Shown here one piece after another: positions 1 through 64,000 of a stretch of DNA of 64,000 nucleotides; the first letter of the stretch is position 1; the number at the start of each line of letters is the position of its first letter. The translations under genes and the position numbers were made by a program. The notes beneath the pieces are model-generated. The model did not search any database, had not been told where the DNA came from, and was given only the letters and a program-made list of their open reading frames with translations. This stretch comes from Liolophura sinensis (Eukaryota > Mollusca > Polyplacophora > Chitonida > Chitonidae): contig NC_088297.1 of assembly GCF_032854445.1 (NCBI RefSeq), forward strand, positions 4,213,991 to 4,277,990, written 5' to 3'.

Positions 1-2935
1 AAGAGGTTTTTACAGCTCTTTAAGTCGCAAACCTAAAATATGAGACCACTGTCTTTTGTAGTAGTAAATAAGCACACTTCTGTTCTGATTCAATGTATGT
101 GCTCGCTGGATACAGGGCTCTTCACTGATTGGCTGACAGTGGAGATACGGTTTCTTAGGTTAAATCTTGCAGCCTTGGTCACGCTAAAATAAATAAATAT
201 ACCACACCACGGTCAAAGACCTTGAGCACCTTAAATTTCTGCAAGTATTAAAATCCTCTGCTAATAAAAAATATCATTTAAACACGTCACAACCAAGTGG
301 TAAAACCAAATTTCCAGCTTTTCAAAAAATATGAATAAAATTTACGTATTTGGTCTACACGTGCAATGCTAAATTTGTGCGATTCCACATCACTGGTATT
401 AGTATGTATGCTTGTAATGCATTTCGTTTATTTATTTATTTGACTCGTGTTTCTACACCTTACCTAAGAACACACTTGTTTTTATAAAGCTGACATTAAC
501 AACAACACATTCAAATAAATAAACTGTTAAACATTCAAGTTTAGCTTTAATGACCTAACACGGCAATTTCTGGAGACTACCTGCATACATATAAATGAAA
601 CGAAAGCTTACACAAACTACACGCAGCAATCAAGCTTAGAGATGCTCTCCAAGAATACAGTTAGATAAATAGTTATAAAATTTGACGGACATCTGAAAAA
701 CGGTAACATTAGTTATTACCAAATATTAATAAATGTAAACAACTAGCACAATGCAGCACTTAAAGGTAAGCTGAAAACACAAGCACAAATTCAGGATCCA
801 TAAAATTAAAGGAAGACAAAAGTAGGACTAAAAATATAACTTAAGTAATAGAGGTAATAGAAAAAAACATGGGTCCATTTTTACAAAGCTTCCTTCAATC
901 AATTTTTGATTCTCTTCTAAATCAAGAAATCCTAAATGAAGAAATAAAGACATCTACATGTAAATGTTAAATGTTCACACAAGCTTTCAATTCTTATGTT
1001 CGAGAGCTTTATCAAATAAATATCAACTTTTATTTCAAATGAAATAAATAATGTTTAATACTAATACATTTCATTTTATAGTATTTGTTATTAAAATAAT
1101 GTTCTTCACTTGATAAAAGTCTCGGTGTGAGGATCACGAGCTTCTGTAAACATTTAAAATTCACTTGGAGACGCCCTTACTTCTTCATTATTATTTCTGA
1201 AAGAGAAATCAGATTTCATTACACTCAAAAAATAGGAAAGTAGATCAGTTTGAAAGTCCAACAGTATATCCTTCAATGCCCACTTCTTTCCACCTGTCAC
1301 ATTTGTTGAACAGTTCACAACCAGAATCAAATGTCACAACACAAATATAAATGTCATTTCTTTCTAAAGAAAAAAAAAATGTAAAATAACATGAATCTTT
1401 TTTTTTTCCTTATAAAAACCAAAAAGCTGCCTGATAATGTCAAATATGTCAGAAAATATTACATATTTTGGCAAAATGTAAAGAAGAAAAAAATTGATGT
1501 TGGAATAAAATCAAGACAACATCACGTTTCAAAGCTGAAAAGCATGGATAACTTGAAATGTTTAGACATGCATAGTCTGAGTTAATGAGGTTGTTCGTAA
1601 ACACTATGTCAAAAAAATACAATACATGCTCATACATATATATAGTACATAGAACAATCTAAAAGACGTCAAATCTACATCCATACATAAAACTAAGATA
1701 AACACTTCTAAATGTACACAACAGATCATTGTTCTATGAAAATAACACATAATAAAATTTGAAAATACAACCTTGAAACATATGTATATTTTCTTTGTTT
1801 TTTTTGTTTTTTTTAAGTCAAATGACAGATGAAAAATAATGTTACTACAGCAATAGCCACTTCAGCCAACCATTAACATTGAGTTGTCAAAATATGCACT
1901 AATCTTCAGTTGGATTTCAAATTAGAAAAAAAAAAAAAAACGTCATTTCTCTATAGGTAAAAGCATAGAAACATGCATATGTAAAGCTGCATCCTTTATC
2001 AACCAAATTAAATTTCAGTTCATTTTGGTGTGTTCAAATCTGGTTCAAAATCTTTTTGGTTACTGGACAAATACCACAAAAAAAACGCTACAAATATATG
2101 GTCAATTTAGCCAATAGTTTGCATTAAAACAATTGGATAGAATGTGTAACCAGATAGGAAAAAAAAAGATGTCACTGATATGTATTTTATATATTTCAGG
2201 CATACTGAAAAGATTGCCTGTAAAGATTAGTGAGAAGTGCAAGTACATAATCCATCAACCAATTAAGTCCAATAAAATATTTGAGCACAAATTAGCTATT
2301 CATGACAGATGGGAATCAACCAATAGGTATGGTTGATCTATCTATTACCCAATACTGATCAACCAATGAGCATCCACAATAGGTCACTGTTTCAACCAAT
2401 GGAATTAGGACACACATGAATCAGCCAATGACACGAATGAAGACAAGTATGCCAGTCAAGAAGGATGCTGAAATACATATCTAATAACTTTGAAGGTAAA
2501 ACAAATACTGAGCTTTAAAATACAATTGCAGATAAATATTTAGAACCTTTCACTCAACTCATTTACACAAAAATGAAACATCAACCAGTGGTGGGCCAAA
2601 AATCCAGTGGTGGGCCAAGAATCCAGTGGTGGGTCAAAACTGAATCGAAGTGGAGTTGAATTTTTGCGTCAAAGATAAACAGTTACAAGCCATGTGATGA
2701 CAATGTAATAGTTATGACTAACACATCTACCTTCAATAAATGAGGCCCTGTCAGAATTTCACCAATACAGAGAACACCCTTAACATTGGCTGAATGAGCA
2801 CTAAATGGTTGAAAACATTGAAAGACTGAGGAACTGGATCATAAGCTACAGTAATAACAGTGACATATCTTAACTCATTGGATTATATGGCTTATATATG
2901 ATACTGTAGAGATGGAATAATTAAGGGGAGATAAC
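1..2935. other. 3' flank and probable 3' UTR of the PDZ/PH gene; no other gene seen
   Basis: This AT-rich stretch follows the stop codon of the minus-strand PDZ/PH gene (stop at 2936-2938). Only short ORFs without family signatures occur here. Read on the minus strand, the first AATAAA after the stop lies at 1028-1033, which would give a 3' UTR of about 1.9 kb; another cluster lies near 425-440. A short direct repeat of the phrase CCAGTGGTGGGCCA occurs at about 2585-2635. The extent of the UTR is inferred; no cleavage site can be proven from sequence alone. Confidence 0.4.
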
Positions 2936-2996
2936 TCAACTGGAAGCACTGATTCTCTTCCAACGGCCAATGGATTTAATCATTGATTCCATCCAC
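2936..2996 (-). CDS. PDZPH1: PDZPH1-like gene, coding exon 11: C-terminal helix of PH domain 2 and stop
   Basis: After acceptor CATGCAG (2997-3003) the frame reads RWMESMIKSIGRWKRISASS and stops at 2938-2936. The Trp is the conserved residue of the PH C-terminal helix. With this exon the coding length becomes a perfect multiple of three. Confidence 0.8.
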
Positions 2997-5900
2997 CTGC
3001 ATGAGTGAGAAGAAAAATCAATAAGTAATATTAATAATAATAATAATAATAATATGTTACATTACAATCCAATAAAGTTATCAGGTTTTAGTGTGTCCAG
3101 TAAAAATAGGTTGCTTACCATCTGCACTGAATTTGAGAAGGAACGAATGGCTACATTGCCACCATCAGGAACAAAACTACATTACAGGTGGACGCACCTG
3201 CAGATGGTTGCTGGTTTTCCCCACGGGCTTTGCCCTGTTTCCTCCTGCCATAATGCTGGCCGCCGTCACATAAGTGAAATATTCTTGAATACGCGTAAAA
3301 AAACAATCAAATAAATAAATAACTGTAAAATAAATAATATAAACTGTACTTTTTGTCAAGCCCTGAAATTGGGCAACCAATGAAGTGTTGTCTCCAAAAT
3401 CAAATCAAAAGGTTTTATTTATTTATTTATTTTGATTGTACGTTTTACGCAGTACTCAAGAATATTTCACTTATACAACGGCGGCCAGCATTATGGTGGG
3501 TTGAAACCGGGCAAAGCCTGGGGGAAACCCACGACCATCCGCAGGTTGCTGCAAGACCTTCCCACTTATGGCCGGAGAGGAAGCCAGCATGAGCTGGACT
3601 TGAACTCACTGCGACTGCATTGGTGAGAGACTCCTGGGTCATTACGCTGCGCTAGCACGCTAACCAACTGAGCCACGGAGGCCCCTCAAATCAAAAGGTG
3701 CATAAATCGCACTGAAAGTCGTTCTTCCATCTGCAAAAAGATTTTGAGGAATTACGGTAGTTGCCATTCACGCTAAGCTTGCCTACAAGTCTGGGGTCCT
3801 ATTATTTTGACACCAGAGACGCCCACAGGAGCACAAAATTAATTTGACAACAGCTACTGACCTTTCTCTGTCGGTGGCATTCTCTGTGGCAAACAAGAAC
3901 GTCCTCATGTTGGGCTCCGGGGGTACTAGTTTGAATGCATGCTTCTTACTGCAGTTAACATCTCTCTCTAGCTGGTAACCATGGAGATGGGCCACGCCTA
4001 CAACGGGAAGTTCATGGAATAACAACTTGACGCAGGTTGCTGGCAGACCTTCCCACGTACCGCAGGAGAGGAAGCCAGCGTAAGCCAGACTTGAACTTAC
4101 AGCGACCGCATTGGTGAGAGGCTCCTGGATAATTGCACCATGCTGGCACGCCAATACCCTTGGCCACGGAGGCCTCGCACTGAACAATTCCAAAACAGAA
4201 TAAATGTATATGTATGCTATGATTTTTACACTGTGCCTTAACAACTGTTCAGTCGTGTGAAGATGAGGCATCTTTAAGTGTGTGTATATAAAATGTGGCA
4301 GGGCAAGTCCACGACCCCAAAGTGCTGATGCCACTAAAGTATCATGTCAAAGACACCAGACATGACACCCAACCTTCACATTATAGAGACACCAGACACG
4401 ACACCCAACCCCTTCACATTATACTTACACCAGGTCAACCAGTCTTGTTTCCTTGCTCTAACCTCTCAGTGCTGAGTGCCAAGGGAGACAACAACATGTA
4501 CTGTTTTTAAAGTCTTTGGTTTGACCCGGCCCGGGTTTGCATATTTGTGGAAGACGAGTGATCTTCAGCGAATGATAGACTGCGCAAACTGTCGTACGAG
4601 GATATAGTTATATGTCAAAGGCTGAAAGCGCATCTCGTGTGCTCTGGCCAACCAGTTCTTGCACTGACTTCGCGGTCCTGAGTGCTAAGCAAAGCAGCAG
4701 CACAATTTTTAAAGTATTTGTATCATTATGTGTAATAATAAAAAAAAAAGACAAAATATGGTGCAGTGCACTCCAAACCTCTCTGGTTTAACAAAGTTCA
4801 ACTGTCCAGTGTTTACTGAAAATGACCAGATGGATGAGTCAATGGCCAGGTCCACTGATGAATGGTCATGGAACATTAAAATTACAGAGGGTTCAACTGT
4901 GTGCCTAGGTTTACGTGTTATGCATGTTTAGTAAATTTTGAAACATTCCTGACTATGGTGTAAAACATCAATCGAATAAACTTTCACATTTTCACAAGCT
5001 TTTCATAAAATGTCACTTCAATAACCCTAATGACCTTGAAAAAATACGTCAAAATCGCTCATAGTCAATTTTGGTTCTGTTTAATGACAAAGTGAAAGTG
5101 AGGCTTAAGTTTGATGAACTTGGGATAAACCGTTCTGGAAACAGTGTTAACACAAGAAAACTGACAAAGGGTTGAAGGGCTGGATGCACGCATGCCAACC
5201 ACTATGAACCAATACTGGACAATATGACTAAGCCAGGCGTATGGGACTCGCCCTGAGCGCTGTAGGAACCTGTCCCCTTGTAGTAGTACATACAGGCATA
5301 AGCCAGGTGTATCGGACTCGCCCTGGGCGCTGTAGGAACCTGTCCCCTTGTAGTAGTACATACAGGCATAAGCCAGGCGTACGGGACTCGCCCTGAGCGC
5401 CGCAGGAACCTGTCCCCTTGTAGCAGTAGATACAGGCATAAGCCAGGCGTATGGGACTCGCCCTGAGCGCTGCAGGAACCTGTCCCCTTGAAGTAGTAGA
5501 TACAGGCATAAGCCAGGCGTACAGGGCTCGCCCTGAGCGCTGCAGGAACCTGTCCCTTTGGAGTAGTAGATACAGGCATAAGTCAGGCGTATGGGACTCG
5601 CCCTGAGCGCTGCAGGAACCTGTCCCCTTGTAGTAGTAGATACAGGCATAAGCCAGGCGTACAGGGCTCGCCCTGAGCGCTGCAGGAACCTGTCCCCTTG
5701 TAGTAGTAGATACAGGCATAAGCCAGGCGTACAGGACTCGCCCTGAGCGCTGCAGGAACCTGTCCCCTTGGAGTAGTAGATACAGGCATAAGACAGGCGC
5801 ACGGGACTCGCCCTGAGCGTTGTAGGAACCTGTCCCCTTGTAGTAGCAGATACAGGCATAAGCCAGGCGTATGGGACTCGCCCTGAGCGCTTCAGGAACC

Positions 5901-8900
5901 TGTCCCCTTGTAGTCGCAGATACAGGCATAAGCCAGGCGTATGGGACTCACCCTGAGCGTTGTAGGAACCTATCCCCTTGTAGTAGTAGATACAGGCATA
6001 AGCCAACCGCACGGGACTCGCCCTGAGCACTGCAGGAACCTGTTCCCTTGTAGTAGTAGATACAGAAATAAGCCAGGTGTACGGGACTCGCCCTGAGCGC
6101 TGCAGGAACCTGTCCCCTTGTAGTAGTAGATACAGGTATAAGCCAGGTGTACGGGATTCGCCCTGAGCGCTGCAGGAACCTGTCCCCTTGTAGTAGTAGA
6201 TACAGGCATAAGCCAGGCGTACGGGACTCGCCCTGAGCGCTACAGGAACCTGTTCCCTTGTAGTAGTAGATACAGGCATAAGCCAGGCGCACGGGACTCG
6301 CCCTGAGCGCTGCAGGAACCTGTCCCCTTGTAGTAGCAGATACAGGCATAAGCCAGGCGTATGGGACTCACCCTGAGCGTTGTAGGAACCTATCCCCTTG
6401 TAGTAGTATATACAGGCATCCTTCAGCACACAATACCGCTTCCTCCATGCTTTTCGAGCCTCGCCCATTTTGCTGAGGTAGCCCGTGCACTCAGGGTTTC
6501 GCAAGGACAGGGCAGGGATTCCCACGTTGTGACTGGTCACATCTAGCCACGTCTCAGTCTGTAAAATAGATCCTGATTAGTCAGTCTGGAGAAACTGGGT
6601 TGAGGTTTACTGAGGTGAGTGGAACTGGTTTCAGCAAAAGGGAATACCCTGGCGTTACCTGGTTATCTGACCATCTTCTTGAAATAAAGTTATCATCCAG
6701 CCCAAGGGAGCAAGTAGCAGGATTTTTCTTTTTTCACAGGTGGTGAAAATTGCATTAAAGAAATTGTCAATTTACACATGAAAGAGGTCAGAGTTATCAG
6801 AGAACGTGCTTTGTCAAGTGCCTAACCAATCTCAGGAACTCACTAAAGAGCTGTGACAAGAACGAGGCTTAACTGACTGGGTGAGTGATGGCCCCACAGA
6901 TATTTGTATTTACTAACTGGATTGTTATTTAATGCCATACTCAAAAAATCTCGGCAAGTTATCGGTGAAGGAGGACACATGTATCTTAAACAAACACTAG
7001 ACAGCATGAACAGTCACAAACTCATCATCCACCGCTTACTGTCACAAAGGCCCCGATAACTGTGATACTGTAATTCTTCAACCTTACTGTCATAAAGGCC
7101 CCGATAACTGTGATACTGTAATTCTTCAACCTTTCCGCATGTTTAGACAGCATGAACAGTCACAAACACATCATCCACCACTTACTGTCATAAAGGCCCC
7201 AATAACTGTGATACTGTAATTCTTCAACCTTACTGTCATAAAGGCCCCGATAACTGTGATACTGTAATTCTTCAACCTTTCCGCATGTTTAGACCGCATC
7301 AACAGTCACAAACACATCATCCACCACTTACTGTCATAAAGGTCCCAATAACTGTGATACTGTAATTCTTCAACCTTACTGTCATAAAGGCCCCGATAAC
7401 TGTGATACTGTAATTCTTCAACCTTACTGTCATAAAGGCCCCGATAACTGTGATACTGTAATTCTTCAACCTTTTTGCATGTTTAGACCGCATCAACAGT
7501 CACAAACTCATCATCAGCCGCTTACTGTCATAAAGGCCCCAATAACTGTGATACTGTAATTCTTCAACCTTTTCGCATGTTTAGACCGCATCAACAGTCA
7601 CAAACTCATCATCCACCGCTTACTGTCATAAAGGCGCCAATAACTGTGATACTGTAATTCTTCAACCTTACTGCCATAAAGGCCCCAGTAACTGTGATAC
7701 TGTAATTCTTCAACCTTACTGTCATAAAGGCCCCAAAAACTGTGATACTGTAATTCTTCAACCTTACTGTCATTAAGGCCCCAATAACTGTGATACTGTA
7801 ATTCTTCAACCTTACTGTCATAAAGGCCCCAAAAACTGTGATACTGTAATTCTTCAACCTTACTGTCATTAAGGCCCCAATAACTGTGATACTGTAATTC
7901 TTCAACCTTACTGTCATAAAGGCCCCAAAAACTGTGATACTGTAATTCTTCAACCTTACTGTCATTAAGGCCCCAATAACTGTGATACTGTAATTCTTCA
8001 ACCTTACTGTCATAAAGGCCCCAAAAACTGTGATACTGTAATTCTTCAACCTTACTGTCATTAAGGCCCCAATAACTGTGATACTGTAATTCTTCAACCT
8101 TACTGTCATAAAGGCCCCAATAACTGTGATACTGTAATTCTTCAACCTTACTGTCATAAAGGCCCCAATAACTGTGATACTGTAATTCTTCAACCTTTCC
8201 GCATGTTTAGACAGCATCAACGGTCACAAACAAATCACACACTGCTTACTCTTATAAAGGCCCTGATAATTGTGATACCGTAATTCTTTAACCTTTTCGC
8301 ATGTTTGCTCAGTTTATTTAAGTATATTCTGAATGCATTATTCTGTGTTCACTGATAAAATTATACTTTTCGTTAAGCCCTGAAACTGACGCATCCAAAA
8401 TCAAATTAAAAGTGTACACAAATTGCACTGACAGTTGTTATTTTGTATGCAAACAGGTTGAGGAATTAAGGTAGGGGAAATCCACACATTCCCTGAACAA
8501 GGACGGTTTTGACCCAGTACCATCTATATGCTGGCAATTAAAAGACGACAGCTTCCGCCAGTACTTCCGCATCTTCCATTTGAGGTACATACATTAAGAC
8601 GACCAAATGTAGCTTCACCTACCTTCATAGTGGAACGTGCAGCAAGCGTCATGGCATTTGCCCACCTGAAAGTAACACAGGATTTCAGGATTATTTTACT
8701 TTATATTTTCTTTGGGCAACACCGATTTTATTTGGCGTTTTTAGGAATGGAATAAAAATAGAACTTAACAATCCACTTCTTTGTCTGTTCTGTTTTACAT
8801 ATTTTTATTATTTTTCCTGATTTTCAAGGCTTTTTTAACAGGATAAAACTGCTGAGACAGTCTACATTTCCAACAATACCCTCTTCAGACAATGGAAAAA

Positions 8901-11900
8901 AACACATATTCAGCCTGTAAAACTACAATTAATGCGGTTGCTGTGAGTTCAAGTCCAGCCCATGCTGGCTTCCTCTCCAGCCCTATGTGGGAAGGTCTGC
9001 CACCAACCTGTGGATGGTCGTGGGTTTTCCCCGGGCTATGCCCGGTTTCCTCCCGCCATCTTATAAGTGAAATATTCTTGAGTACGGCGTAAAACACCAA
9101 TCAAATAAATTATGAAAATAAAACAACAATTTATATCGACGTGGCCTTAATACTGAACTTCACAATATTTCATTCACTTTCACGCACCAGAACATGTATA
9201 TTACAATGGTTATACCAAAGGCCGTAGGAAATCAGGCAGAGCTTGGTCTTTTGCATAAACATTTCCATGCATTTCAGATTACTGAAGGTATTTATTTATT
9301 TATCTGTTTGACTTGTGTTTTCCGCCGTACTCATGAATATTTGACTTATACGACGGCAGCGGCCAGTGTTATGATCAGTGAATGTACATATGATACTCAT
9401 TTACACAAGTATAAGCAGGCTTAAAAAGGCTTAAACTCTACAGTACTGTGTAAAGCCATCTACACACTACATGGATTTTTACGGTCGTACATGCGTATGT
9501 TGTGAACCTGAAAAAATCTGCCTAGTATGCCGGCGACGGTGTATTTTGATGGCCGCCCTGAAATTCGCTTGCATCAAACATGTCAGATACTAGCGACATG
9601 TCCGCTCCTGTGAATTTCGGTGATCAAGGAGATGATCAAGCTGACCAATCAAACAATGCGGAATTGTGTTGACCTGTGACACTTTGTCTGTGTCACATGA
9701 CATCACCCTCTGACGCCGATCAACAGAAAAATCCGCCTAGTATGTCTGTAACCATGCTGCTAATATCGTCAGTGTATTTAGACGGCGATTAAGTTCGTCC
9801 CTACAAGCGAAAATATTTGCCTTGGGTATCCCCGGCTTAAAGGGAATGATCCATGCAAAAGTAACCTAACATAAAATATGCTTCACTGAAAAACACTTTT
9901 TGTCTCACTTTTTGCGGCTTTCGTCTGAATCTGAGGCGAAGTAGTAAGTCCTGGCGCCATATTTCTCCAGCTTGAAGGCAAAGTCTCGTGTGACCTCCAG
10001 GGCCTTGGCGACCATGTAGTCTGTGAGAGGAACGGCACCCAGAGGGTCCTTGTCCTGTGGGATACCGGGAACATATGTGAGGATCATGAGAAATACATGT
10101 GAGGATCATGAGAAATACATGTGAGAATCATGAGAAATACATGTGAGGATCATTAGAAATAGGTGAGCTTCATGATAAATATGTGTAAGGTTCACGACAA
10201 ATATTGGTGAGGTTCATGATAAATATGTGTGATATTTATGACAAATATAGGTGAGGTTCACGAGAAAATACACCTAAGGTTCACGAGAAATACATTTAAG
10301 GTTCACGACAAATATTGGTGAGGTTCATGATAAATACAAGTGAGGTACAAGATCACAATAAATACAGGCTAATGGACGGAGAAAATCAGAGTGCCTGCAG
10401 TAAAATGTTACCTTTCACCAGGTCTTAATTCTTGCACCTGCGTGAATGACTGTGTGACTGAATAACAAAGGTTTACGCCACATAATGGGAGGGAGGTAAC
10501 TCACATTTTCTGTCTTGTAGTAATATAAGCAGTTGTCTTGACGCAGGACGAACCAGCGTTTACGCCAGAGTTTGATCAGACCGGAGCCGGCCAGTTTGGC
10601 GAGATAACCAGCTAGAACCGGAGTCTGCAGGTCGCGACTGTGCATCACATCACTCTGTCCTACAGCTATCGTCAATGACTCCGGGTCTGCAACATAGAAT
10701 CAATGCTTTCAGAATAACCGGGTTTCAAGTTTGAACTCTTTTATTGCTAAAAGAAAAAAATGTTCGACTGTATCATGTGACAAATCAAAAATGTTAGGCA
10801 AATATTATTGATAACATTTACTCTAACATAGGTGTGGGAAAGAAATTTTCCCGCAAAAAGTAATTTTGAGTAGACAAATGATAAGAGAAAACTGAGGAGT
10901 TTGTGAACTTGAGAAGTTTCTAGAGGAAAGAGTTGCTCCTTTTGCCCCATTCAGTGGCACTATACTGACACCGAACCAACTAGTCCTTAGTCTATCCCTC
11001 TTATGCTGGGCGTCAAGCAAGGTAGTGCCAAGAAGTTACCAAGTTAAAGTCTTGGGCATGACGAGGTTTGGTGTTGAGCCTTAGTTTTACTGTTAATGAC
11101 GCAGACGCTCTAACCTCCTACCCTACAACAGTCATCGGGTCATTGATATAAAACCAGTCCCTTGTTTAACATTGTGAGTGAACTCGTACTCTGTTGCATG
11201 AGCCGGATTAGGCCTATCTTAGGTGTAACTCGGTTTGGTGTTGAGCCTTAGTTTTACTGTTAATGACGCAGACGCTCTAACCTCCTACCCCACAACAGTC
11301 ATTGATATAAAACCAGTCCCTTGTTTAACATTGTGAGTGAACTCGTACTCTGTTTGCATGAGCCGGATTAGGCCTATCTTAGGTGTAACTCGGTTTGGTG
11401 TTGAGCCTTAGTTTTACTGTTAATGACGCAGACGCTCTAACCTCCTACCCCACAACAGTCATTGGGTCATTGATATAAAACCAGTCCCTTGTTTAACATT
11501 GTGAGTGAACTCGTACTCTGATTAGGCCTATCTTAGGTGTAACTCGGTTTGGTGTTGAGCCTTAGTTTTACTGTTCATGACGCAGACGCTCTAACCTCCT
11601 ACCCCACAACAGTCCTTGGGTCACTGATATAAAACCAGTCCCTTGTTTAACATTGTGAGTGAACTCGTACTCTGTTTGCATGAGCCGGATTAGGCCTATC
11701 TTAGGTGTAACTCGGATTGGTGTTGAGCCTTAGTTTTACTGTTAATGACGCAGACGCTCTAACCGCCTACCCCACAACGGTCATTGGGTCATTAATATAA
11801 AACCAGTCCCTTGTTTAACATTGTGAGTGAACTCGTACTCTGATTAGGCCTATCTTAGGTGTAACTCGGTTTGGTTTTGAACCCTGGACCTACTGTTCAT

Positions 11901-14900
11901 AAGCCTAATGCTCTTTCTACTACGCCACTGTAGTCATTGGGTCATTTACTGTACTTTATATAAAACCAGTTCCTAGTTTAACATTGTGACTGAACACATA
12001 CTCTGTTGTATGAGCTGGATTATCTCCCCATGGTTTGCCGCCAGTACATTCACCGTGTTCACAGACACCAGGATTTGTCCTGCCATCACACCTGCCTTCT
12101 CCGCAGTGCTTCCTGTGTAAACAACAGGCCATTGTTAAAATACACCACCTGAGCTGGCACATCAAAACAAAAATTTATGTATTTTCAGGACAACATCTCA
12201 CAATTCTTGAAATGGTACAAATAAAAGCAAAATACTGAATCCTGTACCACCTTGTGTCATATGTTGGAGTTGCCACGTTACTGTGGGCAACCTGCAGATG
12301 TTCAAGGGCTTCTCACAGGCTTCTCGCAGGCTCTGTCCGGTTTCCTCCCACCATAATGGTGGTTTTAGAAAGTGAAATATTCATCAGTATGTTGTACAAC
12401 ATCACTCAAATAAAATTAATATATTCAATCCCCTCTACGCTTGCTCTCATCTGCTGACCACAAAGTAGCACCGACCTGGTATAACAGCTGAGATGACAGC
12501 AGGGTGACTATCCAGGATGTGAAGTCCAAAGTCATCATGGCCGACATCCTTCTCCATAGTGATCGTCATTTCATCAGCTGTAATACACATGCACAACGGT
12601 GAGAGACATTTACAGATATCTGATCACCTAACGACCTCACCTGACTCGAACTGTGGAAGGTATAAATTCAGTTTCAGAGGCACATACAGGGAATTATATA
12701 AATTATACTTTTGTAGCCAAAACTAGTTTCTCAGCCACAAGTATGGAATACAGCCATTGCTTTTATCATATTCACCCAAAGACACCTCTCATCTACAATC
12801 TGTCACTTTCATTTATTTATTTGATTGGTGTTTTATGCCGCACTCAAAATTATTTCACTTATACAACGGCGACCAGTATTATGGTGGGTGGAAACTGGGT
12901 AGAGCCCGGGGGACACCCACAACCATCTGCAGGTTGCTGAAAGACCTTCCCACCTACGGCCAGAGAGGAAGCCTGCATGAGCTGGAATTGAACTCACGGC
13001 TACCGTATTGGTGAGAGGCTTCTGGGTCAACATGCAGCACTAGCGTGCTAACCAACTGAGCCACGTAGGCCCCCTGTCACTTTCAATCACGACTGGACGC
13101 CATTTCCTGAACAGACAACTCATATCGCAAGTGCTTCTAAATGCGATATCAGGTCTGTCCACCGCTGGGAAGGCCAAAATTCACATGAAGTCACAATAAG
13201 TTCAATTTTGGTTTTACGACCAAAATGAAATTGTTTTCAATGTTAGATGGGTATTTATTTATGTATTTATTTGATAGGCGTTTTATTCTGTGCAGAAGAA
13301 TATTTCAGTTTTTTGTTTTTAATTTTTGTTTTACGGCCAGAATGAATTTGTTTTCAATGTTGGAGGCGACTATAAAAAGCTCTCTATTTTATGGGTGATA
13401 TGGACTTTCCCACAAATTGTCTGCGTGAAAGACATGTTATCAGGCAACCATAAAAACAGTAAAATCTGAAAAAAACCTCAATAAAAATCAGATTTTCAGT
13501 TTTATTTTTATTTTTGGAATTTGTAGTGTCAGCTTGCCCATAAAACAAAAAAACAAAACTGGTGTTGCCTTAGGTTATCAGGAAACACCGCAGACCTGGT
13601 ACCTTTAGACCTCTGAAGAGGCCTCTGTGGCTCAGTTGGTTAGCGTTAGTTGGTTAGTGCAGCGTGATGACCCAGGAGTCTCTCACCAATGCGGTCGGTG
13701 TGAGTTCAAGTCCAGCTCATGCTGGCTTCCTCTCCGGCCGTACGTGGGAAGGTCTACCAGCAACCTGCGGATGGTCGTGGGTTTCCCTCGGGTTTTGCCC
13801 GGTTTCCACCCACCATAATGCTGGCCACCGTCGTGAAATATTCTTGAGCACGGCGTAAAACACCAATCAAATAAAAATTCAGACCTCTGTATACTAACCA
13901 TAGTACTTTGTGGACATCCTGTAGAACTGTTGGTGACTATTATGACGCTGAACCGACCGTTTACGCAGGTATCGAAACTTGTTGCGAAATTCCGTTTCCG
14001 ATGCGGTCGTCGTCACTGAATCGGTCCTCTTGTGAGACTTCTGGGCGTCGGCAAATGCCTCAGAGAAAACATCGTCTGAAATGATCGAGAAATGATGACA
14101 ACTAACATCCATATTTCTGTATCCTTTTACCGCAGTAATCGCTTAATAAACAAAGGGAGATAACCTAGTCAACTGATGCATATGGCATTAGGGTAAAGCT
14201 ATGAGAACAATCAATACATTACGGAGTATTACAGGGTGTCATACAGGGTAATTTTCTAAATTTTATGCAAATGAGTAAAAATGTAGCTAGTAATGCTAGC
14301 CAACTATTTTTAGGCCGTTACAATGAATCTAAATTATTTTGCAACAAAAATGGTCGAACAAAAATAAGCATATTAGGGCATTTTTAATTTTGTAAAGTCT
14401 ACAAGGGGATTTTGAAATCTTCATACACGTAAATTTTCAACCAGTGGTAATGTGCACCTTGAATGATGAACAATCGAAGTATTTACCGTCTTTTGACACC
14501 CCTGCGGATAAATCTGGGGATATGCCCAGGTCACTGTCTAATTGGTCCACGTCCTCTGATATTGTGTAAGGCATGCTGGGTAATGTCAAGGTTCCATCAT
14601 CCTCCACCTTAATCCAGTGAGAGTTCCTGTGACTTTCGGCATACACACCTGCAAACGAGCAAATCTACCTGTCATTTCAAGAGGTGCATGTATATTTTGA
14701 TTTAGAGTGAATGAGTGAGTGCTTGGGGTTTAACGTTGTACTCAACAATTTTTCAGTCATATGACGACGAAGGAATCCTTAGGGTGCATGTACGTGTGAT
14801 GTGCCTCCTTGTTGCAGGACGGATTTCCACCGCGCTCTTATTTAGTGCTGCTTCACTGAGACGACTTACCGAAGGCAAGTAAGCCGACCCGCCTGAGCCA

Positions 14901-17600
14901 TTATACTGATACGGGTCAACCAGTCGTTGCATTATCCCCTTCATGCTGAACGTCAAGCGAGGAAGTTACAACTTCCAGTTTTAAAGTCTTAGGTGTGACT
15001 CGATCAAGGATTGATCCTGGATCTACCGGTCCCGAAGCGGTTTTGATTTAGAAGAACAGGAGTGAAGAGCCATAAATACATGTACACCATCCAGCTATAT
15101 CATGCCACAGATTATCTACACCACGGCCACTTTGATTCTGGAAAAACGTTTGGGCTCCTAAACTACTGGCCGCCCAAAATAAACAAAGCTGTATTAAAAC
15201 TACCAAGTAAATTCAACTACAATATGATGGTTTACCTGTAAAAAGTTGACTTTTCACACAAATTTCTTTCATTTTTACAAACTTAAAAAGCTCTTAGAAA
15301 GCATCATTTTGAGTTGTGTAATTAAATGTCACCGTTAAAGTTTGGGATCAGAATATGGCCCTGTACATGTACTTTGTAAGATTTACAGCCTGATCAAGCC
15401 ATAAACAAAGTATTAAGTCTTCACAGTGAAGTCACACCACTAAAATAGACATGGCCCTGTACATGTACTTTGTGAGATTTACAGCCTGATCAAGCCATAA
15501 ACAAAGTATTAAGTCATCACAGTGAAGTCACACCACTAAAATAGGACAAGCAATGTTGGAAGAATTCCACAAATCAGATTAGAATCTGAAACTGCAGACT
15601 GTAATAGATTAGTTAAATCTGGGGAGTTGACTCAACAAATTGCACTTTGTGAACTTTACAAAGCACATATCATGTACCAGTGCTTGTAATATTTACTGAG
15701 GATTTTTTTTTTTTTAATTTCGGTTTCGTGACCTACTCTGAAGGAAGAACAATATTATCAGCTTTTGAGTATTTTGCACACAACATTCCCTGTCATCTTC
15801 TATTGTAGATCCTTCTCTGGCTAACCATGACAATTTTCATTTGTTTTTTCTGTATTTATTTTCTCCTTTTCGTTCATTTATCTGAAAGGTAAAAGAATTA
15901 AATGCAATGACGGCAGTGGGATTAATGGGTGAAGGAATCTCGAGAGTCGGGAATAAAGCAGCTGGCGATTCTGTTTTTCTGGACAGAGCATGTCATACGA
16001 TGAAGGATGACTTTATTCCTGCCAATTCGTTTCACTTTGCCTGAATCTTTAAAAACTATGATGTTATGATTATTGTGAATAAATAAATTTAAAAAATACC
16101 TGAATCTTCGTCCGATGAATCGTCACTGTCACCCTCGCACGAGTCTTCTGTCTTCAAACTTTGATCTCGTCGTCTGGAACTCCGCTTTCTCATCACCGGG
16201 GTGTCAGTGTTCTCCATGGCAGGGCTGGCATCTCCCTGCTTCATTCCTTCACATGGCATGTGCGCAGAAAACTGGCCCTCGTCACCACCTGCTGTTGTTG
16301 TTGTTGTTTCTTGTTCTGCATGATTAACACTTGAGCCCGATAAAGTTTCTAATACTGTTTTCTCTGAAGATTGCTTGTTCTCATCAGTTGCATGCTGGGA
16401 AATGGAAGACGAAATACACCTATCTGAATTTTCTAATGATGTGTCTGGTACCTTGTCAGAAGTTAAACAACAGCCAATGGAACTGTCTACATTTGTCACA
16501 TTCTCTGGTACCTTGCCTCCCTCAGTACTGCATGCTTCTACCTTCTTTGGCTCATTTTGTGAACAGCCAATCACAGTGTGCGTATCAACTGCGTTTGGCG
16601 TATCAGACGTATAACTGGTTTCCGACAACGAACTTAAATTGCTGACGACGCTTGCGCTAGAGTCTCTGTGTGACTCCGCTGACACTCCCTTTGGTACTCT
16701 AGTTGCTGATGTGCGCTTTGCAACAGATTCTTCTGTGATTTCTTCATCTGGTGCTTCTTGTATAACATTGATAGAGTTCCGATCATGGTATTTGGCGCAC
16801 GATTGTGGTCTTGACCCTTCGTCTTGTTCACTACCTCCTGTTACCCCTTCGTTCTTCAGGAAATTAAATGCCCCACTAACATAGCGTGTGTAGCTTTGCG
16901 ACAGATGACCAACAAGATTTTCTCGGCCACTGGAGCTCCTTAGTCGCACAATGCTGTCCTCTGAATGGCTACATTTCCCCTCTAAGCTATCGCTCACAAA
17001 CACACCTTCATTAGAGGAGAGCTCCTCTCCTGGAAGGGTCGTTAAGGACTTGGAAATGGCAGCGTTTCTTGCATGACAGTTACATTCATCTCGAACTGAC
17101 TGATTTCCGTTCAAGACAAAGTCAGCTGGCAGCGAAACACAAGTATCAGGATTGAAGTCACAGTTGGCTGGTGTCAAATCTGGTATCTCATCAAGGGAGC
17201 TAACCCTTTTACAGCATACATCAGAATGTTGCTTGAGCACAGAGTTATGACTTTTGCTGTCTGTCGCCCGTGACTGCCTTAGGCATGTTTTGGTTGGATC
17301 TTGGCTCTCTACACTCCCCACTTGAGCATTGTTGTTTTTGTTTGCCGAGTCACATTCTCCATTTTCACATACATGTATAGCATTGTTTATCTTAAATTCC
17401 TGTTCGTAATTCAACTTGCTGTTCATTTTGCCAGTCTCTGAAACTTTGGTACATTTACAGGTATTCGTGTTACCCCCACGGTCTTGTGGTCTCTCCCTGA
17501 TGTCATCTAGACTGTTTTGTTGTGCTGAAGAGTTCCCATACTCCTTCAAACCTGAGCAGTCAGAAGAGGGCACCCTTGTTACCGTCACAGATGCAGACAT
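2936..17600 (-). CDS. PDZPH1: PDZ and tandem PH domain scaffold protein, PDZPH1-like (11 coding exons, 935 aa)
   Basis: I built this model by hand. Coding exons, in transcript order: 17600-16100, 14648-14487, 14075-13899, 12577-12476, 12112-12002, 10686-10505, 10054-9909, 8665-8623, 6558-6372, 3997-3862, 2996-2936. Every intron is GT-AG, phases match at all ten junctions, and the sum is 2808 nt, exactly 936 codons with stop. Residues 1-613 are low-complexity, rich in Ser, Thr, Asp and Glu. A PDZ domain covers about 617-684 (carboxylate-loop equivalent DFGLHI), PH1 about 697-808 (LAGYLAKL ... LWRKRWFVL) and PH2 about 825-927 (CTGYLSKMG ... AWRKRYCVL). One PDZ followed by two PH domains is the architecture of vertebrate PDZPH1; CNK proteins differ by having SAM and CRIC domains and one PH. 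PH domains usually bind phosphoinositides, so a membrane-associated scaffold role is likely but inferred. Upstream non-coding exons are possible; start choice is the first ATG of the open frame. Confidence 0.87.
3187..3322 (+). mobile_element. SINE family 1, 3' half
   Basis: It matches the second half of the full-length copies at 3414-3685 and 36437-36699, ending CAATCAAATAAATAAATAA. It lies in the last intron of the PDZPH1-like gene, antisense to the gene. Confidence 0.75.
3330..3771. mobile_element. MITE copy interrupted by a SINE
   Basis: The flanks 3347-3413 and 3686-3771 are the two halves of the about 210-bp MITE also seen at 8279-8476, 24377-24585 and 27089-27296. Its right terminus ends TTTTGAGGAATTACGGTA. 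The body is split by the SINE at 3414-3685. Confidence 0.7.
3414..3685 (-). mobile_element. SINE family 1, full length, with 14-bp target duplication
   Basis: This is a tRNA-derived SINE of about 265 bp. In sense orientation (minus strand) it starts GGCCTCCGTGGCTCAGTTGG, an A-box-like tRNA head, has a B-box-like GAGTTCAAGTCC, and ends with a TAAATAAATAAA tail. It is bounded by perfect direct repeats TCAAATCAAAAGGT at 3400-3413 and 3686-3699. The host sequence is a MITE, which fixes the order of insertion. Confidence 0.9.
3862..3997 (-). CDS. PDZPH1: PDZPH1-like gene, coding exon 10: middle of PH domain 2
   Basis: It encodes VAHLHGYQLERDVNCSKKHA and FKLVPPEPNMRTFLFATEN, continuing PH2 in phase from exon 9. 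Acceptor CCGTTGTAG ends at 3998; donor GAAAG|GTCAGT at 3862/3861. A truncated SINE lies about 35 bp upstream of the acceptor. Confidence 0.87.
4032..4175 (-). mobile_element. SINE family 1, tRNA-side half
   Basis: It carries the tRNA-like head (GGCCACGGAGGCC end) and internal body but lacks the 3' tail. It sits in intron 9 of the PDZPH1-like gene, about 35 bp upstream of the exon 10 acceptor. Confidence 0.75.
4287..4550 (-). mobile_element. SINE family 3, partial
   Basis: It matches the copy at 43490-43770 over GTGGCAGGRCAAG, the CAAAGACACCAGA block and the TTGCTCTAACYTCTCAGTGC block. The tRNA-like head is reduced to a GACCCGGCCCGGGTTTG remnant. A further related, more decayed fragment follows at about 4560-4715. 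Confidence 0.65.
5229..6419 (-). repeat. 70-bp minisatellite, 17 copies, built from an exon-intron junction
   Basis: The period is exactly 70 bp. Each unit, read on the minus strand, consists of 48 nt equal to the end of PDZPH1-like exon 9 (encoding ACIYYYKG... ) plus the first 22 nt of the following intron. The unit nearest the exon (ending 6419) contains the real exon end. Donor dinucleotide is GT (GGTGAGT) in the exon-proximal unit and in the unit at about 5941-5970; the others read GGCGAGT. No unit has a stop in any of three frames. Confidence 0.95.
6372..6558 (-). CDS. PDZPH1: PDZPH1-like gene, coding exon 9: start of PH domain 2
   Basis: It encodes NPECTGYLSKMGEARKAWRK and YCVLKDACIYYYKG, the first strands of PH2. 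Acceptor TTTTACAG ends at 6559. I place the donor at CTCAGG|GTGAGT (6372/6371) because it is canonical and gives the phase needed by exon 10. The open frame continues far beyond this donor, to 5065, only because the following 70-bp array has no stop in any of its three frames. Confidence 0.85.
6950..8290. repeat. 48-bp minisatellite and higher-order units ending in a MITE terminus
   Basis: The core unit CCTTACTGTCATAAAGGCCC plus AATAACTGTGATACTGTAATTCTTCAA (48 bp) repeats about a dozen times at 7620-8200. At 6990-7620 it alternates with a longer block that contains CTTTYCGCATGTTTAGAC and CAGTCACAAACWCATCATCC. Because 48 is divisible by 3, a 203-residue repetitive ORF exists on the minus strand; I regard it as non-coding. 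It lies in intron 8 of the PDZPH1-like gene. Confidence 0.9.
8279..8476. mobile_element. MITE with inverted termini, complete copy
   Basis: Left end TAATTCTTTAACCTTTTCGC and right end GCAAACAGGTTGAGGAATTA are imperfect inverted repeats about 20-25 bp long. The about 200-bp body has no ORF and is shared with the copies near 24.4 and 27.1 kb (TATTCTGAAYGCATTATTCT; AAATTGCACTGAMAGTTG). The size and structure fit a non-autonomous DNA transposon; the superfamily is not determined. Confidence 0.75.
8623..8665 (-). CDS. PDZPH1: PDZPH1-like gene, coding exon 8 (43 nt): C-terminal helix of PH domain 1
   Basis: This micro-exon supplies the invariant PH-domain tryptophan: KWANAMTLAARSTMK. Acceptor TTTCAG at 8666-8671, donor TGAAG|GTAGGT at 8623/8622. 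It is too short to stand out as an ORF and was found by requiring the phase and the missing helix of PH1. Confidence 0.85.
8931..9111 (+). mobile_element. SINE family 1, 5'-truncated
   Basis: It begins within the B-box region (AATGCGGTTGCTGTGAGTTC) and runs to the AATCAAATAAAT tail. It lies in intron 7 of the PDZPH1-like gene. Confidence 0.8.
9291..9373 (-). mobile_element. SINE family 1, 3' tail fragment
   Basis: It has the tail TTTATTTATT and the CCGCCGTACTCATGAATATT block in reverse, then stops. It lies in intron 7 of the PDZPH1-like gene. Confidence 0.7.
9909..10054 (-). CDS. PDZPH1: PDZPH1-like gene, coding exon 7: middle of PH domain 1
   Basis: It encodes GAVPLTDYMV and FKLEKYGARTYYFASDSDES, the later strands of PH1 up to the loop before the C-terminal helix. 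Acceptor TATCCCACAG, donor CAAAAA|GTGAGA at 9909/9908. A short tandem repeat lies just upstream of the acceptor. Confidence 0.9.
10066..10370. repeat. Short tandem repeat of about 22-30 bp beside an acceptor site
   Basis: Degenerate repeats of ATGTGAGGATCATGAGAAAT fill most of the 450-bp intron 6 of the PDZPH1-like gene. They decay away from exon 7 into GGTTCAYGAYAAATAY variants. The array abuts the exon 7 acceptor but does not include exon sequence. Confidence 0.8.
10505..10686 (-). CDS. PDZPH1: PDZPH1-like gene, coding exon 6: start of PH domain 1
   Basis: It encodes LAGYLAKLAGSGLIKLWRK followed by RWFVLRQDNCLYYYKTEN, the first three strands of a PH domain. Acceptor ATGTTGCAG at 10687, donor AAAT|GTGAGT at 10505/10504. 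The exon ends in phase 0. Confidence 0.9.
10945..12001. repeat. About 153-167 bp tandem repeat, six units, chimera of SINE head and exon 5 junction
   Basis: The phrase GGTGTTGAGCCTTAG recurs at about 11071, 11238, 11398, 11552 and 11719, with a diverged sixth at about 11870. On the minus strand each unit joins a tRNA-like SINE head (GGTTAGAGCGTCTGCGTC) to a copy of the end of PDZPH1-like exon 5 plus its donor (CTCATGCAAACAGA|GTACGAG). The 10945-11070 part is the remaining body of the SINE that supplied the head. It fills most of intron 5. Confidence 0.9.
12002..12112 (-). CDS. PDZPH1: PDZPH1-like gene, coding exon 5: second half of PDZ domain
   Basis: It encodes GSTAEKAGVMAGQILVSVN and the EIIQLIQQ helix that closes a PDZ domain. 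Acceptor TTTACACAG, donor ACAGA|GTATGT (12002/12001). The exon's last about 20 nt and the start of the intron are the seed of the tandem array that fills the next intron (see the 11071-12010 array). Confidence 0.87.
12270..12417 (+). mobile_element. SINE family 1, diverged 3' half
   Basis: It is recognised from CCTGCAGATG, CTCTGTCCGGTTTCCTCCCA and the AAATAAAATTAAT tail. It is diverged and lies in intron 4 of the PDZPH1-like gene. Confidence 0.6.
12476..12577 (-). CDS. PDZPH1: PDZPH1-like gene, coding exon 4: first half of PDZ domain
   Basis: The 102-nt exon encodes MTITMEKDVGHDDFGLHI and a following strand ending in VIPG. DFGLHI is the GLGF-type peptide-binding loop of a PDZ domain. Acceptor ATTACAG (12578-12584), donor CCAG|GTCGG (12476/12475). 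Confidence 0.88.
12812..13073 (-). mobile_element. SINE family 1, full length, with 12-bp target duplication
   Basis: A complete copy from tail (ATTTATTTATTTGATTGGTG) to tRNA head (GAGCCACGTAGGCC). Direct repeats CTGTCACTTTCA flank it at 12800-12811 and 13074-13085. It lies in intron 3 of the PDZPH1-like gene, in the gene's sense direction. Confidence 0.88.
13250..13310 (-). mobile_element. SINE family 1 tail fragment between a diverged 38-bp duplication
   Basis: A short tail (TATTTATTTGATAGGCG...AGAATATTTCAG) sits between two copies of TTTTACGRCCARAATGAA with TTGTTTTCAATGTT, at about 13204-13242 and 13321-13360. Confidence 0.55.
13617..13880 (+). mobile_element. SINE family 1, full length, next to an exon donor
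   Basis: It starts GAGGCCTCTGTGGCTCAGTT and ends CACCAATCAAATAAAA. AGACCTCTG occurs at 13607-13615 and 13881-13889 as the likely target duplication. Its 3' end lies only about 18 bp from the exon 3 donor of the PDZPH1-like gene. It has a small duplication within the tRNA-like head (GTTAGTTGGTTAG). Confidence 0.88.
13899..14075 (-). CDS. PDZPH1: PDZPH1-like gene, coding exon 3: basic linker before PDZ
   Basis: Acceptor TTTCAG ends at 14076; donor TATG|GTTAGT at 13899/13898. It encodes an acidic-to-basic linker with the basic stretch KFRYLRKRSVQRHNSHQQF. A full SINE copy (13617-13880) begins only about 20 nt inside the following intron, close to the donor. Confidence 0.8.
14487..14648 (-). CDS. 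PDZPH1: PDZPH1-like gene, coding exon 2
   Basis: Acceptor TTTGCAG at 14649-14655 and donor ACG|GTAAAT at 14487/14486. The 162-nt exon is in phase 1 on both sides. It encodes an acidic linker with a WIKVEDDG motif and no recognised domain. A tRNA-derived SINE lies in the preceding intron. Confidence 0.8.
14707..15045 (-). mobile_element. SINE family 2
   Basis: In window orientation it starts with the 3' tail (AGTGCTTGGGGTTTAACG, TTTTTCAGTCATATGACGAC), continues through CTTCACTGAGACGACTTACC and GGGTCAACCAGTCGTTGCA, and ends in a broken tRNA-like head (GATCCTGGATCTACCGG). It lies in intron 1 of the PDZPH1-like gene. Confidence 0.8.
15355..15545. repeat. 96-bp tandem duplication, two copies
   Basis: The block beginning ATGGCCCTGTACATGTACTT is present at 15356 and again at 15451 with only a few mismatches. 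It lies in intron 1 of the PDZPH1-like gene. A recent simple duplication. Confidence 0.9.
16100..17600 (-). CDS. PDZPH1: PDZPH1-like gene, coding exon 1: disordered N-terminal 500 residues
   Basis: The ATG at 17600-17598 opens a 1501-nt exon ending at a donor CAG|GTATTT (16100/16099). The frame extends a few codons upstream of the ATG without another ATG. The encoded segment is hydrophilic, with many Ser, Thr, Asn and Cys residues, no membrane segment and no recognised fold. It ends with a basic patch (RKRSSRRRDQ) followed by a Ser/Asp/Glu run (DSDDSSDEDSG) that resembles casein-kinase-2 type phosphorylation sites. A sequence ending TTGATTCTGAG about 50 nt upstream could be a splice acceptor from a 5' UTR exon. 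A single 1.5-kb open frame inside AT-rich repeat DNA, in phase with the downstream domains, is the evidence that this is coding. Confidence 0.85.
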
Positions 17601-17910
17601 CTTACAGCGGGATATCAAGGGTGTTTGTCTGGGATCTCAGAATCAAATCCAAAAAGAACTTTTGGCTTCTCATTCCTTGGATCACTGTAAATAAAACCAT
17701 GACAGTATTTGACTTTAATTGATTGACTGGAGCATTATATACAACATAAATTTCTTCTAATTTTTATGACACCTAGTCTGCTCTTTTTAGCCAGTATACA
17801 TATAACTACAGCAGGAATATTCAGTTTCATTTTCCTCACATGGTTAGTTCAAGTAATGAAAAACATATTCATATTCATATCTTACATTTTCCAAAAAGCT
17901 GGGAAAGAAA

Positions 17911-18155
17911 TGTAATGTTCTGCTTTCAGCACTACTGATATCTGTCCCAAAAATTAGAAATGTAATGTTCTGCTTTCAGCACTACTGATATCTGTCCCAA
18001 TAATTAGAAATGTAATGTTCTGCTTTCAGCACTACTGATATCTGTCCCAAAAATTAGAAATGTAATGTTCTGCTTTCAGCACGACTGATATCTGTCCCAA
18101 AAATTAGAAATGTAATGTTCTGCTTTCAGCATGACTGATATCTGTCCCAAAAATC
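17911..18155. repeat. 50-bp minisatellite, about 5 copies
   Basis: TGTAATGTTCTGCTTTCAGC begins units at 17911, 17961, 18011, 18061 and 18111, nearly identical to each other. The array lies about 310 bp upstream of the PDZPH1-like start codon, so it may be in the 5' UTR, a 5' intron or the promoter region. Confidence 0.92.
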
Positions 18156-18179
18156 CCAAGAATTAGGGTTCTCAGAAAT

Positions 18180-19370
18180 ATTTCACTTCAACAAAGCCAG
18201 TGAGTGTTATATGTGGAGGAAAACAAAATACCTGAGAGTAAATGACAAACTTTCTCAAAGATTTTCACACATAGAGCATGGCCAATACATCTATCAATCC
18301 ACACTGGTGGAAATACATGCACTTGTATGCAAAACCAGCTTTATCACGTTTACAGCAATATGAGTCACTTAGAGCCACTCAGGCAGGCACTGGTGGGAGG
18401 AAACTGGGCAGAGCCCGTGGGGAAACTCACAACCATCCGCAGGTTGTTGACAGACCCCACGCGGGAGAAAAGAGGATTCAACTGATGTTAGACTGCAAAA
18501 ATGGCCCCTGGGGCATGGCCTCTCACACATACGGAGAGCGCAGGCCCCAAGATCACGAAGCGAACTTACACTTAACTCAAAATTTCAAACATTAAACTTG
18601 GTATGTTCATTTCTGTTATTTTAGCTGAAATTTGTTTTACAATAACTTACCCAGAATTTACATTGTCAAGCAATATTTTGACCTTCAGAAATGCCAATTT
18701 TAAAGTGATTTGAAAGTTTGACTTAAGTGTAAGATTACTTTGTGATCCTGGGCAAGTGGACATAAAAATTTTCTGCTTAGACGCCAGGTTAGGATACAGG
18801 GGTTGCGAGCACCATGGCTGACCTTATATTTTTGATTAAGTGGATGCAAGTGAATAAGGCCAGAAGTATGATTTGCACAATGAAATTCATTCTCCTTTCA
18901 CTTTCCCTTTTTGTCAGGTGTGTCTTCCTAGCACATCCAGACATTGTTTCAGGAGTGGGTTGGGCATGGGAGCGTGATAGCATGCCTCTAATTCATAGGC
19001 CTGCAAACCTTGCATTATTGGAGGGTTGGGGAGCAAGGGGGAGGAGCAAGGCGGAAGGATAGTGGAGGCAGACGGGCTTCAATAACAACAAACTCCGCCT
19101 TACAAACAAATATTAGGTGCCCCATAAATCTGACCCACTATACCTGTACAAACAGGATCAATGGTATCACCTGATTCTGTATATCAGACTCTTCAACATA
19201 TATCAAAGACCAAGATTTTAAAAACATCTTGCTGATTGTCAGCTCATATGTACATGTCAATCTGCATCAATGAGCACAGAATTTTTGCTGGCTTCTCAAA
19301 GGCGTCTCACAACATTCGTGACTAAGCGGTTCAACCAGTACTTGTATGCCCTATATATGTACAGCAGTTA
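18180..19370. other. Stretch without recognisable gene; one SINE fragment
   Basis: Only small ORFs are present. A family 1 SINE fragment in reverse orientation lies at about 18391-18465 (GGTGGGAGGAAACTGGGCAG). The rest is unremarkable AT-rich sequence. Confidence 0.5.
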
Positions 19371-19374
19371 CGTC

Positions 19375-19545
19375 AAAGCTTTTCTTTTCTCTGTGGTTAC
19401 AGTAAAACCCCTACTTTTCTGTGTGGTTACAGTACAACTCCTACTTTACTGTGTGGTTACAGTACAACCCCTACTTTACTGTGCGGTTACAGTAAAACCC
19501 CTACTTTACTGTGCGGTTACAGTAAAACACCTACCTTTCTGTATA
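19375..19545. repeat. 30-bp minisatellite, about 6 copies
   Basis: The unit GTGGTTACAGTAAAACCCCT followed by ACTTTTCTGT repeats with small changes. It is a multiple of three, hence a spurious repetitive ORF. Confidence 0.88.
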
Positions 19546-19861
19546 ATGAGTAAATGAAATTCTCCGCACATTCCTAGCTCAGATCACCTAGAAGTGTTCA
19601 TATTGTACCAGTCCTGGCTGATATTCATAAAAAAAACAAGAATAAATGACAAAGCCAGGAGAGCTGTAAGGGTGAGTTTTCGCATAATTTAACTCAATAC
19701 TTCCGTGACAAACATCAAACTCTTACTGCCATTGTTTGGTCTCTAGGGGTATAACATCTACTACATGACATCGTGGTAAGTTTTGTGTAACTGACCTCCG
19801 ACCTGTGAAGTAACAAACTGTACACACCACTTGATCTAAGAGATATCATGTACATGTAGGC

Positions 19862-20095
19862 CCAAGTAATGCACAAATCCACAAGTGATGCATACATCCA
19901 CAAGTGATGCATACTTCCACAAGTGATGCGTACTTCCACAAGTGATGCATACTTCCACAAGTGATGCATACTTCCACAAGTGATGCGTACTTCCACAAGT
20001 GATGCGTACTTCCACAAGTGATGCGTACTTCCACAAGTGATGCATACATCCACAAGTAATGCATAGATCCATAAGTAATGCATAGATCCACATGC
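19862..20095. repeat. 19-bp minisatellite, about 12 copies
   Basis: The unit AAGTGATGCATACTTCCAC repeats in register. The unit has no stop in three minus-strand frames, which explains overlapping repetitive ORFs; no coding evidence. Confidence 0.93.
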
Positions 20096-20167
20096 AAGAC
20101 ATACAATAACATTTTTATGGTCAAATACAAGATCACAGATTTTGGCACCTCTTACTATCATGGCCAA

Positions 20168-20450
20168 TAAAATTTATTTATTTATTTATTTGACTGGTGT
20201 TCTACATCGTGCTCAGGATATGATCAGTTCACTTTAATACACGACAGTGGCCAGCAGTACACATATGGAGAGAAGAAAACGGGGAGAGCCAGCTGTAATC
20301 TTGCTTGCAGACCTTTCCACGTTTGCCCGCAGTGGAATCCAGCATGGGCTGGACTTGAACTCACAGCAACCGCATTGGTAAGAGGATCGTGAGTCATTAA
20401 ACTGTGCTGGGCTGAGCTGGCATGCTCACCACCTGGTCACTACAGTCCCT
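20168..20450 (-). mobile_element. SINE family 1, nearly full length
   Basis: It runs from the tail (TTTATTTATTTATTTGACTGG) through GTTCGCCCGCAGTGGAATCC-like body to a tRNA-like head at about 20400-20450. It is immediately followed by a family 2 SINE. Confidence 0.75.
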
Positions 20451-20455
20451 CATTT

Positions 20456-20790
20456 GAGTCAGTGAATGCTTGGGGTTTAACATCGTACTCAACAATTTTT
20501 CAGTCATATGACGACGAAGGAATCCTTAGGGTGCATGTACGTGTAATGTGCCTCCTTGTAGCAGGACGGATTTCCACCGCTCTTTTATCTAGTGTTGCTT
20601 CACTGAGACGACTTACCGAAGGCAAGTAAGCCGCCCTGCCAGAGCCATTATACTGATCCGGTCAACCAGTTGTTGCACTTTCCCCTTCATGCTGAACGCC
20701 AAAGACTTAAGTGTGACTTGACCCAGGATTGACCTTGTATCTGCTGTTCCTGAAGCGGACGCTCTACCAACTGTGCTATCAGGGCTGGTC
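20456..20790 (-). mobile_element. SINE family 2, with complete tRNA-like head
   Basis: The best family 2 copy. On the minus strand the head reads GCCCTGATAGCACAGTTGGT and AGAGCGTCCGCTTCAGGAAC, an A-box tRNA-like start, then a B-box-like GGTCAATCC. The 3' tail is TTGTTGAGTACGATGTTAAA. It identifies family 2 as tRNA-derived and transcribed in the minus direction here. Confidence 0.85.
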
Positions 20791-21039
20791 CCCCTCATTT
20801 GAAATACAGCACATACATCCACATAGTATGCAAATTCATCAAAATTATGTGTACGGTAAACAAGCTTAAAAATGTCATTCCTGACTATGGTGCTCCTGTT
20901 GTCTGATTCTGTGAGTACAGTACTGCTCCATCCTAACACTATATCTGGTACGGATGTTGGTGGGAACATCTGTGTAGGAAGGGTGTAAAATCGCAGCAAG
21001 ATGTTCACTTAATACGCCGATCATAAAGCCAAGATGGGT

Positions 21040-21195
21040 GTACCTTCCACGTATGATGGGCGTAGGATCCGTGTATGATGGGCATAGGATCCGCGTATGA
21101 TGGGCGTAGGATCCGTGTATGATGGGCATAGGATCCGCGTATGATGGGCGTAGGATCCGTGTATGATGGGCATAGGATCCATGTATGATGGGCGT
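21040..21195. repeat. 22-bp minisatellite, about 7 copies
   Basis: The unit GTATGATGGGCGTAGGATCC plus GT alternates between GGGCGTAGG and GGGCATAGG forms, suggesting growth by duplication of a two-unit block. Confidence 0.93.
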
Positions 21196-21519
21196 AGGTT
21201 TTGACCATCATCCATGTAAGGTTTACAACATACACTAACATTCACACATAAACTCCTCTAACTTACGACAAATGCCACGTTGTTCGACACCAAGCTTGTT
21301 ACAGAACATCCTATATACCCTCTATTTGAAAAGAAACTTACATTTCACTGTTATACAAGTGTTAAGTCTTCCCATACCTTGAAAAACATCAAAAGCTTTA
21401 TACATGTACATGTAGGTAATCATCAGTACTACAACCACACAAGTACGTTTCACAGGTACGACTCACATTCTCACAGAGAATGAACACCGATGTAAATACA
21501 CTTACTTTGATACCCTAAG

Positions 21520-22100
21520 ACCTCAACCTTTTCGCATATGAAAGAGCATCTTTTAGTACTATTTATGAACATTTTTAATCTGATTATGGAGACAAAACTA
21601 CACCGATTGGATTAGCCAATATGAAAGCTTCACAGGATGTACACTATTATCAGTCTACACAGAATAATGCCTTCATGATATGTTTGAATGAACACCTTGC
21701 AAACGCGTTCAGAGTCTGAAGGATTACAATAGCCTGTATTTTCTTTTGTATTGACACGAATCTAAACTTTCGTTTTCTGGCTTACACCGGAAATCCCCAT
21801 CACCTGGGGTTTCACATCATGATTCATTAGTTAATTGCTTTCTCGGGATAAAAACAGACCATGATTATAGGGTTCGCCAGGTGCCAATCCAAGAGGACAG
21901 GTCAATTAGTGGCAATGTTATTCGGACTTCTCGTTTTGAGCGCTTTTAACACAGGAAAAAAAAAAAATCTGGACGCCCCAGTCAAACAACCTGGCCCCAA
22001 AAAACTTCCTCTTTGACATTTGTGGCAAACTCATGTGGTGACAACCTGTGCACTAATTCATCTGTCTTCTAGACATTCTGTGCCCAGGGCTTCATCTTAC
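21520..22100. other. No gene seen; MITE terminus fragment
   Basis: A single terminus of the MITE family (CCTCAACCTTTTCGCATATG) occurs near 21529. No coding or RNA signal otherwise. Confidence 0.45.
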
Positions 22101-22107
22101 GTATATT

Positions 22108-22243
22108 AGTGAATATTTATTTATTTATCTGATTTGTGTTTCACACCGTACTCAGGAATATTTCACTTATGCGACTGTGTTATGGTGGAAGGAAAACGGG
22201 TAGAGCCCGGGGAAAACCCACGAACATCCGCAGGTTGCTGAAA
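22108..22243 (-). mobile_element. SINE family 1, 3' half
   Basis: It carries the tail, the CACACCGTACTCAGGAATAT block and TCCGCAGGTTGCTGAAA, then stops. Truncated on the tRNA side. Confidence 0.72.
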
Positions 22244-22571
22244 TACTCATTACTATAAAGTGTATTTCACCTAATGTTCGGTGGGTAAAAACGCCTTTTC
22301 AGAAGCACACAAACACCTCTAAATGATACTTTTAATGTCAACATTTTACTTTTTCTGATAAGAAAGTAATCAGGTCTCACAGAATTCCTAAAAGCTAGAT
22401 GGATCAAGCAGAGTCTATAGATTGAAGAATGATGAAGGAGGGTGTCACTTATATTTATAGTTCATTAACAGGAAGTGATGTCATAGCAGTACTGAGCCAA
22501 TCATCAGCCCTCTCTGTGGTCACATGAGCAGACAACTGGAAACAAGGTGAATAGAACTCAGGTGAAATACA

Positions 22572-22830
22572 GACAGTGACTGAGTGCTTGGGGTATACCA
22601 TGGTACTTTCAGTCATCTGACTGCAAATGAGCCCTTAAAGAGCATGTAATGTACCTCCTTGTTGCAGGACGGATTTCCACCACTCTTTTATCTAGTGCTG
22701 TTTCGCTGAGATGACTTACCGAAGCCAAGTAAGCCGCCCCACCTGAACCATTATACTGATAAGGGTCAACCAGTCATTGTTCTATGCCCTTAATGCTGAA
22801 CGCGAAGCAAGGAAGTTCAGGTGACATACA
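22572..22830 (-). mobile_element. SINE family 2, truncated head
   Basis: It has GTGCTTGGGGTATACCATGG, the ACGGATTTCCACCACTCTTT block and GGGTCAACCAGTCATTG, but lacks the tRNA-like head. Confidence 0.75.
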
Positions 22831-23399
22831 TGTGGGCCTCGAATAACATTTTACCCCGACAAATGAAAAAACAAATACCCAAAAAACAAAAAACTTTTTT
22901 TTTTCTGGGAAACCAGTCAGTATCTGTGACAGTATCTACCCTTTAGTACCTTGAAAAGGAGATTTCTCCTGACGAAAAAAAAAAAAAATTTTTAAATCTT
23001 TCAGAAGACTTCCTGGAACTATGTCGACAAAAGACGTTAGGTGCAGGTGCACATAACATGTGATAAATTAGAAACTTGAGAACACAAAGCTGAGAGTCTG
23101 CAGGACTTGGGGGTAAACCACAATACAGTACGTGAGAACCATGTGCAGTGAAGGAAACATTATACAGTGAACCTCATGACACATTGGGGTAGCAATGGTA
23201 ATACACAAAAGAGCCCATGCAATCGTAAAAGTTAAATATCTATATCATCTGGTACAAACCAAGCGGTGCCTGACAAAGTTTACATACACGCCAAAATACT
23301 AACATTAATCAGAGATCATCTGGTAGATTAGTTGGAGTGAACAGGGTTTTGACATCTGAATGGAGGGAGTTTTTTTGGGCCATGGTTCGGTTGCTTGGC

Positions 23400-23992
23400 C
23401 TTATGTCTCCCTGTCTGTCTCTCTGTATGTGTGTCTCTGTCTGTCTCTCTGTCTCTCTCCCTGTGTCTGACTCTCTGTCTCTTTGTGTCTGTCTGTCTCT
23501 CTGTCTGTCTCTCTGTCTGTCTCTCTGTCTCTCTCTCTGACTCTCTGTCTCTCTCTCTCTGTCTGTCTCTCTGTATGTTTCCCTGAATGTGTGTCTCTGT
23601 CTGACTCTCTGTGTCTGTCTCTCTCCCTGTGTCTGTCTCTCTCCCTGTGTCTGTCTCTCTGTCTCTCTCTGTCTTGTCTCTCTCTGTCTGTCTCTCTGTC
23701 TGTCTCTCTGTCTGACTCTGTCTGTCTCCCTGTCTCTCTGTCTCTCTGTCTGTCTCTGTCTCTCTGTTCTGTCTCTCTGTCTGTCTCTCTGTCTGACTCT
23801 CTGTCTCTCTCTCTGTCTCTCTCTCTCTGCCTCTCTCTGTCTGACTCTGTCTGACTCTGTCTGTCTCTGTCTCTTTCTCTGTCTCTCTCTCTGTATGTCT
23901 CTCTGTCTCTCTCTCTGTCTCTCTCCCTATGTCTGACTCTCTGTCTGTCCTCTCTGTCTCTCTCTCTGTCTCTGTCTCTCTGTCTCTTCTCA
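23400..23992. repeat. TCTG/TCTC simple-sequence tract, about 590 bp
   Basis: It consists of TCTG, TCTC and ACTC tetramers throughout, and produces long Ser/Cys/Leu-rich ORFs on the plus strand and an Arg/Glu/Thr-rich 226-residue ORF on the minus strand. None has non-repeat sequence resembling a protein. Confidence 0.95.
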
Positions 23993-24376
23993 CTACAGCA
24001 ATGTTCATATTAGGGATTTTAGACGAAACTTTGAGTACGGGTTAGTCTCAGGACTGTTCAGGAGTAACTCATTAAAGTTTGTTGTTTATCTGCATCTGGA
24101 TCCAGAAACTTTCTTCAACAATGCTTTAAACAGGACAGCTTATCTTTTGATAATTGTCTGAACTATGGTCTCAGCAATAACAGACTTTGGAGAGTCAACA
24201 TCACGTAATGCTGATTGAGGGCTACTCACTGCAGTTTAACATGGGTGGATACGCATAATTCAAATTATCTGCAAAAGATCACTTTAATTTATTAAAATAA
24301 CATTAAAAATCCACTGATCTAAATATTTTAGGGAAAGAGTCATTGATGACGGATAATATTAATTACTTAAATTCTC

Positions 24377-24585
24377 CCAACCTTTTCGCACGTTCGCAAG
24401 GTGTTTATTCACACATATTCTGAAGGCATTATTCTGTGTTGACTGCTAAAATTATACTTTTTGTGAAACCCTGAAATTGGCCAATCCAACCTATGTAGTT
24501 TTGTTTCCAAAATTAAAACTAAAAACGTCCATAAATTGCACTGAAAGTTGATCTTAAATATGCGAACAGTTTGAAGAATTAAACT
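24377..24585. mobile_element. MITE copy, complete
   Basis: Left end AATTCTCCCAACCTTTTCGC and right end GCGAACAGTTTGAAGAATTA are inverted repeats. The internal GAAATTGGCCAATCCAACCT matches the copy at 27.1 kb. Confidence 0.75.
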
Positions 24586-24599
24586 AATTTACACATATA

Positions 24600-27080
24600 T
24601 GCCTTCCCATGTTAAAATGCACCGATTAGCCCTTGAGTGCTGTAAGGGTTGTCGCCATAACCACATAACATCAAATGTCAAAACACATTTATGACATGGT
24701 CAGCAAGATTTATGGGTTTAGAAACATTTGGTGTTCAGAGATACAGAATTTATTCTGACTGGCTGGTGTGACAGATAGGCAAGTCCAGAAAATGCCTAAC
24801 CTAAGTGGATTTTTAGGTATGGTAGATTTATCCAGCATCTGTTGTATTGTGAATGTTAGCAGGCCTTACACATAATCTGTTTTAATCTGGTCTTGCAGGT
24901 GGAACTGTAGGCTTGGTGACCACCTACTGTTTTAATCCCACCACAACGCTGCATATCAGGACCAGTCATGTACGTTATTGTTAGAATTGTATGTCTGTAA
25001 ACCTTGTTAAAACTTGTTTGTTACTATGCTGTATGTTTCTGTATAAAAATGTACTGTCACTTGTGAAGTGTACCCAGAGCCCCGGAACCACCGACTCTGC
25101 GATACAATTGTGCCATAGTGAAGTTACACCAGCTAGTGTGAATCTGTCTAATTTATAGGTGCGTGTTTTCCTATCGTTCATAAAGTGTTCAGTAGATAAG
25201 TAAATCCTGCCTTGAGTGTTCCTGATTACAAATTGTGACCGGCATCACAATACATCACCAATGCTCACGGTTTAAACCCTGAAAGTCCTATCTCAATTGT
25301 CAGCCAATCAGGATTGATTCTGTATCCCTGTATTCTCTGTATCTCTGTATTTAATAAACTAGAACTCTGTCGAGCTCAAATAGAAAACTATGCAAAATAA
25401 ACCTATATGTACATGTACATGTAAGTAACTTTTCTGTTATAATATACGTATACATGCATACATATATATATATGTACATATACATGTACTAAAATTTAGA
25501 TTAAAAGAAAAACTTCTGATGATGAAGCAGACCTTCACTGAAAATGGAAGTTTTAGAAAAAACGGTATAATATTTGGTATAACTTGGTACAATAAAACAT
25601 AAGTACGTACACGAGGTAGGTCAGTCAATAACGGTTTTCAAATACATCTCGTGTGTGTATTTCCCACACAAATCACATCATTGTGCATTGACTGTTGAAT
25701 GTTAAACTTCACAGGGTCAGCTCAAATTACAGGTACAGTGTACTGATGCTACGAAACAGGAAACACTGATGCATGCTACTACATTAACCCGTCACGGAAA
25801 TATGGACTTTACACCAACGAATATTTACAAGTAAGCCTAACAAGGCTTTCAGAGAACACCTGTAGCTTGCCTGATTGAGCAGTTCGTAGAGCTCCGCAAC
25901 ATCAAGCCGGGTGATATGTTCACATACTGTCATCTAAACCGCAATAATATAGAATGACATCGTAATGCACATTATGGTCAGATATTATTATCACATATTC
26001 AAAGATTCATAGATAATATTCACAGATATTATCTGTGTGAAATATAAAACTTTGAGTACAATATTATGATAATGAAACGTCTTCACTTGACATGATCAGT
26101 GGTTTATGCCGTACTAAAGAATATTTCACTTTTCCCTGAAATGTGGCTTCAGTCTGCCCATTTAGCCGTATGCATGTATACTGTATGCACTCATAATTTT
26201 CCATATTACATCATGTTCATATAACTTGGACTATATTGCTGGGTCCCTAACTTGTCTTTATATAAATTATGCCTTGAAAACACATACTGTACATAATTTG
26301 GTATTACATATTTCTATTGAACTTTTAGAGTGTATCGGAGTAGTTCTGATAAAACTGACACAAAGCGTAGTTAAACTGAGCAACTTAGATTTTTATCTAT
26401 TTTATTATCTATTAGTAACACTTGGGGAGTTTTTCTCTGTGTAAGTTGCTTAAAACTCTCAAACAAATTCATAATCAATTTTGCACAAAGACATTCATCA
26501 CAGATTTAGACGTTAACGTGAGCTTTATCAGAGGTTTGTGACACAATTCAGTGAAGTGGCTTGTTCTAGTATGTAATCGGCAGAAAAGATAAAACCCTGT
26601 AAATGGCTGCCAGTTATCTTGAGAGTTCATCAGAGCCTCTCCACATGAAACTATCAAACTTGTAATGTCATTGGTTTATACAAGTAGGACATGCAGCAAT
26701 GACATAAGATTTATTTGATTGGTGTTTTACGCCATATTCAAGACAGTGACATAAGATGTTTTGTCTTTAAGATTCAGGTATGAATTACATGGGCTGTGAA
26801 AACAACTAGCCTAGTAAATGACTTAAAATTTCACCCAAAAATGTGAATGTTTAGAAGCAAATAAATGTAACAAAATATTATTTTTGGTGCTGAACTTAAA
26901 ATTTTCTGGTAGAATATCATCCCACGTTCAATGTAAACCTCAAAACACCTTTCTAAACTCAACAGAACTCTCAGAATCCAGCAAAAATAGGCAAGTTAGT
27001 CATGGACATTTAGGGTAATTCAGAGGCCAATTTACTGTGGATGCTAAGTTAAGACGTCATCACATGGGGAGTCTAGAACA
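24600..27080. other. No gene recognised
   Basis: AT-rich sequence with only short ORFs. There is a TATA-rich stretch near 25450-25490 and a SINE tail fragment at 26708-26743 (TTTATTTGATTGGTGTTTTA). I see no splice-linked coding exons on either strand. Confidence 0.45.
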
Positions 27081-27088
27081 TACAAATG

Positions 27089-27296
27089 TAATTCTTTAAT
27101 CTTTTCCCAGGATTGCTACGCGTTCGTTCAAGCATGTTCTATAGGCATTCTTCTTTGCAGACTGTTAAAATTACAATAAAATTACAGAGAATGGCCAATC
27201 CATACTATCTAGTTTTGTCTCCAAAATCAAAATACAAATGTGTATAACTAAACTGCACTGAAAGTTGCTCTTTCACATGCGAAAAGGTTGAGGAAT
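27089..27296. mobile_element. MITE copy, complete
   Basis: Left end GTAATTCTTTAATCTTTTCC and right end GCGAAAAGGTTGAGGAATTA, with the shared body AATTGCACTGAAAGTTG-like and TAGTTTTGTCTCCAAAATCA. This copy has the best-preserved right terminus. Confidence 0.78.
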
Positions 27297-27299
27297 TAG

Positions 27300-28690
27300 A
27301 GAAACTTAGTAGTTTAGACATGGATTCTTGGCCACACATTAACACAGAGAAAATGGGGAACAGGACCTGTTTTCAAAAAAGTCATCTCTTGCATTGTCTT
27401 TCAAGATATACGAGTTACCCATTGCCGCTTAAATATGCTGCTATAAACATTGATGATACCCTCCAATTTTCACTGAAATCTCCCACTCATGTCTTGCTTG
27501 GGTTGTGGCTTCTGTGTTGTGTGTTTATCTAATTAACCTTGTATCAGATTTTGACAGTTTAACAGAGATTAACATCTAATATAATGAAAAACACTTATAT
27601 AATATAAAAATATTGGCCTACAGGTACATTTATAGTGTTAGTTTTGCAAGCATTCACAATAAATACATTTCTCCATTAAAATCGACTTAAAATCATTTGT
27701 TAAACAAAACGATTATGATTATGTATGATTGGGGTTCTTGCAAAAATCCTCAGGCCAAAAGAAATAAACTTATCAACATTCCGTCCGTTTTCTCGCAAGA
27801 ATTTCCAGCGGGCGTTTAAAATTGTGCAGTATGTAAACATTTTTACCCAATGGTGATCTGAGCAACCTCAAAAAGTCAGACGATGTTGAGACGTACTAGA
27901 CATTTGACAAGACACGCTAATTCTTACCCTCAGACTGAAAGACCGCCGGTAGTTTTAAAACCCAAGCACTCATAAACTACTGGAATTCGGCTGTTCCCAC
28001 GCTGTATGTGACCGTCCCTGATAGGAATCCTTATTTTAAGTGATCAGGTGGTGTAATTTAATCGCTGACCCCAGATAACTCCCACCGTCTCCTCGAGCAG
28101 CTTTCTACTTCCGGGATGAAAACGAGGCTGAGCCAGAAATCGCCGCTGTAGAGAACTAACTTTGCAATACCGGGTCATCTATTTGGAACTGTGTACCACG
28201 CAACAAATAAAGCACAGGATGCCAGGCTTTTCCAGTGTTGACTTTGATTTTCGCGTAAAGAAACTCTCTTTCATTTATTACTTTATTACATTAAGGTTCA
28301 CATTTTTATTCTTTATCCTCCTCGCCGATCCACAGGTAGGTTATCAGATTGGATGAGGGTCCACGAAATATGATTAAGTGAAGTTGTTATTGGACGAGCT
28401 AATTGATACAAAACAGCCTATCATGACTTGTAGGTTCGGTGGAAAGATCATAACAAAATCCCTGCATATATATTTTTTTTTTGGTTTCTGTGAACTTGTT
28501 TTATCTCCTTTATGATTACTCTTCTCCTATACAGAGGATATGTAGGCCCTATATTTTAGGCCTATAATAGGCCTATGCACTTTTGGGGCCGATTCCACAC
28601 CTTGAAAGCCATTTCTCACTTTAATCAAAATGTGAAATCATAAACCTTAGTTTTTTCAGGTTTAGAAATTAAAATCTTGTCCACCTCATC
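27300..28690. other. No gene recognised
   Basis: Only short ORFs. The 27780-28160 part is more GC-balanced, with no clear exon. Nothing supports a gene. Confidence 0.4.
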
Positions 28691-28865
28691 AGTATTAGCT
28701 AAAGACAAAAACTGAGAGAATAAAAAAACTAGTCCTTGTAAAGACAGCTGGACTATTATTAAACTCGTGCACCAAGTGACACCTGGAGACAGTGATCTCA
28801 CGTTTGAAAATTTCCAAGCTGACCCGGTATGGAATTGAACCCACGCCCATCGATCTCATACTGTG

Positions 28866-31800
28866 ACCTGCAACACGAGCGATCATTATCCGATAGTCAT
28901 TAACTTTGGTTTGTTACCGCATTGCAGCTCCGGAGTAGGCCTCCCTAAATGGAAACGGAAGGAGGCAGACTGGTACAAATATTGTAAGGAATGTGAGATG
29001 ATCTTTTCTGAAATTACTTTTGACAATGATGTTGATACTTTTAATTCAAACGTTATTAATGCCATCAACTTTGCAACTGAGAAGTCTATTCTTCAGTTGA
29101 AGCCTAGTCTATGAAAGACACCAGTCCCATGGCGGAACGAGGAATGCAGCTCAGCAATAAGGGAGAGGAAACGGACAAAGACTAGGGCATGTCGTACGCG
29201 TCTCTGTGAAGACATCATTGAATATAAACGTTGCAAGGCTGTTGCACAGCGTGTTATTAAGCAAACGCAGAAAGCCCATTGGCGTAAACATTGCTCAAAT
29301 CTCACCAATCGAACTTGTCTTAAGACCACGTGGTCCCAGGTGAAAGCAGTCAGAGGAAATCGTAAGCACTCAACTAACTATACTGAGTACTGATATGACA
29401 TGCTCCTTTACAAACAAAGAAAAATGCAATGTTTTAGCAGATAACTTTGCATATGTATCAAGTCCGGATAACTACGATCCGGAATTTCTGGAACACAAGC
29501 AAAACATGGAAAACTCGATGATTATTATTCATTATTCAATCATTATTCGATGATTTGGCAATAAATGAAGAGTTTTCACACCCTGAGTTAAAACAAGCTC
29601 TTTCAGCTAAGAAGGACTCTTCTCCCGGAGAAGACAATATAAGTTACTCAATGATTAAGAACTTGCCAGATAAATGTTTGAACGTTTTCTTAGTTCTGCA
29701 CAATTCTGTGTGGAATAAAATGTATCTCCCTTAGCATGGAAGAGTACAGTAGTTCCAATTGCCAAACTTGGAAAAAACGCATCGCTTCCGTCATCACACC
29801 GACCAATTGCACTGACGTCTTGTCTTGTCTTTAAAGTCATGGAGACTATGGTAAATTCCAGGTTGGTTTGGTTTCTGGCTAAAAACAACATTTATTCGCC
29901 CACCCAACAGAAGCACCACTGATCATACTGTAACATTTGAGTAAACCATTCTTAGATCCCTGGCCAACAAAGAGTCCGTCTTTGCAGTTTTCTTGGACAT
30001 CGAGGGAGCTTATGATATGCTATGGAAACACGTCCTGTTGATGAAGATGAGAGACCATGGTATTGGTGGTAACTTATTTGGTTGGGTTAAAGTTTTGTGT
30101 CTGACCGGCTAATTCAGGTACTTATTAACAAAACCTATTCACATCCTGTTCTTGTTGAAAACGGGGTGCCCCAGGGAAGCGTAATATCGCCGACTCTCTT
30201 CAACATCGCCATAAATGACCTCCCCGAAGTGTTGAATCCTAATTTAAGCCGTTCGCTATTTGCAGACGATAAAGTCATATGGTATGGTACAAGAAATCTT
30301 CTGCTTGTTTGAAAGTGCATGCAAGAAGGTTTGGATGCTATCTCAGCCTGGAGTAAAGCATGGGAGTTCAAGTTTTTAACAGTTAAGACAGAAGCCGTAA
30401 TTTTCACAAACAAGAGATTACTACCTTCCATGTCGGTATATGTGAATGGTAGTGAGGTTAAGATTGTACAATTATTTCGTTATTTGGCTGTTTTGTTTGA
30501 CTCTAAACTTACTTGGAATGCTCATGTAAATTCCATTGTAGCAAAATGTCAGAAAGCTCTCAATTTGATGAGGGCTGTATCTGGGAAATGTTGGGGCGCT
30601 GACACTTCTTGTCTGTTGTTAATGTATCGAGCGTTTATTCGTTCACGGTTAGATTATGGATGTGGAGTCTACGATTCTGCCTGTGATTCAGTTAAATCTA
30701 AGCTTGACAGTATTCATTGTTCAGCGCTCCGTATTGTAACAGGTACGCTTAAAACAACTCCTTTAAATGTACTTTAATATATATACATATATGTAATGAA
30801 TGGCCTCTTTTTGTTCGATGGCAGTTTCGATCACTGCAGTTTGGAGTGAAGTTCATGGTTTCAAATGGGAACTCAGCAACTGACATTTTCAGAAATGTAT
30901 GTACGACACAATGCATATCGCCGGCATTCAAATTTGGTACAAATTTATTCCTGCGTTTCCTCCATGGAAGTTACTGTCTACCGAATATTTCACAAGCGTT
31001 ACAGAGAGAAGTGAAAAAGTCAGATAACTCAGAATTTGTCTAACTTTCCACTAGGGATTATACTGCCAGAACGTGGAGCCACAGATGTTTTTACAGATGC
31101 CTTAAAGTGCCCGGATGCTGACAAAACCGGCTGTGCATTTTGTGTCTCAGAAATTCATCATAGTAAGGCGTCTAGACTTACGGATGCAGTATCGGTATTT
31201 ACTGCTGAATTGACTCGGATTCTGTGTGCGTTGCATTTTTTAAAGCAGATTTTGAGCCAGCAAGAGCCGATATCCGATATATTTTACGCCAAGGAAAGGC
31301 TCTCCAAGCATTTTTGATATATTTCATTTATGTACCTGTTTATTCTACCAAGGTGTGGAAATCTGTTTTGAGTGAGTCATTCTAGTATTGCAGGTAATGA
31401 ATGGGCGGACAAGCTAGCGAAACAAGCGCTGTCTCATTTACATATTGCTCAACATGTGTCTGTGTCTGTTTCAGAAGCAATGTATATATTTAAGCGGAAT
31501 TTTATTTCTATTTGGCAGGAAGACTGGGGCACCTCCACTAAAGGGAGATGTTTTTATAATTTTAATAACAGTAATTCTAATTCTCCCCTTGTTAGCCTTT
31601 CTTCCAGGCGAGCAGAAATCCTATGCAACAGATTAAAACCGGGCACATTCAAACGAATTCTTATTTAAACAGATTTCATTTACATGATACAGGTGTTTGT
31701 GATCATTGCCAGGTTGAGGAAACAACTGAGCATATGTTGCTCCGATGCCCACAATGTACTCTCCAGAGACATCACTATCTTGCAGAACTACTCTGTACTG

Positions 31801-32030
31801 GCATTACAGAGCGTCGCCCAGACAATGTTTTAAGGCCTGGCAGTAAGGTTCCTGCTTCCATGTGCTAGAAGGAAATTTAGAGTATAGTTCATTCTCATCT
31901 CTGTGTTATAATGCATTAATGTGAGCACTACTTGGTTTCAGCACTGATCGTGGCGTGCATCATTCGTTAGAATGGAAACGCCATTCAACAAACTACCACC
32001 ACCAACACCACTCTCTTATCCATTCATTCA
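28866..32030 (+). pseudogene. Decayed non-LTR retrotransposon: endonuclease tail, reverse transcriptase, RNase H
   Basis: The element is 5'-truncated: it begins at the last motif of an AP-type endonuclease (SDHYPIVI). It continues with a reverse transcriptase (FLDIEGAYDMLW near 29995; GVPQGSVISPTLFNIAINDL; catalytic FADD at 30259-30270), an RNase H segment (SHSSIAGNEWADKLAKQAL near 31375) and a Cys/His motif (CDHCQVEETTEHMLLRCPQC). The parts lie in several frames with in-frame stops, for example after position 29112 and at 30310. RT followed by RNase H points to the I-like group of LINEs rather than jockey or RTE; this is inference. The 3' end is a CCACCACCAACACCAC-rich stretch near 32010. 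It is a dead copy, not a host gene. Confidence 0.88.
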
Positions 32031-32154
32031 CAACCAGCTTTTTGTTTAAAATAAATTCTTCTTTCTCTCATATCCGGTAGCTTTAAATTCCAGTGTTATC
32101 ATGGTTACTATAAATCGGCCATATACACACTTCCCAATACCATAATAAGATGTA

Positions 32155-32630
32155 GGCCTACAGCATAAAGAGTATAACCAGAGAAGCGCAAACAATGTGA
32201 TAGCTGACAAATGGTCACAGGTAACCGGTAACATACGGCCTCTTGTCAACTTAGTTAAGGTAGGGGTTTTTATTCTAACTGTTCATGTTTACATGCTTAT
32301 TAATTGGAGCAAATAACACGCCTTCTAACATCATGCCGTAAGCTGAAATACTAATACTGGTAGCTGAAAAAAATGCTGAGATGTTAATTTCAGTATATTA
32401 GACATTTAACCTAGAATAACATTTAAACAATGCAAAGGGACTAGGACGCGGGGATGCTTAGTCCACCAGCAGAATCGTGGTTTATACAAGAATACAATAT
32501 ATTAACAGACTTACAGCATAGAGAGTGAAACGACTGTGTGAAGGTTTGCAAATGCTCACACGTAATCAGTGATAAACGGCCTCTTGTCAGTTTACCTCAG
32601 TAAGGGTTTTATTCTAACTGTTCATGTTCA
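32155..32630. repeat. Diverged direct duplication, about 115-120 bp, copies about 350 bp apart
   Basis: Blocks at about 32159-32290 and 32512-32630 share ACAGCATARAGAGT, ACGGCCTCTTGTCA and TTTATTCTAACTGTTCATGT in the same order. The intervening sequence has no recognised element. Confidence 0.75.
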
Positions 32631-32631
32631 G

Positions 32632-32802
32632 CTCATGGTGACTTCCTCCCCTGGGTCGTACGTGGGAAAGTCTACCAGTAACGTGCGGATGGTCGTGGGT
32701 TTCCCCCGCTCTATGCCCAGTTTCCTCTCACCATAATGCTGTCCCCAGTCGTCCACGTGCATACAATAGTCTTGAGTACGACGTGAAACACCAATTAAAC
32801 AG
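32632..32802 (+). mobile_element. SINE family 1, 5'-truncated
   Basis: It begins in TTCAGCTCATGGTGACTTCC and ends AACACCAATTAAAC. It has a small insertion before the tail and abuts the second copy of the 32.5-kb duplication. Confidence 0.75.
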
Positions 32803-32919
32803 CGTTAATTTTCTTTGGGTGCAAGAGGCTTTGTTTTGGGGTGTTTGGTTGTGTAGAATGAATCCATGCCAAATGCCCATTGCTTCATTCCCAATCTGCC
32901 CGATGCCTAATGAGTAAAT

Positions 32920-35750
32920 TTATTTATTTATTTGTTCGTTAAAGCCCTACTCAACAAATTGTTCACTTATATGATGATTTAATATTGGAAGTTTTCCAGA
33001 TAGTTTCCATGTTCGGATTAATACATGGATATATATTCAGTTGAAATAAACTTGAAAATTAAGTGAGTATAATTTACGGACATGGCGCTAATCGCTTAGG
33101 TCGAAGGTTGAATTCAAGATACCCAGAATACCAGGGTACCAGATGAGCCATACTGGTGGTAGGCACGTGGTCTTCAACAAACGTCAGACTGTATATAAAT
33201 AGCCACATGAGCGTCGTGGACCGATTATTGTCTCCAAGGTTACACAAACAGCGAGGGCTGCTATATGGCCCAGGGCTTGTAGATGGTGTATTGTGTAACA
33301 TAACGATACAATTGTATACAAGCTGTTAGCTGGAAGCTCCGCACTACATGTAGGTCTAAGTCTTATGTAAACACTTTCCTAGACCGTCGCTAAGGAATTC
33401 GCTGTTGTCTTAATGATTTATTAATCTCTCGGGTTAAATCTACGCCCGGAGATCCGGGAATTTAAGCACACATTGTATTGTAACCACTGATCGCAGGAAA
33501 AGTTTTCAGAAAACATGTGATGATGTGATTTTCTACTCATACATGAACATTTATTCATGAGCAGTCAGAACCCTGAATCTCAACGAAGCGAACTGGTCTT
33601 TGAACAGTGAGGACAGAGGTCGAATCCAGCTCAAATATCTCAAGGACAGGGGTTTACTCCCGCTTATATCTTATATCTCCCGCCTAAAAATAAAGTACGC
33701 TTCCGAAGTCCCATTCATGCGGATTCGAATGTGGTTTTTAACATTTTTAATACGCTTTTTTTATTTACAGTGAATAAAATGAAAAGAAGGTTGGGGTTTT
33801 ACACGGTTAGCCCAAAGCCAAACTGCTACATTACTAAAGCAGCTAAGTAGGTGTCTCACCTAGCATTGTGCTATATATGGTGGACTTTTTGGGGCGTTTA
33901 TAGCAGATTCTTTTCAATCTTTAAACATGCTCTTACTGTTATGTTTCTGCATTAATACAGCTATTGCCGTAATATTACATATATACCCACGCTGAACACA
34001 GAAATATAGCAATCAGAGCATGATCGATACCTAAAAGAATAGGTGACGTCACTATGTTTCTGTTCGTTGAATATGGTTCAAAATGTCCACCGTAGATCCT
34101 CAATCTTTATTTGCATTTCGTTGGCTGTAAAACAAAATGTAAACAATCACGACAGCCGTATTCGGAATCAGCACGAAATAGCCTTTTAGAAGATGTGCAC
34201 TTTATTTAAAGAAGTCTGTTCTTTAAAAATATACTTTCGTCACGGCGAAGAAGTTATTTATTTATTTATTTATTTATTTGATTGCTGTTTTACGCTGTAG
34301 TCAAGAATATTTCACTTATATGACGGCGGCCAGCATTAATGGTAGGAGGAAACCGGACAGAACCCGGGGGAAACCCACGAGCATCCGCACGTTACTGACA
34401 GACCTTCTCACGTACGGCATGAGCTGGACTGGTACTCACAGCGACCGCATTGGTGAGAGGTTCTTGGGTCATTACGTCGTACTAGCGTGTTAACCACCTC
34501 GACAACGGAGGGCCCATGACAAGTTTATGGGTGTGAGAAACTACACATAGCCCAGTTGAAACCACCTCGTCTTAACAAGCACTTGACAACCTCCTACACG
34601 AGGTAAATCCACAGATAAGAGAGTTGAAGTTGGATTCGAACCCGCGACCTCTTTCATCGAACATTAGCCTGAGCAGTTAATGAATGTCCGTATGTTCATG
34701 CACGACAGTGTTTAACCTCATTTTGGTATAATTCATTTGCAAAGTTCTACTTTACATATTACATGCTTGTAGATATTTATTTGTTCATTTGATTGATGTT
34801 AAACGTCGTACACAAAACTGACTCGCATACACGACGATGGTTTATGGGTGAATGGAGGAAATTACAGTTCGTTGCGTAAAAACCAGCAACTTTGTAGGTT
34901 ATCAGACAACCCAGTTGCATTCAGCCAGAGCTGGTTTCGAGCTTTTTATAACGAAATCAGCTATTCAGCGAGGGAGTTATACAATGTGGCTTAAAGGCAA
35001 AGAGAACACTAAAATCAAGTGTATATCAGATAAAAACCAATGAAACTCTATCCAGAGTAATGAGTCTATATCTGCACGTTGAATGACGTAAGCTACTAGT
35101 CTGTGAGTGTCTTAAGTGCAAAACCCCTCATGCGACATCACTGGTCCAAAAATAGTCAGAAATTGCCACCGCAGTATCCAAAGTTTCGACTACATTTTAT
35201 CAGGTTGAAAAATAAAATGTAAAAAAACAATACTGTCGACTTAATGATCTGTTATCTGACTTACTTCATGTTATCGGTACCCTATTTGTTCAACGTTTTC
35301 CCACGTTTACGGGCAATTCCGAATGCACTTAATCCTCCTTAATCTTTTGACTATAGCGATAATTTTTGTCTGGTGATTTTAGCAACAACAAGTTTATAAG
35401 CTTCATGAAAAAAAGATATTTTTCAGCCTAGGCAGCTAAATGCTGTTAAAATAAACTTAAAGAGCTTACCGGTGATTTTGGCGCAAAATCCATGGTCGCC
35501 AATCAAATCGGGTACATAGTCTTTTTAAACCAACACCAGTTGAACATGTGAAAAGGTCGACAATTAAAAATACTTTTTATATAACACACGCTCAAAACCC
35601 CGGTATATACACTTCATATGCGATAAAACTTAATGCTGTAATGCACAGTAAATGCCAAAAGGTGAGATTCCACATTTCTTTTCATGGTAAAAGGAGCTGA
35701 AAGAATTAAAATTTACTATGAAAAACAATACAAAAAATGTACTCTAGCCG
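32920..35750. other. Repeat-rich interval without recognised gene
   Basis: It contains SINE tail fragments at about 32920-32990 and 34775-34830 and, near 33110-33240, a fragment resembling the repeat at 36720-36960 (GTGGTCTTCAACWAACRTYAGA, GAGCGTCGT), a possible fourth SINE family. ORFs are short and lack family signatures. Confidence 0.5.
34255..34516 (-). mobile_element. SINE family 1, nearly full length
   Basis: A long (TTTA)n tail leads into TTTGATTGCTGTTTTACGCT, and a tRNA-like head ends at ACAACGGAGGGCCC. A deletion removes part of the CTCTCCGGCC block. Confidence 0.82.
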
Positions 35751-35752
35751 CA

Positions 35753-36241
35753 TCAATCTTTTTTGAAAATTTCTTCGACGTCAAGTTGGTCATCGTTGCC
35801 CGATCGACTCCGGAGATACCGACAACGTCTCAACTCGGCAAAAGGATCCCTGTCAGCATTGTCCGCCATACTGGCCATGTCCACGATCTCCTGAAATCGT
35901 CGCTTTTCGAAAGAAGTCATTGGATTCAGTTTTAATTGGTAAAAACTCTTTGGCAAACGATGCTTGAGGTTTTCCAAGGAATGCTCTCTGGATGAAGACA
36001 GTTGTGTGTTTGAATACAAAGATATCAAAGACCGGTTTTCGGAAAATGCACTAGCTGGGAGAGAACTCCGTCGTTGACTTGTCGGTCGTTTGGGCTCCCT
36101 TTTGCTTGTTTCCTGACCATCGATAATCCGATTAATATGTTCTGAGGAATTTTTTGAACGAAGCTGATCGTGATTTTCCTCAGTTTTCCGACAGGCACTT
36201 CTGGGCGACACAAGTCCTTCTGATTGGGTTGGAGATTCCAT
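35753..36241 (-). CDS. Hypothetical protein, 162 aa, single uninterrupted ORF
   Basis: The first ATG (36241-36239) has A at -3 and G at +4, a good eukaryotic start context. The open frame continues a little upstream without another ATG, so this could also be the last exon of a gene with upstream exons. The protein is hydrophilic and basic in its first two thirds (SKREPKRPTSQRRSSLPASA) and has a more ordered-looking C-terminus (SFYQLKLNPMTSFEKRRFQE; DRDPFAELRRCRYLRSR; ends DVEEIFKKD). No signal peptide or membrane segment is seen. I do not recognise the family. Non-repetitive composition, low SINE content in the ORF and a conserved-looking C-terminal segment make it the best unassigned coding candidate of the window. 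Confidence 0.55.
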   Translation of the reverse strand: MESPTQSEGLVSPRSACRKTEENHDQLRSKNSSEHINRIIDGQETSKREPKRPTSQRRSSLPASAFSENRSLISLYSNTQLSSSREHSLENLKHRLPKSFYQLKLNPMTSFEKRRFQEIVDMASMADNADRDPFAELRRCRYLRSRSGNDDQLDVEEIFKKD

Positions 36242-36436
36242 TATTTTTGTCAAGACGCCATGTGGCACTAACGTATTTCAAAAACGTCTGTGTTTATATT
36301 CCAACTGCATGCATGTCGTTGACCTATATTCATGAAATAAAAAGAGGTTGCAATTCAAGGACGTTTCAAGATACAACTTTTGTAGATATTAATTCATATA
36401 TGCTGATTTATATATCTGCCTTTTTGATTTAACAGG

Positions 36437-36699
36437 GGGCCTCCGTGACTCAGTCGGTTAGCCCGCTAAGGTAATGACCCAGGAGCCTCTCACCAATGCG
36501 GTCGCTGTGAGCTCAAGTCCAGCTTATGCTGGCTTCCTCTCCGGCTGTAAGTGGGAAGGTCTGGCAGCAGCCTGCGGATGGTCGTGGGTTTCCCCCGAGC
36601 TGTGCCCGGTTTCCTCCCACCATAATGCTGGTCGCCGTCGTATAAGTGAAATATTCTTGAGTACGGCGTAAAACACCAGTCAAATAAATAAATAAATAG
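36437..36699 (+). mobile_element. SINE family 1, full length
   Basis: It starts GGCCTCCGTGACTCAGTCGG and ends CAGTCAAATAAATAAATAAA, with little divergence from the inferred consensus. It lies about 200 bp upstream of the hypothetical ORF's start codon. Confidence 0.88.
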
Positions 36700-36719
36700 T
36701 CATTGTATTCATCTTCTTT

Positions 36720-36990
36720 ATTCACCCCACTGATGTTTAATCCCATACTCAAGAGTTTTTATGGGTGCATGCATGTGGTCAGCGTAAACCACCGACCTAT
36801 GACTAGTTACTGACGAACTTTCTCACGCGTGTGGCTTGTAGAGCTATATGCACGCCATATTGCATGGTGGAAGGCAAGCGCATGGTCTTCAACTAACATT
36901 AGATTATCCGAGTAATTCTACGAGCGTCGTCCACAGTCCAAAACCAACAAGAGCTCCACAAATGGTGTGACCGTGAAAATATGCAAAATT
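36720..36990. mobile_element. Possible SINE family 4
   Basis: Its GTTTAATCCCATACTCAAGA tail and CATGGTCTTCAACTAACATT / GAGCGTCGT blocks recur in diverged form near 33110-33240 and 56010-56210. The end CAGGTTTGATCTCGTG could be a B-box remnant. Assignment is tentative. Confidence 0.4.
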
Positions 36991-36999
36991 TCTGCCCAA

Positions 37000-38780
37000 G
37001 ACCAGGTTTGATCTCGTGTGTTTACAGCAACAGAAAATCAAGCACCAGCCGACAACGGTCGCCTTTCTTCAGTGCTATATGCACACCATGGGCATTTTTA
37101 CAGGCGCCTTAAGAGAAACGAAGTGTCTCTAATATCAAAGTTCCTACATTTTAACTTAGGAATATTGTTTCTCCCCTCACCGCACTCTATTTTAGGATAT
37201 GATTAACTTTTCTGTATAATATGTACTCTCTTAATTATTTGTACATGACAGGAAAACTTACCCTCTGAAGAGAACACATGCTGGCTATGACATCATTTCC
37301 ACAGCAATAGATGGCACCGGACGGTTTATGGAGGTCTGTCATGTACTCGGTCAGTTGAAATCTGTCGGCAAATACCCTGCATGCAACGGCGTTCATAAAA
37401 TATTCGAGTATCCTATACCACAATGCGGAAACTGTGTGTATGTATATATACGGCGTACACCATCATCAACAAGGCTGGCGTATTTTTTGGAGTCCACCAC
37501 ACGTATACCTACTGCTCAGGAACAGCTATCAATGCACAGCGTCAGGGAAAAGCTGCGCCGGAATATACGGCCACACACAATGGACATGAATTGTTCCATT
37601 TCTGTCAAGTTGAGATTAATTAATCCCTACATAATTAGGCCATCACAGGAGATATTAACAGTTGTGCTAGTTTTGGTGTGATTTATTTTTATGCTTTAAC
37701 AAACAGACATTAATTGATCACCTATCGGTACTTAAAAGGGGAACAGAAACCACCCAGGCCAGATTTGCTTTCAGCCCAATCGATGCTCTCTGTCAGGTCC
37801 GCTATTTTCTCCAGCCACAAGGAGGTTATATGTGTTTACCGAGGCAGCGTATGATGCTTTTCGTTTGGTTTTCCGACACTCAGCTATGACATGAGAACTG
37901 TAGAGACGTATTGACTGTATTGATTATAAGTCAAAGTTGTTTTAGGTATTTATAGTCACAACAGACCAATCTCTGGTTCTACACCACTACTGGTCATACA
38001 ATCTCACACATGAAAGGTAATAAAATTAGCAATATGTAAAAACAAGCACTTTATTAACGAAAAATATTATCCTTTCCATTATAGTGAGAAGATTGTCAAT
38101 ACGATTGGCAGAATGTCTCTTCAACAAAAGGCTTGGTCTTGTATTGTAAAAGGCTTGCATGGTTTATGTCTATGAAAAGGCTTGTTTCAAGTCTGTACAT
38201 GTAAATTACAACGCTTCCTTTCTACATATGAAGGCTGTGTTTATGGCTGTGGGGTTGGATATTCTGTCTAAAAGGCTTAGTTTCGGAGTTTGTTACATAG
38301 ATCTAAAGTTGCTATATGTAAATGGCATGGAATTTCGTTCGTATAAAGGCTTTGTTTATTTTTTTTGTTTGATTGGTGTATTACGCCGTAAGAATATTTC
38401 TCTTGACTGGTAATTTATAACCCATATTTTCGTATAGTTTCACATGTTTTCCCCTCGAAAATTCGTGGCTAAAAGGCCTAGTCCCTTCCATAAAAGGCTT
38501 GTTCCCCTCTAAATGGTTCTGTCTGAAAAGGCTTGGTTTATGTGTGTATGAAAGGCACTAAATCAGACTAAATATATGACTGATCACTTGATCCGTGTTA
38601 CTAATTATTGTATGATGTATGTAATATAACTACTTGGAAATATGTGACGCATGCAGTTATTTGTCGATGGGAGAATTCAAATTCCAAATCCTGTACAACA
38701 GCGAGCTGAACATATATTAATCACTTTCAATGTGTTCGATATTTATAATTAAAATAATTCGTCTTCCATCAATTACTTTC
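37000..38780. other. No gene recognised; scattered AAAAGGCTTG motifs
   Basis: Short ORFs only. Near 38120-38560 the phrase AAAAGGCTTG or AAAGGCTTRG recurs about eight times at irregular spacing (38127, 38148, 38176, 38271, 38345, 38471, 38497, 38527), interrupted by a SINE tail at 38353-38405. It looks like an old, decayed tandem repeat. Confidence 0.45.
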
Positions 38781-38783
38781 GGG

Positions 38784-39140
38784 GACCGCTTTGGTGGCTT
38801 AGTGGTCAGAGCGTTCGCCTCAGGACAGCCGGGATCAATCCCGGGTCGGAACATACCAAAGACTTTAAAAATGGTATTTAATTGTTGCTCTCACGCTTGG
38901 CGCTCAGCACTGAGAGGTTAGAACAAGGAAACAGGACTGGTTGGCGCATTGTCAGTATAATGTAACTGAATGAGGTGTCATGTCTGGTGTCTTCGGCGTG
39001 ATACTTCAGTGGCGGCAGCACTTTCAAGGCATTAACTCACCCTGTCACAAGATGACAATATACGTACACACACATAATGACTCTTCTTCGTCGTATAACT
39101 GAAAAAAATGTTAGGTACGACGTAATACTCACAGCATTCA
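38784..39140 (+). mobile_element. SINE family 3, full length, with tRNA-like head
   Basis: The head GACCGCTTTGGTGGCTTAGT and GGTCAGAGCGTTCGCCTC, followed by the B-box-like GGGATCAATCC, resembles a tRNA gene. The body runs through CTCAGCACTGAGAGGTTAG and GGTGTCTTCGGCGTGATACT. The 3' end, CGTCGTATAACTGAAAAA and GTACGACGTAATACTCA, is related to the tail of family 2. I do not call it a tRNA gene because the head continues into the SINE body. Confidence 0.85.
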
Positions 39141-39678
39141 TTCATTACCTTCGGGATTCACTTGGCTTTCAAATACAGTATCCCAATTACCCTAAAAGAA
39201 ACCCTCTGTTAAATTAGCTCGCCCCTCCCCCCAAACCGAGTTTAGACGGATTGTATATTCGTTGATTTCTATAAAGGACTAATACCTTCCTGAATACGTA
39301 TCAATCCGTTATCAGGAACGGATAAATCCATAAGACGGACGAAATTGCCTTCACTCGCAAAGGGAACAGCTTTTCTTTTTTTGAAGGGGCGTTACTATAT
39401 GTGTACACTCGTACATTGATACAACACGGAATACACTGCGCTACGTGGTAGAGTATATTTTGTAAGCACATTGAGTGCAGAACATAATTCTGTTACAGTA
39501 GTACATGTCTGAAAGACAAAATGTAAGGCAAGAATAAAGGGAACTGAGTATTCATAGTTTTCGCAGAGAGAGAGAGAGAAATTGTAAATTTATTGCCAAC
39601 ATTTAAGCTACAGGATTTTATTTGAATTTTACAAATTAATCTGTGTTCCGCTTCATCGAAAAGGATGAAAACATGATT

Positions 39679-39775
39679 CCCCCCCCCCCCCCCCCCCCCC
39701 CCCAAAAAAACGGGTGTCTTATCGTAGATGCTATTTGACGTTACCTATGCTTATAGTACATGATCTAAAAAATTC

Positions 39776-39839
<64 letters not shown>
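39679..39839. repeat. Poly-C (25) tract and (TA)n tract
   Basis: A run of 25 C lies at 39679-39703, and an alternating TA tract at about 39780-39838. Both are simple-sequence tracts prone to assembly length error. Confidence 0.97.
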
Positions 39840-39844
<5 letters not shown>

Positions 39845-40820
39845 TGCATACAAAATAAACAAATGTACATGGTCATAAAATTAGAGTAAAAATTCAAAAA
39901 AACAAGCTCTCACCGATATTAATATAGGAAGAAATAAAAGAAAAAAAAATCAAATATAGCTTCAACAAGACAACTTATTTATATAAAACCAGTATCTACT
40001 GAAGTTCACACATCTCACAATCCAACGCTCAGCGTCTCAAATATCAGTTTCATTACAGAAACTAGCATCATAACTCTTAAATAATTCATAATTAATCTGA
40101 AACGATAGGTCATTGTAATGTACGAACAATGAAAGTCATATAGTTTTAATGGCATCAAATCAATTGCACCAAGTTCAGCGTTTATGCTTCTTCCATTTTC
40201 ATATCCTACTGCTAGACACCAAAACTATCTGTCTTCCATACTCGTCTAGTTCTATGCATTAAACAAATATGTATACACCATGTTTAAACATCTAGTATCA
40301 AGAAGGTCAGTTTGTCTGTCTGTTTGTTTGTCAACAAAAACTTGATATGAAATCCACAAACCCCATTTCTGACAAGTCGAAATTTAAAAACTTTTTAAAA
40401 AAAAAAATGCTGTACTTTTTGGTACAGGGACTGTAGAACAATTTCTGACACAAAAACTCATATTCCTCAGATCCCTAAAAGCGTTTAGTAACACTGCGAA
40501 AATTTCAGACATAAAACCAATAATTTCAGGTCTCCAAAGTGTTAGTGACAGTAGAGCATTTTTTTTATATTCATTTCATCATTATGAATGAAATAATTGC
40601 TGTATAATTTGAAAACTTTTTAACGGCCCTTCACTTATACAATACAGATAAAAAGGTTAAAAAAAAGTTCAAAAGGTGCAATAAACAAAAACTTTACCTC
40701 AGAAAAAAATAAGCCATTATTATTTTCAGTGAAAAATACAAAAGAAATACACACAAACAAGAGCATGAGATATAAAATGATTCAGCTGCTCCAGAAAGAA
40801 TAAAGTAGCCTTCGCGATGA
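39840..40820. other. No gene seen
   Basis: AT-rich sequence without coding signature. It has GTCTGTCTGTTTGTTTGTC near 40313 and several short A runs. Confidence 0.5.
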
Positions 40821-40827
40821 AAAAATA

Positions 40828-41148
40828 CAGGAACCATGTACAGGAACCATGCAAAAATACAGGAACCATGTAAAAATACAGGAACCCTGTACAGGAACCA
40901 TATACAGGAACCATGTAAAAATACAGGAACTATGTAAAAATACAGGAACTGTGTACAGAAACCATGTACAAGAACCATGCAAAAATACAGGAACCATGTA
41001 CAGGAACCATGCAAAAATACAGGAACCATGTAAAAATACAGGAACCGTGTACAGGAACCATGCAAAAATACAGGAACTGTGTACAGGAAACACGTACAGG
41101 AACCATGTAGAAATACAGGAACCATGTAAAAATACAGGAACCATGTAA
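40828..41148. repeat. Minisatellite of mixed 13- and 19-bp units
   Basis: Two related units alternate irregularly: AGGAACCATGTAC and AGGAACCATGTAAAAATAC. Repetitive ORFs on both strands result from the lack of stops. It lies beyond the predicted poly-A site of the GGT-like gene. Confidence 0.92.
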
Positions 41149-41989
41149 AAAAGAATATTGCAAAAGTTTTAGCATGAAGCCTTGAGAATAATGCCTTTCA
41201 TAATATTTATATTCACTACGACTCTGACTTCCAAAATTCAAGACAGAAAATGTATTAAGGAATACCCATTTATATTTACATCGCACAATTAAATACATGT
41301 ATGTATAAAATATCAGAATGTTACATTTACAGGAAGGAAAAATATGTAAATTCAGTGGACAAGTTTAAAAAAAAAAAAAACATTCCTGAATAGTTCTTAC
41401 AATACAAGTGGTAACAAAGAACTTTACAATATGTTTTACGGAGGAAAGTGCAAAAAGGTAAAGTCTACAATGGAATACACAAGTTTCAATTTGTAAAACA
41501 CAATTTTCCTCAATATTTTTGAAAATTGCTGACTGATTCATTAGTCAGACTTCCTTGAAGAGAAAAGTGGAGAATATCTACCCATATAAAGATTAAAGCA
41601 AACAACAAAAAGTTAGAATTGGACCATAAATTCAAAATACACATATAATGTTTATAAATCTACCAGTCTGATATGCTGTACCAATTTATCTTGAGCAAAG
41701 AAAGGGTTGTCAATTTTTTCCTTCTTAAAAACTATATACTTGTTTTTATTTATTTATTTCATAGAAATAATAGTATAAGATGGTCCCTAAACCAGATAGA
41801 AGAAATACATCCCCCTCCCTCCCCCCCCCCCTTCCCAGTCAAAACACAAAATGAAATGGACATCTTAAACAAATGTAACAAATCACATCATTATATAATA
41901 ATGATAATATTCTCATAATATTGCAAAGTTTTACCGACTTGTGCAATTGGTCAAAATTGAGCAAAAGTTTTTAAACAAAACAGGAAATC

Positions 41990-41995
41990 TTTATT
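41990..41995 (-). terminator. Candidate poly-A signal of the GGT-like gene
   Basis: Minus-strand AATAAA is the first exact signal after the stop codon at 42864, which would give a 3' UTR of about 870 nt. Confidence 0.4.
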
Positions 41996-42529
41996 CTTTT
42001 TTGACAAAATAAATCTCTGTCAGTTCTGAAGCTGAAAAAATGACATGAGCTGAGATTACAACCAATTGGTGTGTGAACAAGGGGCCTGTTTTGAAGCTGT
42101 CAAATGTCAAGCTCCCTGCTCACTTCTGGTGAAGTCTAAAATGTGACATTTTACCCTCTAATGGAAAGGCTGAAAAGCCACACATATTACAACATGACAT
42201 ACCGGTACATGTAACCAAAGAGTCGCAGATGTTATGTTTCATGACTTCTTTAAAAAACACAAAGAAACACTAAAACATTGAAATTATTCCAGTCTATCAT
42301 TATGCACAAGATTTAAAAAAAAAAGTTAGATATACATCATTATTGTCAAAACAATCTAATGTGGAATGTAAACATAAATAATCGGTTTTGTGTACTCATA
42401 CGACAGGGGGTTTAGTTTTGTGTACTCAAATCTGTGCTGTAAATTACAGAAACACAAAACTAGCAATGGCTATCCTGGAATGATTAACATTGTATTCATA
42501 CCTCACTTCTTTTGAACTTAGTATCTTTG

Positions 42530-42715
42530 TCATAAACATCGATATCATCATAAACATCAATATCATCATAAACATCGATATCATCATAAACATCGATATC
42601 ATCATAAACATCAATATCATTGATATCATCATAAACATCGATATCATCATAAACATCAATATCACCATAAACATCGATATCACCATAAACATCGATATCA
42701 CCATAAACTGGTCTG
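42530..42715. repeat. 18-bp minisatellite in the probable 3' UTR of the GGT-like gene
   Basis: The unit CATAAACATCGATATCAT repeats about ten times with a phase slip near 42617. Read on the minus strand it lies between the GGT-like stop codon and the candidate poly-A signal, so it is probably transcribed. Confidence 0.9.
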
Positions 42716-42863
42716 AACAAAAATACATGTAATGAACAAGAAATGAACGTAATAATACTTCACCACATAAGGGAATTAAAATCCTCAAAAAATCACTTCC
42801 GATATTAAGTTACTAAATTTGTGACTATGTAACGAGTGGATTAAATAGCCTAGCTGTATGTGA

Positions 42864-43036
42864 TCACTGTGTATTCTGTAGGACGGCTGCTCTGCCCCAC
42901 TTACGTCCGTCTGACTGTGCATCCGTCGTGTCGTTGTTCTTCATAACGGCTTGTACACAGTTGAGTCCCTCTGTGACTTTTACCAGATTGTAACCTTGAC
43001 CTCTGAGGTATTTCACCACTTCTTCAGGAAGGCCTT
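42864..43036 (-). CDS. GGT-like gene, exon 16 (C-terminus)
   Basis: It encodes LPEEVVKYLRGQGYNLVKV, NCVQAVMK and the terminal AQSDGRKWGRAAVL. The last phrase corresponds to the SDxRKGGxxAG end of GGTs, with Trp in place of one Gly. Acceptor CTGTGCAG ends at 43037; the stop is at 42866-42864. Confidence 0.88.
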
Positions 43037-46000
43037 CTGCACAGATCAAATATCGAAAAAATGAGTCCCACATGTGTGCAGTTTAATTAATTTAATACAC
43101 GTATTTTAATTTTAATAATCTTCATTAAACTTCTTGAATAATGTAATCCAATCTGAGTTAAATATACAATCAATGTTTTGGACTGAAGTTTGAGCTTAAA
43201 CTGAAGTTTGATTTATTTATTTATTTGATTGGTGTTTTACGCCATACTCTAGAATATTTCACTTTCACAATGGCAGGTAGCATTATGAGACCAACCACAG
43301 GTTGCTGGCAGACTTTCCTACGTACCTGTACACACTAAAGTTTGAGCTTGGAACTGAAGTTTAAACTTGGATCTGAAAATCTGACATAGGCCTGATGTTT
43401 AAGCTTACCCCATATCTTTGCTTGGGGGTTTACGTTATACCTAAGAATTAAGAGTTATACTTAAGATCACGAGGAGCGTGTAAATATACTGCATCTTTTT
43501 GTGGCAGGACAAGCCCATGCCGCCAAAGTGCTGCTGCCACGGAAGTATCATGCCAAAGACACCAGAGATGACACCCCAGCCTGTCACATTATATTGACAC
43601 CGGGCCAACCAGTTCTATTTCCTTGCTCTAACTTCTCAGTGCTGAATGCCAAACGAGGCAGCAACAAGTACCATTTTCAAAGTTTTTGGCATGGCTCGAC
43701 CGAGGTTTGATCTCGGGCCTCTCAGCTTTGAGGCAGACCTTCTAACCATTAGGCAACCGAAGTGGTCCAGTTTAATTGAAGTCTGAAGTCCAAAAGCAAT
43801 CACTGTATAAACTTACCTTCATAGTCTGTCTCATTCTCAAAAAGCTGGTCATGGACTCGGGGTCTAGAAATGGCTTCCTCCAGGGTCATGCCAAATGACA
43901 GCAGGTTAACAAGAGTCTCTGCCACACCTGAGAATGACAGGTAAGATAAGTGTAAGGATTTAAAAAAGATTACTTTCACTTTTTCAGTGATGATGGTCAT
44001 GTCAGGGGAACCAATCAAAACAAGCTTGAAAAAAAACCCCCCAAAATAAAACCTTTTTGTTGACACAAATCCTCATATAAACCAGTAAAGACTGATTTAT
44101 CTGATTATCTGTGTTTGCAATATCAAAATGTAATAACATAAATGATATCTTCGTGGCCAAGTTGTCAGCATGCCAGCGCAACGTAATAACTCAAAAACCT
44201 CTCAACAATGTGGTTGCTGTTAGTTCAAGTTCAGCTCATGCTGGTTTTCAGTACCCAAAGCTCCCCCACCCCTCCACAGTTTGCCCACTTTCCTCCCACC
44301 AAAATGCTTGCCATCATACAGATGAAATATTTTGGAGTACAGCATAAAACGCCCATCAAAATAAATAATACTAAATAAACACTGACATTTTATTTACGAA
44401 TAACTAATGGATACCTGAGATAATCCTGGTTCCGTTGGATGCCCCCACCGCCATTCTTAGGGCACACGGCTTCTTAATGGTGTACACCACCGTGGGTGTC
44501 ATGGCTGACAGCGGACGCTTACCTGCCTTAGGTAAATTCAGCTGAAACATCAACACATATATTTGATGTTAACACAAAAAAAGTGCCAACCACAGCTCCG
44601 TTTTGGAGAGTTTGAATTTGATATTATTTATCTTTTCAGCTCATGCTGGCTTCCTCTCCGGCCGTAAGTGGGAAGGTCTGCCAGCAACCTGCGGATGGTC
44701 GTGGGTTTCCCCCGGGCTGTGCCCGGTTTCCACCCACCATAATGCTGGCTGCCGTCATATAAGTGAAATATTCGGCGTAAAACACCAATCAAAAAAAAAA
44801 AAAAAAAAAAAAAAAATCAATCAATACTTTTTTGAAATGGAAAAATCAGATTTATTTGTTGCACAGAAATACTTGTGTTGTACATGTATCAAATTTGTTA
44901 TTCCCCCCCCCCCCCCACCCAGTGGCATCTTACGGTGTTAGGGGGTAGTCCCATTTTGTTGGTCACCCCTGGGGTATCAAAGTCGTCCATGTGGTTATTC
45001 AGCTGGATCCCTGTAGATGTCATTAGTCTCGCTCCGAACCAGTAATTAGTTGACCTGTTAACGAGGTGATTATAGTTAAATCAGTTTAAATATATCAACC
45101 GATAAAAGGAAATCAATTTGCAAAAAACAAAAGATTAAGTTAGCTTGACGCAGTTTAAATTTATTGTTTCTGCACTAATTTTTGCACACTAGTGCAACAT
45201 AATGACCTAGGACCCTCTCACCAATGCGGTCGCTGTGAATTCAAGTCCAGCTCATGCTGGCTTCCTCTCCGGCCGTACATGGGAAGGTCTGTCAGCAACC
45301 TGCGGATGGTCCTGGGTTTCCTCCCACCATAATGCTGGCTGCCGTCGAGTAGGTGAAATATTCTTGAGTACGACGTAAAACACCAATCAGATAAATATAT
45401 AAATAAATAAATTTTTGCGTATCGTAATTTGCCTGATTACATCTATGCCGTATGCGCTCTGCTCGCTGCGACGTCACGCTGCTGACTAAAATGGGCAAAT
45501 ATGTTCAATTCCACAGGTGTATCATTACTCCGATGCAAAGGTAATTTGCACTCATGTTAGTTTGGTGACCCCCACTTTTTTATTTGATATTACCATCATC
45601 ATTCCCACAGTGACTTTTAAAAAAAATGTCAAGAAAATTTAAATTTGCTCTTCTTTTAAGAAAAATCTTGTTCCTCTCAATTAACAAAGCAACTTAAGAT
45701 TTGCCAATTTACAAGTAATTAAAACTACAGCTTTTACCTTTGTGTTTAGTCACCTCCCATTCTGTTCCAAATGTTATGACATTAATGACTAAAATTACAT
45801 CATTTATTTATTTATTTGTTCGTTTGATTGAAGTTTTATGCTATACATAGGAATATTTCACTTATACAACAGCAGCCAGGATTATGGTGAAAGGAAACTG
45901 GGCAGAGCCACTGGGAAAACACACGGCTGCATACAGAGAAGAAATTGTGAGAAAAAAAATTTATTTTAACTGTGAACTTTTACAAAACCCTGTACACTTA

Positions 46001-49000
46001 CGCAGTCACAGACACATACAGCTCATTGGAATCAGCTGCTGACAAATGAGTTGTCCCCCCTGAGGACTTCTTGTATGATGGAGGTAAGTAAAACTCAAGT
46101 GGCTTGGTTCCATTGTAGGTCATTATTTTTTTCCGCATTTCAGCAGCAGTTTCTTTCCTGAAAAAAAAAAAAATGAAAAAGATATAACATAACACCACGG
46201 CCTTCACTGATAAAAAAAAAGGATATTTCACAAAGTTAGATATCCCTTTTGTGCTTCAATATTTGGTATTTCACAGCCATGAAGATGTCATTCTGTCAGG
46301 CCAATCAGAAGCTAGAGACCATGTGACCTGCTTAGAAACAAACGACATTATTTCATAGGAAAAGGCCTACTTTTAAATCTCTGTTAGCGATCTTGTATCC
46401 GTTGGATGTGTATAATTTTCAGCTTTCCACGAAGTCTGAGTATTTCCGCAGAGCTTTCATAACGTTACTTTATACAACTAGGCATTACTGGTCGCTAGCG
46501 AAGTGGCAAAAAGTGACCTTTTCCCCAATGCTTTAACACTGGGCGGTCATTTTATTTTAGACACAAAAGGGTGGTCACAAGACCTCCAACTTCTGACCCA
46601 TCTCAGGAAATATGACATTGAAAATCACAACCATTGATCAAGGCACAAGTGACACTAAGAGCCCATCTGTCACATCACATCTGGTAGGTTCTCAATTCCT
46701 CCTTCATAATATATTATTACTATTTACTATGCATTTTTTCTTCTCTCCAATACTGCTCTTTATTTCTAATTAATATCAATAAAAACAATATTTATTTATT
46801 TGATCAGAGTTTTACACCAAACTCAAGAATATTTCGCTTATACAATGGTGGACAGGAAATGGGCAGTGGTTGGGGAAAACCCCATGGTCAATCGAAAGTA
46901 ACAAAATTGACTGTTATTTAATACAGTGGTCAAGATTAGAACAAAACCAGTAAGATTAGAGAATAACTGTCCTATAGTCTTATATAACAAACACCTCTCT
47001 TCATACAGTCTTCATAAATGTATGATGAAGTCTACATTACTAAGGTCACCGCCCCCCCCCCCCCCCCACATAAAACAGATCTGTACTTACATAATCATGT
47101 ACATAGAAGAGTTGTCTACACTTGAAGAAAAGTCTGGATCTGCCAGCAGGGGGCGTTGTGCATAAGCAAATCGGAATGTCTGCCAAAATTAAAAAGGATT
47201 ATTTGTGTGAAACATCAGCAATGCTCGAATTTTAAAAGAAACACGGGTAAAATAATACTGTTTATAATGCAAACATTTAGACAGTCTTGGGATGTCTCGA
47301 TTAAAGTGATCCCTGTTATCAGCTGTCACATGTTTACTCCTGAGATGTTTACCTGTGACATGTTTACCTGTGACATGTTTACCTGTAACATGTTTACCTG
47401 TGACATGTTTACCTGTGACATGTTTATCTGTAAAATGTTTACTTGTGACATGTTCATTTGTAATATGTTTACCTGTGACATGTTTACTAGTCACTTGTTC
47501 AAATTTTATTGTAACTTTGTGCAGATTTAGTTGAAACTATGTGTCAGAACATTTGTCAGCTACAATACCGGGCAATGAGCAGTTGTTTCCTTAAGTTTGT
47601 GCTGCATTTTTTTAGCCCAAAATCTGGTTTACTCATTTATTTGATGGTTGTTTAACACCACACTTACTGTATGATTTCTCACTCATACGATGGAATCAGT
47701 TTTATGGGCGGAGGAAACTGACCTGGGATAAATGCCTGCACTCTGGCCTCTTACTGATGCACTTTCTCACCTGTGAGGTGTAGATGCCCTTTCTCACCTG
47801 TGAGGTGTAGATGCCCTTTCTCACCTGTGAGGTGTAGAAGCACTTTCTCACCTGTGAGGTGTAGATGCACTTTCTCACCTGTGAGGTGTAGATGCCCTTT
47901 CTCACCTGTGAGGTTTAGATGCACTTTCTCACCTATGAGGTGTAGATATTTTGGTGGAAGACAGGTGATTTTTAACAAACGCTAGTTTGAGCAAATGGCC
48001 GTGCATGCACCCTCAGCCACTTAATGTCACCAATGCCCACAAACAGTGAGAGTGCCCAAATCTAGTGATAACTGTTTACATTCCTCACATACCTACCTCA
48101 ATCATCCTGTGGTACATCAGTGAGCTGTTCTTGTCTGCAGCTGTCCAGTTAAAGCCCTCCATGATGTTGAGCATCATCATTAGGGTAGGGCCTCCCCCTG
48201 GGGGCTGGCATGGCCAGAATGCCCTTATCTGAAGGAGACACAGAGAAGGTGCAAGGGTGATACAGATTCCAAAATATTTCTATTTTACAAGCAGTGGTTT
48301 TCAACGAGCCTTATACTGCGCAAATCCCCACACAAGCGTCCTGCATGGATTGCTGTCAGCTGTTGCTGTCAGCTGGACAAACGCTCACAAGAGCGACCTG
48401 CAGGGAATTACCGTCAGCTGGGCAAACGCCCACATGAGTGCCCTGCACGGATTACCGTCAGCTGGGCAAAGGCAAGTGGTTATACTATGGCAGTCCAGTA
48501 ATTCCCGGTCCATGGCCAGGTTTGAGCCCTCACCATATAGCTCCTAGAGAGACAAAGACAAGCCCCTGATTTGACTCACGAAGTTAGATACTTACCCCCA
48601 TATGTAGAATGGACAGCCTTTCTTTCAACTGCCTTGTAATCCTGCAAATCCTGAAGAGTTATGCCCCTTTTGTCTGCGAATTGTAAGAAAAATATTTTAC
48701 TTATTTATTTGATACAGTAAACAAATCAATGGTAGTCATGCTTAAGACTGTCTGAAACTTGTCTGAAATTTAAAATCCATAAAAAATTGTACTGCAGGTG
48801 CGTTGTAATGTTCTCCAATAGATCTGTCATTTGGTCTCCTCTAAATTACCTCCCTTGTCATACGGCAGCAGTTAAAATGTGAATGAGGGATTAGTCCTTT
48901 AGGTGTAAAACTATGAGCTCACCTATCGAAGTATGCAGTATGTAGGTCATAAGACAACAGTAACAAACTATTTTATAGGTAATATAATGTAGAAAAACGT

Positions 49001-52000
49001 AACATTAGTTGAGAGTCAAAGAAATCTTGAGATTTGGGTAGACAGGGTCAACAGTTCAACAGGGTCGCTCAGACTGTGTGTGGTATACAATCATGTACGG
49101 GTAATTCATTAAGAGGTTTCAAAAATTTTCCTCGAATAACGTACAAAAGTATGGGCATACCCTCCAAGTTCACATTCCAATTAGATAATGTAATCAGGCA
49201 TTTTCAATTTCCCATCAAAATTTGCTCTCTTTACATGAAACACATCATGTAAATATCATTATATCAGCAAATTAAATCAGCAATAATTTACTGCTTGTTT
49301 AACCTTACAATTCAAATGACTAAACATTCTGATGTCCTTTCTTTTGTCATTTGGATTCGCTTATTTTGCATACCACAGCGTAATAACCCAGAAGCTTCTC
49401 ACCCTATGCGGTTTGCTGTGAGTTCAAGTCCAGCTCATGCTGGCTTCCTCTCTGGCCGTAAGTGGGAAGGACTGTCAGCAACATGCAGATGGTCGTGGGT
49501 TTCCCCCCAGGCTCTGCCCGGTTTCCTCCCACCATAATACTGTTTGCCAACGTATAAGTGAAAATATTCTTGATTACGGTGTAAAACACCAATCAAATAA
49601 ATAAATAAATTTTGCACACCCATGGAAAAACTATTTCATAATTTAAAGCCTGACCTCAACATTTTTCTGATGATGCTGGGTCATTCAGTAACCTTCCAAT
49701 GACATTAATTTCCCCTAAACTTATAGCACATACAAAAGTTATAATTTAAAATAGAAGATTACAGCTGGGGGAACAATTCTCATAGCAACAATGATAGTTT
49801 GGTAGCTGGCAAATAGTACCATGTAAACTAGTCACACTCACCGCATCAACAATGGAACTGGCAATTTCCCCCTCATAAAATGCCCCGGGTCCATTCTCTG
49901 CATAATGGCCAGTGGTCAGCCAGCTTTGGCTGGACAATCTGGTCCCCAAGCCCAACAAACTGGCCATTGCGGACATAGATGTCTCTAAGTGGACCTTTGA
50001 AATCATCGATAGAGACTTTTGTGAGGGCCAATACTGAAATATAAAACAAAACATTATCAGCAAACACGATGAGCATAAGGTCATTAGAGAATCTTTTTCT
50101 ACGTGTAGTTCTGGGGAAATCTTGAAAAAGCAACAGGATATTTTGAGACCAGGGGCAGCCTATAGTGTGAAGGCCTATCACTCTTCATACAGAGCATTTG
50201 CATGGACAACAGTTGTACTGCTTAATCATTATATATTTTGATATTTATATACCAACGAATCCTAACATAAAATCTCGTTAGTTTTATTTTTTAGACGATT
50301 TCTGCTCGGTTCCTAATCACGAGGATTACATGGATAGTTTTCTTGTAAGATTTTACGTAATCCCCACGTAAATTTGCCAAAGATTTCCGTGTGAAACTTG
50401 AGTTTTAATTAAAAAAGATGAATTTTGGAAAAACAACGATTATCTGCTAATCTAAAACATTTTCAAAGTCTCCATATAAAGCTGGGGCTAAAGTCATCAT
50501 TAAAAAGCTAACAGTAGAAAATAAGAAATTCTAAAAAAAAAAAATCATTTAATACAAGAAAACACATACAGCTGTATGCTTCAAATAAAAGGTACAATTT
50601 GCAATTAAATTACAAATAAAAAAAGATGTGAAATATGACAGAAATATTGAGTTGTTAGCACAAACATACAAGTAATTAACTGATAATCGATGGCAGAAAA
50701 GACAAAAATTGTCATTCAAATAGAAAAAAAAATTGATTATTGTTGGACGCCATACTCATGAAACAAATGAATTCATTTAGTTTATTTGATTGGTGTTTTA
50801 TGCTGTAGTCAAGAATATTTCACTTATACAACGGCAGCTAGCATTATGGTGGGACGAAACCCATGACCATCCACAGGTTGCTGACAGACCATCCCATACT
50901 GGACAGAAAGCAAAACTTCAGCTGGACTTGAACTCACCATTGATCGCATTGGTGAGAGACTTCGGTCACAGCACGGTACTGGTACCTGAACCAAATTGAA
51001 GAAAAAATTGTACTGGTTCTAAAACCATTTTATTTCTCCCTCTAGGAATCATGACTCATGAAAATGTCTCTGTTTCACGTCATGACTGAACAAACAGCAT
51101 TCACTGTATCTTATGTAACCTATTTCTTTTTGTCACGTTGAATCCATTCCGTGCGATCTCAACAGACGGTATCACCAAGTCCTTCCACGGCAACCTGCAA
51201 AACAACACTGCACTGTCAGATTATTTTTGTTATTGAAAATGAAAATAAAACATGAATTCTGGAAGGATAGCTTTACTGTAATCCTTCAACCTTTTTGCAT
51301 GATTGCAAAGTGTTTATTTAAGCATATTCTGAAAGCATTATTTTATGTACACTATTAAAATAATTTATTTATCTGACTGGTGTTTTACACCATACTCAAG
51401 AATATTTCACTTATATAATGGTGGTGAGCATTATCGTGGGAGGAAACCGGGCAGAGCCCACGGGAAATCCACGACCAACCTTACCTGTCATACAACAATC
51501 ATTTACACCTAACCTGTCATACAGACAATCACTACACCTTACCTGTCATGCAGCAATCACTACACCTTACCTGTCATACAGCAATCACTACACCTTACCT
51601 GTCATACAGCAATCACTACACCTTACCTATCATACAGCAATCACTACACCTTACCTGTCATACAGCAATCACTACACCTTACCTGTCATACAGCAATCAT
51701 TACACCTTACCTGTCATACAGCAATCAGTACACCTAGCCTGTCATACAGACAATCACTACACCTTACCTGTCATACAGCAATCACTACACCTTACCTGTC
51801 ATACAGCAATCACTACACCTTACCTGTCATACAGCAATCACTACACCTTACCTGTCATACAGCAATCACTACACCTAGCCTGTCATACAGCAATCACTAC
51901 ACCTTACCTGTCATACAGCAATCACTACACCTAGCCTGTCATACAGACAATCACTACACCTAACCTGTCATACAGCAATCAATACACCCTAACTGTCATA

Positions 52001-55000
52001 CAGCAATCACTACACCTAACCTGTCATACAGCAATCACTACACCTTACCTGTCATACAACAATCACTACACCTTACCTGTCATACAGACAATCACTACAC
52101 CTTACCTGTCATACAGCAATCACTACACCTTACTTGTCATACAGACAATCACTACACTAGCCTGTCATACAGCAATCACTACACCTTACCTGTCATACAA
52201 CAATCACTACACCTTACCTGTCATACAGACAATCACCGCACCTAACCTGTCATACAGCAATCACTACAACTTACTTGTCATACAGCAATCACTACACCTT
52301 GCCTGTCATACAGCAATCACTACACCTTACCTGTCATACAGCAATCAGTACACCTAGCCTGTCATACAGCAATCACTACACCTTACCTGTCATACAGCAA
52401 TCACTACACCTTACCTGTCATAAAGCAATCACTACACCTTACCTGTCATACAGCAATCACTACACCTTACCTGTCATACAGCAATCACTACACCTTGCCT
52501 GTCATACAGACAATCACTACACCTAACCTGTCATACAGCAATCAGTACACCTTACCTGTCATACAGACAATCACTACACCTTACCTGTCATACAGCAATC
52601 ACTACACCTTACCTGTCATACAACAATCACTACACCTAACCTGTCATACAGCAATCACTACACCTTACCTGTCATACAGCAATCACTACACCTTGCCTGT
52701 CATACAGACAATCACTACACCTTACCTGTCATACACCAATCACTACACCAAGCCTGTCATACAGACAATCACTACACCTTACCTGTCATACAGCAATCAC
52801 TACACCTTACCTGTCATACAGCAATCACTACACCTTACCTGTCATACAGCAATCACTACACCTTACCTGTCATACAGCAATCACTACACCTTGCCTGTCA
52901 TACAGACAATCACTACACCTAACCTGTCATACAGCAATCACTAAACCTTGCCTGTCATACAGCAATCACTACACCTAGCCTGTCATACAGCAATCACTAC
53001 ACCTTATCTGTCATACAGCAATCACTACACCTTACCTGTCATACAGCAATCAGTACACCTAGCCTGTCATACAGCAATCACTACACCTAGCCTGTCATAC
53101 AGCAATCACTACACCTTATCTGTCATACAGCAATCACTACACCTTACCTGTCATACAGACAATCATTACACCTTGCCTGTCATACAGACAATCACTACAC
53201 CTAACCTGTCATACAGCAATCACTACACCTTACCTGTCATACAACAATCACTACACCTAGCCTGTCATACAGACAATCACTACACCTTATCTGTCATACA
53301 GCAATCACTGCACCTTACCTGTCATACAACAATCACTACACCTTACCTGTCATACAGACAATCACTGCACCTTACCTGTCATACAGCAATCACTACACCT
53401 TACCTGTCAAACAGCAATCAGTACACCTAGCCTGTCATACAGACAATCACTACACCTTACCTGTCATACAGCAATCACTACACCTTACCTGTCATACAGC
53501 AATCACTACACCTAACCTGTCATACAGCAATCACTACACCTTACCTGTCATACAGCAATCACTACACCTTGCCTGTCATACAGACAATCACTACACCTAA
53601 CCTGTCATACAGCAATCACTACACCTTACCTGTCATACAACAATCACTACACCTAACCTGTCATACAGACAATCACTACACCTTATCTGTCATACAGCCA
53701 TCACTACACATTACCTGTCATACAGACAATCACTGCACCTGTATACCTGATGTACAATAATCAGTACACATTACCCATCATACAGCAATCACTGCACCTT
53801 TATACCTGATGTACAACAATCAGTACACCTTACTTGTCATCCAGCAAATTACTGCACCTTTATACCTGATGTACAACAATCAGTACACCTTACTTGTCAT
53901 CCAGCAAATTACTGCACCTTTATACCTGATGTACAAAAATCAGTACATCTTACTTGTCATCCAGCAAATTACTGCACCTGTATACCTGATGTACAAAAAT
54001 CAGTACACCTTACTTGTCATCCAGCAAATTACTGCACCTTTATACCTGATGCACAAAAATCAGTATATCTTACTTGTCATCCAGCAAATTACTGCACCTT
54101 TATACCTGATGTACAAAAATCAGTACACCTTACTTGTCATCCAGCAAATCACTACACCTTTATACCTGATGTACAAAAATCAGTACACCAATACCTGCCA
54201 TACACCAATCAGTACACATTACCTGCCATACAGATTGTGCGCCATCTCCATGCCTCTTAACTGACCGGGGACACCCACTGACCGAGGACCCTGGGAACAG
54301 AGAAAGTAAAACACATACACGTACAAATATAAGAGTCCTTCATGTTCACCTGAAACACACAGACCCTGAGCTCTTTAGTGTCTCGTGGTAATATTGTGTA
54401 GCCTCATGGCATGGATCTCCCTGTTTACCTCCCTTTTTGTGTCTACTGCCACATGTCAACTACCAGAGGGAGCTGTGTATATTGTGTGCACAACCAAACC
54501 AGTGATGCAAAAAGGATAACAGAAATTCTGCCTTCTCATTGGCTAATGGACCACAAGCCTAAGAAAAATGTAGATTCAGAATATGGCTACACAAATAATC
54601 TAGAGGTATATCTTGTTTTTCTATCTTTGAATTTTGTAGCTTCTCAACAAAAAAAATCACAAAAAATCAAAACTTACTCCTATGTGGACATTCACAATGG
54701 ACTTTCATTTTCACTGTAATCAACTGAATGCTTTTCTTTTTTTTTAACTAAGCTGAGTGTGTTAAGTGAGAAAAACCTGATGTGACAACTACTTTACCGT
54801 AATATAGTCAGAAAATGTCACTGAAAACTTCGACATTTCAAAATGGTTCTTTTGTTGAGAAGTTTTTCCATAGAACGAACCTTTCTGCTGCCGTCTTTGT
54901 CATCTTTGAACATGTCAGGATAGGCGGAGCTCGGGGCGGTCTCTCGGAAGTCAATTGCTCGGGTTAGGTGAGTATTTGTTTTGTGATCGTAGATTAACAT

Positions 55001-58000
55001 AAAACCACCGCTGAAAATGCATACAGTAAGACTACATTATATACCAGCCAGATTCATACAAAAACACAATTCACACAACTTTAAATACAATTCATACAAA
55101 ATTCATATTTATTTATTTGATTGGTGTTTTACGGCGTACTCAAGAATACTTCACTTATATGATGGCGGCCAGCATTATGGTGGAAGGAAATCAGGCAGAG
55201 CCCAGGAGAAACCCACAACCATCTGAAGGTTGCTGGAAGACCTGGCAGAGGAAGCCAGTAAGAGCTGGACTTGAACTCACAGCGACTGCATTGGTGAGAC
55301 GCTCCTGGGTCAATGCGATGCGCTGGCGTGCTAACCTAACTAATTTCATTCAAGGCAGATTCACACATTAACACAATACACCAGGTTTACGCCAGTTCTG
55401 GTCTATTGCTAAATGCCACGTGCTACTGACCAAATAAACAAATACATGTGCTATTTTGAAAATTTTTTTTGCAAAGCTATCCTTTGTTAATGGGGAATAT
55501 TTGGTACCTAAAGAAATCAGTTTAAGCTGTGCCAACCGCATAGTGCTTGCAAACTACCTCTTTACCTTACGAGTACAACTACACAAAAACACAGTACAGA
55601 AACATGAGAGTGTACCACGAGTGGACTCACATGTTTCAGGGGAGCAATATTCCCCATTGCCATACAAACAGAGGGAGACAAGATGTGTCAAGAGGAGACA
55701 ACTCTACTCACCCTCCAATTCCAGAGTTGTGGGCATTGATGACACTGACACAGAAGAGTGATGCAATGGCCGCATCTACGGCGCTTCCTCCCTTAGCCAG
55801 GATGTCGACGCCCAGCTGAGAGCACTGGGGGACATCAGCTGCCACGCCCCCGTATTCACCCACCTGATCAGAACAGCAACAACATCAGTGTTCTTATCAC
55901 ATATTGAGTAACTGACTGATTGTTATTTGGCTCAGAAGAAATTAACGATTTTTTAAAGATTTATTTATTTATTAATTTCCTTATTTATTTGATTCTGAAA
56001 ATTTACTTATATCATTGGTGTTTAAAGCCACACAGATACATTATCACGTTAACAATGGCAAAAAAAAAAATTTATGGGTGCGTTAAAACGAGGTACGTGG
56101 AGTAAACCACTGACCTTTGGCTAGTTAATGACAAACTTTCCTACACGTGTAATACTGTTATGTACACACCATAGTGGTCTCTAGCAAATGTAGAACTGCG
56201 TAAACAATCCCATGTGAGAAGAAAACATTAAAATGATGCCAAAATCCAATGAAAGAGCACCAAAACTTATTTGCAAATATGATCTTTAATATTTTGCGGG
56301 ATTTTTTTTTCAAGAGAAAAGGATACTTGAAAACATTTTTATATGGTGGGTATTTGGGACCAACTTTTGATATTTATCGTTCTTGCATGATAATGTTCTA
56401 AAAAAGAATGTGATGCTTGTCTAATACATTTATTTGAATGTAAATTTGTTGTTACATCGAAACATATGTATTTAACCTACATAATATTAGGATAATATTT
56501 ATGAACATATTAAAATATAAATATGATCCAAATTGAGGTTTAATACATTTGTTAGCTGAAAAGAACAAATTCTAGTGCAAAAATATTTATTAAATCTGTG
56601 TTACATCCTCATTTATGACATTATTAAACAAGGACTATAGATACCAAAATAGAAATTTAACCCAACGATAAACTTACATAAGGTCCAGCGTAGATCTGTA
56701 TGATGAGAGCAACAGTGACGGCCAATGAAAACACCAGCGTAGCTGAAATCAGGATGGCCAACCCTCCCGTTGGACGATTGCACCTGTAAGAAAAGATTCT
56801 GAACCTCAAGTTGCGCCCTTAATGCCGAAAAGTTAACAAGCATTTTTCCAAGTACTAAATTTCACCTGAAGTTGAGCAGTTTTAAAGTGATACAATTTGC
56901 TTAAATTTATCCACTGCATATGAAATTTGATTGACTTCATATCAGAAAATGTTTTAAACGAGTTTGCATCAGAGTGTCTCAGAACTTAAATAAAGATTTG
57001 TGACATGCCTCAATGGAGTCCACAAAACAATTTTTGACGGTTCAAAAACAAGACACATGATTTGCCTCAAAGTAATAACATATGACCTTAACAGATAAAA
57101 CATGTCAGGGTATAGATGCTCGACACTGATAATCTATAACAGCTGAACAATGCATTCAAAGGAAAATGTATGACAACTAACATACATGTATGTTGTATAG
57201 GTTTCAGTATTTTATTAGTTATATATTTATTTGATTGGTCTTTTATGCTTTACTCAATAATACTTCACCTATATGATGAGGGTCAGCATTATGGTGGGAG
57301 GAAACCGGGCAGAGACCGGCGGAAACCCCTGACCATCTGCAGGTTGCTGGCAAAACCTCCTACGACCAGCCATATAGGACAGTATACAGGTTTTAATGCT
57401 ACAATGTCAAAATTCCAAGTCTTACCCTTTTTTTCCAAAGCCCGCTCCCAAACCATGACTGCCTTCATCTTGACCAGCATCAGGGGAGTGAACTCCATCT
57501 GCCACAAGTTGCTGATCATCTGAGCAGAAATATTACCAGATAAAAAAGTATATATAATATGATATTCACAGAATGTTTCTTAAAGATAACCTCTAGAGGC
57601 TGAAATTAATAAATCATCAATTTGGTGCTGGAGTACAACCAATTAGCAAAGGTGTCGATCGCTAACAGTCATTTCTTGATGCCCTACTGTTTCAAGCTGA
57701 TGTTTTGAAACCCTGTAATCAAAGAAGTAAATGAATGAAAGTTCAATTCATACAAGCAATCCTCCATGTAGGTGCATCTTTCATCGCCTTGGCAACAAGG
57801 ATTGACTGACAGTCACAGTTTTCCAGTAAATGGCATGTTGGCAACTTTCACACTGGCTGAGTCAGGGGTGACATGACAGAAGAGGATGAGTGCAAGTATG
57901 AGATTAGGTCATTTCAAAATACTGGCTTGAAACAGCATGGCTTGGGTCTTACAGGGGAAATGACTAATGGAGACTGATTCCTTCACAAATTTACAAGTTT

Positions 58001-59182
58001 CTGGGTAATATCCTGGGCCCATGCTTCTGAAAAGTAGGCAGTTTTCACCCAGGTACAAATGACCTAGAGACATGACCCGGTGTAAAGTCAGAACTATCAT
58101 GATTATAAAACACAGATATTGCCTGAAAGACTTGGCCCTACAGGTATTTTCTGTTAAGGTACAGGTATGTTCTGCTAAGGTACAGGTATGTTCTGTTAAG
58201 GTACAGGTATGTTTTGTTAAGGTACAGGTACGTTCTGTTAAGATACAGGTATGTTTTGTTAAGGTACAGGTATGTTTTGTTATGGTACAGGTATGTTGTT
58301 TTGGTAAGGTACCGTTATGTTCTGTTAAGGTACAGGTATGTTTTGATAACGTACAGGTATATTGTTTTGTTAAGGTACAGGTATGTTTGTGCAGGTACAG
58401 GTATGTTTTGCTAAGGTACAGGTATGTTCTGTTAAGGTACAGGTATATTCTGTTAAGGTACAGGTATATTGTTTTGTTAAGGTACAGGTATGTTCTGTTA
58501 AGATACAGGTATGTTTTGATACGGTACAGGTATATTGTTTTGTTAAGGTACAGGTATATTGTTTTGTTAAGGTACAGGTATATTGTTTTGTTAAGGTACA
58601 GGTATGTTCTGTTAAGGTACAGGTATGTTTTGATAAGGTACAGGTATGTTGTCTTGTTAAGGTACAGGTATGTTCTGTTAAGATACAGGTATGTTTTATT
58701 AAGGTATCGTACAAAGTTACCTGATGCCTGATTACAGGCCTATGACATAGTCTTATTGTATGTGGAATAATCAGGTAATAGCTTTACTATGTCTAATTTG
58801 AGTTGAGTCATATTAATTAATACTACCACAGCCTTACATAGCCTAGGACTACGTGGGACCTGGAACTCCCTGGTTGGACCTAAATGTATAGACTAATTAA
58901 TTAACATATTCAAATATATGTTACTTGTGTCATTAATACTATATAAATAGTGATAACTAATACGTTATTTCCAGTCTACACAAACTGGCACATTAAGTCT
59001 TCTTCATGAAGGTTTGTTGTCACATTCCCACCTCCAACTAGGTGTGACATTTACTTCATATTTTGACGTTGTGCGATTTACAACAACAACAATATAATAT
59101 TAAAACTGATACGGCGACCGCGACATATTGAAAATATCAGTTATCTACCAGACAATGGGTGGTCCATCTCTGCGGTTGTCAT
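42864..59182 (-). CDS. Gamma-glutamyltransferase (glutathione hydrolase)-like membrane protein, 16 exons, about 612 aa, with frame breaks
   Basis: Exons in transcript order: 59182-59149, 57519-57426, 56783-56678, 55863-55712, 55010-54881, 54290-54223, 51194-51120, 50033-49842, 48673-48596, 48228-48097, 47179-47091, 46157-46002, 45054-44934, 44541-44415, 43927-43817, 43036-42864. All boundaries are GT-AG. The order is a cytoplasmic tail of about 45 residues, one membrane helix (about 48-76), then the GGT fold: GGVAADVPQCSQLG, GGSAVDAAIASLFC, DFRETAP (Arg equivalent to human GGT1 R107), SVGVPGQLRG, QPKLAD, and the small-subunit start SSGGTTHLSAAD with the nucleophile Thr at about residue 419. 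GGTs cleave gamma-glutamyl bonds of extracellular glutathione and mature by self-cleavage before this Thr. Exons 1-6 and 10-16 join in phase; exons 7-9 do not, so the gene is either damaged or misassembled there. Several active-site positions differ from GGT1. It may be a divergent invertebrate paralogue. Confidence 0.87.
43211..43337 (-). mobile_element. SINE family 1, 3' half
   Basis: The tail TTTATTTATTTATTTGATTG and GTTTTACGCCATACTCTAGA are clear; the central block is deleted. It lies in intron 15 of the GGT-like gene. Confidence 0.75.
43455..43770 (-). mobile_element. SINE family 3, nearly full length
   Basis: On the minus strand the head reads GACCACTTCGGTTGCCTAAT and GGTTAGAAGGTCTGCCTC, with a B-box-like GAGATCAAACCTC. 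It lies in intron 15 of the GGT-like gene, in the sense direction. Confidence 0.82.
43817..43927 (-). CDS. GGT-like gene, exon 15
   Basis: It encodes GVAETLVNLLSFGMTLEEAI and SRPRVHDQL, corresponding to the GGT segment in which a helix is followed by the conserved PRxHxQL motif. Acceptor CATTCTCAG, donor GAAG|GTAAGT. Confidence 0.9.
44151..44373 (+). mobile_element. SINE family 1, diverged, nearly full length
   Basis: It has a tRNA-like start (TCGTGGCCAAGTTGTCAGCA), TGTTAGTTCAAGTTCAGCTC, and the tail AACGCCCATCAAAATAAAT. An internal deletion removes much of the centre. It lies in intron 14 of the GGT-like gene. Confidence 0.7.
44415..44541 (-). CDS. GGT-like gene, exon 14
   Basis: It encodes GKRPLSAMTPTVV and LRMAVGASNGTRIISG. 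PLSAM corresponds to the PLSSM oxyanion motif (human S451, S452), with the second Ser changed to Ala; ASNGT corresponds to AAGGT (human G473, G474), with the first Gly changed to Asn. Confidence 0.9.
44637..44816 (+). mobile_element. SINE family 1, 5'-truncated, with long poly-A
   Basis: It begins TCAGCTCATGCTGGCTTCCT and ends in about 30 A. A pure poly-A tail instead of the TAAA repeat is unlike the other copies and fits a younger insertion. It lies in intron 13 of the GGT-like gene. Confidence 0.82.
44934..45054 (-). CDS. GGT-like gene, exon 13
   Basis: It encodes STNYWFGARLMTSTGIQLNN followed by HMDDFDTP. This is the STINxxFGS...GIxLNNEMDDFS region. The Asn (human N401) and the last Asp of MDDF (human D423) are kept; the Glu before MDDF (human E420) is His here. 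The donor ACC|GTAAGA is followed within 20 nt by a run of 14 G on the sense strand. Confidence 0.9.
45186..45411 (+). mobile_element. SINE family 1, nearly full length
   Basis: It runs from GCACACTAGTGCAACATAAT to the CAGATAAATATATAAATAAA tail, with a short deletion in the central block. It lies in intron 12 of the GGT-like gene. Confidence 0.82.
45802..45930 (-). mobile_element. SINE family 1, diverged 3' half
   Basis: The tail TTATTTATTTATTTGTTCG and GATTATGGTGAAAGGAAACTG are recognisable. It lies in intron 12 of the GGT-like gene. Confidence 0.65.
46002..46157 (-). CDS. GGT-like gene, exon 12 (catalytic Thr)
   Basis: It encodes the end of the large subunit and the start of the small subunit: SSGGTTHLSAADSNELYVSV. 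The first Thr of TTHLS is the conserved autocleavage and catalytic nucleophile of the family (human T381). A stretch of 13 T followed by CAG is the acceptor; the donor is TGC|GTAAGT. Confidence 0.92.
46789..46893 (-). mobile_element. SINE family 1, diverged 3' fragment
   Basis: Recognised from TATTTATTTGATCAGAG and ACACCAAACTCAAGAATATT. It lies in intron 11 of the GGT-like gene. Confidence 0.6.
47091..47179 (-). CDS. GGT-like gene, exon 11
   Basis: It encodes TFRFAYAQRPLLADPDFSSS, matching the FKFAYAxRxxLGDPDF motif of GGTs. Acceptor TTTTGGCAG, donor ATTAT|GTAAGT. A run of 16 C (47052-47067) lies just inside the next intron, as a G-run on the sense strand. Confidence 0.9.
47325..47497. repeat. 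15-bp minisatellite, about 11 copies, with sense-strand donor motif
   Basis: The plus-strand unit GTTTACCTGTGACAT gives, on the GGT-like sense strand, ATGTCACAG|GTAAAC. It lies in intron 10, near exon 11. Confidence 0.92.
47633..47727 (-). mobile_element. SINE family 1, diverged tail fragment
   Basis: TCATTTATTTGATGGTTGTT and TTTATGGGCGGAGGAAACTG are weak matches to the reversed 3' half. It lies in intron 10 of the GGT-like gene. Confidence 0.45.
47757..47950. repeat. 27-bp minisatellite, about 7 copies, with sense-strand donor motif
   Basis: The plus-strand unit CACCTGTGAGGTGTAGATGC plus CCTTTCT gives, on the sense strand, CTCACAG|GTGAGAAAG. It lies in intron 10 of the GGT-like gene. Confidence 0.93.
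48097..48228 (-). CDS. GGT-like gene, exon 10
   Basis: It encodes FWPCQPPGGGPTLMMMLNIM and EGFNWT, corresponding to the PPPPSGGxxLxxxLNILEGYN motif of the large subunit. Acceptor TCCTTCAG, donor TTGAG|GTAGGT. It starts in phase 0, but exon 9 as assembled ends in phase 1. Confidence 0.87.
48596..48673 (-). CDS. GGT-like gene, exon 9, out of phase with both neighbours
   Basis: It encodes GITLQDLQDYKAVERKAV, the GGIxTLEDLxxY motif. Acceptor ATTCGCAG and donor GGGG|GTAAGT are good. The reading frame that gives this motif needs phase 1 at both ends, whereas exon 8 ends and exon 10 begins in phase 0. Each mismatch sits at a homopolymer (AAAAGGGG at the start, GGGGG at the end), which suggests single-base length errors or real small indels. 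Confidence 0.8.
49372..49608 (+). mobile_element. SINE family 1, 5'-truncated, with near-perfect target duplication
   Basis: ATTTTGCATACC before the element and ATTTTGCACACC after the TAAATAAATAAA tail form a 12-bp duplication with one mismatch. It lies in intron 8 of the GGT-like gene. Confidence 0.85.
49842..50033 (-). CDS. GGT-like gene, exon 8, with an internal frame break
   Basis: The first part encodes LALTKVSIDDFKGPLRDIYV and QPKLAD; the second, in another frame, encodes YAENGPGAFYEGEIASSIVD. The break lies between LAD and YAENG, near 49910-49925, where two nucleotides are missing relative to the usual spacing of the family. Acceptor TTTCAG ends at 50034; donor TGCG|GTGAGT at 49842/49841. 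Confidence 0.82.
50776..50984 (-). mobile_element. SINE family 1, internally deleted
   Basis: TTTATTTGATTGGTGTTTTA and GCTAGCATTATGGTGGGACG identify it; the central block is missing. It lies in intron 7 of the GGT-like gene. Confidence 0.75.
51120..51194 (-). CDS. GGT-like gene, exon 7
   Basis: It encodes LPWKDLVIPSVEIARNGFNV, the LPWxxLxxPxIxLAxxGF motif. Acceptor GTTTTGCAG ends at 51195. The frame at its 3' end (after a run of five A near 51127-51131, plus-strand T) does not match exon 8; one base fewer in that run would restore it. Confidence 0.82.
51286..51361. mobile_element. MITE left part cut by a SINE
   Basis: TGTAATCCTTCAACCTTTTTGC and TATTCTGAAAGCATTATTTT match the left half of the MITE family. 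The right half is absent: the sequence passes into a SINE tail and then into the 28-bp array. Confidence 0.7.
51361..51479 (-). mobile_element. SINE family 1, 3' half bordering the minisatellite
   Basis: The tail (TTTATTTATCTGACTGGTG) runs to GAAATCCACGACC, where the match stops and the 28-bp array begins. Confidence 0.75.
51480..53745 (-). repeat. 28-bp minisatellite, about 80 copies, each carrying a 5' splice site
   Basis: The plus-strand unit is CCTGTCATACAGCAATCACT plus ACACCTTA; a 29-bp variant has CAGACAATC. On the GGT-like sense strand each unit reads CTGTATGACAG|GTAAGGTG, a near-perfect donor. The 11 nt before the bar correspond to the end of GGT-like exon 6 (CTGTATGGCAG), and the following 17 nt to the start of its intron. 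Confidence 0.96.
53746..54222 (-). repeat. 60-bp higher-order repeat, about 8 copies, between the 28-bp array and exon 6
   Basis: The unit combines CAGTACACCTTACTTGTCAT, CCAGCAAATTACTGCACC and TTTATACCTGATGTACAA. It looks like a fused, diverged pair of the 28-bp unit. On the sense strand it has CATCAG|GTATAAAG and GACAA|GTAAGG. It reaches to the exon 6 donor. Confidence 0.9.
54223..54290 (-). CDS. GGT-like gene, exon 6
   Basis: It encodes GPRSVGVPGQLRGMEMAHNL and YGR, the SVGVPGxxxGxxxAHxxYG motif of GGTs. Acceptor CTGTTCCCAG; donor GGCAG|GTAATG at 54223/54222. Its final 11 nt are the seed of the 28-bp array in the following intron. Confidence 0.9.
54881..55010 (-). CDS. GGT-like gene, exon 5
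   Basis: It encodes GGGFMLIYDHKTNTHLTRAI and DFRETAPSSAYPDMF. GGGFxxxxD and the Arg of DFRETAP (substrate carboxylate binding, human R107) are hallmarks of the family. Acceptor CATTTTCAG, donor AAAG|GTTCGT. Confidence 0.92.
55107..55336 (-). mobile_element. SINE family 1, nearly full length
   Basis: It runs from TATTTATTTATTTGATTGGTG to a head remnant (GCGCTGGCGTGCTAACC), with a short deletion in the centre. It lies in intron 4 of the GGT-like gene. Confidence 0.8.
55712..55863 (-). CDS. GGT-like gene, exon 4
   Basis: It encodes VGEYGGVAADVPQCSQLGVD, GGSAVDAAIASLFCVSVINA and HNSGIGG, the most conserved N-terminal block of GGTs. Donor GAGG|GTGAGT (55712/55711); acceptor TGATCAG. Confidence 0.92.
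55900..56600. other. Intron 3 of the GGT-like gene: repeat fragments
   Basis: A diverged fragment of the possible family 4 SINE lies at about 56010-56210 (TTTATGGGTGCGTTAAAACG). The rest is AT-rich with no feature seen. Confidence 0.45.
56678..56783 (-). CDS. GGT-like gene, exon 3: signal-anchor membrane helix
   Basis: It encodes RPTGGLAILISATLVFSLAV followed by TVALIIQIYAGPY. The uninterrupted run of about 27 non-polar residues, preceded by Arg and not followed by a cleavage motif, is a type II signal anchor placing the catalytic domain outside the cell. Acceptor CTTACAG, donor CTTAT|GTAAGT. Confidence 0.88.
57223..57372 (-). mobile_element. SINE family 1, 3' half
   Basis: TATTTATTTGATTGGTCTTT and TGGTGGGAGGAAACCGGGCA; truncated on the head side about 54 bp before GGT-like exon 2. 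Confidence 0.75.
57426..57519 (-). CDS. GGT-like gene, exon 2: cytoplasmic tail
   Basis: It encodes an acidic then glycine-rich tail (DDQQLVADGVHSPDAGQDEG, SHGLGAGFGKKG). It is in phase with exons 1 and 3. Acceptor TCTGCTCAG, donor AAAGG|GTAAGA. No family motif; accepted on phase and position. Confidence 0.75.
57540..58135. other. Part of GGT-like intron 1 without recognised element
   Basis: Only short ORFs are present and I see no repeat. The minisatellite of the intron begins just after it. Confidence 0.45.
58140..58712. repeat. About 21-bp minisatellite, about 25 copies
   Basis: The unit GGTACAGGTATGTTCTGTTAA varies between TATGTTCTG, TATGTTTTG and TATATTGTTTTG forms. It contains the donor-like CAG|GTATGT, but on the plus strand, antisense to the host gene. 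It lies in intron 1 of the GGT-like gene and does not touch an exon. Confidence 0.93.
59149..59182 (-). CDS. GGT-like gene, exon 1 with start codon
   Basis: The ATG at 59182-59180 begins MTTAEMDHPLS and ends at donor TCTG|GTAGAT. Joined to exon 2 it gives an uninterrupted frame into the membrane anchor. A second in-frame Met is six codons in. The short exon was found from phase only, so the start is less certain than the rest. Confidence 0.65.
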
Positions 59183-59189
59183 GACAATC

Positions 59190-60515
59190 GCACCTTCGGT
59201 CGTCGTTCCGTTTGGAGTAATTTCCATTGCGTTGGTCAGAAACTGTCCTAAAAGACCTTCAAAAATGCTTATCGCTATCTACCCAATATCTGATGACCTG
59301 TCAGCCGGAAAACCGCGAGCACCTGCTGCTCAAGGGGGAGGCCACTCTACATCGTCAATACAAATGTACCATTAGAGTTACCTCCTCTTTGCCTGCTCTT
59401 GGAACGCGACCTGCAGCACTGTTGCTCGTATCAGCGACAACTGAAATATTTCTGATTCTTCTCAAGGAGCAGGAGGTGATACACAACATGGAGCTAAATG
59501 GGAGAGATGGTGATTTTTGCCATTCCTAAAGTTTAAAGTTCTACAGGACAACGAAACTATCATACTCGAAGGCTAGGCACATTCTGATTACTTTCTAGAA
59601 AGACTTTCTTACCCAATAGCTATATTTTTCATTTTTTAGGCAAAAATCTTCTTCAATGCCCATCTCACCTGGGTAAAATAACCTTTGTTTTCACCTCCAG
59701 TTCTCAAGTCACGTGACGAAAAAGTCTGCTGATGATTGGCTCATAGCAGCTATATGGTATCACTGCAAAAGTATGAATAAGTCGCTATGTCTGTTTATCG
59801 GTTGACATTTTGACACTCTCCTATTTTCTAACATTTATTTATTTATTTGATTGGTGTTTTACGTCGTACTCATGAATACTGGTATTTGACGTATACGACA
59901 GCAGACAGTATAATGTTGGTAGGACTATCTTCTAACGCGCGTCATTCACTTAACGCCCGACTGAGTACAAAACCGATATATACTTTCTTTCACAGCTTTA
60001 ATGTAGGTGCTATTGTGAATTTAATACGCTTTTTTTATACTTGGATTTAAAATGTTTTATCTTGCTTTGTATAATTTCACATTCCTTTGTTCTTGCTTTC
60101 CTTGAAATTTGACCGTTTTCATTTCACCTTTTGATTTTCCGTTTTCATATCTTTCCTCTCACCTTAGGATGAAAACCAACTTCAAAATACCTGGAATTAG
60201 ACAAAAGGGATAATATGTTGTGAACCAAGCAACCTGTGTTTTCTTAGTTCTCCTTGATTGGGATTATCTCACTGCATGGGGGCTTCAAGAGGATTACTTG
60301 GATTAATTTACGCTTTCAAGGAGCAGAAAAATGCCCCTTTCCATTTCTCCTTGAATATAATTATGTATATACGCTAACTGCTTGAATTTCTACTCCGATC
60401 CACACGATAGCCAGCCTGCGCTTCTACGCCTAAGCTTTAGACCCTCGCCGTGGATCGTCAGCTCAATCCCGAATCGAGTGATATCTCAGACTTTGATATC
60501 GGCAATCTTGCTACT
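59190..60515. other. Upstream flank of the GGT-like gene; SINE tail, no gene recognised
   Basis: It should contain the promoter; no TATA box or initiator can be assigned with confidence. A family 1 SINE tail fragment in reverse lies at 59832-59918 (TTTATTTGATTGGTGTTTTA). Confidence 0.45.
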
Positions 60516-60519
60516 ATCT

Positions 60520-60700
60520 CCACTGGTGCTCAGCATGAGAGGAATAGGCCAGGTGCCAGTGCCTCGTGTCTTCAGCATGACGTTCCAGTGAGGCAGCACT
60601 TCAAATACACGTATGTCGGCCTTGGGTTCGGTCTCCTACAAGGAGTCACTGTTGTGTATCACTGGAATAGTGTTGAAAGCGACGTTACATCCCAAACAAA
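60520..60700 (+). mobile_element. SINE family 3, partial
   Basis: GCTCAGCATGAGAGGAATAG, CTCGTGTCTTCAGCATGACG and CAGTGAGGCAGCACTTCAAA follow the same order as in the full copy at 38784-39140. Head and tail are missing or decayed. Confidence 0.6.
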
Positions 60701-61313
60701 CAAACGACTTATGTTCAACCGATTGCTGTAATCAGCTAAGACCCTTTAACAGTGAGAGTATGGAATTTATAATTTCGCTGTCTAAGACCCGGATTGGACT
60801 CACTCTACGATCTTGTAGGCAATACCAGCAATTATGAGTTGCACGTCCAACCTTAAAATTTTCATCGAATAATTTAAACGAACTAGGACCAGCTGTAGAT
60901 GTTATAATCCTAGATTTTCTTCATTTACAATAAAACATATACACCCAAAACAACTGTGACTGGTTTAACGACAGTTGTTGTTGTTGTTGTTTTAACAGAG
61001 AATAATGTATACGTGGTTAACGAAAACAGCTTTATTAATTCCAATTTTCAGGTCGGTGTTAAAGAATGATGATTGACAAAATCAATCGAACAAACACCAC
61101 ATAAATGTAGTGCCTCACTGTACCATTTGTCCATGAAATGTAACCAACCCGTATTGATTTAAATAAAAAGCCATAAACTCTTCAAAAAATCGGCGGTAGA
61201 ATCTGTGCATCATGCTTTACTTAGATATAATAAATTCAAACAATCTCGATATAAGTTGTAACAGCTGGTTGTCCAACTTGGTGTGCACGTCACAATACAC
61301 TGTTTGCATTGTG

Positions 61314-61408
61314 AGTGTCCCCCAGGCTCTGCGCGGTGCTAGCCGCCGTCGTAAAAGTGAAATGAGTACGGCGTAAAACATCAATGAAATCAAATAAATA
61401 AATACATG
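61314..61408 (+). mobile_element. SINE family 1, 3' fragment
   Basis: GTGTCCCCCAGGCTCTGCGC, GCCGCCGTCGTAAAAGTGAAA and a tail ending AAATAAATAAATAC, with internal deletions. Confidence 0.68.
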
Positions 61409-61419
61409 ATTTTCGTGCT

Positions 61420-62670
61420 CCAAAGAAGAACAGAACCAGAATTCTTTAGGCAGTTACCGACGTCGTTGTGTCTTTCGGAAAACTAATTCCTCTGTGATAT
61501 TTGAGTGTACGAGGGTCACGTATACAAGATTACAGAAGAATTAACCGAAGCGGATGTTAGTTTATGAGTATACGTCACATGTGGGAAAGCTCGTCAGAAA
61601 ATTGCCAAATGTCGCTGGTTTATATCGGGCGCTCCGATTTCCTCCACCGTTAAAACTGATAACCCTCGTTTACGTGAAGCCACGATACAGGAGCTTGCTG
61701 AGCCGTACAAAGGACAGAAGATCTCGGGCTCCGAGATAATAAGCCAGTCGTATTATGTTTTGCTTCGCGATTTTGTTGAAACACTCATCTATGTGACACA
61801 GTCATTGGATCATTATTCAATTAGTTGTAATCCGATTGGCTAACTATCTCAGGGCCCGAGATTTTTTTCTGGAAGGTTTTTCAAACTTGAAAGAAAAGAA
61901 AAACGCCAACTCCCATTTACGACTCCGTAGTTACCGGGCGAACTTGGCGAATCATTTAAGACCTCTCCCCCTTTGATCTAAATCGTCAAGAGATCCCATT
62001 TTCAGCGAAAGACTCTTCTATCACTTTCGACAAAGTGATCTTTAAGACGGGAGCTTGTTTGATGTTGTCATGTCGTAGAAGGATCCAGATGGATTCCGTG
62101 TCGGACACTAAAGCCAATTCCACACATGATGGATTATTTTGAGCTCCTGTTAATTTAATTCTTACATGCACTTAAATTATCAGATTACCTTCATAAAAAC
62201 TAAAACTCACAGTCATGGCGTCAGTACTTGAGGGATTATATCGGACTACCATGCGGATGAACTAGACGGGCGTTGATTGGCCAGACGTTGCGCTCACGCT
62301 ATGATCGCGTGTACACCTGTACACATCTTCGGCTGTGATGATTCAGTCATCTAATATATATATCTTTAACTCATTGCCCCCTGCCGAGCGACGTTATTGT
62401 ATACGTCTTCCATAATAACCTCGCATTCACTCAGGTTAGGTACACATCATAAATTAATATGATCCCGGAAAATCAAACACAGGTGCCGAGGTAATAAAAC
62501 TGACATGGTTAGGTGACAGTCTTGTCGTCTCCGCAATGGAATGACCCCCTTCGGCTAGGGAATGGAACACAACAATTCGCGAAATAAATTAGGAGAGGAA
62601 ACGGCCAAAAATTTGTTCCCGAGATGTTATCTCCGAGTGATTATTTCATGTCATTTCAATGAGACGGCCT
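61420..62670. other. Unassigned stretch; weak coding hint on the minus strand
   Basis: A 61-codon minus-strand ORF lies at 62171-61986 and, in another frame, an ATG at 62127 opens MCGIGFSVRHG. Neither is supported by splice phase or length. No RNA gene is seen. Confidence 0.35.
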
Positions 62671-62678
62671 GGCATATT

Positions 62679-62920
62679 ATTTATTTATTTATATATTTAT
62701 TTGACTGGTGTTTTACGCCGTACTGTATACTCAAGAATATTTCACTTATGACGGCGACCAGCATTATGGTGGAAGGAAACCGTGTAGAGACATCGGAAAC
62801 TTCACTACCATCCGCAGGCCGCTGGCATTTCCTTCCCACCTACGGCCCGAGAGGAAGGTGGCATGAGCTGGACTTGAACTCACAGCGACCGCAATGGGGA
62901 AAGGCTCCTGGGCGCCTGTG
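62679..62920 (-). mobile_element. SINE family 1, nearly full length
   Basis: TTTATTTATTTGACTGGTGT at the tail end and GGGAAAGGCTCCTGGG near the head. The tRNA-like start is missing. A duplication (CCGTACTGTATACTCAAG) lies in the tail. Confidence 0.8.
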
Positions 62921-63070
62921 TTTTAGTACAACACAGCGAAAGCACTTACTGACATATTCACCAATCCTAAGGCTGGTTTACACTACTTTTAACAAGTTAT
63001 AAATTAGGCCCATGTACTCTTATATGGCTCATAGATTCCATAAAGCCATTCTTACCACCATTGTTTTCAA

Positions 63071-63310
63071 GTGAGTGAGTGCTTGGGGTTTAGCGTCGTA
63101 CTTAACAATTTTTTCATTCATATGACGATGAAGGAACCCTTAGAGTGCATGTAATGAGCCTCCTTGTTGCAGGACGAATTTCCACTGCTGTTTTATCTAG
63201 TGCTGCTTCGCTGAGACGACTTACCGAAGGCAAGTAAGTCACCCCGCCCGAGCCATTATACTGATACGGGTCAACCAGTCGTTGCACCATCCCCTTCATG
63301 CTGAACGTTG
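63071..63310 (-). mobile_element. SINE family 2, without head
   Basis: GAGTGAGTGCTTGGGGTTTA, CATATGACGATGAAGGAACC and GGGTCAACCAGTCGTTGCAC are clear; the match ends at CATGCTGAACG. Confidence 0.8.
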
Positions 63311-63857
63311 TCTTCAAGAAAATATTGCTTAGTACAAGTTTACCGACTTCTGTAACATTAGCAGATCCAACAGCAAAGCTGAGAAAAGTGAGAAAGTTCG
63401 TCAGTTTACCCAGCACACCCCGGTTATATCACTTATATATGCACGATAGCGGCCAACATTACAATGGGTGGAAGCTCGGGTGGGGCTAATTACTAATTAC
63501 TCCGCCATTCAGCTAAGTACTGTGTGGTAGTTTATTGTCAGCACAGCACACTGGCTGCTTGGTGCGACGACATCATGCAACTTACGGAATACTGCATAGC
63601 ACTCGCACTCACGTGGCGGACGCACGATACCGATGTGGCAGCCGCACAGACGTGTGGAGTGCCACAAAGTTGAAAACAGTGCTGTGAACGTGTTCAAATT
63701 GCCGTGCGGTAAATAAGCAGTAAATTTATTTATCTATTTTACTTAAATGGCGTTTGTGGCACATTCATAATGGCGGACAGGTTTATATGTGGGTGGAGGG
63801 AATTGGAGTGCCGGGACAAAACCACCGCTCATCGGCAAGTAACTGAAAAACCTGCCA

Positions 63858-64000
63858 GCCCTGGAGCCTCTCACCAATCTGGTCGCTATGATTTCAAGTT
63901 CAGTTCTTGCTGCGTTCCTCTCCGATCGTAAGTAGGAAGGTTTCCAGCAACCTGCGGATGGTCTTGGGTTTCCCCTGCCCGGTTTCATTCCACCACAATG
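63858..64000 (+). mobile_element. SINE family 1, running off the window end
   Basis: It begins CTGGAGCCTCTCACCAATCT and continues to CGGTTTCATTCCACCACAATG at the last base. The preceding 63725-63857 resembles another SINE fragment in reverse (TTTATTTATC... GGTGGAGGGAATTGG). Confidence 0.75.

Follow-up and report, generated by a model that had tools for sequence, protein, structure and literature searches.

The minisatellite of the human gene IFI6 (6-16) has a unit of 12 bp. According to Turri et al. (1995), as cited in PMC4526556, it supplies several splice donors. Within the literature found, earlier splice-junction minisatellites come from a handful of amphioxus genes and one human gene. 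The amphioxus arrays, called mirages, include those of the globin genes, in which the exon-proximal edge is reported to lie outside homogenisation (PMC3087553), and those of TnC and PGBD5 (PMC3902484). Repeats of earthworm metallothionein lie inside an intron, and the available portion of the source does not state that they span a junction (PMC12783039). A literature search, mostly of records short of full text (e.g. on cone-snail gene introns, PMC3862624), found no splice-junction arrays in molluscs. Here, we describe an array in the chiton Liolophura sinensis, within a 64,000-nucleotide stretch of contig NC_088297.1 (the window), which is likely to be a splice-junction minisatellite of the amphioxus mirage type, passive and probably tolerated.

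The array-bearing intron and its donors

The features of the locus are as follows, in positions of the window.

54223..54290, minus strand: exon 6 of the GGT-like gene (GPRSVGVPGQLRGMEMAHNLYG-R), from translation, Pfam PF01019 and alignment to human GGT1
54214..54222, minus strand: authentic 5' splice site region (GTAATG...), first 9 intronic bases; score 7.3, duplex -8.6 kcal/mol
51478..54233, minus strand: junction-spanning array, 97 units of ~28 bp each (11 nt of exon end and 17 nt of intron start)
53726..54205, minus strand: diverged array part adjoining the exon, units 1-16; identity to consensus 0.75-0.89
51478..53725, minus strand: homogenised distal array part, units 17-96; identity to consensus 0.89-1.0 in units 17-95
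51195..54222, minus strand: intron with the array, 3028 nt, GT...AG
51112..51194, minus strand: exon 7 (R-LPWKDLVIPSVEIARNGFNV...), 3' end uncertain

The host gene is gamma-glutamyltransferase-like (GGT; Pfam PF01019, E=2.6e-47 for the joined exons) and lies on the minus strand; it has apparent frame breaks and may be decaying. The last base of exon 6 is +54223 (sense CTGTATGGCAG|GTAATG) and the first of exon 7 is +51194, a junction placed by homology to human GGT1, not RNA, and the two exons join in frame as ...AHNLYG-R-LPWKDL..., gapless against ...AHQRHG-R-LPWARL... of human GGT1. TRF reported a period of 28 and 96.6 copies for 51478-54233, while cyclic alignment gave 97 contiguous units, the first starting inside exon 6; numbering starts at unit 0 for the true exon end with its donor, and the last unit is partial. 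The exonic share of the repeat unit corresponds to the last 11 nt of exon 6, which in this founder unit encode residues that align to human GGT1. The initial annotation had proposed a 28-bp unit of 11 exonic and 17 intronic nt, with which our alignment agrees, and an intron that is about 90% tandem repeat, close to the ~2745 of 3028 nt (~91%) measured here. Its figure of about 80 copies holds if up to two mismatches to a 21-mer from the unit are allowed (81 in the intron), but the full count of recognisable units comes to 97, which puts the array far outside what chance would give. In the 609-Mb assembly, the same 21-mer (≤2 mismatches) had 84 matches, against one for its reversed sequence as control; since 81 of the 84 fall in the array-bearing intron and the other three are singletons, a dispersed satellite inserted into the intron is rejected.

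Units 1-16 are mostly two forms in alternation, which make a roughly 60-bp higher-order unit, and the distal edge of the array is undiverged, bar the partial unit 96. The donor form CAGGTAAGG (CAG|GTAAGG) is found in 41 of the 79 distal units (units 17-95), where variation is concentrated at donor positions +2 and +3 (18/79 and 22/79 units). Selection against copies, and not drift alone, may lie behind this variation, a point that runs counter to a passive reading.

Every unit had been described as a sense-strand donor; GT is kept in register in 73 of the 96 downstream units and lost in 23. The real donor had also been called a poorer match to U1 than its copies: 62/96 outscore it by a human weight matrix, and the duplex energy against a human-type U1 5' end is -12.0 kcal/mol for the commonest copy, CAGGTAAGG, vs -8.6 for the real CAGGTAATG. 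Because CAGGTAAGG pairs better with U1, internal copies should win any unaided competition, and this too is an observation counter to a passive reading. Translation beyond the real donor reads R and then TAA at once, so use of an internal copy would truncate the protein, in line with the initial annotation.

Junction arrays elsewhere in the genome

Among 93 exon matches in GGT and myosin genes, seven carried arrays spanning exon end and donor and one carried an array spanning acceptor and exon start, with exon ends set by hand via homology and donor motifs; 52 of 81 myosin matches were examined, and one with in-frame stops (L084b) is counted among the 93 as a miss. Loci L001-L008 were kept out of the count because, selected by donor motif, they are biased. 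One array lies over the exon end and donor in each of the four other GGT-family genes of the genome, and among the 52 myosin matches two donor arrays (L064 and L096) lie in one myosin gene and the acceptor array is L078. Unit lengths of these other junction arrays are about 31-86 bp. The arrays are not common to GGT paralogues: those of C10, C12 and C1:89M each occupy an intron position common to two paralogues without an array there (exon ends and phases read by hand). The window itself holds a second such array.

5229..6419, minus strand: second window array, 70 bp x 17, across the end of a PH-domain exon

The last exonic base of this exon is 6372 (...GSYNAQG|GTGAGT), and its 17 units have GT in two, one of them the true junction, and GC in 15. 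Two myosin candidates were not counted as junction arrays: L056 begins ~38 nt into the intron, and L082 stops short of the acceptor. Nor were two window arrays, at 47323-47487 and 47756-47947, whose units hold donor motifs in sense orientation but no exon end that could be recognised. Because similar boundary-spanning repeats occur in other genes of this genome, we consider their growth recurrent and probably tolerated, with no dedicated device behind it.

On crude random placement, the seven donor-spanning arrays compare with 2.5 expected (P=0.014), and the six left once the window array behind the search is set aside still exceed expectation (P=0.042), so something may favour donors. Genome-wide, close triples relative to singles of the donor word CAGGTAAG (756/30137) were twofold those of its reversed control (184/14611), whereas the acceptor-like word TTTTCAGG showed no excess (179/40785 vs 83/19003); all these counts are lower bounds, and the triples are clumped, several coming from each array. 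By eye, contig C1 has at least ~18 CAGGTAAG arrays among the matches listed, to 93.4 Mb, and four TTTTCAGG arrays, an example of how few arrays underlie the triple counts. A cause linked to transcription or splicing (e.g. R-loops at donors), or a tolerance that extends to donor copies but not to acceptor copies, would explain the excess. When all arrays of the window and paralogues were compared by eye with reversed units, general donor enrichment was not convincing. It is as a tentative and rather doubtful idea that we raise the 5' splice sites of this chiton genome as hot spots where minisatellites arise or persist, perhaps with thousands of donor arrays, a number extrapolated from two gene families.

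Origin of the array and its alternatives

That the exon-intron junction gave rise to the array, as first suggested, is supported: the array is contiguous with the exon, the exonic part of its founder unit encodes residues that align to GGT1, the scan of the 609-Mb assembly found no other array of the unit, and analogous arrays begin at exon ends of other genes. We observe a defined anatomy, a private unit, homology at the junction and recurrence where other exons end; three of the other arrays, moreover, occupy introns shared with paralogues that have no array there. In the mechanism we propose, the 28-bp segment joining the last bases of exon 6 to the first of the intron would have been duplicated first, and replication slippage or unequal exchange would then have expanded it to ~97 copies, with the distal part presumably homogenised and older, diverged copies retained beside the exon. 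The spliceosome would take the 5'-most donor, the sole one joined to the exon proper, leaving the copies as passive intron, most likely without a useful role.

The intron itself might instead have arisen when an exonic segment containing a proto-splice site was duplicated in tandem, the array being what is left of that duplication. The exon is uninterrupted at the equivalent position in all three comparable paralogues (the stretch was not found in a fourth, C1:37M), and intron gain through tandem duplication is on record (PMC3443670) and has been proposed for mirages (PMC3087553). Nevertheless, we consider this origin improbable. The acceptor is not recognisably derived from the duplicated segment: it resembles the unit at 8/11 and 11/21 positions, no more than others among the 30 acceptors compared, some of which reach 8/11 and 12/21. 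Moreover, three other arrays lie in introns common to paralogues, and since several intron positions set the window gene apart from its paralogues, its private intron may have another history. Roles of the copies as U1 decoys, in changing splice-site choice or in U1-dependent protection from premature polyadenylation had been put forward initially. A functional donor array of this kind, whose many U1 sites would act as decoys, retard or control the splicing of exon 6, or guard the transcript from premature polyadenylation, seems to us distinctly improbable. It could draw on the 42 of 96 copies with CAGGTAAGG, which matches the U1 consensus at 8/9 positions vs 7/9 for the real donor, and on the GGT genes, in which the five donors with arrays fell below 31 others, picked by hand, in strength (P=0.009; one window donor, exon 7 donors and those of a few terminal exons left out). 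This trend was gone once myosin was included (7 vs 48 donors, P=0.20), the myosin part being two array donors and 17 hand-picked others, all from one batch of myosin loci and none from another batch of 30. Relative to the real donor, the copies are the stronger ones in the GGT genes of the window and of C1:89M and the weaker ones in L096 and the window PH gene, whereas C10 has both and C12, C1:37M and L064 show no difference; real donors thus fall on either side of their copies, which argues against a designed U1 decoy, and drifting copies would be expected to give such mixed strengths where a tuned decoy would not. Against a function also stand the loss of GT in 23/96 copies, the apparent frame breaks of the window gene, the lack of arrays shared with paralogues, and the location of AATAAA, which the intron has only twice, at intron positions 2854 and 2905, each time past the array; ATTAAA is absent from this intron.

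By analogy with human IFI6, as cited in PMC4526556, some of the first copies could be real alternative donors, and donor motifs are indeed kept in copies. We judge this very unlikely: copies 1 and 2 are weak in-register donors (CAGGTATTG, 4.4; CAGGTATAA, 4.2), and their products would be truncated because any extension reads R-stop. That the array is an assembly artefact is barely credible; HiFi coverage is low (14x; PMC11068029) and the window gene has its apparent frame breaks, but the 97 units carry many point variants and a divergence gradient, and several other loci have like arrays.

Relation to known systems

With junction arrays at 8/93 exon matches, the mollusc cases suggest a common and fast route of intron growth and donor-motif multiplication. 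Introns with dozens of donors are natural experiments on how the spliceosome chooses the right one, and chiton genomes offer a test of whether new introns can come from mirages, as has been proposed.

In the chiton locus as in IFI6, a minisatellite sits where an exon ends, and its units are splice donors; in IFI6 downstream units serve as donors, whereas in the chiton such use would be predicted to truncate the protein. Tandem genomic duplication of AGGT segments (PMC3443670) resembles the window array in duplicating a proto-splice-site segment, but differs in that the window acceptor is not recognisably unit-derived and in that we find a large array, not a single duplication. The kind to which the array probably belongs is the amphioxus mirage, for which splicing was examined by RT-PCR. 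Mirages are characterised, among other things, by regular splicing left undisturbed and by length differences between haplotypes. A mirage is recognised by tandem units across the exon-intron boundary, by splice signals (AG/GT) in many but not all copies, and by internal concerted evolution that boundary copies escape; the chiton array shows each of these, its unit crossing the boundary, GT standing in register in 73/96 copies, and units 1-16 (0.75-0.89) lying outside the homogenisation of units 17-95 (0.89-1.0). Donor and acceptor sides both occur in the two groups. The chiton unit of 28 bp compares with 10-72 bp in amphioxus Adh3 and 150-160 bp in the globins, and its 97 units in one intron of a single haplotype with three and six in the two haplotypes of the amphioxus globin BflGb6.

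Anatomy of the array-bearing intron

The assembly containing the window comprises 632 sequences (609,464,459 bases); its species, Liolophura sinensis, was first named L. japonica in PMC11068029, and corrected in PMC12441733. The array under study lies in the following gene:

about 57530-43815, minus strand: GGT-like gene, in which 14 exons were made out by visual inspection
54233-51478, minus strand: main array, at the exon 6 end and intron start

Pfam matched PF01019 from the joined upstream exons through exon 7, and human GGT1 aligned to exons 6 and 7 without a gap, an alignment that sets the junction to +54223/+51194. The resulting intron, 3028 nt long, begins with a run of 97 tandem units if the true junction (unit 0) and a partial last unit are included (TRF: 96.6 copies, period 28), each composed of the 11 last exonic and 17 first intronic nucleotides. 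Translation beyond the real donor gives R, then a stop. A putative SINE-like fragment (51373-51478), of a kind present elsewhere in the window too, adjoins the distal array end. Further downstream, the frame apparently shifts inside two exons (50034-49850 and 48228-48098, minus strand), and no exon 7 donor in phase with exon 8 was found. These breaks and the phase problem reflect either gene decay or indels in the 14x assembly; the argument on the array is independent of which.

Among the 96 downstream units, GT is kept in register in 73 and lost in 23, 42 carry CAGGTAAGG, and 62 score above the real donor, using a human matrix and human U1 end. The exon-proximal units (1-16) are diverged and mostly arranged as a higher-order unit of ~60 bp, and units 17-95 match the consensus with an identity of 0.89-1.0. 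Donor +2 (18) and +3 (22) are the main variable positions among these 79 units, from which we make no claim of selection because few variants were spread by homogenisation. Allowing ≤2 mismatches, a 21-mer of the unit has 84 genome matches, 81 inside this intron.

Recurrence of junction arrays

The 32 PF01019 matches in the genome were grouped by us into five GGT-family genes, and each of the other four has one donor array, spanning exon end and 5′ splice site. In a sample of 52 of 81 myosin-head matches (30 loci, plus 22 matches in 20 regions) we found two donor-side arrays and one acceptor-side array:

C10:1212144-1214432 (in locus L042): C10 GGT gene, donor array, 86 bp x 26.7, unit holding the donor and the exon end encoding GTAHLSVMAANG...STINL, with the catalytic-threonine motif
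C12 GGT gene: donor array, 47 bp x 2
C1:37M GGT gene: donor array, 86 bp x 2
C1:89M GGT gene: donor array, 42 bp x 37.5, the donor being GC
Locus L064: donor array, 66 bp, myosin gene
Locus L096: donor array, ~31 bp, same myosin gene as L064
Locus L078, 1-260: acceptor array, ~31-bp units with TTTGTAG/GTTTGAGCG, running up to the start of the exon, myosin gene

The 41 GGT exons thus have five donor-side and no acceptor-side arrays, where crude random placement predicts 0.92 per side. Pooling GGT and myosin genes gives 8/93 junction arrays (7/79 with the window gene excluded). Against a similarly crude expectation of 2.5 per side, donor arrays are in excess (7, P=0.014; leaving out the window array, which had motivated the search, 6, P=0.042), and the single acceptor array is not below chance (P=0.29). 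Compared directly, donor and acceptor counts differ with P=0.07 (7 vs 1) or P=0.125 (6 vs 1).

Genome-wide, CAGGTAAG triples (6-36 nt spacing) number 756 versus 184 in the reversed control, and singles 30137 versus 14611, a twofold excess of triples per single. Triples of TTTTCAGG (179 vs 83; singles 40785 vs 19003) show no excess over the reversed control once scaled to singles, and those of CAGGTGAG number 1095 vs 179 as raw counts, unscaled to singles. Since triples clump by array, such counts are suggestive only. Other arrays are:

5229-6419, minus strand: PH-domain gene, exon-end array, 70 bp x 17, last exonic base 6372 (...GSYNAQG/GTGAGT); found via array flanks and left out of the 8/93
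58139-58706, plus strand, opposite to the GGT gene: 21 bp x 26 with CAGGTATGT; no exon recognised at its start
47323-47487 and 47756-47947, minus strand: two arrays in one GGT intron, sense donor motifs CAGGTAAAC and CAGGTGAGA; no exon end recognised as source of the copies
C1:505639-510478: large donor-bearing array, 46 CAGGTAAG matches on one strand in 4.8 kb, many ~49 bp apart

Age and donor strength of the copies

By our own reading of intron positions and phases, the array-bearing introns of C10, C12 and C1:89M are each common to two other paralogues, array-free there, and the array is therefore younger than the intron. The window intron is absent in 3/3 comparable paralogues, which makes its origin by intron gain possible, although its acceptor has no recognisable derivation from the repeat unit.

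The real donor is weaker than its copies in the main array (7.3; commonest copy 11.4) and in C1:89M (GC donor 5.8; GT copies such as GAGGTAGGC 7.7). It equals them in C12, C1:37M and L064. In two arrays the real donor is the stronger one: L096 (12.5; copies such as GTCAGT and GTCACT) and the PH gene (10.0; GC copies, 15/17 units, 3.4), where GT remains in 2/17 units, one being the true junction. C10 is mixed (real donor 7.1, copies 6.2 and 10.4). This mixed direction is the pattern of drifting copies. Array-bearing donors are weaker within the GGT genes (P=0.009), an association that is gone when myosin is added (P=0.20).

Comparison with known systems

The anatomy of the chiton arrays matches that of the amphioxus splice-junction minisatellites termed 'mirages' (PMC3087553, PMC3902484). 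We accordingly file the main array as a minisatellite of the mirage kind, now in a mollusc and at high copy number; arrays of this kind are apparently common in this chiton genome. As for splicing, RT-PCR suggested that the regular process is undisturbed by amphioxus mirages (PMC3087553, PMC3902484), and copies of the human IFI6 minisatellite are usable as splice donors, as cited in PMC4526556.
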